Source of the DNA: Zygnema cylindricum
Taxonomy: Eukaryota; Streptophyta; Zygnematophyceae; Zygnematales; Zygnemataceae
DNA: 64,000 nt
Assembly: GCA_037447655.1 (NCBI GenBank)
Contig: JBBHKE010003327.1
Location: forward strand, 1-64,000
Direction: 5' to 3'
The notes beneath the pieces were generated by a model, which was not told the DNA's origin, searched no databases, and saw only the letters and a list, made by a program, of their open reading frames with translations. Made by a program: the position numbers and the translations under genes. Positions 1 to 64,000 of the stretch are shown here, one piece after another. How positions within the stretch are numbered: position 1 is the first letter of the stretch; every line of letters starts with the position of its first letter.

Positions 1-1490
1 GCAATAGAGATAGCAGCTTGATTATCACAAAAAACATTTTGAGTTCCAGACTTCATGAACCCAAGTTCTTCAAGAAGAGATTTAACCCACATTAATTCTT
101 TGGTGGCAGCACAGGAAGCCATGTATTTAGCCTCTATAGTAGACTGAGCAACGACTTTTTTTTGCTTGCTACTCCAACAACATGCACCAGATCGAATTTG
201 CAACACATATCCAGTCGTACACTGCCTTAAAGGCACATCTCCATAACTGGCATCACTCCACGTGGTGATGTCAGTGTGCTCCCCTCCCAAATGCAACCAT
301 AATTCCCTTGTCCCCACCAAATACCTCATCACCCTTTTGGCAGCCTCCTGATCTCTCTTCTTGGTTCTTTTAGACTTCTACTAAGGACACCTACAGCTGC
401 AGCTATATCCGGACGGGTACAGTTCATAAAATAAATGAAACTACCTACAATCTGCCGATAAGGGATATTTTCAATAAATTTTCTTATTATCTCATCCATC
501 TCATCATTAATGATCAATATTCCTCCCTCTTCAATCCCCTCAAACACTTTCTTCAAATCCATAGGAGTAGTGCATCCGTTTGCTTTTTCCATCTGAAATT
601 TTTCTAGCATATTACCGATTGCGTTTTTTTGAGTGAGTCTTATAATTCTATTCCCTCTATCTCTCTCCATCTGAATTTCCACAATATACTTTGCTTTGCC
701 GAGATCTTTCATATCAAAATTGCTTCTAAGATCTTGTTTTAGTTTGTTAATTTTATCTAAGGACTTGCTTAAGACCAACAAATCATCCACATAAATAGCG
801 ATAAATATCACTCTATTCTCATCCTCAAATAATTATATAGAGTGATCTGAAATAATTCTGATATACCCCAAACCGGTCAGAAATTCGTCTAGTTTTATAT
901 TCCATTGTCGCAAGGCTTGCTTAAGCCCATAGAGTGATTTTATCAGTTTACAAACCTTGCTTTCTTCACCACTTTCCACGAATCTTTCCGGTTGCCTCAT
1001 GCAAATTTCTTCTTCCAACTCTCCGTGCAAAAAGGTCATTTTAATATCCATCTGGTGTATTTCCATATCCTCCGCTACGGCTATGCTTAAAAGGATTCTA
1101 AAAGAAGTAAAATCTGACTACTAGTGCAAAGGTTTCTTCGTAGTCTATCCCCTTTTTCTCAGTATAACCTTTTGCAACTAACCTAGCTTTGTACCTCTCA
1201 ATGGTATTATTGGGATTTAATTTAAGTTTAAAAACCCACTTACATCCGATCGGTTTTCGGTCCAGTGGACAATCTACCAACTCCCATGTATTCGCTTCCA
1301 TGATAGAGGCCATTTCTTCATTTAAAGCTGTGATCCATCGGCTACTTTCTAGGGTGTTAATGGCCTCTAAGTATGTCTGAGGTTCATTCGGGTGAGACAT
1401 CTTTGTGAGTTGGTTATTTACTCGTCTTTCTTGAAGTCGTTTACTAGTTCTTCTTCCCCCTTCTAAATCGGAAGCTGGTATAGAAGGCAT
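1..1490 (-). pseudogene. copia-1 reverse transcriptase and RNase H (partial)
   Basis: Pieces 1490-1098, 1066-833 and 811-329 encode the copia RVT_2 domain: [52 protein letters not shown] and the catalytic YVDD at 782-793. From 330 down to 1 follows RNase H (WSDASYGD, AQSTIEAKYMA, CDNQAA). Stops separate the pieces and the domain is cut by the window edge. This enzyme copies element RNA into DNA. Confidence 0.9.
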
Positions 1491-1514
1491 TCTTGGGTTT
1501 CGTTTAGTAAGATT

Positions 1515-2560
1515 TTACACTCCCATATCTTCCAATTCTGGTGTCTCATCAAAATCTTCATCGGTTTCCATTTCGTATTGTGGCGTTGCCTCGAATATTG
1601 TCCTCTCTTCCTCCTTTGGTAGATCTGCAGATTTTCCTTTTTCTCCATCTTCCTTCTCTTCATTTTCAAAGTCAAAGTCAAAAAACTGTTCCGTTTCAAA
1701 TCTGATTTTGACTTCTTTATTATATTTGAATGGATCAATGGACTTCACTTCATTCATCATCATTATGTGTTTTACCAAAATTATATTTCTCTTTTTCAAG
1801 TCATACACCCGGTATCCTTTTGTACTCTCATCATATCCTACAAGATATCCTGGTTTCCCTCTTCCCTCTAACTTCCATTTAGTCTTATCGGAATCCAAAC
1901 TATAAACTTGACTTCCGAACACTTTCAAACTAGACAAATCAGGCTTTCTTCCTGTCCACCTCTCATACGGAGTTTCCTCCTTATTTGCTGAATTTAGGAC
2001 TCTGTTTTTGATAAAATTAGCATAGTTCATAGACTCAGCCCAAAATTGCAGCCCTATCCTCTTGTCACTTAACATACTTCTTGACATATCTCCTAAAGTT
2101 CTATTCACTTTTTCTGCTACTCCATTTTGTTCCGGATTATAGGGAAGAGTTTTCTCATGATGAATTCCTTCTTCTTTAAGATATTCTTCAAATTCCCTTG
2201 AGGTGTATTTTTTCCCATTATCACTTCTTATCTCTTTTATTGAGGTTTCATGTAGCCGTCACTCCATACTTTATACTCTTTGAAACATCTTAATACCTCT
2301 TACTTATGTCTGAGAAAGTATACCTTCGTGTATCTAGACCAATCATCTGTGATGGTTAACATCCATCTCTTCCCCCCATGTGAAGCATACCTAGCAGGTC
2401 CCCAAACATCACTGTGAACTAGATCTAATACTTTCTCTCTCCTAAATGTGGTTGCCTTTGGTAATAGAAGTCTATGAATCTTCCCTTGGGCACATCCACT
2501 ACAATCATCAAAGGTCTCATCATCCTAAAAAGTAATACCCTCCACTATTCCCTTTTTCTT
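1515..2560 (-). pseudogene. copia-1 integrase
   Basis: The minus strand encodes the pre-integrase CxxC element (CSGCAQGK-like, near 2500), then a DDE integrase core with HSDVWGP, RSDNGKKY and EQNGVAE, so the three catalytic acidic residues appear present. The continuous 2108-1515 frame carries the C-terminal part (FWAESMNYANFIKNRVL, PYERWTGRKP) and an acidic linker. At least one stop and a frame change separate 2560-2110 from 2108-1515. Integrase inserts the cDNA into host DNA. Confidence 0.85.
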
Positions 2561-2746
2561 CATTTTCTTTAATCTATGTAGATGCACATGCCTCAACCTT
2601 TTATGCCAAAGCATCATCTCACTTGCACACGAGTAGAGAACACTCTTTTCATTGCAAAGAAAAATTCTGAACATTCGTTGACTGCCCTTCTCAGCTATGA
2701 AATAAACCTCATTATCAAAGCTTGTTGTGAAGATTCCTTTCCTAGT

Positions 2747-2992
2747 TCATGTTTCAAACTCCTTTTCATCTAGGACAGCTGTTGAGACTAGGTTCTTTCT
2801 AAGTTGTGGAGTGTAAAGAACGACTGAGAGTGTTACAATTGAGGCCTTTCCATCAACTAGAACCTTCAAGTCAACAGTTCCAACAAGACTTGTGGTTTCT
2901 ACTCTACAATCTCCGTACTCTATCTCAACTGTTGGGATCTTTCTCAGTTTAATGAACCACTGCTTATCTTTGCACATATGCATTGAAGCCAT
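2747..2992 (-). pseudogene. copia-1 aspartic protease (degenerate)
   Basis: This reading frame matches the copia retropepsin that follows the zinc knuckle: an HMCKDKQWF-like segment after the active site, then a LYTPQLRKNLVST-like segment. The catalytic triad, normally DSGAS in this family, reads D-L-M-A-S, so the site is broken. Retropepsin cleaves the Gag-Pol polyprotein. The frame changes between Gag and this segment. Confidence 0.75.
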
Positions 2993-3148
2993 TAAGTCTG
3001 TGATCCACCCATCCTCTGGTGGATCCCTCTTACCTCCGAAAGCACACTTTTGTCTCCGTGGAATGTCGACATGCTTTTCAGTGTTTTTTGATTAAGAAGA
3101 AGCCCCTCAAGCTCCTCTTCTGGTTCTGTTTTTTCTTCCACTTCCTCA

Positions 3149-4180
3149 TCATGAACTTGAGTCAGGAAAGCCTTTTTTCTTTCCTCCATCCCTTGAGGTT
3201 CCTTGACCATCTTTCAGTCGAAGATCTGCAAATTTGACACAATCTGCCATATAGTGTCCCGGATTCTTGCAAAAGTGACATAATCCTCCTCGAAAAGTTC
3301 CTCTCCCCTGTCTTTCAAATCTGCCACCTCCTTGTCCTCTTCCACCAAAGTTTCGATATGGATCTTTCCCTCTCTCCTCATCACGCTTCCGCCAATCAGC
3401 TCTTGTAGACAATGCTTGAACACTTGGACTCCCTCTCCTAAGCTCTATGGTGCTTTCTTTCACTAAAATCATTCCCATTGTGTCATCCCAATTCTAATTG
3501 CTATCTCCTATGTCCTGCAATCGGTTAATGATATTCTCATACTCTTCAGGTAGTTTCATCATTAATGTGTTCACTCTTTGTCTCTCTGACCATGAGTTAC
3601 CTGCACTCTCTAACTCTCCAAATAATGCTCCTAAATCATTGCAATAATTATTCATACTTCCTCCTTTATAAGTATAAGCTGCAATCTTATTTTTTGCCAA
3701 CTGTTGTTGCTGCAATGATCCACTCTTATATTTGTTAACTAGTGATATCCAAATCTGAGATGAAGATTTGACATGCATAAGGGGAATGGCAATGCCCTTT
3801 GTTACACTTTTAAGAATTAAGAGCTTAACAACCTTGTCTTTGTAGTTCCACTTTTCATACTCAAATCTTTCGGTCTGAACCCTTATCGCCGTTGCTGGTG
3901 GTGTTGCTACCGCTATCGCCTTCGACAATGGTGTCACTTGAGTTGCAACTCCTCCCTTTTCTCCTTCCATGATAATCTCCTCTCCTTTCTCATCTTCATC
4001 CTCAGTGATGGTGGCAGCTGTTCTACCAACTGTAGAGGCGGAGGTGCTAGAAAAACATGTCCCTCAAAACCCAGGTGGAGGTGGGCACCGAATTTTTCCA
4101 CGCACTATGCCCCATAGATGCTTCTCAAATAGTTCTCCCTCCATCATCATTTCCCAATACAAAAAGTTTGATCCATCAAA
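3149..4180 (-). pseudogene. copia-1 Gag
   Basis: Two open pieces (3970-3494 and 3478-3149) encode a copia-type Gag. The first has the UBN2-like capsid region, with residues such as KNKIAAYTYKGGSMNNY and LMMKLPEEYENIINRL. The second is Arg/Gly-rich and ends in a CCHC knuckle, CHFCKNPGHYMADC (CX2CX4HX4C), at about 3265-3225. An N-terminal stretch upstream of 3970 is cut by a stop. Gag packages the RNA into a cytoplasmic particle. The same Gag, similarly broken, is found in copia-5 at 60.5-61.4 kb. Confidence 0.85.
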
Positions 4181-4196
4181 TATGGGCACCCTAGAC

Positions 4197-4211
4197 GGTG
4201 GGCCCATAACC
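4197..4211 (-). promoter_or_regulatory. Primer binding site, half-tRNA(iMet) type
   Basis: Immediately inside the LTR the minus strand reads GGTTATGGGCCCACC. This matches the complement of the anticodon stem-loop of eukaryotic initiator tRNA-Met (known tRNA sequence), not its 3' end. Priming by an internally cleaved half-tRNA is established for Drosophila copia and yeast Ty5. The same motif follows the LTR ends at 30557, 56715 and, with one change, 60266. Confidence 0.75.
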
Positions 4212-5099
4212 TGAAATTCTGTGGTCTCCATCGACCCACAGAATGAGCAGCCTATGTTAAGCCTCTAAGATAATATTTGCCCCTTCCACTTTCCCACTAA
4301 ATAAGTGCCGCCCAGGCACACAAATATTCTGACCACCCTCTCCCTTGTGAGGACAAGACTCCCTTGAGTCAAACGCAAAAATAATCACTGAATTTGCTCC
4401 CTTGAGCAGTAAGTTATGGCTGGTCAAATATGACCTTTATAGTTACAAACTCTCTTAGAGAGAGGTACCTAAATATCACTAAGTCTTGGTCTGCCTACTC
4501 TCGACTACCTACTACTAAACCCTAGTATAATAGCAACACTATATAGTACAAGAAGGTACAATAGGAGATGTACTTATTGTACGGCCATTGTACGACATGG
4601 TCTACAAGGTGACACCAGTCAAATCGGGAGCCATGGTTCCTCCTCCCATCTTCTCTGTTATCAAATAATGTGGCGCCACGTGGCACCGCGTGACGCTATC
4701 TCCAAATGACGCCAAAAGCTCACTTCGCGTGGCGGCTACAATATTGGCCGTCCGATCAAAACATATTTTACACGGTTCAGATTCGCGTACATGCATGAAA
4801 TGCTCCTTTTGGTTAGTCTGATGTTAATTAGCTATTGCGTTAATGTTTATATATCTTTGAAACCCGTCACATGTATCGTTTTGATAACGCCTTAGTGGTT
4901 AAGACGTACAACTATATAGAGGGTCACAGACCCAGGTTCAAAATTGGACCTAGGCTAGATTTTAGTAAAATATCCTCTACTTCAAAAACTGCCACTTTCT
5001 AAACATGGCGGCAGCCATGGCGTGCCTTTCATCCTCACTCTTTTTCTTAAAAGTAAAACTAAAACAGAGAAGTGAACTATTAATTACCTCTTTTCAACA
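4212..5099 (-). repeat. 5' LTR of copia-1 (888 bp)
   Basis: The LTR starts TGTTGAAAAG on the minus strand and ends TTTCA just before the primer site. It contains the imperfect palindrome GACTCCCTTGAGTC near 4350 and, antisense to the LTR, a tRNA-like stretch at about 4885-4960 with A-box-like (AGTGGTTAAGACG) and B-box-like (GGTTCAAAATTGG) sequences. The same landmarks recur in the LTRs at 17286-18251 and 32861-33894, which defines one LTR family. Confidence 0.85.
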
Positions 5100-6083
5100 T
5101 TTCACAACAAAACAAGAGGCCATGTACTGAGCCTCCATAGTCGACTGAGCAACCACCTGTTGTTGCTTGCTACTCCGATAGCAAACACCTTGCCCCACAT
5201 ACAACACATACCTAGAAGTACATCTTCTCATAGGTGCATCCCCATAACTAACATCACTCCAAGTAGTGATGTCATTGTGCTCCCCTCCCAAATGCAATCA
5301 TAAATCCCTGGTTCCCACCACATATCTCATGACTCTTTTCGTTGCCTCCCAATCTCTCTTTATAGGATCATTAAGGATCCTACCGAGGACTCAAATTGTT
5401 GCCGCTATATCCGGCCTATTACAGTTTATAAAGTAGATAAAGCTTCCTACAACCTGCCTGTAAGGAATAGACTTCATAAACTCTCTCTCTTCTGAACTCA
5501 TCTGATCATCCAAGATTATCACCCCTCCTTCTACACTCCCATCACTTACTTTCTTCAAGTCCATGGGATTGGTACAGTTGTTTGCCTTTTCCATATGGAA
5601 TTTCTCATGCATATTCTCTATAGCTTCTTTCAGAGTGAATCTGATAATCTTCTTCCCTGTATCTCTCTCCATTTGAATTTCCAAAATGTATCTTGCCTCC
5701 CCTAAATCCTACATGTCAAACCTACTTCTAAGATCTTTCTTTAACTTATTGATCTTTTTCATAGACTTATTTAACACCAACAAATCACCCACATAAATAG
5801 AATTGAAAATAAAACCATTCTCATCCTCAAACATATAAAAAGAATGGTCAAAACTGATCCGGATATATCCCCGACCGGTGAGAAACTCGTCTTGTTTCTT
5901 GTTCTATTGTCTAGGAGCCTACTTCAATCCATATAAGAACTTTATGAGTCGGCATACTTTACTCTCCTCTCCTTCCTCTACAAAACCTTATGGTTGCCGC
6001 ATGAAGATTTCTTCCTCTAGCTCACTGTTGAGGAAGGCGTTGTTAATATCCATCTTGTGTATTTCCATGTCTTCCATTGCTGT
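5100..6083 (-). pseudogene. copia-2: RT C-terminal half and RNase H
   Basis: This is the downstream half of a minus-strand copia polymerase: MDINNAFLNSELEEEI near 6050, the polymerase motif at 5784-5795 reading YVGD (second catalytic Asp changed to Gly), the IPYRQVVGSFIYF segment, and RNase H (WSDVSYGDAPMRRC, AQSTMEAQYMA) ending at 5100 where the copia-1 LTR begins. The upstream half is at 16370-17285, so the gypsy element in between inserted into this gene. The Asp change makes it catalytically dead. Confidence 0.88.
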
Positions 6084-6307
6084 CAAGCGCGTGTGCATCT
6101 TCGGCACATTTGCACTCCCAAGAGTTCCGGGGCTTCATTCCACTTTGTACGGACTCTAGCGTACGGAGAAGGAAGAGGACAATCAGCCGGATGATATCTT
6201 TCTATTTTCATCCTGGAACACCACGCAATTTAGTTCACCTTAAACGGAGGTCGAACTGAGGAGTTAGTCCAGTGCAAAGTGTCTGATCCATTACAGTGTG
6301 TGTTCTA
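6084..6307. other. Unshared left flank of the gypsy element
   Basis: These 224 bp lie between the interrupted copia-2 gene and the repeated part of the LTR. No coding potential was recognised. It is either the outer part of the 5' LTR, lost from the 3' copy by the deletion, or an older insertion. Confidence 0.4.
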
Positions 6308-7268
6308 TGTAGCTCTAGTAGAGGGATACCTTAGAGAACGACACGTAACAATTGGGATTATCCCGTAGATCTTACTGTTAGCTGTCAGTATGATGTTAGA
6401 TCAGGCCCAACCACCGGGCAAAGCATTAATGACGTTGGGACAAAGTTAGGCGGTTTCACGTCGAGTCAGAACTTTGTTTCATTTTGTGTGTGATAGAAGG
6501 ACCCTCGGCCGCTAATCCAGCCGGGACCAGTCGTCTAATTTTTAGCCCTGAGTGTAGTACAGTCTGTTTTGTCTTATGTCCGTACGATAACAATTGTTGG
6601 CCGCTAATTGGCTTGTCACATTGCTTTGACTTTGGAACTTGCAGTAGGACAAACTCTGGTTGTATAAGGCACTTGGGGCCGAAGGAGACAGGTTGCTTTT
6701 TCAGTAATGTCTCCTGAGAAAACCCCCAGAGAATTAAATCAATCTTTCTGTTGGAGAACGGTTGCATTGTGTCGTTGACTCTATTGCCATCTTTGTTTTA
6801 GATTGTCTTTTGTGGAGACCGTAGCACGGGTGGGTAGTTGGCACTATCTCCTCTTTGGGCGGTTTGGACTTTCGCTGTTTGAAACTAAGAAGAGTTTTGT
6901 CGGATCCTTGCGGTGGAACCGGGAGGGGTGAGGGAGACTCATACCGGTCTTCGGGACCATTGGGAGAGGTTTTCTTCTGCTGAGTTTGGTCATCATTGTA
7001 CTCCGTGGTATGTGAATTCGCTTCACCATTATCATTCATTTCTATCTTTAATTCCATTCTCTGGGGCAAGGTGATATTGTTTAATCTGGAAAGCCGATAT
7101 TTGTTATTTCTATATTTCTGCGTGGGAGTTATTTGCACACTCTTGTGGTCATCTTTGGGTTTGTCCGGAGTTTTTGCGGAAAGGATCGGACGACTCTCAT
7201 TTCCTTCCTATTCTTTGGAGAGTAGCTGGGAGTGTGGCATTTAGTGGGCTCCCAGCGGAGTAGCACAG
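6308..7268 (+). repeat. 5' LTR of the methyltransferase gypsy element
   Basis: This ~955 bp repeat matches 15187-16145 with roughly 14 substitutions by eye (about 1.5 percent) and a 5-bp indel near the end. The low divergence implies a fairly recent insertion. The shared segment starts at AGCTCTAGTAGAGGG and ends near GCGGAGTAGCAC. The left boundary is uncertain because the 3' copy is truncated on its left by a deletion. Confidence 0.85.
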
Positions 7269-7364
7269 TACTGAAAAAGCCACTGTCCCCTTTTGTTTAA
7301 GAGGATAGCTGCTTAGGGTGGTGTATTTTATCCAAGAGATCTAGCTCATTTGTTTGTGTAAGTC

Positions 7365-10300
7365 ATGGGCGGAGGAGAAGCTCCGGATAAGGATCCTTCC
7401 AGTGTTAGTCCGGAAGAACAGGAAAGACCAGAAGGGGTGGCACAAGAGGAAGAGTCCCAAGTGCCTGAGGAATCGCTCCCTTTCACCTCTGCTGTGAACA
7501 TTGAACAGTTTCTTTAGGGGATGATGCCCAATCCGGTTGTCGTCGAGACTCCCCCGAGGCCGACAAAGAGGCAACCCTCACCTCCACCTCCTCCAGTCTT
7601 TTCCGCTGAAAAATTTCCGACGTTGTCCGAGGCCGCCAGGGCTAGGGCCACGGGGAAGGTAGAAAGACAACCTTTATCTCCCCGATCTCGTAGAAAGGGT
7701 TTGGCTCACAAGGAAGCGGTCCCAGGCCACCCTCCCGAGGTGGTACGTTATACCAGATCCAAGGCTCCAATAGTGGAGACATACATGGATCCTGAGCTCT
7801 TGTCGGATCCTAACCGACCCGGTCGTAAGGAGATTCTAGCCCTTCACAATATTCATGAGTTAAAGGTTAAGAAGGAGCTGGTGCAGCGCGTTGCCAGAAG
7901 CGACCGAGCCCGGATCATACGCCCCGTGGGAGGAGTAGTGGAGATCCTGAGTAGCTCGTCCGAGAGTGGCTCTCCCATCTCAGCCCGAGAGCAACCGGAG
8001 ATGCCGTCTACTTCACGACAACAGCCCACCATGTCTCAGGAAACGGCTACCAGCAGACCTTCTAGGGGCAGAGCAACTTCTCGGGGCCGGACCAGGGAAG
8101 GGAGTAGCAAGCGAAAGGTACCTGAGCCTAAGAGAGATTTCCGGTTCAACCATCGGGACAGCAAAGGTCGATTTGCTCCCCTAGTCAAAGAAGAGCCGTT
8201 CTTTCCTTCTGCCTCAATTTCCCCAAGTTCCATGTCTCCTTCCGCACCATTTGTCCGACCATCCGAAGGACTATGGCGTTCAAGGCCTACGGACCCCGAG
8301 ATACCCGGTTTGGGGATTGCGGATATCTCGGGTGTGGTGAGCAACACCCAGAAATTGGTTGAGATTCTGCGATCGCAGGATAAGGCTACGGCGGGGGCCG
8401 GACCCGTCGCAATTGATTGGGATGCCCTTGAAGAGGAAAGGAAGAGAGCATTGGAACAGGAGCTGATCCTGATACGGGAGGCTAGACGGAGATCTGGGGG
8501 AATCCTTAGTGGACAGGTAGTACCTCCTCGTAGAACAGGTCCCGCGACGGAAGAACTACCTCTGGATCAGACAACTCCTCCTGCCACGCGAGATCCCCGG
8601 ACTTCACCAGAACCGAGACAAATCTCCTCTTCATCGGGAAGGGGAGGAAACAACAGGGCCTAACAAAAAGGGGTTGGGTGCAGATTTGCCGAGTAATCCG
8701 GTGGCCGCGGCTACAGATCTCCCTACATTTGTCGCGGTCGAGGGATCTTCTACCGTGGAGGCCTTGGTGCAGCTACAACCAGACCAGAGATTACACATTT
8801 CCCTCGGGCTTACTACTCCTCCTCCATCGCCACCTCCGGCATCTTCTCGTTCGCCTTCTGTTTCTCCGGCCGCTGCAGTCCGTGGGTCACCGGACCACCA
8901 GTCTTACCCTACAAGTACGACGTTCCTGCCTACTCTCCTCCTCACCGACGTTCTCCCGGTTCCAGCGAAGGAACTCCTCCACCAGAAACCTCCACAAGGC
9001 GTACACGGAGACAGACACCTTTCCCTCGTAGCCCTCCGTCATCTCCATCCCTTTCTCCACCAATCCCTCAACGACCACCGGTGACTAAACCCATTCTCCA
9101 CATTCCCTCGGTGGAAACACTTCAACGGGAGGAACGGGCCTCTCCTGGGTATAGAGGAGCAGGACTTCGAGCAGCTTTTCCCAAGGTGATAAGCTCCTCG
9201 TTTCCCAAGGGCCAACTCCAGGGAGATACTGGTCATCTCACTATCCCACCCGTAACCAGAACTTCCTCAGTGGGGGGGAGTGCCATCTCTCGTCAGACCG
9301 CTCCCTCTACCGGAGAAGGAGGCGAGCCCGAGCAAGACAACGCAGATCCAGGGGTAATTTCACCGGTCCAGTTTGTTAGCCCAACCGGACCATCCTCTTC
9401 ACAGTTCACCAACCTTGCAGAGGAGGAAAAAAAAATGGGAGACGTCCGGATCTTCACCGGGGACAACTCGGGAATTGCCTTCTCTGATTTTGAACTGCTG
9501 TGGAAATCCTTCACGCAGTCCGAAATTAACAAATACAGGGGAGGGGCCATTCCAGCAGATTTTGAAACAACCCTGTTTCCGATGATGGTAAATTATCTAG
9601 CCGGAGGAGCTTTGGCCGATTATAAGGAGCGTCAACCTTTGTTAATGGCTCCCAGTATCAAAATATCGGATCCGGTTCTGGACGCCGAGGCTCTTCAGGC
9701 AGCAGCCGACTTGGCTGCCGCAGCCGCAGCTCCTCTCACCGCCACTTTCACCATGGATATGAAACTTCAGGCCCAAGGCAGGGCCTATGTCAACCACCTG
9801 TAGGCGGTACAGGCAGCCGAAGCAGCCACCAGGATGGTTGCCAATCCTAACCCCTGTACCACCCTTCTAGACGCTTGGAGACTCCTTTATACTGAAAGGA
9901 AAGAAATTGCCATCAAGGAGTTCACAGACTTCCGCTGTTTGAAGAAAAAAACTCCCCAAACGTTGTTCAACCGCCTCTCCAGCCTTTGCTAGAAGACCAA
10001 ACTGTCCACCATCGATACACCGGCTATGGCCAACAAATATTATGTCGTTGTTCGAAATTCCTTCGGGCCAACAGGACAGGCAGCTCTGGACAATTGGAGC
10101 GCCAGTCAGGCTATACACGATCGGAATCCCACAGCTCAAGAAATTTCATTGGCTGCTATGAAATTGTATGATCATTTTGTTAATAGCGAGGAACGAGAAA
10201 AGGCTGTTACCGGGAAATCCAGAGCCAACTTTGCAGGTTTCGCCGGGGAAACATCGCTCAGCCACGACGAACAGACAGAACTGCAAGCTTTGCGGAAGCT

Positions 10301-11486
10301 TAAGGGGAAACAGGAAGCGGATGCCCGACCAGAACCTGCAATGGGGGGAGATGAAAAAGTTTTTCTTTACGACTGCCTGAACTGTAACCAGCCAGGTCAC
10401 GGATGGAAGAGGTGCCCCCGAAAGCTCAAACCAGAACTCGCCATCAAGCAGAAGGAGTTTGAAAGGGAGCGTGCGGAAAGAACAAGGAAACAGCAAGAAC
10501 GCAAGCAAGGAGGCGGAGGAGGAGACCGAACCCCGGTGACTAAGGAAACCTATAAACCTACTCCACGCTCTGAAACAGCCAAAATGTCTCAATCCCAATT
10601 GAGGCAAATCCGACTTCTGAAATTCGATGACGCTCAAATCTCTAATGAGCTAAGGGGGAAGTCTAATACTGAAGGGTCAAAATGTGAAGCTTGTGGGTTC
10701 ATGGGCCACAAAGAAGGGCAATGCTTTCGGAAAAATGGGGTTACGAAGGAGATGATGCAGTATGCATTGTTTACAAGCGAAGGGGAAACTGCCGTTAATC
10801 CTCTGCCACTGCAACTTTTGTATCCTTGGGGACGATCTCCAAATGAACCGGGGCCCAGCAAACTGACACCGGAACATATCATTCAGCAACAAAGCACTCA
10901 GTTGGCCGCTTTGGCAACAGAAACGGCCGCTCTCCGACTGCGATCCTCTGCCCGCACTCCTCCACCTCTTACGCCGGCTCAGAAACTGCAGAAACAAAAA
11001 CAAGAACCGCTACAAAAGCTAGCGGAGCTGGAGCAGCAGACCACGTTGGGTGGAGATGATGATGACCCGATGGGTTGGGATATGGAGCCTCCAAAGGCTC
11101 AGCATGCTAGGACATATCTGTCCGGAGCATGAAACGTTGGTGTAAGGGACTGTCGCAGGCAACTGCGCTCTACAACATCATTCCAAAGAAAAGACAAACA
11201 ACCGATGGAACAAAAGGACCACAGTCGCAAAGCCACCGGCCCCTTATCCTTTACCCCGCGAGCAGTACTTCTAAACAGTGACGTTGGACTGGGACTCAAG
11301 CCGACTAACCCACCTCCTCCGGCTCCGAAGAAACTTCCTCCCGGTTTTGAAGATTACAAGAAGACAAAACTGAAAGAAAATACTTCAACCACAGAAACAG
11401 ATTAGGAGTGGTTTGACAGATACATGGCAGTCAGACCGTCCACAGATCCGCCAATTACACCTCCAACGATGAATTTTGACGCATAA
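7365..11486 (+). pseudogene. Gypsy Gag with two zinc knuckles
   Basis: A long frame starts with ATG at 7365 and is interrupted by TAG (7515, 9801, 9989), TGA (11130), TAG (11403) and TAA (11484), plus two frame changes around 8640-9080. The N-terminal ~550 residues are Pro/Ser/Arg-rich. A capsid-like region follows (about 9430-10200; NSGIAFSDFELLWKSF, GRAYVNHL). Then come CCHC knuckles CLNCNQPGHGWKRC (10374-10415) and CEACGFMGHKEGQC (10683-10724), separated by a charged coiled-coil-like stretch. Gag is unusually long (about 1350 codons) for gypsy. It would form the particle and bind RNA. Confidence 0.8.
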
Positions 11487-11498
11487 AGTGAGGAAGAA

Positions 11499-11509
11499 GG
11501 GGGGGGGGG
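11499..11509 (+). other. G11 run where Gag frame passes to Pol frame
   Basis: Eleven consecutive G residues. Coding resemblance is in one frame before the run (DA, stop, SEEEGGG) and in another after it (GGGDQEKSEDEDSP). It could be a slippage-prone decay site, a sequencing error or a programmed frameshift site. Sequence alone does not decide. Confidence 0.5.
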
Positions 11510-12378
11510 ACCAGGAGAAATCGGAAGACGAGGACTCACCCATTTCATCGCCCAAAGCTCTCCCTCCTTCCTCCAAACCGGCAGTCATGCTAGTACGACA
11601 CTTAATGCCCTACGCCTTGACGCATGTCAAAACGCTGGCTTCCTCCCAGAATCTACCCGAAAAAACCCTCATTCAGGCATTAGGGGAAGAAATTCACACT
11701 AGGAGGAAAAGGGTCGCGTTGGCATAACCGCCCAAGACAGTCTTCATGTGGGTAGAACCAAAAACCTCTATGGCAGATAGGGATTATAAGGCCCTTTCGG
11801 TGGCTCTTATCCTCAACAGGACGGGAAATTTTAAACTTAATGGATACGGCGGGTACCAGGATGCAGTGGTGGATACCGAAGCTCTTCCAAACTTAATAAC
11901 TACATCAGCGTTACAACAAATGCCCGAGGAACTCCGGCCAAAAATCAGTCCAAGTGACATATGCTTGAGCATAGTCAGCAGTGGCAGCCAACCAGTATAT
12001 GGGATCATAAAAGCCATGGAAATCGAATTTGCTGACAACGCTGGCCAGCATGTGCAGATTCGACTTCCCTTCCTAGTGGTGGAAGGTAAGCAATTTGAAA
12101 TTTTGCTGGGTATGGCGACGTGGACAAGGATGAACATGGAGTTGAGCGTATGGAAGGAACAAGTTACAGTCTCAGACCATGAGGATCCGGAAGGAACAAA
12201 AGTGGTGGTCCCCTTGGATTTGTGGAACCGGGGAAAAACGACTGTTCCGGTGTCTGGATGCTATCCCGTCTACTCTGCCTCAACCCCCTCAGAGCTGTTC
12301 AAATACTCAAACGATATCGTTGATTCTATCTAGCAATTCCCTATTTCCAAGCGGTGGGAAAGGGAGAATCAGAACCGA
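11510..12378 (+). pseudogene. Gypsy retropepsin (aspartic protease)
   Basis: In the same frame as the methyltransferase, a ~200-residue segment resembles a gypsy retropepsin. The active-site region AVVDTEALPNLI stands where D-T/S-G-A is expected (Gly changed to Glu). A flap region follows, then ILLGMATWTRMN matching the ILG-hydrophobic motif. TAA at 11725 and TAG at 12331 interrupt the frame. The changed active-site Gly predicts an inactive protease in this copy. The active enzyme would release Gag, the methyltransferase, RT and the other domains from the polyprotein. Confidence 0.7.
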
Positions 12379-13656
12379 TTGGTACAGATGGCCACACTTC
12401 GACGGGAAGTGGACAGGAGCTTGGCTGCAATATCACCCGGAGCAGCAAAAGTCCACCGGTCGGAACTTCCAACGGTTCCTAGCAAAGGGAAAGACTTCAA
12501 TCGACAAGTGGTGTCACTACAAATCCCGCTTTCAGGACTTAGGATTCTATCCCTATTTTCTGGCATTAGTTCCGATCTGGAAGCCGTCCTGAAAGCAGGA
12601 TACCAAATAGAAACTTACTCGGCGGTCGAGATTGACCCGGACGCCCGTGCAGTCAGTGAGTACCGCCTGCAACAGCTGCACCAACTTTACCCACAGCAAC
12701 TCCCGGTGTCCGCCATGTCTAACTCTCATCGCACGCTTCCCCTGAATGTGGATAATATCACGGAGTCCCATCTGGAAAAGCTCGGAAGGGTAGACCTTGT
12801 GGTCGCTGGATGGCCATGCCAAGGGTATTCGTTAGCACGACAGGGCCGAGGACACCAGGACGTTCGTAGCAGAACTTTCTTTCAAATGATCAGACTAATA
12901 ACAGGGTTACAGAAACGCCAGGACACACCAGTGGGGTACGTCTTGGAAAACGTTCACCCCACAGATGATAAAAGAAAACAGGTGGTCAACAGCTCGAACC
13001 AAGTGACCAAGGTTCTAGGGACTCCCATAGTTTTTGATGCAGCTCAGATCGGATCAAGAGCCCACAGAGGTCGGGCATATTGGACCAACTTGGTTCCTCT
13101 TCCAATCCTCCAACAGCTGTTGAGAACACAAGCTACAGATCCCAACATCACGGTCCAACAGATCCTCGGACCGGGGCGAATGGCCACACCAGTGATCACA
13201 GCCGACAAAGCACCCTTCTTCTGTTGTAATAAGCCTGGGTACCCACGGAGAGCCCTCCCAACACTGGTATCTTTTCCTAATAGCCACGCTTACCGGAAGG
13301 GCGCACCAGGAATGATCTTTGACAGTACAACCGCCATGTGGACAGCGCCGAATATTACAGAACGGGAACTAGCAATGGGGTTTCAAGAGGGAACCACAGC
13401 TGCGCTAGGGGTATCAGCCTCAAAAAAGGTGCAGTTTAATCGGACAAAGCATGGATTTAAATGCAATTTCCTGGGTGCTGAAACATTCTCTTGCATTCTC
13501 AAGCCTTCAGTCTCTAAAATCACGGACAACATACCTTCAAGCTCCACAGTTGTTGGCCATGCAAGCAACTCTAAAGCTCGAGGGGGGGAGAGAGACAAGG
13601 AGGGAAAAATTCACAGTCACCAAATTCCCAGGAACTTCCTCAGTGGGGGGAAGTAA
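12379..13656 (+). CDS. C5 cytosine-DNA methyltransferase domain inside a gypsy element
   Basis: A 425-codon open frame, in phase with the protease upstream. Motif I is LRILSLFSGISSDLEAVL (residues ~54-71, SAM binding), motif II has YSAVEID (80-86), motif IV is AGWPCQGYS with the catalytic Cys at residue 147 (12817-12819), motif VI is VLENV (188-192), and motif VIII is GSRAHRGRAYW (225-235). A weak motif IX/X lies at LPTLV (293-297) and FLGAETF (364-370). The segment NITESHLEKLGRVDLVVAG and motif VIII resemble DNMT3/DRM de novo enzymes. The motif order is canonical (I to X), unlike the rearranged plant DRM order. The whole catalytic core is open, unlike the flanking genes. It would methylate cytosine in DNA, perhaps element cDNA. 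The product would be a polyprotein segment, so the start at 12379 is only the first Met after the stop at 12331. Confidence 0.88.
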   Translation: MVQMATLRREVDRSLAAISPGAAKVHRSELPTVPSKGKDFNRQVVSLQIPLSGLRILSLFSGISSDLEAVLKAGYQIETYSAVEIDPDARAVSEYRLQQLHQLYPQQLPVSAMSNSHRTLPLNVDNITESHLEKLGRVDLVVAGWPCQGYSLARQGRGHQDVRSRTFFQMIRLITGLQKRQDTPVGYVLENVHPTDDKRKQVVNSSNQVTKVLGTPIVFDAAQIGSRAHRGRAYWTNLVPLPILQQLLRTQATDPNITVQQILGPGRMATPVITADKAPFFCCNKPGYPRRALPTLVSFPNSHAYRKGAPGMIFDSTTAMWTAPNITERELAMGFQEGTTAALGVSASKKVQFNRTKHGFKCNFLGAETFSCILKPSVSKITDNIPSSSTVVGHASNSKARGGERDKEGKIHSHQIPRNFLSGGK

Positions 13657-13803
13657 TGCCACACAAGACCCAGGAGTTTCCTTAGTGGGGGGGGGCGGAG
13701 TCCCAGAACAGGATAGCTTAGAGGAAGTTGTCAGCAGCACCGTTTTAACACATGAACAAGGGACCGACCTACAGGTAGAGCTGACCTTCGACATCTCTCT
13801 CTC
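13657..13803 (+). other. Methyltransferase-RT linker with G runs
   Basis: Coding resemblance moves to another frame here (TSSVGGSNATQDPGVSLVGG), then returns for RT. The segment repeats a TTCCTCAGTGGGGGG-type motif at about 13635 and 13680 that also occurs in the Gag region at about 9262, so a Ser/Gly-rich linker seems to have been duplicated. The frame switches fall at G runs. Confidence 0.5.
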
Positions 13804-15180
13804 TTGGGTAGATCACCGGAAGCATTGGCGGCAGTGGAACCCGAGAAGATGGACTGGACTCTAAGTGAACAGCTAGACCCACAGCAGAAGGCCCGGCTCT
13901 CCAAGCTGTTAGAAGATAACGGGCAGGTGTTCGCTTGGTCTAATACCGATGTAGGGATCTATAAAGGGACTCCTTTTTGGATTGACTTGATCGACGAGAC
14001 GGCTACTGTTTGGCAGAAACAGTACCCTCTCAGTTTCAAGGAGAAGGAGTTCATCACTTCAAAGGTGCAGACTTTGGTGGAAGCTGGGCTGGTTCAGGAG
14101 AGTACAGGACTACATGGGTTTGCCTCACCAACCGTGCTCCCGCCAAAGAAAGTCTCCTCCGGGAAAACTGTAGATTTCCGGATGTGTGGGGACTATCGAA
14201 TGCTCAACGCGGCAACTGTCTCCGACCGTTATCCTATGCCTACCCCGGAAGAGATCTTCGACTCTTTTGCTGGGGCCACCATTTACTCCACTTTGGATAT
14301 GAAAAATGGATTCCACCAGATTGCAATGGAGCCGAAACACCGGGAGAGGACTGCTTTTTGGGCCGGATCCATGCTATATGAATGGCTGTACATGCCATTT
14401 GGCCTCAAGAATGCACCTGCCAAATTCTAACGGGCCATAGACGAGGCTCTCCAGGGAATTGATTTCGCACGGTGTTATATCGACGATGTTATCATTTTCT
14501 CCAAGACATTTGAATAACACTTGGAGCACATACAGATCGTTCTCCGGGCACTCCAAGCAGTGGGTTTGAAGTGTCACCCGGGGAAGGGCATCTTTGGGGT
14601 GGAGAAAATTATTTACCTGGGTCATGAGGTGACCCCCGGGACAGTGGGTCCCCACATGGTTAAGGTGGCAACCCTAGATGCTCTTCCACCCCCGCAGGAC
14701 ATTTCTGCTCTTCGTACTTTCCTGGGCCTTGCCAACTATTACCGGCGGTTTATTCCTGAATTCAGTAGCCACGCTCAGCCATTGAACCAATTGTTGCGAA
14801 AGGACCAGGAGTGGCAGTGGAAGGAAGAACAGCAGATAGCGTTCCAATTCCTGAAGGATTCCCTCAACAGCATCCTGTGCTTCGGATGCCCGATCACCAG
14901 CGGCCTTTTCTCCTTTATACAGATTGGAGCAGGTTCGGATTAGGAGCAGTTTTGGCTCAATTAGACGATGCAGGGGCTGAGTATGTAGTGTCCTACGCAA
15001 GCTGGAGTAATAACAGAGCCGAGGGGAATTACAACAGTTACCATGGGGAATTACTCGCCGCGGTTTGGGCCATCCAGCACTTCCGGCCTTACCTCTATAG
15101 AGTACACTTCACCCTTATTACGGATCACCAGCCCCTCAAATGGATCATGGAGAACAGTAAGTTGACTGGAAAGCTAGTAG
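13804..15180 (+). pseudogene. Gypsy reverse transcriptase and truncated RNase H
   Basis: RT motifs in order: LVEAGLVQEST, FRMCGDYRMLNAAT, DRYPMPTPEEIF, STLDMKNGFHQIAM, YMPFGLKNAPAKF, then the catalytic YIDD at 14476-14487, and the connection region LGLANYYRRFIPEFS. TAA stops lie at 14428 and 14515. The frame shifts near 14890 into RNase H (FLLYTDWSRFGLGAVLAQ, YHGELLAAVWAIQHF, ITDHQPLKWI). RNase H ends abruptly at about 15180 and the LTR follows. The family is Ty3/gypsy. The enzyme would copy element RNA into DNA, but this copy cannot do so. Confidence 0.9.
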
Positions 15181-15186
15181 TTATAG

Positions 15187-16145
15187 TGAGCTCTAGTAGA
15201 GGGATACCTTAGAGAACGACACGTAACAATTGGGATTATCCCGTAGATCTTACTGTTAGCTGTCAGTATGATGTTAGTTCAGGCCCAACCACCGGGCAAA
15301 GCATTAATGACGTTGGGACAAAGTTATGCGGTTTCACGTCGAGTCAGAACTTTGTTTCATTTTGTGTGTGATAGAAGGACCCTCCGCCGCTAATCCAGCC
15401 GGGACCAATCGTCTAATTTTTAGCCCTGAGTGTAGTACAATCTGTTTTGTCTTATGTCCGTACGATAACAATTGTTGGCCGCTGATTGGCTTGTCACATT
15501 GCTTTGACTTTGGAACTTGCAATAGGACAAACTCTGGTTGTATAAGGCACTTGGGGCCGAAGGAGACAGGTTGCTTTTTCAGTACTGTCTCCTGAGAAAA
15601 CCCCCAGAGAATTAAATCAATCTTTCTGTTGGAGAACGGTTGCATTGTGTTGTTGACTCTATTGCCATCTTTGTTTTAGATTGTCTTTTGTGGAGACCGT
15701 AGCACGGGTGGGTAGTTGGCACTATCTTCTCTTTGGGCGGTTTGGACTTTCGCTGTTTGAAACTAAGAAGAGTTTTGTCGGATCCTTGCGGTGGAACCGG
15801 GAGGGGTGAGGGAGACTCATACCGGTCTTCGGGACCATTGGGAGAGGTTTTCTTCTGCTGAGTTTGGTCATCGTTGTAATCCGGGGTATGTGAATTCGCT
15901 TCACCATTATCATTCATTTCTATCTTTAATTCCATTCTCTGGGGCAAGGTGATATTGTTTAATCTGGAAAGCCGATATTTGTTATTTCTATATTTCTGCG
16001 TGGGAGTTATTTGCACACTCTTGTGGTCATCTTTGGGTTTGTCCGGAGTTTTTGCGGAAAGGATCGGACGACTCTCATTTCCTTCCTATTCTTTGGAGAG
16101 TAGCTGGGAGTGTGGCATTTAGTGGGCTTCCAGCGGAGTAGCACT
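15187..16145 (+). repeat. 3' LTR of the methyltransferase gypsy element, left end truncated
   Basis: Direct repeat of 6308-7268. Its left edge is fused to RNase H coding sequence at about 15180-15187, with no integrase, 3' untranslated region or polypurine tract in between. It is therefore a deletion junction rather than a normal LTR start. The right edge runs into a G-rich unique segment (runs of 12 and 8 G at about 16155 and 16220). Confidence 0.85.
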
Positions 16146-16369
16146 GAAATCTGGGGGGGGGGGGAGGGGGCACCTTTCTTTTCCACCCCATTCCTCCTTA
16201 CTATCTTTGCATATCCCTGGGGGGGGGTAATGAACAGAGATGGGCATTATCACGGATCCAAGGGAGCATCAGCATTTGGGGGTGGATTGCAGGTTTCTCA
16301 TGCACACCTCCTTCGACATATAACCTGGACCTCCCGGTTACCAGGCACGCTCCACATTGGTGCTTGACT
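16146..16369. other. Unshared right flank of the gypsy element, G-rich
   Basis: This segment lies between the 3' LTR repeat and copia-2. It contains long G runs and no recognised coding sequence. It ends GCTTGAC, inverted relative to GTCAAGC at 6084. It may be the outer part of the 3' LTR, absent from the 5' copy. Confidence 0.35.
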
Positions 16370-17285
16370 TATGAGAATTCTTATTGATGGGAACCGAACC
16401 ACCGGAGCAAAAGTCTCCTCATAATCTATCCCTTCCTTTTGGATGAACCCCTTTGCTACCAACCGAGCCTTATATCTCTCAATGGTATTATCTGGGTTCA
16501 CTTTCAGTTTAAACACCCATTTACACCCAATCAGTTTTTTGTCCGGAGGACACTCCACCAACTCCCAAGTATTTGCTTCCATGATAGAGGCCATCTCATC
16601 ATTTATGGCTGTAACCCACATTTATTTTTCCGAATTTTCCATTGCCTCTAAGTATGACTAAGGCTCATCAGGGTGAGACAACTTAGTTACCTTGTGATCG
16701 TCTTGTTTTTCTTGTAGCCTTTTGCTGCTTCTTCGTCCTCCCTCAAAGTCCGAAGCTCGAATGGAGGGAAGTCTTTGGTTCCTACTCGCTGTCTCATCTG
16801 CTCCCTTTTCCATAGACGTCGGTTCCGACTCCTCCTCTCTTATCTCTTCCGGGTGTATAGAGATATGAGGAGATTTTGGTATATCTCCTCCATCTTGGAT
16901 CTCCCATGAATCAGCAAACACATTTTCACTCATGTCTCTTACAGTAAGGTCGGAGTCCTCCTCACTTTGGGACTCAAAATTGATTATTATCTTCTTGGTG
17001 TATTTGAAGGTATCAAATGACTTCCCTTCATCCATGGCAACTAGATGCTTTTCCATAATGATATCTCGTTTTGCTAAGTCATAGACTCTATATCCCTTGA
17101 CATCCTCATCATATCCCACAAAATATTCCAGTTTTTCTTATCTGTGTCAAGACTGTAAACTTGACTACCAAATACTTTAAGGTGAGAAATATTTGGTTTC
17201 CTTCCAACCCATCCCAAATAAGGTGTCATTCCTTTCACGGTTGTAGTAAGGACTCTATTTTTAATGTAGTTGGCTAGGTTCATGG
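16370..17285 (-). pseudogene. copia-2: integrase C-terminus and RT N-terminal half
   Basis: On the minus strand, 17283-17074 encodes the integrase C-terminal region (MNLANYIKNRVL, YLGWVGRKPN), 17119-16658 the linker (YRVYDLAKRDIIMEKHLV), and 16621-16370 the start of RT ([46 protein letters not shown]). The reading stops at about 16370 where the gypsy insertion begins and resumes at 6083 with the next expected RT residues. A plus-strand LTR starting at 17286 cuts the integrase. Confidence 0.88.
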
Positions 17286-18251
17286 TGTTGAAATCACTAG
17301 ATTTATGGAGTATTTTCTAGGTCTGAATAGATTAGAAGAAAAAGAAAAAGCGTTGGCAGTCTGCCAACACCTCTTCCCTCTATCCCCCATACTTGTTGTC
17401 GTCACTTAAGGAGAAAGAAGGTGGTGGAGCCATGGCTGCATCAGCTCCATAGGCAGGATTGAAGAGTGACATAAGTCACTCTCAACAAAAGGTTGAGTTT
17501 GGTAGGATTTGAACCTCCGACCGGCAGAGCGTGGCGTAGCCGTCAACTCTAATCGTTCTGTCGTAGGAGTTCGTTAGATGACATAGGGTTTGATATTTAT
17601 TTAAACATTTTTTTAACGATTCTAGTCCGATTAACGGAATTACAAAGAGCGATCATAAAGATCATGTAAAATACAATACAACACGTCACGCACGAAACAA
17701 ATGAATCAGACATTTGTTTCAACGGCTGACATGAAAAACCGATTTGGATCCGACGGCCCATACTAACGCCGAGATCCCGGAATGACCGCTTTGGCGGTTT
17801 TTCAGGCGTGGCATGACTTGGCGCCACATGGCTGGACAACATTGGGACGGGGAAATCCACGGGGAGCATGGGGACGAATCATATGGAGACAAGCGTCCAC
17901 TTAATGGCCTTGCCGTACCCAGGCCGTACAAAAAGTACATCGGCCGTGGTACCTTTCTGTACTTTAAAGTCGTGTGATTGGTTTGTATGTCAGTAGATAG
18001 GGGTTGTGAGAGGGGTTTAGGACTTGGGAAAATCTGGTAGGTATCCAGCCCTCTCTTTGAGAGTTTGTATAAAATTGGCATCTTTGCTGGCTCATAACTT
18101 ATCAGCTGGTTGGCCGTTTTCAGTGATTTTTTTTGCTACGGACTCAAGGGAGTCCAAACGGCACAGAGGTGCTGCCAACTTGAGAATCTCTTTATTTTTT
18201 CAACAAGGATCTGTGACACTCTCGCCTCCTCTTTCACTCGTATAGATTGCA
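17286..18251 (+). repeat. Plus-strand LTR of the copia-1/copia-3 family
   Basis: It begins TGTTGAAATCAC directly after copia-2 integrase sequence. Inside are the landmarks of the family: TATTTTCTAGG near the start, ACAAAAAGTAC-type repeats, the GACTCAAGGGAGTC palindrome near 18143, and on the opposite strand a tRNA-like T-arm (AGGTTCAAATCCT) at about 17505. The right end is placed near 18251 by a TTGCA ending similar to copia-3 and is uncertain. No internal element sequence follows, so it may be a solo LTR or truncated. Confidence 0.65.
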
Positions 18252-21200
18252 CTTCGCCCACGTCATCGCTTTCATGCCGTTTTCAAACATTTTGGAATTG
18301 TGTAAGACGAAATGGCGAACATTTTGTTGCGGGCCAACTCCACCATTGATGACGTGGCAAAAGCCTACGCTTTTACTGGAGTGGCTTTTGCCATTTTTCT
18401 TCCTATAATGCAAATACAATTTTTGGAGACGCATGGATTCTGCCTTGTTATCCTTTCACTTATTTGTCGGTGTTTTTTTGAGCCGGTTATTGTTGTCCAT
18501 AGCCTATTTTAGCCATGGATTACTCTCGGAAGCACCACAGACTACCCCCAAAAACAACTGTGTTTCAGACGGCACAGATTATTCCACAATAACCAAAATC
18601 AGTTGAAACTTCACGAGCATGCATTAAATTTTAAATACTGTTAACTCCCATAGTTACATTAAAATCCACCAAGACATTTGAAAGATATGAGCTGCAGAGT
18701 TTCCCAAAAACATTTGACCGCTTACCAAACTAATCAGGTAGACTCCTCACACAATTCTACAAAAACAACAAAACAAAACGAAACTACACACACATATTTT
18801 TTCTGTATCATAGAATATACTCACAAAGTTTTGCATCAAAATAACAATCAGAGTGATCACAATAACAGGTCAAAGTTGCAAAAAATCAGTCTGCCATGTC
18901 TTTGATAAACTCAGTTGTGATAATAAAAATAGTCTAAGTCCTACAAGTTATACTCAGAGAGTTCAGTACTGAATGTACGGAGGCATACCAATGGTTCGTT
19001 ATCTACCACCTACTTAAATTAATGTGATTATACCCGAAAATTTTGAGGTATGTAAGAATGAATGAATCTATACTAATAAACTAAGTACCAAAAAGACAAA
19101 TCTATGTTTTATAAAATATTTACACCGACACCTCCGCAAATTTTGCATACTAAGCGTCAGCGTGCTTAGTCACTTGACGACAAGTACACGTAGCAAACGG
19201 ACATCACATACGTACGGTCCACTTGGTAAAACATCATCATAAATAGTGTGCACCCACAAAAATATCGGCTGACACCGTCCGAGCTTCAAATTTATTATGA
19301 ACTACTTTGTCGAAGTGATACCGTACTATCCAGAACTTGTCCGTACTGAAACCGCGTCCTTTGCAATAAATGCGGCTTTCGCAAATGTGTTTCGTACGGT
19401 CGGCGTACATTTTCAATCACTTCAAATTTTTGACATCGGGTTGCTTCGCGATCCGCCGTCCATTTCCCATCACATTCCGCGCCACTCAATTTGTTCCTTA
19501 CGTCGCTTTAATTTATCTTAACATTTACTCGTGTAATCAATGAAACCATGCAAACCTCCACGCTAAATTTTGTGAGTACTTACGAACTATATTTTGCGTC
19601 GAGTACGCACGAAACCTCGCGTACGCATGAAGTTTCGCGTACGCACAAAACTAACTGTTCCAAAAAAACAGTTATGTCTTTACGAATCTTTATTATTTTC
19701 TCTTATTTTATGAGGCTTACTTGAAGGTAACTCTTATCTTTTTAATTTATGTTCTAGTTTTGCTTTTGTTTCCCTCCTTTCACCCTTTCCGTTGACCATT
19801 TTATTTAAGCTTGTTTTTTTTCCTACTTATAAATATTCAGGTTGTGAGTTTTTAAATAAATATTGTGATTGTTTAAAAGGGAAATACAAATTCGTTTGTT
19901 ATGTTTTGGTTGAACAATGCTGTCTTTCTTTTGAAACGGAAAAGGTATGCAACTCCTTTTCGTATTTTACTTATTTTTCTTATCATTCGTTTTATTTTCC
20001 TCTTTTCGATATCAGTGCATATGCAAGAGTCAACTTCCGAAAATCGGTAAAGGATGGCTTGAGTGTTAGTCTCAAAGTATGTTGTGCAAAAAAAAAAAAA
20101 AAATGATGAAAAAGTTTATACTAACTCAGACCATCAATGTTATAGTGAAAATGTTTTTGTGTTTATTTTTTTGTTTTAGAAAACAGTGACAGCTTCGGTA
20201 ACTAAATACATTTATAAATTTCATCAATTTTGTCTCAACTAGAATAGTAATTATGGAATCGTTTTGTGTTATATTTAAAAAAAAACACAGTTTTGTAAAT
20301 TGTACGCTTGACAGATTCATTATCTTGAATGGATACAAAACATGGAAATGTGCATTTGTTTAGTTTTTGTTACATGTCTTTAAAAAGGATTTTCAGCCAA
20401 ACAACAAAAATATATTAAAAAATGTGGTGCAAATTTTATTCCCGCTTAAACTTAAAATCATTGTATTTAAATCATTTAACGGATCGACAACTGAACTTGA
20501 ATCCTCATTTATATTTTTTTTTCAGGTTGGGGCAAAAGTTTTTCAATTATTTTTGACAAAATATTAGAGTTGACTTTATACATTTCTTTCCCTAAAAGAG
20601 GATAGTGAAATGATTTGTATAAAAATGAAATACAAATGAGAGAATAGAGAAAAGATTCATCAGAACGTGAAAAGGTTGAGAAGTTTGCCGAAATTCAAAG
20701 CATACATTCAGTTTGGCAGTGTGTAAAATAGTGAAATTTTGGTGCAATAATTGTCTTTTTTGACATGAAATAAATGATTGTAATGAAATTTTTAGTATGT
20801 TAAATATTTTTAAGCCAATTATACTCCAATGATGATGTTATTACTCTTTATTCTATTGATATATGCGTTGTTTTTGTTCAATACCAAATGATTTTGTTTT
20901 GTACGTCTTTACGTCTGCTATGGAATGATGACAATTTCTTTAGTGTGTCATGGATGATGACTGACCAGCGACAAGGCATTTACGTCGCTGGATTATAAAC
21001 TAGCTGTGATTTAATGTCATCGATTCATTGTCATCGCAGACCAATCAACTGGCTTCGGCACTGTTTCTCACTTGAAGACTAACCAGCGTCGAGAATGTGT
21101 TATCGCTAAACTGTAAAACATCAGTAAAGCAATTGTTGTTTAACCAAAAATCAATGAGAACGTTGTGACATCAGTGCACAATCCTTTGGCTATCTGGCAA

Positions 21201-22590
21201 TGTCATCGCTGGAATACCCACCTACGACGAGAAACTGACAACGCTGCACAAAGTAGAATGACAACGCTGCACAAAGTAGAATGAAATAGTTCATGTCACT
21301 GTTGCAACTGCAGCCAGCGATGAGGCATGCTCGTCGCCTAATATCAATGGGTTTTTTTAATGTTTGTTTAATAAAGCTAAAAACAAAAAAATGTCCCCCC
21401 ATTCCTACATCATGTTTCCCATAGGTGAATGACAAACACACGGAAACACATTGAGCATGACGAAACCATCACCCTTACACACACGCATAGATTCTAGAAA
21501 CAAAATCGTGTTTGATAAATTGGTTGTATTATACATCATTTTGGCATACATGCTTCAAAATGAAGTGATTTTTTTTTTCAAAAACAATGATATTATAATA
21601 AGAGACACAATACGTGATGTATTACCCCCATAATATTGTATGATAACTCATTTTTCCTAAATCCTTACTGTAACATTAATAAGGGATCGATCTTGTTCAT
21701 AAACGGGTATTTAAAGGTCACGAATATAGAGTTATGAATTTGTTAGATGTCCGCGAAAGAATCGCACGATTTGGAGTGGTATTCTAAAAGCTAAAGCGAT
21801 TGGCGCGAGGTCAAAATAACAAATGAGTGTTCGTTATAGCAGGTTAAGGGTCAAATTAGTAGCGGAATTTTCGGCGTACGTTCGATAAAGTACTAATAGT
21901 CTTTTGGTACACATGATGTTTTCTTTCGTACGATTTTTAGTACAAAACGTCATAAGTCAAATTTTGTAAGTTACGTAGGTAGTTTCTTCTGTAAAATTTG
22001 TGACGTGGGAATGTGTGAAGCGGCGTTTCAATTCGCACGCACTTTTGCAATTAAATGTTATGTAGTGAAAGGTAGCATTTGATTGGTTAGAAATGCAACG
22101 TAGTTAGTCAGAGATTTTGCGCGTTTTTGCATTGGTCAATTTGTGTCTTAGATGATCAATAATTGACCCAGGTAAAAGCCTGTTCAACAAAGCGTTTACT
22201 CCGCCCTGCTGGTCCATGGGGATGATTGATAAATGGTGAAGTCCAAAAGAAAAGTAGGCATATTTTCTTTTGGAAAATTTTGTGGAAATTCTTGACGAAT
22301 CGTGGTCCTCGGCGAATAATACCAAATTAAAGCAATGGCATTTTGCACGGAAATCTCTTATTAAGTAAGTATTGTTTTAGTATTGATGAGATAAAATTGT
22401 TTAATAGTGGAGGGCAGTGAAAAATACTTTAAAGAAAGGGTTGAGCTTAGAGGGCAAGAGACCAAGCTAAATGTCATGTAGACAAAAGCTTCTTCTAGTT
22501 AAAATGTGATCTTTATGTGAATGATTTTAATGTGAATATGTGCATTTCAATGTATGGAATGTGTAGTTGAAATTAGTTGTAGTAATGGGA
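18252..22590. other. AT-rich sequence without recognised genes
   Basis: I found no convincing coding sequence; open frames are short and low-complexity. Visible details are a three-unit ~17-bp tandem around GCGTACGCA at 19600-19655, a poly-A run at 20088-20103, a 23-bp exact tandem duplication at 21237-21282, and several scattered CATCGCTGG / CCAGCGA pairs between 20950 and 21345 that hint at a decayed inverted-repeat transposon. Confidence 0.4.
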
Positions 22591-22621
22591 TTTTCAGAGA
22601 GGTGGGAAATCCTGTAACGTA

Positions 22622-22639
22622 TGGTATCAAAGCTTTGGT
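22622..22639 (+). promoter_or_regulatory. Primer binding site, tRNA-Met 3'-end type
   Basis: TGGTATCAAAGCTTTGGTT closely matches the common plant LTR primer site complementary to the 3' end of initiator tRNA-Met (TGGTATCAGAGC). It therefore marks the inner border of a 5' LTR. Confidence 0.8.
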
Positions 22640-23398
22640 TAGAAGCCAGATAGAAGCTTGCTCACCCGAAAATCGATTACCGTGACTGGTGAGGGTACTC
22701 TAACCCGTGTAGGTAGAACCACAATGTGAAGTGGTAGGGGATTGGAGGGAAACTAAGTGACCACACTCCTAATTGCCGTTGGTGAGATGTGGGGCGTGCT
22801 TAGGTCATAAGGACTCAGGCGGAGTAGGTAGTGTAGGCACCGCTGAATCTCACTCCAATTACCTAGAGGCCTAAAAAACATGCCTTCTCTTAGCGATGAT
22901 TCATGTGTAGAGGGAGAGCTAAAAGCCATGAAGGATGAGGATGTGAGGATTAGCGAGTAAAAGACCATGATGTAGTGGGAAACAGGGAATTTGCTAATGG
23001 AGGAGAAGGAAAGTAGAGTAATTTACTTCTTTAAGAGCAAAGGAGTCCAGAAATGACTCAAAACTTTGACGCTGAATTGTCGCTTTTGAGAGCTTTTAAA
23101 TTTTGATGTTGCAAAATTTATGGTTGAACCTTACCTTTGAGAGCTTTCAATTTTGCTATTGCAAAATTTGTGGGGAAATTTTTACCTTTCTGTTTCAATG
23201 TTTGGAAAATTGAGAAATTGAATTTCCACTAACTTACTTTTAATGTTTATTTGATTTCTCGGATTTTGATATCTTTAAAAAGATTTGTTAAGGAGAGGAA
23301 GTCTTTCATTAGAGGAATCTGAGGACTTCAAATATGCATCAAATTTATTTGGGATAATTATATCATATCTTTCTATTTGTTTGATTTAATTGTGTGAA

Positions 23399-24658
23399 AA
23401 TGGCAAATTCTTCATGGAAATGTGAAATGGAGAATACCTTGGATGTTTTGAAGAAAAGTACTCTGAAACTGGTTAAGAAATTTAATAATCATGCTGCTGT
23501 TGTGGATGAAACAATTTCTGAATTGAAGAGTGAATTGAAGATGTTAAGGAAAATGGGAATAATTCAAATCATAAATTTGATGAGCTAATTAATTGTATTC
23601 ACACCAGAAATAATGTTAATGACCAAAGAAGTGAGAGTAGTAAGAGAAATGTCAGGCTTAGAGGGGATGATAATGATAGACCTAAGAAGATAAGAGATTT
23701 AAAATTGTCAATCAGTGAGCCACCATCCTTTGATAGTAAGAAGATTGATGAGTATGACGCTTGGATTTTTCATATGGAGTATTATTTAGAATCTAGAAAT
23801 TGTGATCGTGATGATTACACTTTTTTTGTTGTTAGTTGTCAAAATGAGGATGCTTAGATTTGGTATTACACTCACAAAAGTTCTATTTTGATTCATAATA
23901 ATGCTGAATGAGAAGCTTTTAAACCCGCGATCAAATCACATTTCTTGTCTTTCACTTATAAATCCAGGATAGAAAAAAAGATGCTGAACTGTAAGCAAAC
24001 TGGATCTGTGAAGGATAACATTGTGGAATTCGAATCATCTAGCATTCATGTCATTGGTTTAATTGATGAAATGACAAAGTTGCATTTCTTAAACTATCTA
24101 GATCCTTTACTAAAATCGGAACCGAAACATCCAAAATTTAGTAATTTGAAGGAATTACGAATAAGTCATTGGAATTAGAGGATCACTTGGGGTAAAATCG
24201 GGAAACTCGATCACTCAGGGGTAATTTGAATGAAGTATCAGAATGGTGTGCGGAGGAATTTGTGGAAGAGGGTCTGAATGTGGGTTTGGTGAATAGGTAG
24301 AATATCTTAAGGGGAAATCAAAGGGGTAGACTCAGTGTTAATGCAGCAAACAAATTTAGCAATAGAGGGGGGTATATTAAGAGTCCTAAACCAAACATTA
24401 ATGCTCATAAACCTAATCTTACCATACCCACATCCACTATATGTTAAAAAAACGGTCACATGTCATAGAGCATTTGAGTGCGCACAATTAAAGATGATTA
24501 ACTGTTATAACTGTGGAGAGGAGGTACTTTTCAAGAGGGAGTGCACGAAACCCAAAAAGAAAGTCTTTTGTTTGAAATGCGGAGGTCCAGATAATTACGC
24601 TAAAGAATGTACAGATAAAGGTACTCTCAAAACAGTTGATGTCAATACAGGTCTTTAG
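23399..24658 (+). pseudogene. Gypsy Gag with degenerate zinc knuckles
   Basis: Fragments starting ATG at 23399 encode a coiled-coil-like N-terminus, then a retrotransposon Gag capsid (SEPPSFDSKKIDEYDAWIF near 23715, FLSFTYKSRIEKKM near 23945) and two CCHC-like knuckles at about 24500-24610. In both knuckles the His is replaced (GEEVLFKREC and GGPDNYAKEC). Several stops and frame breaks interrupt the reading. Confidence 0.7.
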
Positions 24659-24944
24659 GAAGATATTGCATTATACCTAGGTGAGCAGGAAGCCCAGGGG
24701 TGGAAACGGAAAAGACTAGCTAAAAGTCCTCAGCTAAGTTAACCTGATCCAAAAGTTTAAGAGTTTTCTCCGGAGGGCAAGTTAATGAATGGAAAAGCTA
24801 GGATAACAGAAGTTGTTATGATTCTCACTACACTGCATAGTTTGAAAAACCCTTCTGTTGAAATTCATTCTTAACAATAGACCCATGTTAGGACAGTTAA
24901 GTAACGATGACACCAGACATGTTTGATCATATTCGAGTCTTTAG

Positions 24945-25035
24945 TGGAAGAAAAACCATTGAGTTTAATGGTTGATTTAGGTGCTACACATAATTTTATT
25001 TCACATAAGTTTGTAGAGGAAAATTAAATTCCTAC
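24945..25035 (+). pseudogene. Gypsy protease active-site remnant
   Basis: A short frame reads LMVDLGATHNFISHKFV, matching the gypsy retropepsin signature D-S/T-G-A-T-H-N-F-I-S with the second residue changed to Leu. It is followed by a stop and then by the tandem repeat, which ends the element. Confidence 0.7.
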
Positions 25036-25044
25036 TGTCATAGC

Positions 25045-25420
25045 AGTTCTAATTTAATGTACAGTTATATATAAAGTACAGTTGTAATTTAAAGTTCATT
25101 CATAATTTAAAGTACAACTATAATTAAATGTACAGTTATAATGTAAAGTACAACTATAATTAAATGTACAGTTATAATGTAAAGTACAGTTATGATTTAA
25201 AGTTCAATTATGATTTAAAATGTAGTTATAATTAAAAGTATGGATATAATTTAAAGTATGGTAATAATTAAAAGTACAGCTATAATTAATAGTACAGTTA
25301 TAATTAAATGTATAGTTATAATTTAAAGTAGAGTTATGATTTAAAGTGTAGGTATAATTAAAAGTATGGGTATAATTTAAAGTATAGTTATAATTAAAAG
25401 TACCGTTATAATTTAAACTC
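25045..25420. repeat. AT-rich minisatellite, ~20-bp unit
   Basis: About nineteen imperfect copies of a 20-bp unit close to AATTTAAAGTACAGTTATAA. Units vary by substitutions (TACAACTATAAT, TATGGGTATAAT). No coding potential. Confidence 0.9.
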
Positions 25421-25939
25421 TACGAATGAGCCATAAAAAACGATGCAGTTTAGTGATTTTAGAAATTTTATTATAAGAGAGACCAAAAGGACAAATAATT
25501 TAGTGTTTTCGTAGTTTTGCAGTCATGGAGTTTTTGCAGTTAATAAATTAGCCACGTGTAATTGTGGTTATCCTATAATATGTCGCGTTACGTCGATTCA
25601 TCAAGATAGTTGGAAATTGCGACAGAATTAGAGTTAATATTTGTTGTGATACGTGTACATTCGTAACTTCGTCAACAGATCGCAACATTATTAGAGTTAA
25701 GACACCTTATTAAATTAAAATGACTCTAATAAAACCAACAAATTGCTACGTTTATTCAAGTTCAAAAGTACCTTTTTCACATGAAAATCAAACAGCGTAA
25801 CGGAAGTGATGTTTACATTTGAATTACAAGCGTAATACATTCGTTCATATGTGTTGATTTATAATTATTTTACTGCGCATAATTTACAAGTAACCTTTGA
25901 CGGTGGTCCAACGTAATTGACATTCAGCGCTACAAATAC

Positions 25940-26537
25940 TACACCGCGAATCGTTATTAGTGTCAAATTTTAATTTGTGTTGAGAAAAAATTATCGTTAT
26001 TAATGCTAATTAGGAATATAAAAATTTTCAAAATAAATATGTATTCTAGTTTTGGTGTTAATGTTTATTCGGGTGTTGCAAAAATAGGAATAATCCTTGT
26101 GCAATTGTATACAATAATTTATGTATCCGTCCAAAATATTAGAAATCGTACGCTGTCGCGAAATTTAAATATCTGTACATGTCAAACTAATTTACGGCAG
26201 CACTAATTTACGGCAGCTATGCGATCAGACTAATTTACGGCAGTTATGTGACCAGATTGAATCCCGTTTTTTCAGCGACAGTTCCTTTGCGTGCGCGTCT
26301 GATTTAATTCATTTTTTGTAAATTTTCACTTGAAAAGGTAGATTTATGTACGGTCTGACATCGACCGTACACCACACTATTTAGATCTTATTGTTCTTTC
26401 GTTCTTTACGCTATTTTGTACTGTACCTTAATTAACGTAAATGAAAAATTAAAATCATGTATACTATTTAAAAAAAAAAACCAAAATTTTAGGAACCCAA
26501 ATTAGAGTTATATACTCTAATAACGATTTGCGGTGTA
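25940..26537. mobile_element. MITE-like inverted-repeat element (TACACCG family)
   Basis: The left end TACACCGCGAATCGTTATTA and the right end TAATAACGATTTGCGGTGTA are inverted repeats over ~22 bp with two mismatches. The interior is AT-rich without an open frame. A further right-type end lies at about 26761-26780, and a related element is at 51874-52088. It is presumably moved in trans by an unknown transposase. Confidence 0.65.
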
Positions 26538-26780
26538 CTAACGTCATTATGACGTCAAAATGTATAAACTGTAAGTACTTGTACGTATACATAATTTAGT
26601 GTTCATATTTACAGCGCGGATAATTATTGCCGACATAACCCAATATAGAGTACTTAAATAAATTAGAGTGAAATTCCTTTTTGAAAAAGTTATATCACAC
26701 AAATTAGAGTTCATAACTCTTTTTTTTTTTTCTTTTTTTATTATAATTTTTTCTTTACTCTAATTACGATTCGCGGTGTA

Positions 26781-29755
26781 GTGTTTTGTGACATTATCAC
26801 GTCATGCTCACTTGTGACAACGTAGACGCTAACTTTTTTCCGATTATTCTCCCTCGACTTGCCATCAAAATATGTGCAAAAGTACTATGGTCAATGGAAT
26901 TATTTTTCAAAGCTCTTTCATTCCATCAATATTGTTGTGTTTCAATCTAGAAAGTGTGAGATGAAACTGATAACCCATGAATGAAAGAGGTCAAAGACCT
27001 TTGCAATTTGTTTCCGTACATGTACGTGACGGGCAATAAAAAAAATAGCTAGTACAATACAATACTGTACTCCCCCTCCTACTAAAATTTTCCTACTCGT
27101 GTGGCGCGTGCGTGGACCTTTTTCCATTCGTTGTGCCGACGCGGCCTCTTCAAATATTCTCCCCGAGCCGCGGCCCTTTGACTCGACCTGCCGACGCGGC
27201 ACCCAGCCCGATGGCAGGTCGGGCGAGTCTTTACAGATTTGTTTTCGTCGCATTTCGGGCGTGGACGACTGGACGGACCAGATTACGCCCGATGTGTAAC
27301 GGACTCGATTCAATGCTACTGTACGGTACTCATCCACTACGTGATAATATATTGTCCGCGTCGTTGTGCTTTTTTTTAGGATCGCCTTTTTGTTGAAGTA
27401 CAATTTTGGTTGTGTATATAATAAAATGTGCTTTTCTATGTTGTACCGTACTGCGCATGTCATTTTCAGTGCGGTTGTGGCTTCGCGTCTGTTCAACGTT
27501 GATTCATGTAATTTGTTTTGTTTGTGTACGGACGCCCTTGTTGTTATCGGATCACAATTTGTAATCATTGTATTTTTTTGTCTTGTAGGTTACCGACCCA
27601 TTATATCGTCGCTTTCGTCCTTCGCACTTATTCACTAATTATAGCTTTTTGGTATGGCGATGTGTACATTTACCATAACTGTTGTCGATTAGTGATTCTT
27701 TCATCATAGATCCCATGAACGTAATGTTACTTTTAGGGAATTGATCATCGCAGGGATTACTTTGGTTGCACGCAACCATGTGCCAGCTTGTCAAAGATAT
27801 AACAATTTAGGTACGCATGGGTACAACGTTTAGGTTAGATTTGGCTGTCATATAGGTTTGGACACCTTTGCATAGATGTCCAATTCGTGTAATACGCACG
27901 AAAAGACGCTCAAATAATTACCATTCGCATCGAACTATGTTGAAAAAATAGTAAAACAAGTACCCGGCTATATATCCGAACTATTTCGTACTTTTCCGTA
28001 CCGTGTCCGTCGATTTCATTACTATAAGGTTTTTTTGAGGGGGATTTCAAGTACACTTTCATACATACAACGAAGTTTAAAACGTAATGAAAGTAACGAA
28101 TACTACGTAAAAATAATTTAAAAGTTCACATACGTACGAATTGGACATCTATGCACGTTTGACTTGAGATATTGAAACAACTTTTTAGAATTTTTGATGA
28201 CAATTTTTTTTTGTTTGTGATTAAGCATGCTACCACAATCTGTCCTCAGAGGAAAAGGGAGTAAAAAACTTCTTATCATATCCGAACCTTGTATTTAAAA
28301 TTTCAAACAGAGATAGTTTGCGCAACACAAATATATTGTAGTTGTTGATATCATACACTAATTCCAGACAAGAAACTGCCCTTAAGAATAACTTGTGGGA
28401 TGTTATTGTTTCCATACCATTACAAGTAAATTAAATTCAGGAGCTTTTTCATTCATATGGTCAATAGTCATAACCTACACTACCCAGCCACCTCATATCT
28501 ACACTAAAATTGTGCACATATATTACTGAAGGAGACACGCGCGTGAGTGCCGATACACTAACGTATACTGTGGAAGAAGTGTTGATAACTCAATATTTAG
28601 CTAGAACAGTTAATGCAAGCCATATTTGAAATAAACACCCATATTATTAACTGTTCGAAATAGACTACTATGGTGTTGTGCTTATTGACACCGCGGCATA
28701 AAAACATATTTGGAGAATATCATTTTTTGTTTCTTGTACATCACTTTATTTTCCAACAACCTTACAAAAGAAATGGTAGACATGAAACCAACTACGTAAG
28801 TCATTGCAGTTCTGTTATGGCTGGTAGTATAAGACAATCTCCAACCATTTGCGATATCCTGGAGAGAAATCGACTTGGAAAAAGAAAATAGAAAAAAAAC
28901 TGGATAGATTCCTCATCCTCACCTTGATTATCGAAGGAAGAAAATCTGGAACAAGGCAACCATCCATAACCACTATAGAAGATAAAAGAAAGATGGGAGA
29001 TGACAACACTGTAATGCCACAAACGCAATTTAACGCAATTTTTTATGATAGGAAGGCGAGAAGACAAAAAAGAGAGAATTTCAAAGGTCCCTCCACTAAA
29101 ACAAAACACTTTTATGTATGGTGCACACTATCTTCTTTATCACAAGATTGCAAATTACGTTTTTGCGCTTCAATTATTGCCTTAAGACTATTTATGCAAC
29201 AATTACAATCGCTAGATTTAATAAGATTTACAAATGTATCTTGTAAATTTTTATTTTTTTAAACTTGGTAATAAAAGTTGATAAAAATTGAACAGAACCA
29301 AGTGAAGTGAATTAGCACATATTTCTAATCTTGATGCTTCTCTCTTTATTGAATTGTTAAAAGACTTCGAGCTTTTGGAAAAAAACACCATATACGCATG
29401 TGAAGCGTGTACTATATAATGGGTAACAATTTATAATGTTCCCAATTTTTTTCGCACATTAAAAATTATAAATAACACGGGCGATTGTTACTCTTTTAGA
29501 GATTTAAAAAAAAAACCTTTTGCAACAAAAAATATTACGGGTCTAAAACTGAATCCATGTGACAGATACATCATACATTTCAGTTTTTGTTCCCATGTAA
29601 ACAAATGGTTTAGCATCGTGCTTTCTTAATGAAGTCCTATTTATGTGACAAATAGTGTTCCTTTATTCCACATAACCTGGTGCAAAAAAATAATTTCTTT
29701 CCATTCACAAAAGCTTACAGTCATGGCCCAGTATGACTTAGTTCCATTTAGTCAG
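26781..29755. other. Unrecognised sequence with a GC-rich island
   Basis: Mostly AT-rich. A local GC- and CpG-rich island lies at about 27060-27330. A 208-codon minus-strand frame (27568-26942) crosses it but resembles no family I know and has no supporting splice structure. A 137-codon plus frame at 28849-29262 is also unrecognised. I would not call either a gene. Confidence 0.35.
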
Positions 29756-29759
29756 CTGA

Positions 29760-29917
29760 CGTCCTCTCCCTTTCCCTCCATCTCCCTCCTTTTCCCTCCC
29801 TCTCCCTCCTTCCCTCCCTCTCCCTACCTCTCCCTCCCTCTCCTTCCTTCCCTCCCTCTCCCCACCTTTCCCTCACCTCCTCTCCTCTCGCCCTCTCTCC
29901 CTCTCTCTTCCTCTCTG
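29760..29917. repeat. Polypyrimidine tract (TCCCTCCC-type)
   Basis: Low-complexity run of TCCCTC/CCCTCC units on the plus strand, ending just before the 5' LTR of the LARD-like element. Confidence 0.9.
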
Positions 29918-29928
29918 ACCATCAACTT

Positions 29929-30556
29929 TGTTGATTTTATTGGCGATTTTGGGCAATATCGGGTATCGTCGATTTTATATGACAGGTGTCACATCGCCAA
30001 TTTTGTGTGACCGACGTCACATCGTGGATCAGTACCATTTATACAAACGGATGTCAGGATTTGGACGACATGGAGTCATACCATTGTTACAATCATTCAG
30101 TTGTAAAACGTCAGATCCAAGTGAACAAGCATGTGTAGACATCATTTCATTGGACCACATTAGAGAGTGCATTATTTATACTGATTGCATTAGAATACAA
30201 ATAGGCACTCAGAAGAGACAAGAGACATCCTTCATCCATTAATGCAAGAATAACAGTTCTTAAATTGTCAAGTGAGACAAGGAATAGAATTTGTCTTTAT
30301 TAGAGAAAGTCTTTTGTAACACTGTCCTAAAAGAACCATTTATTAAAGCTACGGCTTTCCTACAATTCTATTTTGTATCTTTGCCTACTTTATCTGTTTG
30401 CTAATTATATCCCTCCCTAATCTTTCCTATCTCTCTTGTCCAAATACTTTGTGACTCCCTAAGCCCCTCTGCGTGTATTGACCTGTGGCTGGTCAAAGCT
30501 ATCCGTGATTACGATGAACTCTCCTCGTTAGTTCAGATGACTGACCTAGAGCGACA
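29929..30556 (+). repeat. 5' LTR of the LARD-like element (628 bp)
   Basis: Begins TGTTGATTTTA and ends GCGACA. It aligns without gaps in length to 42398-43025. The target duplication AACTT lies directly to its left. Confidence 0.9.
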
Positions 30557-30571
30557 GGTTATGGGCCCACC
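30557..30571 (+). promoter_or_regulatory. Primer binding site, half-tRNA(iMet) type
   Basis: GGTTATGGGCCCACC starts directly after the LTR end, identical to the site in copia-1. It matches the complement of the initiator tRNA-Met anticodon arm. Confidence 0.75.
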
Positions 30572-30687
30572 CATATGGGGCCCAAAGGAGTTCGGAATTC
30601 TGGAACAAGAGAGCGACGGCAATCCCGACACCGCTGTGAGTAGAGGAGGAGAACTGGGTAGATCTGCAACGAAAATACGAACAGAAG

Positions 30688-31070
30688 GTGACGAGAGAAG
30701 GTGCAACAGGTCAGACTCACGCATTGGATGCGAGTGAAGGGGGAGACTTGGAGAATAAACTCCAAGGACTCAGGGAAAAGCTAGACAAGACACCTGTGAA
30801 ACCAACCATGGTAGAAAAAACTAGACTGCTACGGAGACTCTCACACACACCATACGATGAAACGATGTCAATGTCAGAAAATATTTCCCACTACTCTGAA
30901 AACCTAGCCAAGGTTGAATTAGTAGAAATTAACCTTCCTACACAAACGAAAATCTCAATGTTTCTCATGTCACTTCCCCATATATTCGAACCGGTTCTCA
31001 CCTCATTAGAGAGCCTTAGATAAGAGTAGTTGAAGTGGGAGGACGTGATTAAGATGCTGATCACTGCAGT
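30688..31070 (+). pseudogene. Gag-like fragment of the LARD-like element
   Basis: The frame from 30688 to 31023 encodes a copia/UBN2-type Gag segment: SENISHYSENLAKVELV, then LPTQTKISMFLMSLPHIFEP and LTSLESL, followed after stops by LKWEDVIKMLI. In copia Gag, the leucine-rich MFLMSLPxxFEP and LTWEDVI-like segments occupy these positions. It is too short for a full Gag and no knuckle follows. Confidence 0.6.
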
Positions 31071-31984
31071 AGGCTCCACCGAGGTGGTGATGCCCGGAAA
31101 GGCCTCCAAGAAGGAGCCTGACATCAAAGGGAAGAGTGGTCAGAAGTCTGATCAACTAGGTGATAGGGTAGAGACAAAGAAGACAAGTCAGAACCCAAAT
31201 CACATGGATTCTGCATGCAAAGCAAGCATCCAGATCACAAGCGGAGACGATCAAAGTAGAGAGGAGAGAGGTAGATCGGATGACGGCAAAAGAGAGGATA
31301 ACCAAGAAAGAAAGACCTCTTATGACCTCATCACAGACCACACTCCAGACTGCACCATGATCCCCAACGCAAGCCTCCCCCTGCCAACAGATGCCAAAGA
31401 AGGAGAAGGTCTGCCTCGATGGCAGAAAGGAGACTGCACCAGGATCCCGAACGCAAGCCTCCCCCCGCCAACAAATGCCAAAGAAGGAGAAGGTCTGCCT
31501 CGATGGCAGAAAAGAGGAGAGCACGAACTTACCGAGTTTGGGGAGCCATCCGAGGAGATTCTCCGAGAGAATCAGCAAAGAGAGACTAATACAATCTCCT
31601 CTTTGCAGGAAACCCAAGAGGAGTCGCCAATGCACCCTGCCGCATGCAACGTCAATACATCTGCAGATCCCGAAGTTCAAAGCACCAACGGATGGGACGC
31701 CATCCTGCCAAAGACAAAGGAAGCAATCACTAAGGACGAGGAAGTGATCAGAAATAACGACAAGTACGACAACGAAGTTGAGATCCCTCACACAGAGAAC
31801 CGAAGCGACAAACAGGTGTGCTACGCTGTTAGATCAACAAAGGTTGCAACGACAACGACAGGGAACAATCATGGCTCATGCAAGACGAGCACCAACGGCT
31901 CAAAGATGAGCACTCACAGAAACAAAGACAACAAAATGTAGGAACTTTCACGTCAGAGGGAGACAATAGAGAGCCTCTCACCTC
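31071..31984 (+). other. Purine-rich interior of the LARD-like element, left part
   Basis: A 303-codon frame (31030-31941) is rich in Lys, Glu, Asp, Asn and Thr. It contains a ~63-bp tandem duplication at about 31370-31505 (AKEGEGLPRWQK twice). The plus strand here is strongly purine-biased, which by itself yields such frames. I do not claim a functional protein. Confidence 0.45.
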
Positions 31985-31989
31985 AGGAG
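31985..31989. repeat. Target site duplication of copia-4 (AGGAG), left
   Basis: AGGAG precedes TGTTG of the left LTR and is repeated at 39328-39332 after CAACA of the right LTR. Confidence 0.9.
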
Positions 31990-32829
31990 TGTTGTTTTGG
32001 AAAGCTTTAGTCCTCTCTATGCCTCGAGTGTGAGGGAGAGAGAGTTTCACGACTTAGCATATGTTTGGTTGTAAGTTCGTTTCATTAAACACCAGAATTG
32101 ATGTTCAACTAGATCGGTATGGAGTAAACATTTGTATACACTCCCGAGGCTCAAGTCACTACAAGAAAGAAGACACTCCAGAATATCCGATTGTTTGTGG
32201 ATAGATACACTTCAGGATAAAATGGCACATGGAGATTTGTCTACGGTGCCGAATGTGATATGTACGCGGCTGAGGGAGACCGCCGACAAATGGTGGTCCG
32301 TGTGAACCACATACACGACAAATGACGTGGCATATAGAATCCTACTCCTTTGTAAATATCTAGTTAAGTAGATTTTTGTCTTTGTGTGGTTAGTTGATTA
32401 GTAAAGGAATCTTTTTGTTTGACGTACCTTGTTCGGTTTGAGCCGCAGGTATTTATTTTACGGCTGGTATGCCTCCGTACTTTCAGCAGCATAGGCTTCG
32501 GTGTATATTAGTAGGACTTAGATAACTTTGAAGGTATGAACATTTTGTAGTCAAAAACTGTACAACCTGTTTTTGGCATTTTCATCTGTGAATATCTCAC
32601 AGATCTGTTGGCAGAATTACTTGTAATTTTGTGTGTATGTTTATCCTAATATTATCAACACTGTGGTAGATTTTCAGAGATATATTGTCTCTGGATTGGG
32701 TTTTATCAACTGTTGAAGTTGCTGTTTTTCAGACCAGTTTTTGTGAAAGTTTCTTGCTTGGTTTGGTTCCGAGATGACTACACCGGCATCCTCATCGTCT
32801 TCGGTTCCGGCTGTTGTCTCAGAACAACA
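31990..32829 (+). repeat. 5' LTR of copia-4 (840 bp)
   Basis: TGTTGTTTTGG at the start, GAACAACA at the end. It ends in a short Ser/Pro coding-like stretch after an ATG that is shared by both LTRs. It matches 38471-39327. Confidence 0.9.
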
Positions 32830-32860
32830 AGACTTACTCAGAAGGAAGCAATAGGTAATA

Positions 32861-33894
32861 TGCAATTTTGTGTCCTCCATTGGACTACAGAATACATGCA
32901 GCCTCTAGATAGTTATTAACTAGCCCACTTTAAGCCACACCCACTGCTGCCCAAGTAATCAGGCTGGCAATATGTATGCAACCCTGTGCAGCCTAGACTC
33001 CCTTGAGTCCGTAGGAAAAAGAATCTTTGAAAACGCCCAACCACGCGATAAATTATGAGGCAGTAAAATTGCCAATTTGTACAAACTCTCAAAGGGAGAG
33101 GTGACTACCTACCAAAGTTTTCTAAGTCCTGATTCCCTCTAATAACTTCTATCTACTGAAGTACAGACCAATCAGATTACTGTATTGTACCAAAAAGTAC
33201 TACTGCCGGTGTACCTTTTGTACGGCCTATGTACGACAAGGCTATTAAGCGGACGCGTGTTTGCTTTTTACTCGTCCGTACATTCCTCGGAATTCCTATG
33301 ACCGAATGTCATCTCTCCACGTGGCTCCAGGTCATGCCACGTCACAAAACGCCAAGGTGACCACTCCGGTATTTCGGCGATGATGTGCGCCGTTGGATTC
33401 GCAATGAGACGCAATCGTAGCCGTTATAAATACTTGCGGGATATTTGTTTTGTTGCCAAAAACATACGTGGTATTCGTTTTTGAAATGATGTCGTACTTC
33501 GTATTTTAATAAAATTGTATCTATGCACGCTGTATCCAGTTTTAGTTAAATGAATTTGTTCATTTCTAAATGTATATATATCTATCACATACTATAGCAT
33601 TTAGCATTGGTCCTAGTATAATAGGATAAAACTGACCGTTGTCGGTCAACCTGACGACCGGTAGGTACCGGGATCAAATCCCGGGTGCGTCATGTATATT
33701 TTTAGAGTAACCTACTAAAAATAACTGCCTGTTGGACTAGGGCAGCCATGGATCAACCACCCTCTCTATCTTTCAGTGACTAAAACAAGTATGGGGGGTA
33801 GAGAGAGGAGGTGGAGGCAGGCTGTCTGTCCTTTTTCTTTTTATACTAACATATTAAACCTAGAAAATACTCTAGAAATCTATCAATTTCAACA
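32861..33894 (-). repeat. 3' LTR of copia-3 (1034 bp)
   Basis: Same family as the copia-1 LTR: TGTTGAAA start, CTAGAGTATTTTCTAGG, the GACTCCCTTGAGTC palindrome near 32998 and, antisense, a tRNA-like T-arm with a perfect CCGGG-loop-CCCGG stem at about 33669-33686. Confidence 0.85.
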
Positions 33895-33958
33895 CTCCCC
33901 TTATTTTCTAGTCTAATTTTAATTTTTCTTTCAACCTGCATTTTTCCTGACAATATTT

Positions 33959-34385
33959 TCATTTAGGAGAGGGCACTGGTTTGGTCATCATGTCAGCCAC
34001 CATTTCTTCATCAGGTCTATACACAAGATTTAAAATTTTATTTTCAACTTTTTCTCTTACGAAGCTTAATCTTATGTCCATATGTTTTGCTTTGAAATGG
34101 TGTTTTGGATTGGCTGCGATTGCGATTGCAGCTTGATTATCGCAAAAGATTTCATTCACTCCCTCTTTCATACATCCCAGTTCTTGCAATAATAATTTCA
34201 CCCACATTAGTTCTTTTACAGCAGAACAAGACGCCATATACTCAACCTCCATAGTAGACTGAGCAACCAGTTTTTATTGCTCACTGCTCCAACAGCAAGC
34301 ACCTTCCCCCACATACAAAACATATCCAGAAGTGCATCTTCTCATAGGTGCATCCCCATAACTGGCGTCACTCCAAGTGGTGATA
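33959..34385 (-). pseudogene. copia-3 RNase H, C-terminal end
   Basis: The frame from 34252 to 33959 encodes the end of copia RNase H: EVEYMASCSAVKELMWVK, CDNQAAIAIAANPKHHF, KHMDIRLSFVREKV and MMTKPV. WSDASYGDAPMRRC continues upstream to about 34385 across a stop. The sequence stops where copia-4 Gag begins. Confidence 0.88.
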
Positions 34386-34389
34386 TCAG

Positions 34390-35040
34390 TTGTAAGGTCT
34401 TATTTTGTAAAAGTGAAACTTTTTGATGTTGTTAATGGATCTATTGTAGAAACTGATGTAAACTATGATCAAAAGAATGAGCACGCTCTTCATTTGATAA
34501 AATTAATGATATCTAAGGAGCTACATATGACATACATTCAGGCTTCTAAAGCATCAAAGATTTGGGATGCTTTGAAAAAGACATATTCTAGGGCTAATGC
34601 ACAACATGAGATTATAACTGTTGGGTAGATCTGGGAATATAAGTATACAGGCGGAATCATGGTAGAATATTGCAATAAATTCAGACTTCTAGTTGCAGAA
34701 AATGCATGTTCAGGTGGTTCATTTCCTGAGTATCACCAAGCAATGATTTTAGTGAGGGGGCTTCCTAGTGAGTATAAAGGTGCCTATGACGAAATGAAAA
34801 AATTGGATAAGACACAGTGGAATCTAGCTACAGCTATAGAGTATGTGCTAGAAGAAGAAGCGAATCAGGTGGCATTTAATTTTGGAAAGCCAGCTATAGC
34901 TTTCAATGCTCAATTTCAGAGAGATAATAGATTTCAAGGAAATCAGTCCTTTCAGCAATATGAACGGTGTGTCTATTGCTATAACAATGGTCATTTGTAT
35001 AAGTTTTGTCCCTTGTATATAAAAGCGTTTGAAACAGGTT
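34390..35040 (+). pseudogene. copia-4 Gag (5' truncated)
   Basis: UBN2-type Gag: HLIKLMISKELHMTYIQ, SKIWDALKKTYSRAN, MVEYCNKFRLLV and MILVRGLPSEYKGAYDE, then a CCHC knuckle CVYCYNNGHLYKFC near 34968-35010. A TAG at 34626 interrupts the frame. The N-terminus is missing because the copia-3 fragment replaces it. Confidence 0.88.
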
Positions 35041-36377
35041 TTTACCGCAAAGGATGGAAGGTGAGAGGAGCTCCATTAACACCGAAACCTCCGAGCAAAA
35101 CCGCAGCTTTTTCAGTGGAGGAAGAGGAACCGGTGAAGGATATGGAGAAGGAGAAATCAGAGGTTGTTAGTTTTCCTAAAACCGACGACACCGAGTTCTT
35201 TACTATGGCAAAGATGATGGAGGGAGAGAAAGATCTCGGGTGGATTATAGACTCCAGAAGTTCCTCCCATATGTGTTGGAACAAATCTTATTTCAAGGAT
35301 ATGACACCTATCCCTACTCGTCAAATCTTTTATACTTGTGGTGCCACGGTGGAAGCTAATGCTAAGGGTAGCATAGATCTCAATTGTGAGATAGATGGCA
35401 AAGCTGTAAAAAGAACTTTGCATGATGTGTTATATGTGCCTAAATTTAAGAAAAAATTGTTTTCTACATCAGTTGTACAGTGTAAAGGTTTTGATGTTCT
35501 TCAGAGCAAAGGCAAAAAGATAGTAAGCAAGGATGGGAGAGTAGCCTTAGTGGGAACTAGAGGCCCAAACATGTTGTATCGGATGGACCTGGTTAATAAA
35601 GTTGATTTTGTGTACTCCAGTGTCCTTTCCGAAAATGTTTTGTGGCATAAAAGGCTTGGGCATGTTCATAATGAGAGGCTTGAAAAGATGGTGAAGACTA
35701 ATATGATAGAAGGTGTCAAGCTTGGTGAAAAGGAATCCCATGTTTGTGATGGTTGTGCTCTAGGAAAGCTTCATAAGCTTCCCCTACCACAGACTTCAGA
35801 TTATCGAGCAAAGGACCTTCTCGGCCTTATCCACTCGGATGTATGGGGACCGGCCAAAGTTCCTTCCCTTGGTGGAAGTAAATACCTTGTTACATTCACT
35901 GATGACCACTCACGTTTCAGCCGAGTGTACTTTATGAAGGAGAAGAGCGAGGTCTTCACACATTTCAAGCATTTCCGGATCTGGGCGGAGAAACTTCACG
36001 GAAAATCGATCCTTGCTTTGCGATCTGACAACGGTGGAGAGTATGTATCAAATGCCTTTGCTGAATACTTGAAAGAAAATGGAATTTCTCATGAGTTTAC
36101 TGTTCCTTACACTCTGGAACAGAATGGTGTGGCTGAAAGACTCAATAAGACCTTGACTGAATGTGCTATGTCTATGATGATGGATAAAGATGTAGATCCG
36201 AAATTTTGGGGGGAAGCTTTTCAGTGTGCTTCTTACATTAAAAATAGAATAGAAACTAGATTTGTGAAGGATAAAACACCTTATGAAATGTGGACAGGAA
36301 GAAAGCCGAATGTTAGTCACTTTGATTATTTGGAAGTAAGTGTTTTATGTTGGATAACCTTCCAAATTGGAAATTAA
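35041..36377 (+). pseudogene. copia-4 protease and integrase
   Basis: Continuous with Gag. The protease active site at 35250 reads DSRSSSHMC where DSGASSHMC is usual, so the essential Gly is Arg. Then come the pre-integrase zinc element (LWHKRLGHVHNERL, CDGCALGK) and a DDE core with HSDVWGPAKV, RSDNGGEYVS and EQNGVAERLN; all three acidic residues are present. The reading is lost at about 36330 by a frame change inside the C-terminal region (WTGRKPNVSHF). Confidence 0.88.
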
Positions 36378-37000
36378 GTCCGAAATCTGTACCTGGGATA
36401 TTTTTGGGCTATGATGATGAGTTCGTAGGATATAGAGTGTATTATCCTCAGAAAAATACAATTCAGATTGCTAGGAATATTCAGATCAAAGCAGAAAGTC
36501 AATCTGTTGATGTTTTTAGCATGAATGAGGCGGAAAAGGCAGAAAAATTACACGAATATGTCATCCTTGAGCAGATTCTTTTCAAGCAAACAACGGTTTC
36601 TTCCTCTAAATCTGACCTACCACATGTTTTGGGGCTGCCTGATCCACCTACTATTGCAACTACTACCGGACCAACTCCTCCTCCTCCTCCTCCTCCTCCT
36701 CCTCCTCCAAGATTGCGTCGGGAACCAACAATTCTCGCTTCAGATTTTCCTGGGGGAAGAAGACAAAGTAGCCGGTTGAGAGGTGACCGAGTGGATCATG
36801 CTTATTCTTCAATCACAGGGGAGCCTCTTACCATTCAAGAAGCTTTCTCCGTTCCGGAAAAAGATCTGTGGATTGCTGCGGCGAATGACGAGATAAAGTC
36901 AATTATGGAGGCTGAAACTTGGGAGCTAGTGGAACTTCCACCGGATCAAAAAGCGATTGGTTGTAAGTGGGTATTCAAGTTAAAACTGAATGCTGATTAA
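36347..37000 (+). pseudogene. copia-4 integrase C-terminus, linker and RT start
   Basis: The frame resumes with IFLGYDDEFVGYRVYYP, a Pro-run linker from a CCT repeat at about 36680-36710, ASDFPGGRRQSSRLRG, and the RT start ([13 protein letters not shown]). It ends with another frame change at about 36997. Confidence 0.85.
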
Positions 37001-38445
37001 TACCATTGAGGGATATAAGGCTAGGCTTGTTGCTAAGGGGTATAGCCAGAAAGAGGGCATTGATTATGAAGAGACGTTCCCACCTGTAGTTCGTTTTCCT
37101 ACTGTTAGGATTCTCTTATCTTTAGCAGCAATAGAAAATATAGAATTGCATCAAATGGATGTGAAAACAACTTTCTTTCATGGGGATTTGGAGGAAGTTA
37201 TATATATGAAGCAACCACAAGGATATCTAGAAAAAGGGAAAGAAAATATGGTCTGTAAATTGTTGAAGTCCCTCTATGGTATGCTTAGTCCCTTTATAGT
37301 ATGTAAATTGTTGAAGTCCCTTTATGGTATGCTTAGTTCCTTTATGGTATGAAGCAGGCTCCATGACAGTGGAACCTAAAACTGGATGAATTTTTGACAA
37401 ATCTTGGCTTTACTAGAATTAGTTCAGATCATTCAGTTTATGTTATGGAAGGGGAAGATGGAGTGATATATATTGCTGTTTATGTTGATGATTTGCTGTT
37501 GCTAAGCAAATCCATTAATGAAAAAAAAAAAAAAAAAACAGCTCTAAATTCCCGGTTCGAAATGAAAGATTTAGGGGAGGCTAAGTATATTTTGGGAATT
37601 CAGGTAGAAAGGGATAGAAAACAAAGACTTATTTATTTGACACAGAAAAAAGCCATTGGAAACATGCTTGAAAGGTTCGGCATGTCAGAGGCAAAGGGAA
37701 GCGCTACTCCCATGGAGTTCACACAGAAAATAGAAAGGAAAGAATCACATGGTGGGGTTGTGATTGATGACTCTTTGGAGTTAGAGGAGGCAGATTTTAT
37801 GTCCACAATTCCTTACAGACAGATCGTTGGAAGCCTCATCTACTTCATGAATTGTACCCGTCCGATTATTGCAGCAGCTGTTGGAGCCTTAAGCCGAAGT
37901 TTGCAAAATCCAAAGAAGTCAGACTGGGAGGCAGCAAAGAGAGTTCTTCGATATCTTGCAGGAACTCAAATCTCCGACTCTCTCCCGGTGGAGAGGAAGT
38001 AAAAATTCAGACATGGAGCGATGCGAGCTATGGAGATAGGCCAAGCCGACGCTCTACTAGTGGATACATTCTCAAGATTGGAAGTGGGACATGCTGCTGG
38101 AGCAGCAAACTTCAGAAGGTGACAGCTCACTCTACTATGGAGGTTGAGTACATGGCGGCTAGCGCAGCCGTCAAAGAGTTACTTTGGGCAAAGTCTCTCT
38201 TTCAAGAGATTTTGTTTATGCAATCTAGACCTCACGTAGTGTGGTGTGACAATCAGGCTCCCATTGCTATTGTATCTAACCCTAGCCATCACTTTAAGAG
38301 CAAATACATTGATATCAAGCTACACTTTGTGAGAGAGAAGGTTATGGGAAGAGTTCTGAAACTCAGTTATTTGCTGACATGATGACTAAACCCTTGCGTG
38401 CACCTAAATTAAATTTTTGCAAAGAGGCATGTGGCTTAAGTGGCT
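36990..38445 (+). pseudogene. copia-4 reverse transcriptase and RNase H
   Basis: RT motifs [41 protein letters not shown] at 37481-37492, FEMKDLGEAKYILGIQVE and RQIVGSLIYFMNCTRP. RNase H follows in another frame from ~38000 (WSDASYGDRPSRRS, STMEVEYMA, CDNQAPIAI, HFVREKV). A 48-bp in-frame tandem duplication (37254-37301 and 37302-37349) repeats the [10 protein letters not shown] segment just before a frame change. An A18 run near 37521-37538 distorts the segment after YVDD. Confidence 0.9.
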
Positions 38446-38470
38446 AGGAGAGTCTAAAGCTTTAGGGGAG

Positions 38471-39327
38471 TGTTGTTTTGGAAAGCTTTAGTCCTCTCTA
38501 TGCCTCGAGTGTGAGGGAGAGAGAGTTTCACGACTTAGCATATGTTTGGTTGTAAGTTCGTTTCATTACACACCAGAATTGATGTTCCACTAGATCGGTA
38601 GGGAGTACACATTTGTATACACTCCCGAGACTCAAGTCACTACAAGAAAGAAGTCACTACAAGAAAGAAGACACTCCAGAATATCCGATTGTTTGTGGAT
38701 AGATACACTTGAGGATAAAATGGCACATGGAGATTTGTCTACGGTGCCGAATGTGATATGTACGCGGCTGAGGGAGACCACCGACAAATGCTGGTCCGTG
38801 TGAACCACATACACGACAAATGACGTGGCATATAGAATCCTACTCCTTTGTAAATATCTAGTTAAGTAGATTTTTGTCTTTGTGTGGTTAGTTGATTAGT
38901 AAAGGAATCTTTTTGTGTGACGTACCTTGTTTGGTTCGAGCCGTAGGTATTTATTGTACGGCTGGTATGCCTCCGTACGTTCAGCAGCATAGGCTTCAGT
39001 GTATATTAGTAGGACTTAGATAACTTTGAAGTTATGAACATTTTGTAGTCAAAAACTGTACAGCCTGTTTTTGGCATTTTCATCTGTGGATATCTCACAG
39101 ATCTGTTGGCAAAATTACTTGTAATTTTGTGTGTGTGTTCATCCTGATATTATCTACTTTGTGGTAGATTTGCAGAGCTATTGTGTCTCTGGTTTGGGTT
39201 TTATCAACTGTTGAAGTTGCTGTTTTTCAGACCGGTTTTTGTGAAAGTTTCTTGCTTGGTTTGGTTCCGAGATGACTACACCGGCATCCTTATCGTCTTC
39301 GGTTCCGGCTGTTATCTCAGAACAACA
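38471..39327 (+). repeat. 3' LTR of copia-4 (857 bp)
   Basis: Preceded by the purine tract TTTAGGGGAG. It is 17 bp longer than the 5' copy because ACTACAAGAAAGAAG is duplicated at about 38639-38670. AGGAG follows at 39328. Confidence 0.9.
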
Positions 39328-42300
39328 AGGAGGACATCAGCGGGAGATCTTACCAAAAGGGAGTTGAAAGTCAGGTGTTGCAGAAAGACACCACGCTTCA
39401 GGTGTCACCGGATGGCATCACATCGAGTAGTTTCGCCTCAGAATGGCTGGAAACCACGACAAAGGAAATCTACGGAGAGATCACAGAGAGTGCTCCAAAT
39501 CAAATAAGTACTTTATCATCAACAATCTGCAAGGAGGACGAGACAAACGTCCTGCAAGAAAACGCCACAATGATCGCCAGTCACGCAAAGCAAATGGAGA
39601 CAGATTCCACATTAACAATGCACGTTGATACAGGAAATCAAGCGACAAAGGACTGTAGCACCAGCGAACAAGAAGTTCAAAATATTGCAGCGAACAAGAA
39701 GTTCAAAATATTGCAGGTGTACGGGACACGACATCAACAAACGGAAGGAATCAAATTCATTTCAAAGAGGAAGAAAAAGGGGAAGTAGACTCAGAACCAT
39801 ACCTTAAGAATCCTGTAAAAGCGAGAGGCAATCCCAAGCGAGATGACAATAGAGGTGGTGGTAGAGAGAGAACCAAAAATACCCTCTCGGTCATCGTCGC
39901 GCTAGGTCGCACGGACAGTGTCCTAGGAACTAGCTCAAATGACAAGATAGTCCAAGATCTGCATAGAGAGAGAGAGATCGAAAATCAGTTTTATGATAGT
40001 AAAACTCATGCAAAAAGTGGAAAAATGGCAGAAAGAACCCGAAGGTAGCAAACCACATGCTGGATATCTCACAAAACCCAAGAGTCAAGGGGACTTAGAC
40101 AGCGGAAGCATTAGTGAGCAAGGTGTAGAGAGAAGACAGAAAAAGAAAGAAAAACATAACATAGAAAAGAAAGAAATGAAGATGTAAAACAGTGGGAGAA
40201 AGGAGAAAGAATCAAAAGATAAAGGAGTGAATTCACTAACCTGCAGATACACCACCGGAAGTGCAGATGACGAGGTCGGCCTAGACCACCACCTCCACTC
40301 TCGAATACCCACCTCTATCAATGGGAGGAAGATTGTTTCGGCATTCGAATTTCAGAAAAATCTGTCAAAAACGCCACAGGAGAAAGCAATAACAGTTAGT
40401 GAGTCGGCGAAATTGGTGTCCACTTTGACACAAACGCCAAGAGAAAACAAAGAGGATCAAGAAGGACTCAAGCACGAGCCCGATCACGAGTACAAAGAAA
40501 ACACTATCAATTTTGAGAATCTTGGAGCATTTAGGTCAATCAGAAGGACGAATGTCCCAAAAGCGGCAAACGGTGTCTTACCTCAAGCACGGAGGACATG
40601 GCAGAAAAAGATGGAGAGCGTACAGAAGCCATTCGGCTCTCCTAATGCCTCATCCCTTTGAGATGGAGGAAGTGGACCTGCATAGAGAAGTCCACGAGTG
40701 ACATCGGCTCTCCTAATGCCTCATCCCTTGGAGATGGAGGAAGTGGACCTGCATAGAAAAGTCCACGAGTGACATCAGATGTCAAAATCAGCAAACCCAA
40801 AAAATCTGCCACAACTCAATCAAGTGGAGAAGATTGGAGGTCAAGAGGTAAAAATCAAGAAAACTCTCAGTGCAGATTTTCCGCATGCAAAAGAGCCAAG
40901 GAATGCAAGCCTAAGGAGAGGATTAGTTGAGAAATCACCTTACAGTTTAGAGATAGTGGGAGATTCCGGATCTCCACCACTACGTACTCCACAGAAATCC
41001 ATCAAGTTCACCATCAAATCTGCGATCACGAAAGTCCAAATGTCAAACCAGATGCTAGAGGAGGTCAAAGAGGATAAAGGAGTGTTAAAGTACGAATCAT
41101 TTAGAGATGCGTTGCTGGGAAATTTCACTGGAAGAGAAACAATCAAGCAAGCAGCCAAGGAAGGAGTAAGTTACACTCACCTTGAGAAGGAAGAAAATCC
41201 GGAGAGCCGGCCCTGATTAATCCACATTCGAGTCCATGCGCCAAGCAAGTGCAGATGGAGCGTCCACCCATAAAGAACACAGCGGAACGCGTGGAGGAGC
41301 AAGAGGAAGAAATCCTAACCCTAATTCCTAACCCCACCTCAATGTCCATTTTCAGCACGACGGCTTCGAAAGGAAACAAAGGAAGGAAGAGAGGAGGTGT
41401 AGCTTCGGCAAGGAAGCTTAAGGAGAGGAGGAAAGTGCGAAAGGAAACGCTAAGGGGAGCACGAGAACTTAGAGAGGAGGAGAGGGGCGAACAGATAGCA
41501 GACAGGGAAAATTGGGAAATTATCCTAACCCTAGAAAAGTTGGCATAAGTACACTTGATGCCAACTCAAAGTACAACTTCGCACGAAGTGAAGATACCTT
41601 CCCTAAATCGCGGCGAAGGCGCACGATTGAAATCGAACCTTCACTCATGACCCTTGATCTAAATCTTAAGTGTACATCAAAGTACAACGAAGTCTCGACC
41701 AAATGAGACTTCGCCATATAGGCCGCCGGAAACGCATACGACGTCACGACACCAAAGTTTTTCATTCGTGGGCAACGACATATTGGGCGACAAGTCATAC
41801 GTGAAACGTAGGATTGGCGACAACCATGCGAGTTACAATCCGCAATCGCAATCCACACCATTGTACCGAAATCAAGGAACAGCGAGCGTCGTTCGATTTC
41901 ACTGACAAATTTCACGCAGGTACATCAAAATGTTTCAACGGACGAGGACCACCCTGAATTATCAACGGTCGAAAACCATCCAGTTGGAGACGTACGAGGT
42001 ACATTCGAGGAAACGTTAAAACCCATGCTGAAGTTATCGATTCCACGATCTTGAAAATTTACAAAACCAGAGATCAACGGATATGGGAGTCTCGAGCTCA
42101 CAGACGAAGCGGATGAGCTCCACGTGTCTAATGACGAGGGAATCACATCGGATTCCAATGTTTACATGAAAAACTTGTCAGCATGCGACGACACAATTTC
42201 ACATGCGAAAGTGGGAGGAAATTTCATACCTTCCAAATTTCACGTCGTACAGGTTCACAGTTCGAACGGACACGCGGCTATTTCCTTTGGTACGGATCAG

Positions 42301-42397
42301 TGCAACTTATGTATCTACGGGCGACTTCTAATCGACCCAAAGTTATTCCAAAGTGATCTTTTACACGAACCCATATCGCCGCAAACTCGAGTGGGAG
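39328..42397 (+). other. Purine-rich interior of the LARD-like element, right part
   Basis: Continuation of the LARD-like element after the copia-4 insertion, up to its right LTR. Many short Lys/Glu/Arg/Ser-rich frames (39375-39788, 40227-40661, 40779-41216, 41249-41548) follow one another in different frames. A ~70-bp tandem duplication lies at 40637-40776 and a 24-bp one at about 39668-39715. No protease, integrase or RT motif is visible. Confidence 0.55.
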
Positions 42398-43025
42398 TGT
42401 TGATTTTATTAGCGATTTTGGGCAATATCGGGTATCGCCGATTTTATGTGATTGGTGTCACATCGCCGATTTTGTGTGATCGACGTCACATCGTGGAACA
42501 GTACCATTTATACGAACGGATGTCACGATTTGGACGACATGGAGTCATACCATTGTTAGAATCATGCAGTTGTAAATAGTCAGATCCAAGTGAACAAGCA
42601 TGTGTAGACATCATTTCATTGGACCACATAAGAGAGTGCATTATTTATACAGACTGCATTAGAATACAAATAGGCACTCAGAAGAGACAAGAGACATCCT
42701 TCATCCATTAATGCAAGAATAGCAGTTCTGAAATAGTCAAGTGAGACAAGGAATAGAATTTGGCTTTATTAGAGAAAGTCTTTTGTAACATTGTCCTAAA
42801 AGGACCATTTATTAAAGCTACCGCTTTCCTACAATTCTATTTTGTATCTTTGCCTACTTTATCTGTTTGCTAATTATATCCCTTTCTAATCTTTCCTATC
42901 TCTCTTGTCCAAATACTTTGTGACTCCCTAAGCCCCTCTGCGTGTATTGATCTGTGGCCGGTCAAAGCTATCCGTGATTACGAGGAACTCTCCTCGTTAG
43001 TTCGGATGACCAACCCAAAGCGACT
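42398..43025 (+). repeat. 3' LTR of the LARD-like element (628 bp)
   Basis: Preceded by the purine tract GAGTGGGAG. Begins TGTTGATTTTA and ends GCGACT, one base changed from the left copy. The duplicated target AACTT follows at 43026-43030. Confidence 0.9.
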
Positions 43026-43030
43026 AACTT

Positions 43031-44021
43031 TTCATCAATGAAATACGTCGTCCACTCACTTAACCCTAAAATTATTTTCCTAATCAAGGTTGCAAAAGGA
43101 GTATTACTGGTTTTCAGCTTTCGGTCATCATGGAAAAAAAGTTACCTGCAAACTATTATCACACACTAATATTAATAACTAAATGTGTGTGTATGTGTGT
43201 GTATATATGTATATACATATACATATACATATAGATATACAACACTAATATGTTACAATATGTTATCATATGTTATAATAAATACATCATAATATTAACA
43301 ATAAATATTATAAATGCATTATAATTTATTATACATACATTAAAAACAAATAATATTACGGCCACCATGAATTGGCACAAACAACTGATCTCATTTCACT
43401 ATAATATTTGTAAAATATTTGCTTAAATGTTTTTGTTTTCAAGTAATTTGAGTATTTTAAGTATGTTTCGCAACGTGGCTCGTCATGGGTCACTTAATTA
43501 AATAGTGCACAATTTTATGATTTCGGGTCAAAAAAACACTAATTAACATTTTTTAGAGAAATGTTATCAACTCTAATACCCATGGGGGGTGTACTGGGCC
43601 TGTCCTTGATACCTCTGGTCTAAACAAATGCATTGACTCTAAAGAAAAATACCGGAGACTTATTACTCGAACTGGTCCACTATTTTAAACATTAAAACGT
43701 TCTTTTTCATATACTTTTACATTCAAACGTCCGGATGTATTTCAATAAATCTCTTTAAATGTAAAAAAACAAGACATGTCACTCTTTAACTGGTGTGTTT
43801 TTTAGGATAAATTAAAGTGTTCTCTTTCATATAAAAACTCAACAACTTCACAAGAGAATTTCGATTCCAAAATAACGAAACAGTAATTTTACATTTGAAG
43901 TCTTGAAATAAATTACATGGTAAAGATCTTCGATATACACTCGACCAAAAGAACCATACAATCTAAAGTACAATAAAAAACGCAAAATTGAAAAAAAGAA
44001 AAAGGAAAAACAAGGCCTTTC
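43031..44021. other. Region downstream of the host gene
   Basis: AT-rich, including a TA/TG/CA microsatellite at about 43187-43245. A sequence at 43560-43600 resembles a right-type end of the TACACCG inverted-repeat family (ACTCTAATACCC then GGTGTAC). No gene recognised. Confidence 0.4.
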
Positions 44022-44196
44022 TCAAACACATTGGGTTCCTTCATACGCAAGAAAGTAGTCGTATAAAGTTGCCGTATCTGTTTTGTATTCGATAGGAGGT
44101 TTTTTCTCATACGCCCTTTTAGTAAACGCCATACTTTGTGTGGAAATATTTTTCAATCGAGGAATGCGAATATCCTCATATGCTTCCAAAGCATCC
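44022..44196 (-). CDS. Monooxygenase last exon
   Basis: Begins after a long pyrimidine tract ending TTAG. Encodes DALEAYEDIRIPRLKNIS and ends YFLAYEGTQCV with a TGA at 44024-44022. The AxxxYExxRxPR helix is the usual end of the family. The phase does not join exon 7 directly. Confidence 0.8.
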
Positions 44197-47100
44197 CTAA
44201 AAAAAAAAAGAAAAAAAAGGAGGAAAAAAACCGAAAAGTAAAAAAAAAGTTCAGGAAAGTTCGAATTGGATGGCTATTTGCATTCACAAAACTAGAGAAA
44301 CCGAAGGTTAGTAATATCCCGTAGGAGGCAAAGGGGAAGACGGAGGAAAATGAGGAATGTAAAACTAACAACATCGAAAAATACCAAACAGGATTTGATA
44401 GAGTATATATGAATAGTTATTACAGTCAAGAGATTATCAGTGTGGCGTTTTAGTGTTTTTGCTTCTAATTCAGTTCGAAATGACGTTCAAATATTTTTAA
44501 TTTTAATTTTGATTCTAAATATTTTAAAGAGTTAGCGTTAGGGAAAAAAAGTTAGTATTGTTAGCGCTATTTTGTGGTCAGACGAGAAAAAAAAACCAAC
44601 ACCAAATTTGTGTTGTTAACACTAATAATGATAACCGGTGTACATTGGAAGAGGGTAGAGAAGAAAAAAAAGTACTTTTTAGGGTATATTAGGGCTTTTC
44701 TAAGGTTTTATACATATGTCAGCATAGCGTACGGATATATCATATGATATTCAGAGAAACAATGGGACAAAAGAAGACAAGCAAGAAATAAAAAGGGCTA
44801 TAGGCTCGTTGCTTAATATGAGAGACAAATAAAAAATAGGAAGAGACAGAGTACGAAAAAGATACCGAATCAAGGAGGGAAACACGGAGAAGAAAACGAG
44901 ATAAGAGACGAGAAAAAAACCCAAAAGAATTTTACCGGAGATTATTTTTGTCGATAGTTGAGCTGCGAGTTCCCATCCGTCTTCGAAAGCAGCATTTGCT
45001 CCTTGACCGGATGATGGAAACAGAGCATGTGCTGCATCTGTTTTTAAAAAACAAAAACAAAAAAAAAATTAGACAAAGAAAAATGATAAAAATGAAAAAA
45101 ACGAAAATAGAAAATAAAAAACAAAAGAAAAAAACCCAAATGAGGGCCGCAACACAAAATGCACCGTTGCCGGTAAACAAAAAAACAGAAAAGATGTAAT
45201 TCTTGAAGGGTTTGTAAAGCTTTGGAAGTCCTTAAGAAACGTATCGATATTCTGAAAGATCCCCGTTTACTGTTACATATGCGGGTTTACTAAATGAAAC
45301 AATATTTACTAACAAACTCCGTGACTTTTGACAACTATACCACTTATTGTAATAGAGCCTGGAAGAATAAAAATAGGATAAGACTGCATGATTATTCGTG
45401 TGTCAGAAGAGGACTTGGGCAGATATCCAAATTCCATATATGTTTCCTCCGGTAATTAATACGGTCCAGAGTGAGAAGTCTAATTGCAAAGTGAAAATAA
45501 CAAACCCCAAAACTAGCTTTGTCAATACTATTTAAGTTGAATATTATAGCCATTCAAAAATTCCTTTTGCTACAAAAGATCCAAAATTCTGGTCGATCTT
45601 AAGAAGAGTCCTCCTTAACTTTCCATAATTCTGAACAAATTCCTCGGTACCAAGTTCAAAGAAAGAGGTTTAAAAAAAAAACTTTAAATATTCCTTTTGC
45701 TAATTTTTAAGTGCATAGAAAACACTAGCCTAGACTACCAAATGTAGTATGCGGAATCAATTTCCGAGTCTTCGCCGCTGTCAAACTGTGACAAAATAAA
45801 ATAACGGAATAAATATTTTCCTTGAAAAAACCATAATCATATTTTTAAATTAGCCATATTTTCAGTCGAAACACGACAAGAAGAAAGATAAAAACTCCTT
45901 GATCTCAATTGCCGTACTTAGACCAATGTGAAATCAAAAATAACGTTCAAAATTTTACATATGTATTATCTCAAAAAGCAATTCAATGCTGTGAACTTTT
46001 CTACCCTCTACTATTGACATACATTTCTTGATGTGAAGTTTTTTATTGACATTTCACTGAATTCCCAATTCATTCTCCACCTTTTCATTTAGGCTCGATA
46101 GAGAACCTTTTGTTTTGAATCACTCTTCCTCATTTTTCTCTCACATCCATCCTCTTACCATGTTTTTTAACCCTTTCAAGTCATCGAGAATTATCCCTTC
46201 ATATGACATTTGTGTTCATTTATTTTAACATTTGTTTTAATTTTCTCATCAATCATTTTTTTCCTCAGCAGTCTTTTTTTAGTCACTTTCCAAATCCATT
46301 TTCTCACATCTTTCCCTTTCATTTTGCAAAGCTTATTTTCAACCTTTGTTTTTCCTTCTACACAAGGCTTCTTAAACTTTTAACAACTCAATCAAAGAGC
46401 ATTTTTTGTTACATAACATGTGTTCACTTAGATCACATTTTGTTCTTTCTTGTACATTGGACATTTTCTCGAAATTTTTCCCTGTTAAATTTCTTATCCG
46501 AATTTCCCTATTCGATCCGATTTCGACATTATAAAAAAATATTTTCTACTTCACTCAAGGCCCTGTTCTCCCCTTCAATCGCTTTCTAATTTCTTTTACC
46601 TCCCCTATCATTCCCCCCTTTTCACAACTACAATTGAATGGGAGCATTGGAGTACACATTTAGTTGTGTAATTAGCGGAACGACATTTTTACTTGTACCT
46701 TAGGGTACGGCCCCATGTGGCTAAATAAGGGATTTTTCTGTCGTTTTCCTCAAAAGCTTAGTGCCGTCTTGTTGAAGTTCCAACCGTACGAAGAAATCGC
46801 AATGCGTCATCTTCGAACTTAGGATGTACGACAAGTTGTCGTATTGTGTTTTTTCGACCCACAGTCACGTCATTTTCAAAATTATCCTAAAACACATAGA
46901 CGATGTATTTTAAATAAAGTAACACCTCTTTCACGAATAGAAAAACAGATTCGCACGTGAAAAAAGTTTCCAAAAGTTTTTGACAACAAGAAAAAGCACA
47001 CGGTTATTTCTTTTTGTCCGCTTGCATTTTGTGCGGATTTTTTTTGCAGGGGTCACAAGGCTGCAATGCCATTTCACGAAAAGATGAAAAATCTGCGAAT

Positions 47101-50100
47101 GCACCACTGACTCTCGCGCCTCTCTTACCTTGTTCACTTTTCCTCTCTTTCACTCAAAACTTCACTACTTCGAAAGACTAGTAGAGGAAGGCACTGAGGA
47201 CGACTGCATGTGCACAAACCAAGTCACACTGGGAAGAATCCAGCAAACACGCCCAAAAAAAAAAAAAAAAAAATTGAAGGGGCCTCAAGAATTGAATTTC
47301 CATTCATGGCAACCGAATAGGAGAGGCAAACACAAAAGTATCTTATTCAGCCATGGCTGGAAAACTGTACGTCTACGATGTCATGCAAAGACATGCGACG
47401 TACCAAAATGTTTCAAAAAATACGGTGTCTTGCGACGTTCTAAAACGTTTCAAAAAATACGGTGCGTCAAGACAAATTGTAGACGTTGTCAACCATCACC
47501 GGCATTGTCGACGTATAGAATTGTCACAGCCTTAAGTAACAATTTTGTTGTTAGGGTACTGCCCCATGTAGTTGTAACTTATCAAACTTACTTTGCATAT
47601 TAGCGCGGATAAGGCGCACCCGGATTTCAAGTGTCTCTCTATGTTTACTCAAAATTGTTACTTAACTTTGTGACGATTGTATACGTCAACAATACCCGTG
47701 ACGGCTGTCACCTTCTACAATCTGTCTTTGTCGCTCGGTTTTTTTTCAAAATTTTTTGAAGCGTTGCAAGTCACATCGTAATTTTGAAATGATTTGGCAT
47801 GTCGCATGTCATTGCATGACATCGTAGACGTACAACTTTGCCACCGTGCCTGTACAACATGCCTTTGCGTAAACCTCTCTTGTCTTGCCGCCATGACTTC
47901 GCAGGTTTTTCACCTTCGCAGATTTCTCAACTTTGCGTGAAATGACACTGCACCATCGAGACCCCAGCAAAAAAAAACCGTACAAGGTGCATGCGAACAA
48001 AAACGAACAGCCTTATACTTTTTCAGTGGTCAAAAACTTTTGAAAATTTTTCACACGTGGGACTATGATTTTCTATTCGTGTAAACGGTTTTACTTTGCT
48101 TAAAACACTTTGCCCATGATAAGTTTGAAGATGACGTGACAGTGGGTCGAAAAAACACAATACGCCAAATTTTAGTCTATCCTAAGTTCGAGAATAACGC
48201 AAATTGTACTCTACAAATTTGCGATTTCTTTGAACGGTTGCAATTTCGGCATTACGGCGCTAAGTTTTAAAAGAAAACGACAGAAAACAACCCGAACTTA
48301 GCCACATAGGGCCGCATCGTCACACATTGGCACTCTTGAAAACAGTGTACGGAGAATTTTCGCTATAATATAAAGTAAGTTCGTTAAGTTACAATTACAT
48401 GGGGCTGTAACCTTAGTTTTGTAAACAATTTTCGAGACGGTACACTGGTTTCCGTTTGTTATAAACCGGTTCATGAAAAATCATTTTTTATGTACTTTCT
48501 GTTCACACCCTATTCACACCTTGTAATTAGTATTGTGTGACAACAACTTTTTATCGATAACCGATATATAACCTTTTTTGTTGCATCGATAATCGATATA
48601 TTACACTCTATATTTCATTGGTACCGTTCTGTATTCTAATGAAAGTGTCGTACCCCAACATAGTTATTTTTTTTTAAACACCCTCCTTTGCGATTGAGCA
48701 CCTCTCCCTCCCACAAGAGGGATATGTTGGATTGGCACGTGATTCCCAGTTCAATACGGGGTAGAATGTGATACGTCACACTCGAAGCCGCCTAAAATAA
48801 ATAGGTACGGACCTGCTAGGCTCTACATCAAGCAAGTGTCGCAATGGTTAGTGCACTTACAGCTCAAGTCATGTGGCACAGTTGTTAGTACGCTAATAGC
48901 TTAAGTCAGAGGTCCCAGGTTCGAGCCCTGGCCGGCTCACTTTTCCCTAGTATGGGACATACCGAATCCCGGATTTCAAGGAAATCAACATGGTATTGGA
49001 GCCAGGGGGATTGCAGATGGTGTGACCGGCCTTCCCGTGAGGGGGGTTGTTAGATTGGCACGTGAATGCCGGTTCAATACGGGGTAGAATGTGATACGTC
49101 ACACTCGAAGCCGCCTAAAATAAATAGGTACGGACCCGCCAGGCTCTACATCGAGCTGGTGGCACAGTGGTTTGTGCGCTGACAGCTCAAGTCAGAGGTC
49201 CCACGTTCGAGCCCTAGCCGGCTCACTTTTCCCTAGTATGGGACATACCGAATCCCGGATTTCAAGGAAATCAACAGGATATATCGGTTATCGGTGGTTA
49301 TCTATTATTAGTGCTCATATATCAACATTTAATTGCGATAATTGACAATAACGAGTTGATCTACTCTTCTGAACCTTTATGGATAACAGTTATCGATATA
49401 TGGGTTACCAAACTTATCGTCGATAGTAAATTCAATGATGCACAACACTTGTTGTAATCATGGTATTTAATCGTCACATAGCTTAGCGAACCGTCGCTTC
49501 ATCCTTTTTAGATTCTTCTCGTTGACTTTTGTCATTTATTTTTTGCTTCCACTTTACCATTTCTTAACCTGGGACAATCACAACCTACATCATGTGCCAT
49601 GATTCTTCTTCCTCTCCTCTTTGATCTCTTTCTTCAATTTCTTCTCTTTTGCCCACCAAGCCCTTACCTTCTAGATCTACCCCCCTCGGAGCCTCACTTT
49701 CATCTGAAAACAACAACACAACAGGACCTGATCTCTTCCTCTCCCCTTAACCTTTTTGACGAAAATCCTCTCCCTCTACTCCCTCGGAACCTCACTTCCG
49801 TCCGACAACAACCGAAGGATCCAAACCTTTTTTGTCACAGTCACGAACCCCGATGTAAGTTTCCTCCCTCTCTCCATAGAGGTCCATGTGGGAGGACGAG
49901 AGGGAGGATGTGGAGTAAGAGATGGAGGTGGAAGGATAGGGCTTTTGTTATTGCTAGAGAATCTCACCTCCAAGAAGCGCTACTCTTCCATAGACCCAAC
50001 GCTCTAAAACCGGCATATCTAAAACCCTTCGCTCTATAATTTCCTCCAGTTCAATAACCTGCAAAAATCCCATTTATTTTTCCTAACCGGTCAGTTTTTT

Positions 50101-50294
50101 GATGCGGAGGTTTACTAAAACGCCAAAAGACAACAACAAAAAAAATGGACGCAATAATGGTGCCAGTATATACTTCTTTGGAGGTCAAAACGTCCTTAAA
50201 AAGTGATTTCCTCCATACTCGATGTAAAAATTGTCCATGAGAATTGATGGTAAAAAACTTAAAGATTTGAATATGGTTCACTACTGTGTAAATG

Positions 50295-50325
<31 letters not shown>

Positions 50326-53300
50326 GAGAGAGAGAGAGAGGGGGGGAGAGGGAGAGGGAGAGGAGATTGGAAAGGGGAGAGGGAGAGGGATAGGGAGTGG
50401 AAATGGGAGAGAGAGAGAGCGAGGGAGAGGGAGAGTGGGAGGGAGAGGGTGAGGGAGAGGGAGAGAGGGAAAAGAGAGAGGAGGAGAGAGAGAGAATAAT
50501 GCAATGCCATATTTTTAGACTTTCGCCTACCCAATTTGTATACCTCAGTCAAAATTATAGCTTACCTCCAACACGTTGAGAGCTAATTCCCAACCTTCAA
50601 ATAATTCCTTAAGACGTTCTTTGGCTTCTTGTCCATTCTTTGACCGTTCTTTGGCCAAGTCTCCTCTAAAGGAATCCAAAACCGTAAATGCCGCATATAA
50701 ATATCCCATTCCAGAATCCCCAAAAAGAGCCGTACGGCCCTCACCCAAAAAGGTTGCAGATATCCTTTTTTCAACATCTGCCATTTTGCAAAGTAAATGG
50801 GCAAGTCTTCGCAACTCTTTTTAAGTTTTTTAGCATTAATTTTAAACTCTACAAACTTGGTTCACACAAAGCATGTATTTGTATTTGTCAATTTTTACTG
50901 TCATATTGCAAAGTTGCATCGTGTACTATTTTCTCAGTATATAATAGGGTACACAAGATGATCCTAGTTTTGAATGTTAATTTGGGCGTCAGATACACTA
51001 ACGTGTGGTACACCTCTTACACATTATGATTCTTGGGATCGTATTTATTTCAAACTGGAAGTAGTTTTCGAATAACAACGACAAAAGAAAACTCGGTCAT
51101 GAGATAGTGTGGCACAAACACACAAATAAAAGAGGCCTTGTCCAAATGTAAAACTTCCGGCTTGGAGGAGTGGGAGAGGGAGAGGGAGAGGGAGAGGGAG
51201 AGAGAGAGAGGGAGAGGGAGAGGGAGAGAGGGAGAGGGAGAGGAAGAGGGACAGCGAGAGGCTATGGAAGGAGAGTGAAGCGGGTCTAGGGATGACTGCT
51301 AGCTAAACTTTGTGGACAAACAACTTTACAAACACACCAAAAGTGAAACCTAGCTCCCAATAAGATATGACAAGGTTTGGGCCCTTTTGTTAAATTACAC
51401 ATTAACTAGGGTCTCCGAGTGTACGTACCGGATGAGAATATCGGTCGAAGGGAATGATGGCTCTCCAAACAGCCCTCCCGTTGTCGCGAATAGGGGACTC
51501 GCCTCCAACCACTGCCTCCCTAACTTTGGAGCGAATGCCATCGGCCCCTATAAGTAAAGGAGTCTGCGAAACCACATAACTAGAAAATGAAGTCGAGAAA
51601 GATTAATTGTTCAAAAAATAAAGTTCGCAAAATTGATTCAGTTAAAAAAATGAAGTTCAATTGATGAAGTTCAGAAAATGAAGTTGCTAAAAATCTGTGA
51701 GGTACATTGTGGAATCGGGCGCAGATCGATTTGGCGCTTTAGCGGACCGTCACTTATGTAGAGGATTTGCTATGAAAGTTCTTGTTGAAGTTTGCGTTGT
51801 TGAATGTACTTTGGCACCTTTGTGTCAGTTTGTTGCGTCGTTTGATTGTTGCGCACAGTTTGCGCGCGTATAGTACACCGTGTATCGCTATCAGTGTTAA
51901 TAATTTTTTACCACTCAAAGCATATTTTCTCCACACACTTATCCGTTCACTTTGAGATTATCAATCGGAAGGTGGGAATCTTACCTTTCAATCGCAACCG
52001 TCAAATCCATAATCCGACAAGCATATACGGAGAAAAGATGTTTTAGGTGACAAAAAAAACATTAACACTCATAGCGATATACGGTGTATTGTACCATTGA
52101 GTCGTCGTTGAATGTAATTTTAGTACCTTTGTGTAGGTTTGTTGCGTCGTTTGATTGGTGCGCGCATTTTGCGCTCGTGTAGCAACCTTTCTTACTTGCA
52201 GAAAAAAGTAGACTTTGACTTCAAGACTTAAGGTTGTAGATGGAGGGGAGTGAAGCGCTCATTTTTTGCTCGGGAGAAAAGCTTTGAGTAAAATATTGTG
52301 GACATTTCCCGGATGGTCTCTCTCTCTGTGGTCAATTGCTTCAACTTTTTTGTGTGTATTCTATCTTGGTTTCTCGATCCATCAAAATGAATTTGAAAAA
52401 AAAATGTTTCTATGTATATAAGTCCTGACTATTGAGCAATAAATCTGCTTCCCTCCATATTATCGGAATAATGGTGTCCAAAAGTCAGGGTTCTTTCCAA
52501 ATTCTCTAGATGTTATTGATTTTATGCAAAGCTGTAAAGAAAAATCTCTTTCAGGAAGAAAATGGAATAGACCCAAGATTTCAAAGTGCAATAAAGAATG
52601 GAGGAAGAAAATAATGGGATGTTTCTTATTTGGAGGCAAATATTGCTTATCCGCCTATTTGAGACAAGAAAGGAAGTGACAAAATTATGCAAAGCGTCAA
52701 AATGGAACAAGCGAAACGAAACTAAAAAAAGAGAACAAAAAAAACAAAAACAAAAGCAACTAAGAGAAGAACAAACGGGAGAAAAGAAAAAGAAAAACCG
52801 AAGCTGATTGGAACACATGAGAACAGAAAAGAAAAAAGGACGAAAGCAATTCGTAAACCTTATTTCTCACCTCCACAAACTTCTCCTGTCTTTCTTTTGT
52901 AAATTTTGCAATTACTTTGTCTTCTTCCTGCAATCACATACATTCCAGCCAATGGTATCCCTTGTTCAGAAAATGACAAATTGTCTTTTGTGAATTTGCG
53001 ATTACTTTGTCTTCAGAAAATCACAAATTTGCCTTTATGCAGATACCCGCATTGGAAAAATTACAAACCAGACTTTTATCTGCACTTGTATGGATGACGA
53101 TATTTACAACTTTATGGGACACTCACCTTAGGATTGCTACACAGAATGAAGTTTTATTACAACTTTAATTGAGCAATGTTCAAACAATTGGTTGGAAAAA
53201 AGTACCACTGGACTTTTATTTGCACTTTGTGTGGTTCAATGACTGTTCTCTTATCTATATGTACCTTATCGAAACTTTTTATGATTACAACACTCACTAT

Positions 53301-54428
53301 CGTAAAATAAGCAAGAAGAAAGATGGCGGACGGCTTGAGAATGGAATTATGGATCTTTAAGGTTTGAAGCCCATTACCATTATTGTCCTCAATTCGTTTT
53401 TTAGGGTTTTTTAGGATTATTTGGGGTTTTTTCGTTGACAGCTCAAGTTCATAAGGGAGTTTTGAAAGGTGAACCAAGCAAAGCTGCTTCCAATACACAA
53501 TTTCTTGCAAAATGTAACTCATTTGGATGACGTATTCCAATATTAGGATAAATTAGTAATGGCAACACATTTAATTTATAAACTTGATAACACAAGGACC
53601 ACCAATGCCGGTAATTAGCGTGGAATTATTTATAAAAATGAAAAATTCAAATGGATCCTCACAACCTGCTTTTCACAAGATTCGACAACATATTCTAAGT
53701 CCTGACAAACATCAGGAAATACATTCATACATATGTATTTAATTTTTAACATTATAAATTGTAGAATAACTTCTTAGTGCAATAATCCATGAAACAAAGA
53801 TTTTCTTTTTATAGCAGAAATTTACACAATTTGTAAGGTTTGAAAAACATCACAACAACAAAAAATAAATGCGAACTTCAATATTTTACTCCACTAACCT
53901 CTTCGATTCCCACAAGCTCATAGCCTGTGTGAATTCAACTGGGAGGAAGAGACTGGTACATAATGTTAAGAACCTCCCTCCATCGAATCGTAAGCATCGG
54001 GTAGCCATATATTTCTTCCATTTTCGTAGTAACTTCCGCATTGTTTACTAACTCTCCTCCTGGAGTGTAGTAATGACTGACAGGATTGGGAACTCCGGCT
54101 GCTTTGAGCTGTGAAGTACATCTTGATTTGTTATTAGAGTACAGGAATTGTTAGAGTGGGGCTTAAAACATAAGAAAGTAAAGGTGAACCAAAGAAAACC
54201 AGCCGTAGCGCAAAATTATTCAAAAGGCTTGTCATCAACCTCTATACATGTAAGAAAAACCTGAAAAACCTCTCTAATGGCATTAAACGTATAAAGACAC
54301 GTTGCCCTTTTTTTCTTACCTTTGAGACAACAGTAGGGTCGGCCAATGCGAGAGCTCGCATTCCATTTGGGAACAGTGAAATCACTGTTCCTTCTCCCCC
54401 CATAATGGACGGATTTTTTTTCATACAC
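44022..54428 (-). CDS. FAD-dependent monooxygenase (zeaxanthin-epoxidase-like), spliced, possibly decayed
   Basis: Eight minus-strand exons were reconstructed by eye: 54428-54320, 54108-53899, 52927-52871, 51563-51425, 50777-50566, 50058-49968, 45037-44936 and 44196-44022. All have AG acceptors and GT donors, and phases agree through exon 7. The product (~360 residues plus a missing N-terminus) has the landmarks of the FAD_binding_3 family: VYEK (FAD ribose-binding Glu), LFPNGMRAL, PMLTIRWREVL, LLIGADGIRSKVRE, then across a splice G-D and AAHALFPSSGQGANAAFEDG, ending ALEAYEDIRIPRL. Such enzymes use NAD(P)H and O2 to hydroxylate or epoxidise a substrate, and zeaxanthin epoxidase is the closest plant type. 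No FHA domain is seen. The GxGxxG exon was not found. An in-frame TGA at 53937-53935 and an 8-A run near 54413-54420 (one A too many) suggest a pseudogene or sequence errors. Phase between exons 7 and 8 does not match, so one small exon is probably missing. Confidence 0.8.
44197..46700. other. Intronic and unassigned sequence
   Basis: Introns on either side of exon 7. 44197-44240 is an A-rich run (the polypyrimidine tract of the last intron on the minus strand). A right-type TACACCG-family end lies at about 44610-44643. 46100-46620 is T/C-rich and yields a Phe-rich frame with no family resemblance. A missing small exon may lie in 44240-44930. Confidence 0.4.
44936..45037 (-). CDS. Monooxygenase exon 7, GD/GQGAN motif
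   Basis: Completes GD and encodes AAHALFPSSGQGANAAFEDG and WELAAQLSTKIIS. This GD motif binds the FAD pyrophosphate and ribityl chain in the family. Acceptor AAACAG, donor CCG/GTAAAA. Confidence 0.9.
46702..48413. mobile_element. Long inverted-repeat (foldback/TIR) element in an intron
   Basis: The arms at 46702-47420 and 47770-48330 are reverse complements over hundreds of bases with scattered mismatches. For example ATTGTGTTTTTTCGACCCAC occurs at about 46845 and inverted at 48150, and TGTACGTCTACGATGTCATG at about 47368 and inverted at 47815. Both left ends and the right end carry AGGGTAC-GGCCCCATG-like sequence. An inner pair (47553-47605 with 48364-48413) marks a second nested inverted repeat. 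No transposase frame is seen. Confidence 0.75.
48725..48990 (+). repeat. 5' LTR of the TRIM (266 bp)
   Basis: 37 bp longer than the 3' LTR because the 5' part of the tRNA-like segment is partly duplicated (ACAGCTCAAGTC and TAGCTTAAGTC copies at about 48860-48910). Confidence 0.88.
49048..49276 (+). repeat. 3' LTR of the TRIM (229 bp)
   Basis: Begins TGTTAGATTGG after a run of six G and ends ATCAACA at 49276. GGATA follows. Confidence 0.88.
49153..49225 (+). ncRNA. tRNA-like cloverleaf inside the TRIM LTR
   Basis: A 7-bp acceptor stem (GAGCTGG with CCGGCTC, one G-U pair), a D arm with GCAC/GTGC, an anticodon arm CTGAC-loop-GTCAG with a 7-base loop, and a B box GTTCGAGCC in the T arm. Position 33 of the loop is G rather than U, so a working tRNA is unlikely. 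The Pol III promoter boxes look usable. The equivalent in the 5' LTR ends at 48939. Confidence 0.7.
49282..49967. other. Intron sequence left of exon 6
   Basis: No element or gene recognised. A pyrimidine-rich plus-strand frame at 49599-50039 overlaps exon 6 antisense and is not supported as a gene. Confidence 0.4.
49968..50058 (-). CDS. Monooxygenase exon 6
   Basis: Encodes VIELEEIIERRVLDM and PVLERWVYGRVALLG. Acceptor TTTTTGCAG, donor GGAG/GTGAG, ends with the first base of the Asp codon of the GD motif that exon 7 completes. Confidence 0.88.
50292..50500. repeat. GA-rich simple repeat
   Basis: (GA)n and (GGGAGA)n tract, purine on the plus strand, within the intron between exons 5 and 6. 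Confidence 0.9.
50566..50777 (-). CDS. Monooxygenase exon 5
   Basis: Encodes VEKRISATFLGEGRTALF, YLYAAFTVLDSFRGD and AKERLKELFEGWELALNVLE, matching the substrate-domain strand and the ERLxELFxGW helix of zeaxanthin-epoxidase-like proteins. Acceptor ATGGCAG, donor GAG/GTAAGC, ends in phase 0. Confidence 0.85.
51166..51255. repeat. GGGAGA simple repeat
   Basis: About fourteen GGGAGA/GAGAGG units within the intron between exons 4 and 5. Confidence 0.9.
51425..51563 (-). CDS. Monooxygenase exon 4, GADG motif
   Basis: Encodes TPLLIGADGIRSKVREAVVG and GRAVWRAIIPFDRYSHPV. GADGIRSxVR is the diagnostic FAD/NADPH DG motif of flavoprotein hydroxylases. Acceptor TTTCGCAG. The donor used here is the second GTAC (phase 1), which fits exon 5. 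Confidence 0.88.
51874..52088. mobile_element. MITE (TACACCG family, 215 bp)
   Basis: The terminal inverted repeats match over 28 bp with two mismatches: left TACACCGTGTATCGCTATCA, right TAGCGATATACGGTGTA. The element is flanked by a ~70-bp direct repeat (51800-51870 and 52108-52180; TTTGTTGCGTCGTTTGATTG in both), so the surrounding intron sequence is duplicated or belongs to an outer element. A diverged relative of its interior lies at about 54850-55015. Confidence 0.75.
52089..53898. other. Introns around exon 3
   Basis: Apart from exon 3 (52871-52927) no further coding was recognised. 52590-52810 is A-rich on the plus strand. Confidence 0.4.
52871..52927 (-). CDS. Monooxygenase exon 3 (57 bp)
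   Basis: 19 codons, EEDKVIAKFTKERQEKFVE, phase 0 on both sides, acceptor GATTGCAG and donor GTGAG. It fits the strand between the mid-domain and the GADG motif. Confidence 0.85.
53899..54108 (-). CDS. Monooxygenase exon 2
   Basis: 70 codons, phase 0 on both sides, acceptor TTCACAG, donor GTTAGT. It encodes LKAAGVPNPVSHYYTPGG, GYPMLTIRWREVLNIM, QSLPPS, then TGA (53937-53935), then IHTGYELVGIEE. By family alignment the stop falls on an ordinary residue position between LPPS and the following strand. Confidence 0.85.
54320..54428 (-). CDS. Monooxygenase exon 1 found (internal): VYEK to VVSK
   Basis: Acceptor CCACCAG before GTG, donor AAAG/GTAAG. It encodes VYEK, then NPSIMGGEGTVIS and LFPNGMRALALADPTVVSK. 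The two parts are offset by one base at an 8-A run. The Glu of VYEK corresponds to the FAD ribose-binding residue of the family. Confidence 0.8.
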
Positions 54429-56270
54429 CTGGTGGAAAGTGAGTACAGAATGCAATTTTTTTTGACTTTTTTCATTTAATATGCTGAAACTCGAATACTC
54501 GTTACACGTTCTTACAAAACAAGTCGAAGAGAAGCCTAAGCGATGGTAGATGCGACAAGGGACATTCAATTTCTTAACTTCGTTGTTCATGCTGACTTGA
54601 CAACATTGTGGACACTAAAATTTCAGTGTTCTATTTCTCGATTCAATGGTGTTCAAAATTAGAATTGAGAGCTCAGGGTGGGTTTCAATAGAAATGAGGT
54701 TAGATGCGTCATCGTTATCCTCGTGAAAGTTGGTTGTTCATTGAAAGATAAGAGAAAAATATGAGTCTATTACAAGAAGATGGGACGAGTGCATATTTCG
54801 ACGATCAATGTGTCCACTATCTATTCCTATTTGCGTGATAAATCAACTTTTCTACTCGCACAAGTGTCCATTTGGAGACCGCCAATCAGAAGGTAAGAAT
54901 TTCACCTTCCATAGCATCCGTTGGATTAAAAATCAGACAAGTGCGCACGGATCAAATTTATTATAAAGGCAACAAAAAACTGATAGCTGTTTGAGGTGTG
55001 GTGTACCACATTGGATATTTTCGGTTTGATGTTCGACAATTGATAAGGGACATTTCAAAATTAAATTTGTAATTTAGTGTTTGTCTATTTTTTTCAGTTG
55101 ATAGGCCACAATGTCAAACAATCTACTTTTCAAAATACCATTCAATGTGTAACCAAGTGAGAAAATGGTCCACCTACAAGCCACTCCAGGGCTCAAAAGA
55201 GCTAAAATATATTTTCTGCTAATTGTGCAAAAAAAGAATATTGTGAACAACATATTTGGTCCGCAAATTGAAGGTACAATTGCCATCACATACTTACGCC
55301 CTTTTAAAGCTTTTAACTCCATTTATATGAATCCCCTAAAATCATCATAGCACCAACACCAGTAAAATCATGCTCTTAAAAGTTTACTTTCAATAATTAT
55401 CAGGTTGAATTTTTTTTGTCCACCAAGAAGTGCAGTTATAAATGTGGCAAATCACATATACAGTTTTCAACTACACAGACTCTTTAATGGCATCCTTCAT
55501 TTCCTCCTTTGTTTTTTTTTTGTATTCTATCAAAAACAAGAAACCGATCAGCATGAACATCACAGTGGACGGTGTCCAAATGTAAAATGGTCCACTTTGA
55601 AATGTCATTATCACATGATCATCAAAATTGCGATCTACTGGGAGCCAATCAAGGCCCAGGGGATAGGAGAGAGTGTCCAGAGGAAGTACAATAGTGCCAA
55701 CAAAAAATATATGCTCAAGATTAATGGATTTAATACTCAGACACCATTGCATACATATAGAATGAATGAAAACAAATATTATTGATACTAAATAATAATC
55801 CGAACTTGTTTTTATTTCACATTCACTGTGGTTCTGACTGCCAGTTACCTCATAAGGAGACGTTGGTTTGAAAAAACGAGAAACTAAACAAAAAAATGAT
55901 CAGTTCTTGAAACAGTCAAATCTTGTCATTCACTAATGTTACAACATGCTAAGCATTCTTGTTTTTAAATTTTTTGTCTTCCTTTTTCATTTCTTTACTG
56001 GACAGAAGACCGACAGAAATCACAATAAACTGTTCGTTTTTAGCGATATTTGGCAATCCATTTGTACCGGTGGACTTTATCGATTCGAATATTTGTGGCG
56101 TGATGTGACGTGACGCAATGAATCGAAGTGTACGAAATCTGACGGCGATTCCGCCAACCTTTATTTCGAGTACCAATTATGCCAGAATAAAGGAGCGACA
56201 CATTTTGGTGGAAAACGACAAAGGGCAATATCTCATTGCACCACTTATTTAGTCATTTCATCACAGGGTG
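54429..56270. other. Sequence upstream of the first recognised monooxygenase exon
   Basis: The exon carrying the N-terminal GxGxxG nucleotide-binding motif should lie here or beyond. I found no convincing match. A short minus-strand stretch at about 56110-56160 (KVGGIAVRF-like) is only weakly suggestive. An element with a LARD-like interior begins at about 56.3 kb and may have separated the gene from its 5' end. Confidence 0.35.
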
Positions 56271-56714
56271 ACACACAGAAAGGCATAAAGTGCATCATAG
56301 CACTTTAGAACATTATCTCGCATCTCATGAAAATATCATGCAGATCACTCTCAGACTCAGATTATTTCAAGATCATCATAGAAAGCATCAACTTTATTGA
56401 TCAAAACTCTTTGTACATTCTTTATTAGGATCTTATCTTAGAACATTAGGAAGGAGATTGTAGCTTTATTAGAGTTAGTTCGTAGGAACAATTTGTATTC
56501 CAATCGGGGCTCACTTTGGCTTACGCCTTTTGGCCCCTTGACTATAAATACATTGCCTAAGGTGCTCAAACCTATCTATTCTATGGATTTGTTCCTATGC
56601 TTCTCCCATTGCTATCTACTTAGTGGTTCTCACAGGCTAAGACTCGTTGTGCTAGACTACATGTGTTTATAAGCCTAAGTGCGCACTAGCTTTAATGTCC
56701 CTGTAAATTTATCA
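56270..56714 (+). repeat. Probable 5' LTR of a second LARD-like element
   Basis: Ends TTTATCA directly before a half-tRNA(iMet) primer site at 56715. Contains a TATA-like GACTATAAATAC at about 56540. The left boundary is approximate because no partner LTR is present in the window. Confidence 0.55.
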
Positions 56715-56728
56715 GGTTATGGGCCCAC
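56715..56728 (+). promoter_or_regulatory. Primer binding site, half-tRNA(iMet) type
   Basis: GGTTATGGGCCCAC directly follows an LTR end TATCA, identical in core to the sites at 4197-4211 and 30557-30571. Confidence 0.75.
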
Positions 56729-59700
56729 AGCCCCTAGTCTAACTGAACTCTAACTAACTAGCTAATAGGGAGTCGAGCCGAGAAAAGTCTTGCAGATCCG
56801 TGGAACAACTCCAGTGAAACTGAGTTCGCTTCCTGCAAAGACCAGTGGCAAGAGAAAAGAAAGAGGATCAGATGCTGAGAGAGAGAGAGAGAGAGAAATT
56901 TGGCCCCAGGACATTCAACAAGTGAAGGGGTTATTAGAGATCCAAAAAGGGAGGAGATAAGCTGACAGAACATCAAAAATGGGAGTAGCCGCGAAGGAAG
57001 AGATTCTAAAATCTTTGATGACAACCAGATACCGACGAAGGAGTCCACTAACAACTACATCGGCTACTACCTTAGTCTACTTGATGATGGTGATGCAATC
57101 GACATCGACCTCCCTAATGGATTCAAATATCACATTGCTAATCATATCCCTCCCGGATAAAGTGATGAAGCAAGTCACCGAGATCCGAGGACGTTGACAT
57201 GGAGCGCTGCAAGTGAGGAGTTGGCGAGAATCAAGGCCAACACCGAATCAGAGTCACTCAGCGATAAGGACTCGATAATCTCCACCAAGGCACCGGCTGC
57301 AAGTGAAAAAAGAGAAGGGGTCATAAATCTGCAAGTAAGTGACACAACCAAAGAGGAGAGACACCTCCACCATGAAAAGGATGGAAGTCTCGCAGAGGAA
57401 TGAGGCACGCACTAGGCATGCAAGGAGGGGAGATTGTCAGATGGTTACAGAAAATCCAAGCAAGGAAGTCAAAGGTGACCGATGCAACTCGGCCACACAA
57501 CAACGAGATCGGACCAGATCCGAAGACTGTAGACAGAACTACAACACTAAATCAGAGCAATCAAACTCATCGCTAGTGAAAAGAGTGAAGATGGGTTGGA
57601 TGGGTTTGCTACAGAGTCAAGCATCATGGCTTACCAGAGATCGGAAGATGATGAGGAGCTTAGCAACACCGAAGACAGTGAGAAGGCGGTGACTCCACAA
57701 AAAATGAAACGACGCACAGAAATCTGCAAACAAGAGGCAGAAAGTCCAAGACTAGAGCGTCAGTAAACATAAAGTTTGGCCCGATTCGATGAAAGGAAAG
57801 CATGGTCATAGAAAAAGGAGTGCCATTTCATAGTGACAAGCTAGGAAAAGGTGGGAGGAGAGAGGCGTGGATGAAAGGAGGGGAATACTCACAAAGGAGA
57901 CTTTGTCATCGAGTGACAAGGATCAGCCCCATGCATCAAAAAACCAGATCCAGTCACGTAAACCACCAATGTCAACAGATCCCAAGAAGGAATCCAAGGC
58001 ATGTGAATAGAGAAACCAAGCAACAAAACAAGAAAGAGTGTCAGTAAATCTGAGAACTGAAAACAATGCAATAATCCTCAATGGAAGCAAAGACAAGGAA
58101 AAAAACAAGTCAAATGCTTTAGTAGAAAACAGAAAATCTGAACAGAGTTCAAGAAGTAGTTTTTCAGAAACAAGTTGCATTAAAGACATTGGAGGCAGGA
58201 AGACTAGATTCAAAGGTAGATAGTAAGCGCATAAAAACTCTCATTCTAGAGGTCATGGAACTCACCAAGTAGAAAGAGTCAAGACGGAACAAAAGACTTG
58301 AAGAGCAATAATGTTAGAGGTAGCCATCCAACTAAGAGCGGTCATATAAACTGAGTAAAAGTTCACATGGACTAAGTGAAGGTTCACATGGACTAAGGTA
58401 GAGAGGACGAAAGGATCAATCTGCAAGACAAAAGTCAAAAGGGTCACATCCAGACTCACGAAGGTAGTGGAAACAAAGTGGAGGTCAGCAGGGGAGAGAA
58501 GTAAATGAGGGACAACTCCAAGACAAACCTAGTGGGAAGAAACTTAGTGGAAGGATTACAGAAAGATCAAAGAAGTAAAATCACAAGTCAAACACTAGGA
58601 AACAACTACAAAGGTCATAGGGCATTCAGCAGCAGTGGGAGTCACAGAGTTCGTAGTACAGGTACAAAGGACTCACCAAAAGGAGCTCACATCATGAGGA
58701 CTCCAAGGAGACGCCGGACGAGTCAACCGCACAAGCTCAACATCTCCAGTAAAGGCGCTCGCTCTACCACCGAATGATCATAGATCAGAGGACGACGAAC
58801 CAAGGGAGTTAAAACTGCAACAAAGAGGAAGAATGACGAACCAAGGGAGTTAAAACTGCAACAAAGAGGAAGAATGATCAGAAAAAGGTACTCTCGCAGA
58901 AAAATAGTTTGGAAGAAAACGTGCAAAAGACATCAGGAAAATGAAAAGACTGAAATCAAAATTGAAAATCTTTTAGATGTTCAGCCAGCTGATGCAGCAG
59001 TGCTATCAGCTGAAGAGGAGACAATGAGAAAAGACTTACCATGCCACCATCAGAGAGGGAAGAAAATTGAGGATTGGCCAAAGGCGAAGTCCACTCCCAA
59101 AGGCGAATTCGAAGGACTTCCACCTCCAAGAGGAATTCCTACTGCCGTGAAGAAGGCAAGTTCTGCAAATCGGAGAGAAAGAGGGGAAAGGTTAGAAAAC
59201 AAATACCTAATCACAAAGGAAAGCCCAAATCAGATTTCAATTAGCGCTTGTCACTCAGATCTTACAAAACTCTTCAACTCACACTGCGTGAGCAGCATGC
59301 AACAGAAGCAGAACAAAGACACCGAAAGAATGGAAGAAACCTTACCAAGTTTTAAGAGGGAGTTTGGAGTCAGTGGGAGCAAGTTCGAGGAGAACACCCA
59401 CAAACAACTCCAAAGAGCCAGTGAAACTCAAACTTGTCATATCAGTGAGTATGGCAACAGGAGAAGAACCGAAGGTTGAGACTCGCAAAGTCAAAACATA
59501 TAAAGATGCATTGTTGACCAGAACTAACACACTTGGGAAAAATTGGATGCGAAGGACAAAATTCTTACCTCAATGTTAGGAATGCCCTTTCAAAATCATC
59601 CGCTTCAAAGGACTTCACATACGGCCGAAGCTCAGGAGGTCACGATCATGAGTGGAGAGCACTTGAAAACGCCAAGCACAGCGGAAGGCGTGATGGGAAA

Positions 59701-60188
59701 GAACAAAAATATTAGTTTCAAATTCCAGTCCCTATGTCAAAATTAGGTCAATGTCTAATTTCGCAAAACAGAAAAATTGGAAGCTCAAACTTAACAACAG
59801 ATAGGAAGACATCAGTTAGAATCCGTAGGTCAAAAGATTCTAAAGATGAAAGAGACTTCAATGAACCTCAAAAAGAAACTTCAAAGCAAACACTCAAAAA
59901 GAAAATAGGATACACGAGGTGACCTTAGAGAATAGCTGCCAAAAAGGAGTACAAAGGAGGATTAAGATACATCTCAAATTGTAAGAGTTGAGTAGCCAAG
60001 GAAATTTTTACCTCAAAGAAAAATCCCACGTAAAAAATATAGCGGAAGCCATGGTCGAGGAAACAAAAGGAAGAATTCCAATCGCCATTAAGAAGAACCT
60101 AAACCTTAGCCTTCAAGAAGGCGTGCTAAGATGTGGCAGCCTGAGGAGAAATGAGGAGATAGACTAAACCCTAAATGAGATACCAGAA
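56729..60188 (+). mobile_element. Second LARD-like element, interior
   Basis: Purine-rich plus strand with consecutive short Lys/Glu/Arg/Asn/Ser-rich frames, as in the element at 29.9-43.0 kb. A Gag-like remnant lies at 56990-57230, best read as broken frames with GYYLSLLDDGDAIDIDLPNG and then LTWSAASEEL. Tandem duplications occur at 58785-58875 (45-bp unit) and 58350-58400. No polymerase gene is present. The element ends at an A13 run (60188-60200) against copia-5 sequence and has no 3' LTR. Confidence 0.6.
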
Positions 60189-60488
60189 AAAAAAAAAAAC
60201 AGGGTTATCTTAAAGGCTTTGTGTGAGCTGCCTACTCTAAGGACCTATGAGGTCTCAAAGATGTAGGTTATAGGCCCACCTTCTAGGGTGCCAATCTTTA
60301 ATGGTACTGGCTTCATATAGTGGGAGAGTATGATGATAGGAGCTCTATGTGAGAAAAGGTTTTGGGGAATAGTGAGTAGACGGGTGAGGCATCTATCCAG
60401 TCTTGGCAGCCCTCTAGAGTTTGGAGGAAGGAGATTCACCAGAGATGTAGATCCATCTCCAACATAGGGAACAAAAGAAGGGAAGGTA

Positions 60489-61382
60489 GTGGACATAGGA
60501 AAAGAGAAAGAGACTATTACATTGATAGCAACCGTTTCGGCATTCATGTCACCAATTTCGAGGAACGAGGAGAATGATATGGATACATGTGACTACAACA
60601 ATATGGCGACAAAGCACTTTCTCCTCCGCCATCTTACTGAAGGGCTTGCATCTCCTCATTTGCAGGTAGAGAGCCCTTCCGATCTTTGGGTGGCTCTCAT
60701 AGAGATGTACTGAAGTGGTACAATTCAACAATAACAGTTGGCTAATCATAAAATTAACGCATATGTATACAAGGGGGGGAAGATGTTGGATTTTTGTAAT
60801 GAGCTCGCAACACTTTTCATGGAGCTAGAGAGTGTTGGACAAGTTGAAACTGAAAAGATAAAGGTTAACTGCTTGCTCATGAAGTTACCAGATGAGTTCG
60901 AGAACATAATCAACCGTGTGTAGGACTTGCTAGACTCAAAGTGGATATGGAATTCAGTGGTAGGGATGATTCTCGTTCAGGAGAACACGATTGAGATCCG
61001 AAGGGGAGGAAAGAGTGGGCAAGCCTTGGCAGCTGGGACCGATTGGAGGAACAACGATTCTAGGAAACCGGTCGGAAATTATAGAAGGGGGGGGCAAAAA
61101 AATCAGACCAAGGAGTTTGGACCAAAGGCTCCCAAGGGTTTGTGTTATTTTTGTAAGAAACCAGGGCACTATATGGCAGAGTGCACTAAGTTAACCGAAC
61201 TTCGATTAAAAGAGGGGCAGATTGGTGGACCTCCAAGAGGAAAGAAAAAGGCTTTTGTGACTCACGTATACAAGGAGGAATCGGAGGATGAGGACGGTGA
61301 GCTCTTGTTAGATGAGGAGTTGGAGGCAAAGACCGAGGTCGAAAATTCCTCGAAAGCAAAAGTGTGTTTTTGGAGGTTTTAA
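60489..61382 (+). pseudogene. copia-5 Gag
   Basis: Pieces encode the same Gag as copia-1: LTEGLASPHLQVESPSDLW, KINAYVYKGGKMLDF, LMKLPDEFENIINRV, MILVQENTIEIRRG, and a CCHC knuckle CYFCKKPGHYMAEC near 61143-61184. Stops lie near 60711 and 60921, and a frame change near 60925. Confidence 0.85.
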
Positions 61383-61620
61383 AGGTGAAGGAGGTTGGAT
61401 TGTGGATTCCGCTGCCTCCGTGCACATGTGTAAGGATAAACACATGTTCACTTAGATGAGAAAGATTCCCACCGTAGAGATAGAGTATGGGTGAGAGGGT
61501 ATTCACTACTACTATTGTAGGATCGGTAGATGTGAAAGTCTTAGTGGAGGGAAAAACATCCATAGTGACATTCTCTAATGTGTTGTTTATTCCTTAGTTA
61601 AATAAAAACCTCATCTCAAC
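61383..61620 (+). pseudogene. copia-5 protease remnant
   Basis: GGWIVDSAASVHMCKDKHMF with DSAAS in place of DSGAS, then RKIPTVEIEYG, interrupted by stops. The catalytic Gly is lost. Confidence 0.75.
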
Positions 61621-61624
61621 GTCT

Positions 61625-62530
61625 ATGTTAGATGATAAGGGATTTGAGACTAGCACTAGGAAGGGAACCTTCACTGCTAGCTTTCAAGAGGAAGTTTATT
61701 TCACTGCTGAAAAAGGTAGCGAAGGGATATTTAGACTGATTTTAAGCAATGAAAATAAGAAACTTTACTATTCTGGTGTTCATTATATTATGTTGTGGCA
61801 TAAGATGCTTAGATATGTGCATCTAGATAAGTTGAAAGAAATGAAAAAGATGGGAATAGTGGAAGGAATTCAGTTTGATGAAAGTGAAAACCTAAGTGAC
61901 TGTAGTGGTTGTGCTCAAGGTAAGGCACACATATTACCCTTCCCAAAGGAATCCACTTATAAAGGGGAAAAAGTGTTAGACTTGGTACACACTAATATTT
62001 GGGGACCGGCCAAAGTGCCCTCAGCGGGTGGTAAAAGGTTTATGATGACAATCACTGACGATTGGTCTCGATACTGTAGAGTGTATTTTTTGAAAAATAA
62101 ATCAAAGGCCCCACAAGTTTTTAAGAAATATAAAGCATGGAGTGAAAAACTCCATGAGACCCCTATTAAGAGAGTAAATAGTGAAAATAAGGGAGAGTAT
62201 ACCTCCAATCAGTTTGAGGATTTTCTAAGAGAAGATGGAGAACAACACCAAAAGATAGTTCCAAAAGATCTTGAGCAAAATGGTGTAGCGGAGTGGTTAA
62301 ATAGAACACTAAGTGATAGTGCTAGGAGTATGCTCTCAGATAAGAAGATAGGAAAAAGATTTTGGGCCGAAGCAATGAACTGTGCAAATTATCTCAAGAA
62401 TAAAGTTCTTACTTCGGCAGTAAAAGGCCAAACTCCTTATGAGAGATGGACCAGCCAAAAACTAGATGTTACACACTTAAAGGTTTTCGATATTGAAGTA
62501 TTCAGTCTACACACAGATGGGTCAATTTGA
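61625..62530 (+). pseudogene. copia-5 integrase (catalytic triad altered)
   Basis: 301 open codons with the pre-integrase element (LWHKMLRYVHLDKL, CSGCAQGKAH) and a DDE core. The first two acidic sites read HTNIWGPAKV (Asp to Asn) and NSENKGEY (Asp to Glu); the third, EQNGVAE, is intact. The long frame despite lost residues suggests slow loss of open frame rather than function. A frame change follows at 62530. Confidence 0.88.
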
Positions 62531-62539
62531 AGTTGGATC

Positions 62540-62992
62540 CGAAAGGAAAACCAGGATATCTGCTAGGATATGATGAAGATGTAAAAAGATATAGTGTATG
62601 ATCTCAAGAGAGAAGATATAATCCTAGTAAAGAATCTAGTGGTCATGGATGAAAGGAAATATATAGATCCATTTAAGCATACAAAGGCAATCAAAATCAG
62701 ATTTGAGTTAGAAAATTCTGATGACTTTGAGCTTCCTAACTATCTACGTTTTCGAGAAGATGATGATCTTGCATGTTCAAATCAAACCGAGGAGGATTCA
62801 GCCGTGGAACCCCTAATGCCAACTCCAACGGAAGCGGAAAACGTGGTGGAAATAAACCCGAAATCGAGGGATAGGGGAGACGTCGAACTATTCGAAAGAA
62901 TCCACGAGAGCCATCCATTCCGACATCCGAGTTTGAGGGTGGAAGGAGAAGCAGCAAAAGACTGCAAGAGAAACAAGTTAACATCAAGGTAA
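62540..62992 (+). pseudogene. copia-5 integrase C-terminus and linker
   Basis: GYLLGYDEDV-like sequence across a frame change, then MYDLKREDIILVKNLVVMDE and an acidic linker. It aligns with 1515-1850 (minus) in copia-1. Confidence 0.8.
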
Positions 62993-62999
62993 CCAAACT

Positions 63000-64000
63000 G
63001 TCTCATCTAGATGAACCCCACACTTATGGTGAGGCGATGAAATGTCCTCGGAGGAACTGGTGGAAGACAACCATTAATGAGGAGATGGCTTCGATTATAG
63101 CATCCTATAAGTGGTAATTAGCTGTCCCTTTGATAGGAAGCCAATCGGGTGTAAGTGGGTATTTAAATTGAAATTTAACCCGGATAACACCATTAAGCGC
63201 TACAAGGCTCAATTAGTGGCAAAGGAATTTACCCAAAAAAAGGGAATTGACTACAAGGAAACTTTTGCTCCGGTCGTCAAGTTTCCCTTTGTTCGGATTC
63301 TTCTCAGTATGGCGGTAGCACAAGACATAGAAGTGCATCAGATGGACATCAAGACGGCCTTCCTACATGGAGAGTTAGAAGAGGAGATTTTTATGCGACA
63401 GCCCAAAGGATTTGTGGAGCAAGGGGAAGAGAGCAAGGTATGTCGATTGATCAAATCTTTGTATGGGCTGAAATAAGCGCCCTATCAATGGAACAAGAAG
63501 CTCGATGAGTTTCTAACAAGCTAGGGATATATTCGGATCACCTCAGATCACTCAATTTATTTTTTTGAAGATGAGTAAGGAATAATTTTTATTGCAATTT
63601 ATGTTGATGATTTGCTTATTTTAAGTAAATCTATGATAAAATAAATAAGTTGAAAAATGATCTAAAAGGAAGATTTGAGATGAGGATATAGGAGAAGCAA
63701 GGTATATTTCGGGAATCTAAGTACAGAATGACATAGATAGAAAGATAATATGATTAACTCAAAAAGAGGCCATTGGAAACATGTTAGAAAGATTCCAAAT
63801 AGACAAGGCTAATAATTGTACCACTCTTATGGAACTAAAAAAGGGAAGTGAGGGGAGTGTGGAAGAGGGAGTTATAATCTTGGAGGATGAGGTAGAACAA
63901 GAAAAGAAAAGATTTATGTAGACCATCCCTTATAAACAAGTAGTGGGCAGCCTAATATATTTTCTGAGTTGTACTCGTCTGGACATATTCGCAGTTGTAG
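63000..64000 (+). pseudogene. copia-5 reverse transcriptase (partial)
   Basis: The frame 63111-63476 and later pieces encode [43 protein letters not shown], the catalytic YVDD at 63600-63611, and PYKQVVGSLIYF up to the window end. Stops at 63474, 63523, 63577 and others interrupt it. Confidence 0.88.

Follow-up and report, generated by a model that had tools for sequence, protein, structure and literature searches.

Because DNA methylation is routinely turned against transposons, an element that keeps a methyltransferase of its own is a paradox. Such elements were described in 2018 in two lineages, the dinoflagellates and a single charophyte (PMC5890265). The charophyte element, from Klebsormidium nitens, is named KnitGypsy-Dnmt3 (de Mendoza et al. 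2018, PMC5890265). The dinoflagellate cases in Symbiodinium, SymbioDIRS-Dnmt3 and SymbioLINE-Dnmt, are likewise retrotransposon-encoded cytosine methyltransferases, and that of SymbioDIRS is of the DNMT3 type (PMC5890265). Unlike LTR Gypsy elements with integrase, the Symbiodinium elements belong to the DIRS and LINE types; they are reported as independent acquisitions (PMC5890265). When expressed in yeast, the Symbiodinium retrotransposon DNMT3 domains produced CG methylation, while the result for the K. nitens element DNMT3 was negative and inconclusive (PMC5890265). Retrotransposon-embedded DNMT3 in streptophytes and dinoflagellates is mentioned again in a 2025 paper (PMC12344493), and another paper states that land plants such as tracheophytes lack these elements (PMC6338049). 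In the literature searched, which took in neither bioRxiv preprints nor most paywalled papers, we found no report of a DNMT-bearing Gypsy element in Closterium or liverworts.

The window analyzed here is a 64,000-nucleotide stretch of the Zygnema cylindricum genome (contig JBBHKE010003327.1, positions 1 to 64,000). It holds an inserted unit spanning about 6.1 to 16.4 kb with two direct repeats, 956 bases long, that align without gaps; the coding parts between the repeats all lie on the plus strand, in the order gag-protease (PR)-DNMT-reverse transcriptase (RT)-RNase H (RH) (Table 1). An earlier note on this DNA had placed PR, a C5-cytosine methyltransferase (MTase) core, and RT on the same strand inside an LTR pair, with PR and MTase in a shared frame. 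The repeats, matches to PF00145 and PF00078, and sequence motifs bear this out, and RT proved to share the frame as well, with stops at 12331 and 13654. The open reading frames (ORFs) at 11746-12333 (PR), 12379-13656 (MTase), and 13804-14430 (RT) thus belong to one frame interrupted by stops, which puts the DNMT within the Pol frame. The resemblance to charophyte elements proposed in that note is also right in kind: as in KnitGypsy-Dnmt3, an LTR Gypsy element of a streptophyte alga has, inside its Pol ORF, a DNMT3-type domain with conserved key residues (PMC5890265). This kind of element has been known since 2018, and the window copy is a new, dead member.

Table 1. Features of the inserted element and its borders (positions in the window)
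Feature	Position	Strand	Basis
Copia element hosting the insertion, left flank; continues at 16368	5112..6075	-	Alignment to copia copy at 600-1600
Left end piece of insert, outside LTR match, 235 bp	6076..6310	.	Copia similarity ends at 6075
5' LTR, portion matching 3' LTR	6311..7266	+	942/956 identity to 15189-16144
gag region, single frame, closes at 11484	7365..11483	+	Frame/stop table, ORFs
CCHC zinc knuckle 1, CLNCNQPGHGWKRC	10374..10415	+	Motif scan
CCHC zinc knuckle 2, CEACGFMGHKEGQC	10683..10724	+	Motif scan
Protease region, broken, terminated by TAG at 12331	11728..12333	+	Motifs, position
DNMT3-type C5-cytosine methyltransferase	12334..13480	+	Motifs I-IX in PR/RT frame; motif X in next frame
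Reverse transcriptase, in PR and MTase frame	13756..14514	+	PF00078, E 2.5e-11; YIDDV
RNase H, shifted frame, cut off where 3' LTR begins	14811..15188	+	PF17917, 8.1e-30; PF17919, 2.8e-25
3' LTR	15189..16144	+	Repeat match; junction with RNase H
Right end piece of insert, outside LTR match, 223 bp	16145..16367	.	Copia similarity resumes at 16368

The unit is larger than the earlier note had it. Because copia similarity breaks off at its left border and resumes at its right border, and because the two flanks align to adjoining stretches, 12 bases apart, of a continuous copia copy (600-1600), we conclude that the unit is nested in a copia element. No convincing target-site duplication was found at the insert borders, where three 4-base matches are at chance level by our own arithmetic. 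The true start of the 5' LTR may lie further left than 6311. The two end pieces of the insert have no other match anywhere in the window and are possibly the remainder of a DIRS-like repeat layout or an older insertion. A DIRS-like repeat layout has been reported for KnitGypsy-Dnmt3 (PMC5890265), whereas only two direct LTR-like repeats were seen in this unit; set against the DIRS-like arrangement A-coding-B-A-B, the unit yielded one long direct-repeat pair. The copy does have the long direct terminal repeats around a coding region that are a Ty3/gypsy feature. Of the Ty3/gypsy series that runs from a gag zinc knuckle through PR, RT, and RH to integrase, it has CCHC motifs, PR position, RT, and RH, and integrase is absent from it.

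The gag region contains seven in-frame stops (7515, 8661, 8694, 9801, 9990, 11130, and 11403), and the three ORF pieces of it that were tested gave no Pfam match. The protease ORF gave none either; the protease was called because of its position, the motifs VVDTEA (11866-11889) and ILLGM (12100-12114), and a relative, P0002, in which PR adjoins the MTase. The protease motif reads DTE instead of DTG (relatives have DTGA or DSGA). Within RT, one stop falls at 14428 and the next at 14515, and the catalytic YIDDV lies within 14431-14514.

The MTase ORF matches PF00145 over residues 55-234 (E 6.2e-12). The motifs that had led the earlier note to describe an open C5-MTase core were all located: LSLFSGI at 12547-12567, GWPCQG within 12805-12831, LENV within 12940-12954, and SRAHRGR within 13051-13092. 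The core is nonetheless not intact, since it is bounded by the stops at 12331 and 13654 and broken by a frameshift. Motifs I, IV, VI, VIII, and IX are in frame, and motif X (GQSMDLN, 13442-13480), just before which the frameshift sits, is in the next frame; the linear order is kept in the relatives aligned. On sequence comparison, the window MTase classifies as DNMT3 type, with DNMT3/DRM affinity, and so agrees in type with DNMT-bearing Gypsy elements. Its best PDB sequence and fold matches are animal DNMT3A and DNMT3B; DRM was not among the 50 structure matches listed, from which no exclusion of DRM follows. Ahead of motif IV, the window MTase and the relatives aligned share about 20 inserted residues (FPxxLP...LPxDI) that animal DNMT3A lacks. 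It also differs from animal DNMT3A and DNMT3B in that its ORF has no ADD or PWWP match and in that it belongs to a retroelement Pol. In an alignment with 34 DNMT rows, the catalytic Cys, Glu, and Arg did not vary among the rows examined, a conservation well above that of the average column. Glu replaces Pro right before the catalytic Cys (GWECQ), with the Cys retained, in 18 of the 34 rows, which comprise Closterium proteins and a few others (e.g., P0009, P0014, and P0139).

With 14 differences in 956 between its LTRs, the copy is young by that measure, yet it is broken. Stops in the pol frame fall at 12331, 13654, 13714, 13753, 14428, 14515, and 14941, those at 13714 and 13753 in a part that is read in a different frame. 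An alternative genetic code was rejected by argument as an account of the in-frame stops, since TGA, TAA, and TAG all occur and frameshifts are present as well. No integrase lies between RNase H and the 3' LTR. Because RNase H runs directly into the LTR, we infer that the integrase was lost in an internal deletion, which probably also took the first part of the 3' LTR. No functional enzyme would be expected from the window copy. Separately, a 23-base G-run motif, GAACTTCCTCAGTGGGGGG, occurs three times in the element, once in gag (9259-9281) and twice between DNMT and RT (13632-13654 and 13674-13696, 96% and 78% identical to the first).

Relatives with the same domain order were found in other species as independent proteins. 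A protein search with the window MTase returned 19 proteins, of which 17 had E values no higher than 4e-34, and one with the RT of P0001 returned 108. A DNMT profile search, which scored only the 7995 candidates sharing most words, returned 59, and no plant host DNMT3 or K. nitens DNMT3 protein came up among those 7995. When a DNMT profile built from trimmed columns and an RT profile were run over 178 fetched proteins, both matched in 43, although P0039 and P0046 match the DNMT profile over only 39 residues and P0004 and P0010 match the RT profile only in part. The DNMT starts N-terminal to RT in 43/43. These proteins come from Closterium (37), Marchantia polymorpha (1), and other sources (5). 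P0001, whose RT is 70% identical to that of the window, joins MTase and RT in a single ORF, and P0002 joins an aspartyl protease and MTase in another. The M. polymorpha predicted protein P0069 (MARPO_0091s0058), on an 870-kb contig, has PR-DNMT-RT-RH in 1190 residues and, judged by its sequence, is a land-plant member of the DNMT-Gypsy family. In Closterium, P0130 reads CCHC-PR-DNMT-RT-RH-integrase zinc domain in a single ORF (its protease match is below Pfam cutoffs, with an IIDTGA motif present), and P0129, likewise in one ORF, reads CCHC-DNMT-RT-RH-integrase. Integrase domains follow RH in P0127, P0129, P0130 (zinc domain only), P0135, P0020, and P0023.

The Closterium and Marchantia Pol proteins (P0129, P0130, P0069, and others) thus have the window's domain order, with integrase included in Closterium. 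Representative proteins are 30 to 40% identical to the window copy in DNMT and 36 to 43% in RT, and they form their own clades in the DNMT and RT trees. The Closterium members inspected have GWECQ, whereas the window and Marchantia have GWPCQ. The same order in single ORFs of several lineages bears on whether the window MTase might instead be a host DNMT gene or retrocopy, lying by chance between unrelated element fragments or captured by this copy alone. We consider that highly improbable: the copy is indeed fragmented and nested in another element, as such an origin would lead one to expect, but PR, DNMT, and RT share a frame, DNMT and RT distances correlate (see below), and P0001, P0002, P0069, and P0130 already refute it, in favor of the element-borne MTase that the earlier note had assumed.

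The RT tree was built by a quick method from 55 rows hand-picked from 135. The window groups with P0001, P0020, P0021, and P0022 (SH-aLRT 100), inside a 46-row clade (SH-aLRT 96) with Closterium, Marchantia and Calypogeia, and K. nitens. K. nitens is represented in that clade by the RTs P0035 and P0053, and the fetched proteins included no DNMT sequence of this alga. The ORFs of these two proteins start about 80 to 120 residues before RT; they and the Calypogeia proteins are among many RT relatives whose ORFs begin at or near RT, so that a DNMT ahead of it would go unseen. Six RT proteins with more than 300 residues before RT carry no DNMT, and the three of these put in the tree all fell outside the 46-row clade.

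For the DNMT tree, 41 of 90 matching sequences were used: those with long domains and, in addition, four distant sequences. By path length, the row closest to the window is P0001. Closterium forms one clade of 17 rows (100/100), and Marchantia groups with the metagenome rows P0005, P0016, and P0017 (94/86). The retroelement side, of 37 rows, has support of 80/99; with its long outgroup branches, and with the window in none of the starred clades, this tree is no proof of one origin. Pairwise DNMT and RT distances correlated at 0.926 over 16 proteins, a value that none of 9999 permutations reached; since 13 of the 16 are from Closterium, the effective sample is small. On these comparisons, the simplest reading is that the DNMT has long been inherited together with Pol. 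A single DNMT acquisition appears likely from a comparison that does not include DNMT3 sequences of hosts or of K. nitens elements. More tentatively, and with rather less than even confidence, we propose that one ancient Gypsy lineage took up DNMT3 once and kept it in Pol across streptophytes, from Klebsormidium-like and zygnematophyte algae to Marchantia, with a PHD finger on the integrase in some branches. If this is true, a single parasite can both write chromatin marks and, through the histone-reading PHD finger, read them. The reach of the family, to Closterium and a liverwort, is a more interesting result than the window copy and suggests that the charophyte case is no one-alga curiosity. 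Since the relatives have long ORFs that include integrase, the purpose of the enzyme can be put to the test in a plant as tractable as Marchantia.

Nine RT relatives are listed with a PHD finger (PF00628) as well as an integrase core (P0020, P0022, P0023, P0025, P0026, P0029, P0031, P0036, and P0040; PF00628 re-run for P0020 and P0023), of which P0020 and P0022 belong to the window's own RT clade. No PHD match was found in Closterium P0127, P0129, and P0135, and no protein among the relatives was seen to combine DNMT and PHD.

Pol domains of Gypsy elements are packaged with the RNA and act in reverse transcription and integration. The explanation that we favor, with reasonable though not high confidence, is that the window holds a decayed Ty3/gypsy-type element with a DNMT3-type MTase between PR and RT and that the DNMT of intact relatives is predicted to accompany RT and integrase and to methylate the element's own cDNA. 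The DNMT would be packaged in the particle with these enzymes and, either released or left fused between PR and RT, would meet double-stranded cDNA. It might then methylate that cDNA de novo, most likely at CG, before or during integration, so that new copies would enter the host already bearing the host's own mark, as protection or camouflage. Because Pol domains act in the particle and Symbiodinium DNMT3 domains have published activity, methylation of the element's own new DNA is the likely role of the DNMT in working copies.

A Pol-borne DNMT could also act in trans, methylating host chromatin or rival elements or repressing the element itself in a self-limiting, host-sparing way. Self-limitation is one possibility raised by de Mendoza et al. 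(PMC5890265). Closterium, with 37 of the 43 DNMT-RT proteins, probably has many copies, and the PHD finger and integrase of the nine RT relatives offer a possible chromatin reader. Our measurements fit cis as well as trans action, and a domain inside Pol is normally packaged with RT, as is established for LTR elements; we regard action in trans as unlikely, if a serious competitor. More doubtful still is that the domain is kept for nucleic acid binding or as a structural spacer in Pol, with methylation incidental. The inconclusive inactivity of the K. nitens domain in yeast would agree with this (PMC5890265), as would the Glu before the catalytic Cys, found in eight Closterium proteins inspected as well as in the alignment rows, and the lack of extra CpG depletion in the window element. 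However, the invariant catalytic residues argue against a mere spacer, and Symbiodinium DNMT3 domains of similar kind do methylate DNA (PMC5890265).

Methylation of the element's own cDNA, the reading that we prefer, has left no scar found in the CpG content or the LTR transition contexts of the window copy. The CpG observed/expected ratio was 0.67 (0.62 to 0.73) in the element's internal part, 0.47 (0.40 to 0.56) in copia-assigned stretches, and 0.82 (0.75 to 0.90) in the rest of the window. The CpG content gives self-methylation no support and counts against a strong long-term effect. CpG depletion is described for SymbioLINE (PMC5890265), whereas the window element is less depleted than the neighboring copia sequence. 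Six of eight LTR-to-LTR transitions lie in a CG or CHG context (read by eye; one-sided p about 0.025). These contexts are no pointer to the element's enzyme and would agree with methylation of the inserted copy by a plant-type host system.

A viral origin was considered and set aside. Scans of viral contigs with A1 and P0005 and of genome contigs with P0001 gave no relative; both used short exact patterns, so that absence from them is weak evidence. The window MTase has one 56-residue match (41%), around the catalytic motif, to IMG/VR contig L001. In the window, Rfam at the gathering threshold gave no match, and ARAGORN found one tRNA-Glu. Of nine ORFs beyond the element that were compared with Pfam, two had matches, all to copia-type domains. 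Two nested direct-repeat pairs, about 94% identical (29929-30555/42398-43024 and 31986-32831/38467-39329), surround a copia pol at 34.6 to 38.4 kb and mark further inserted elements.
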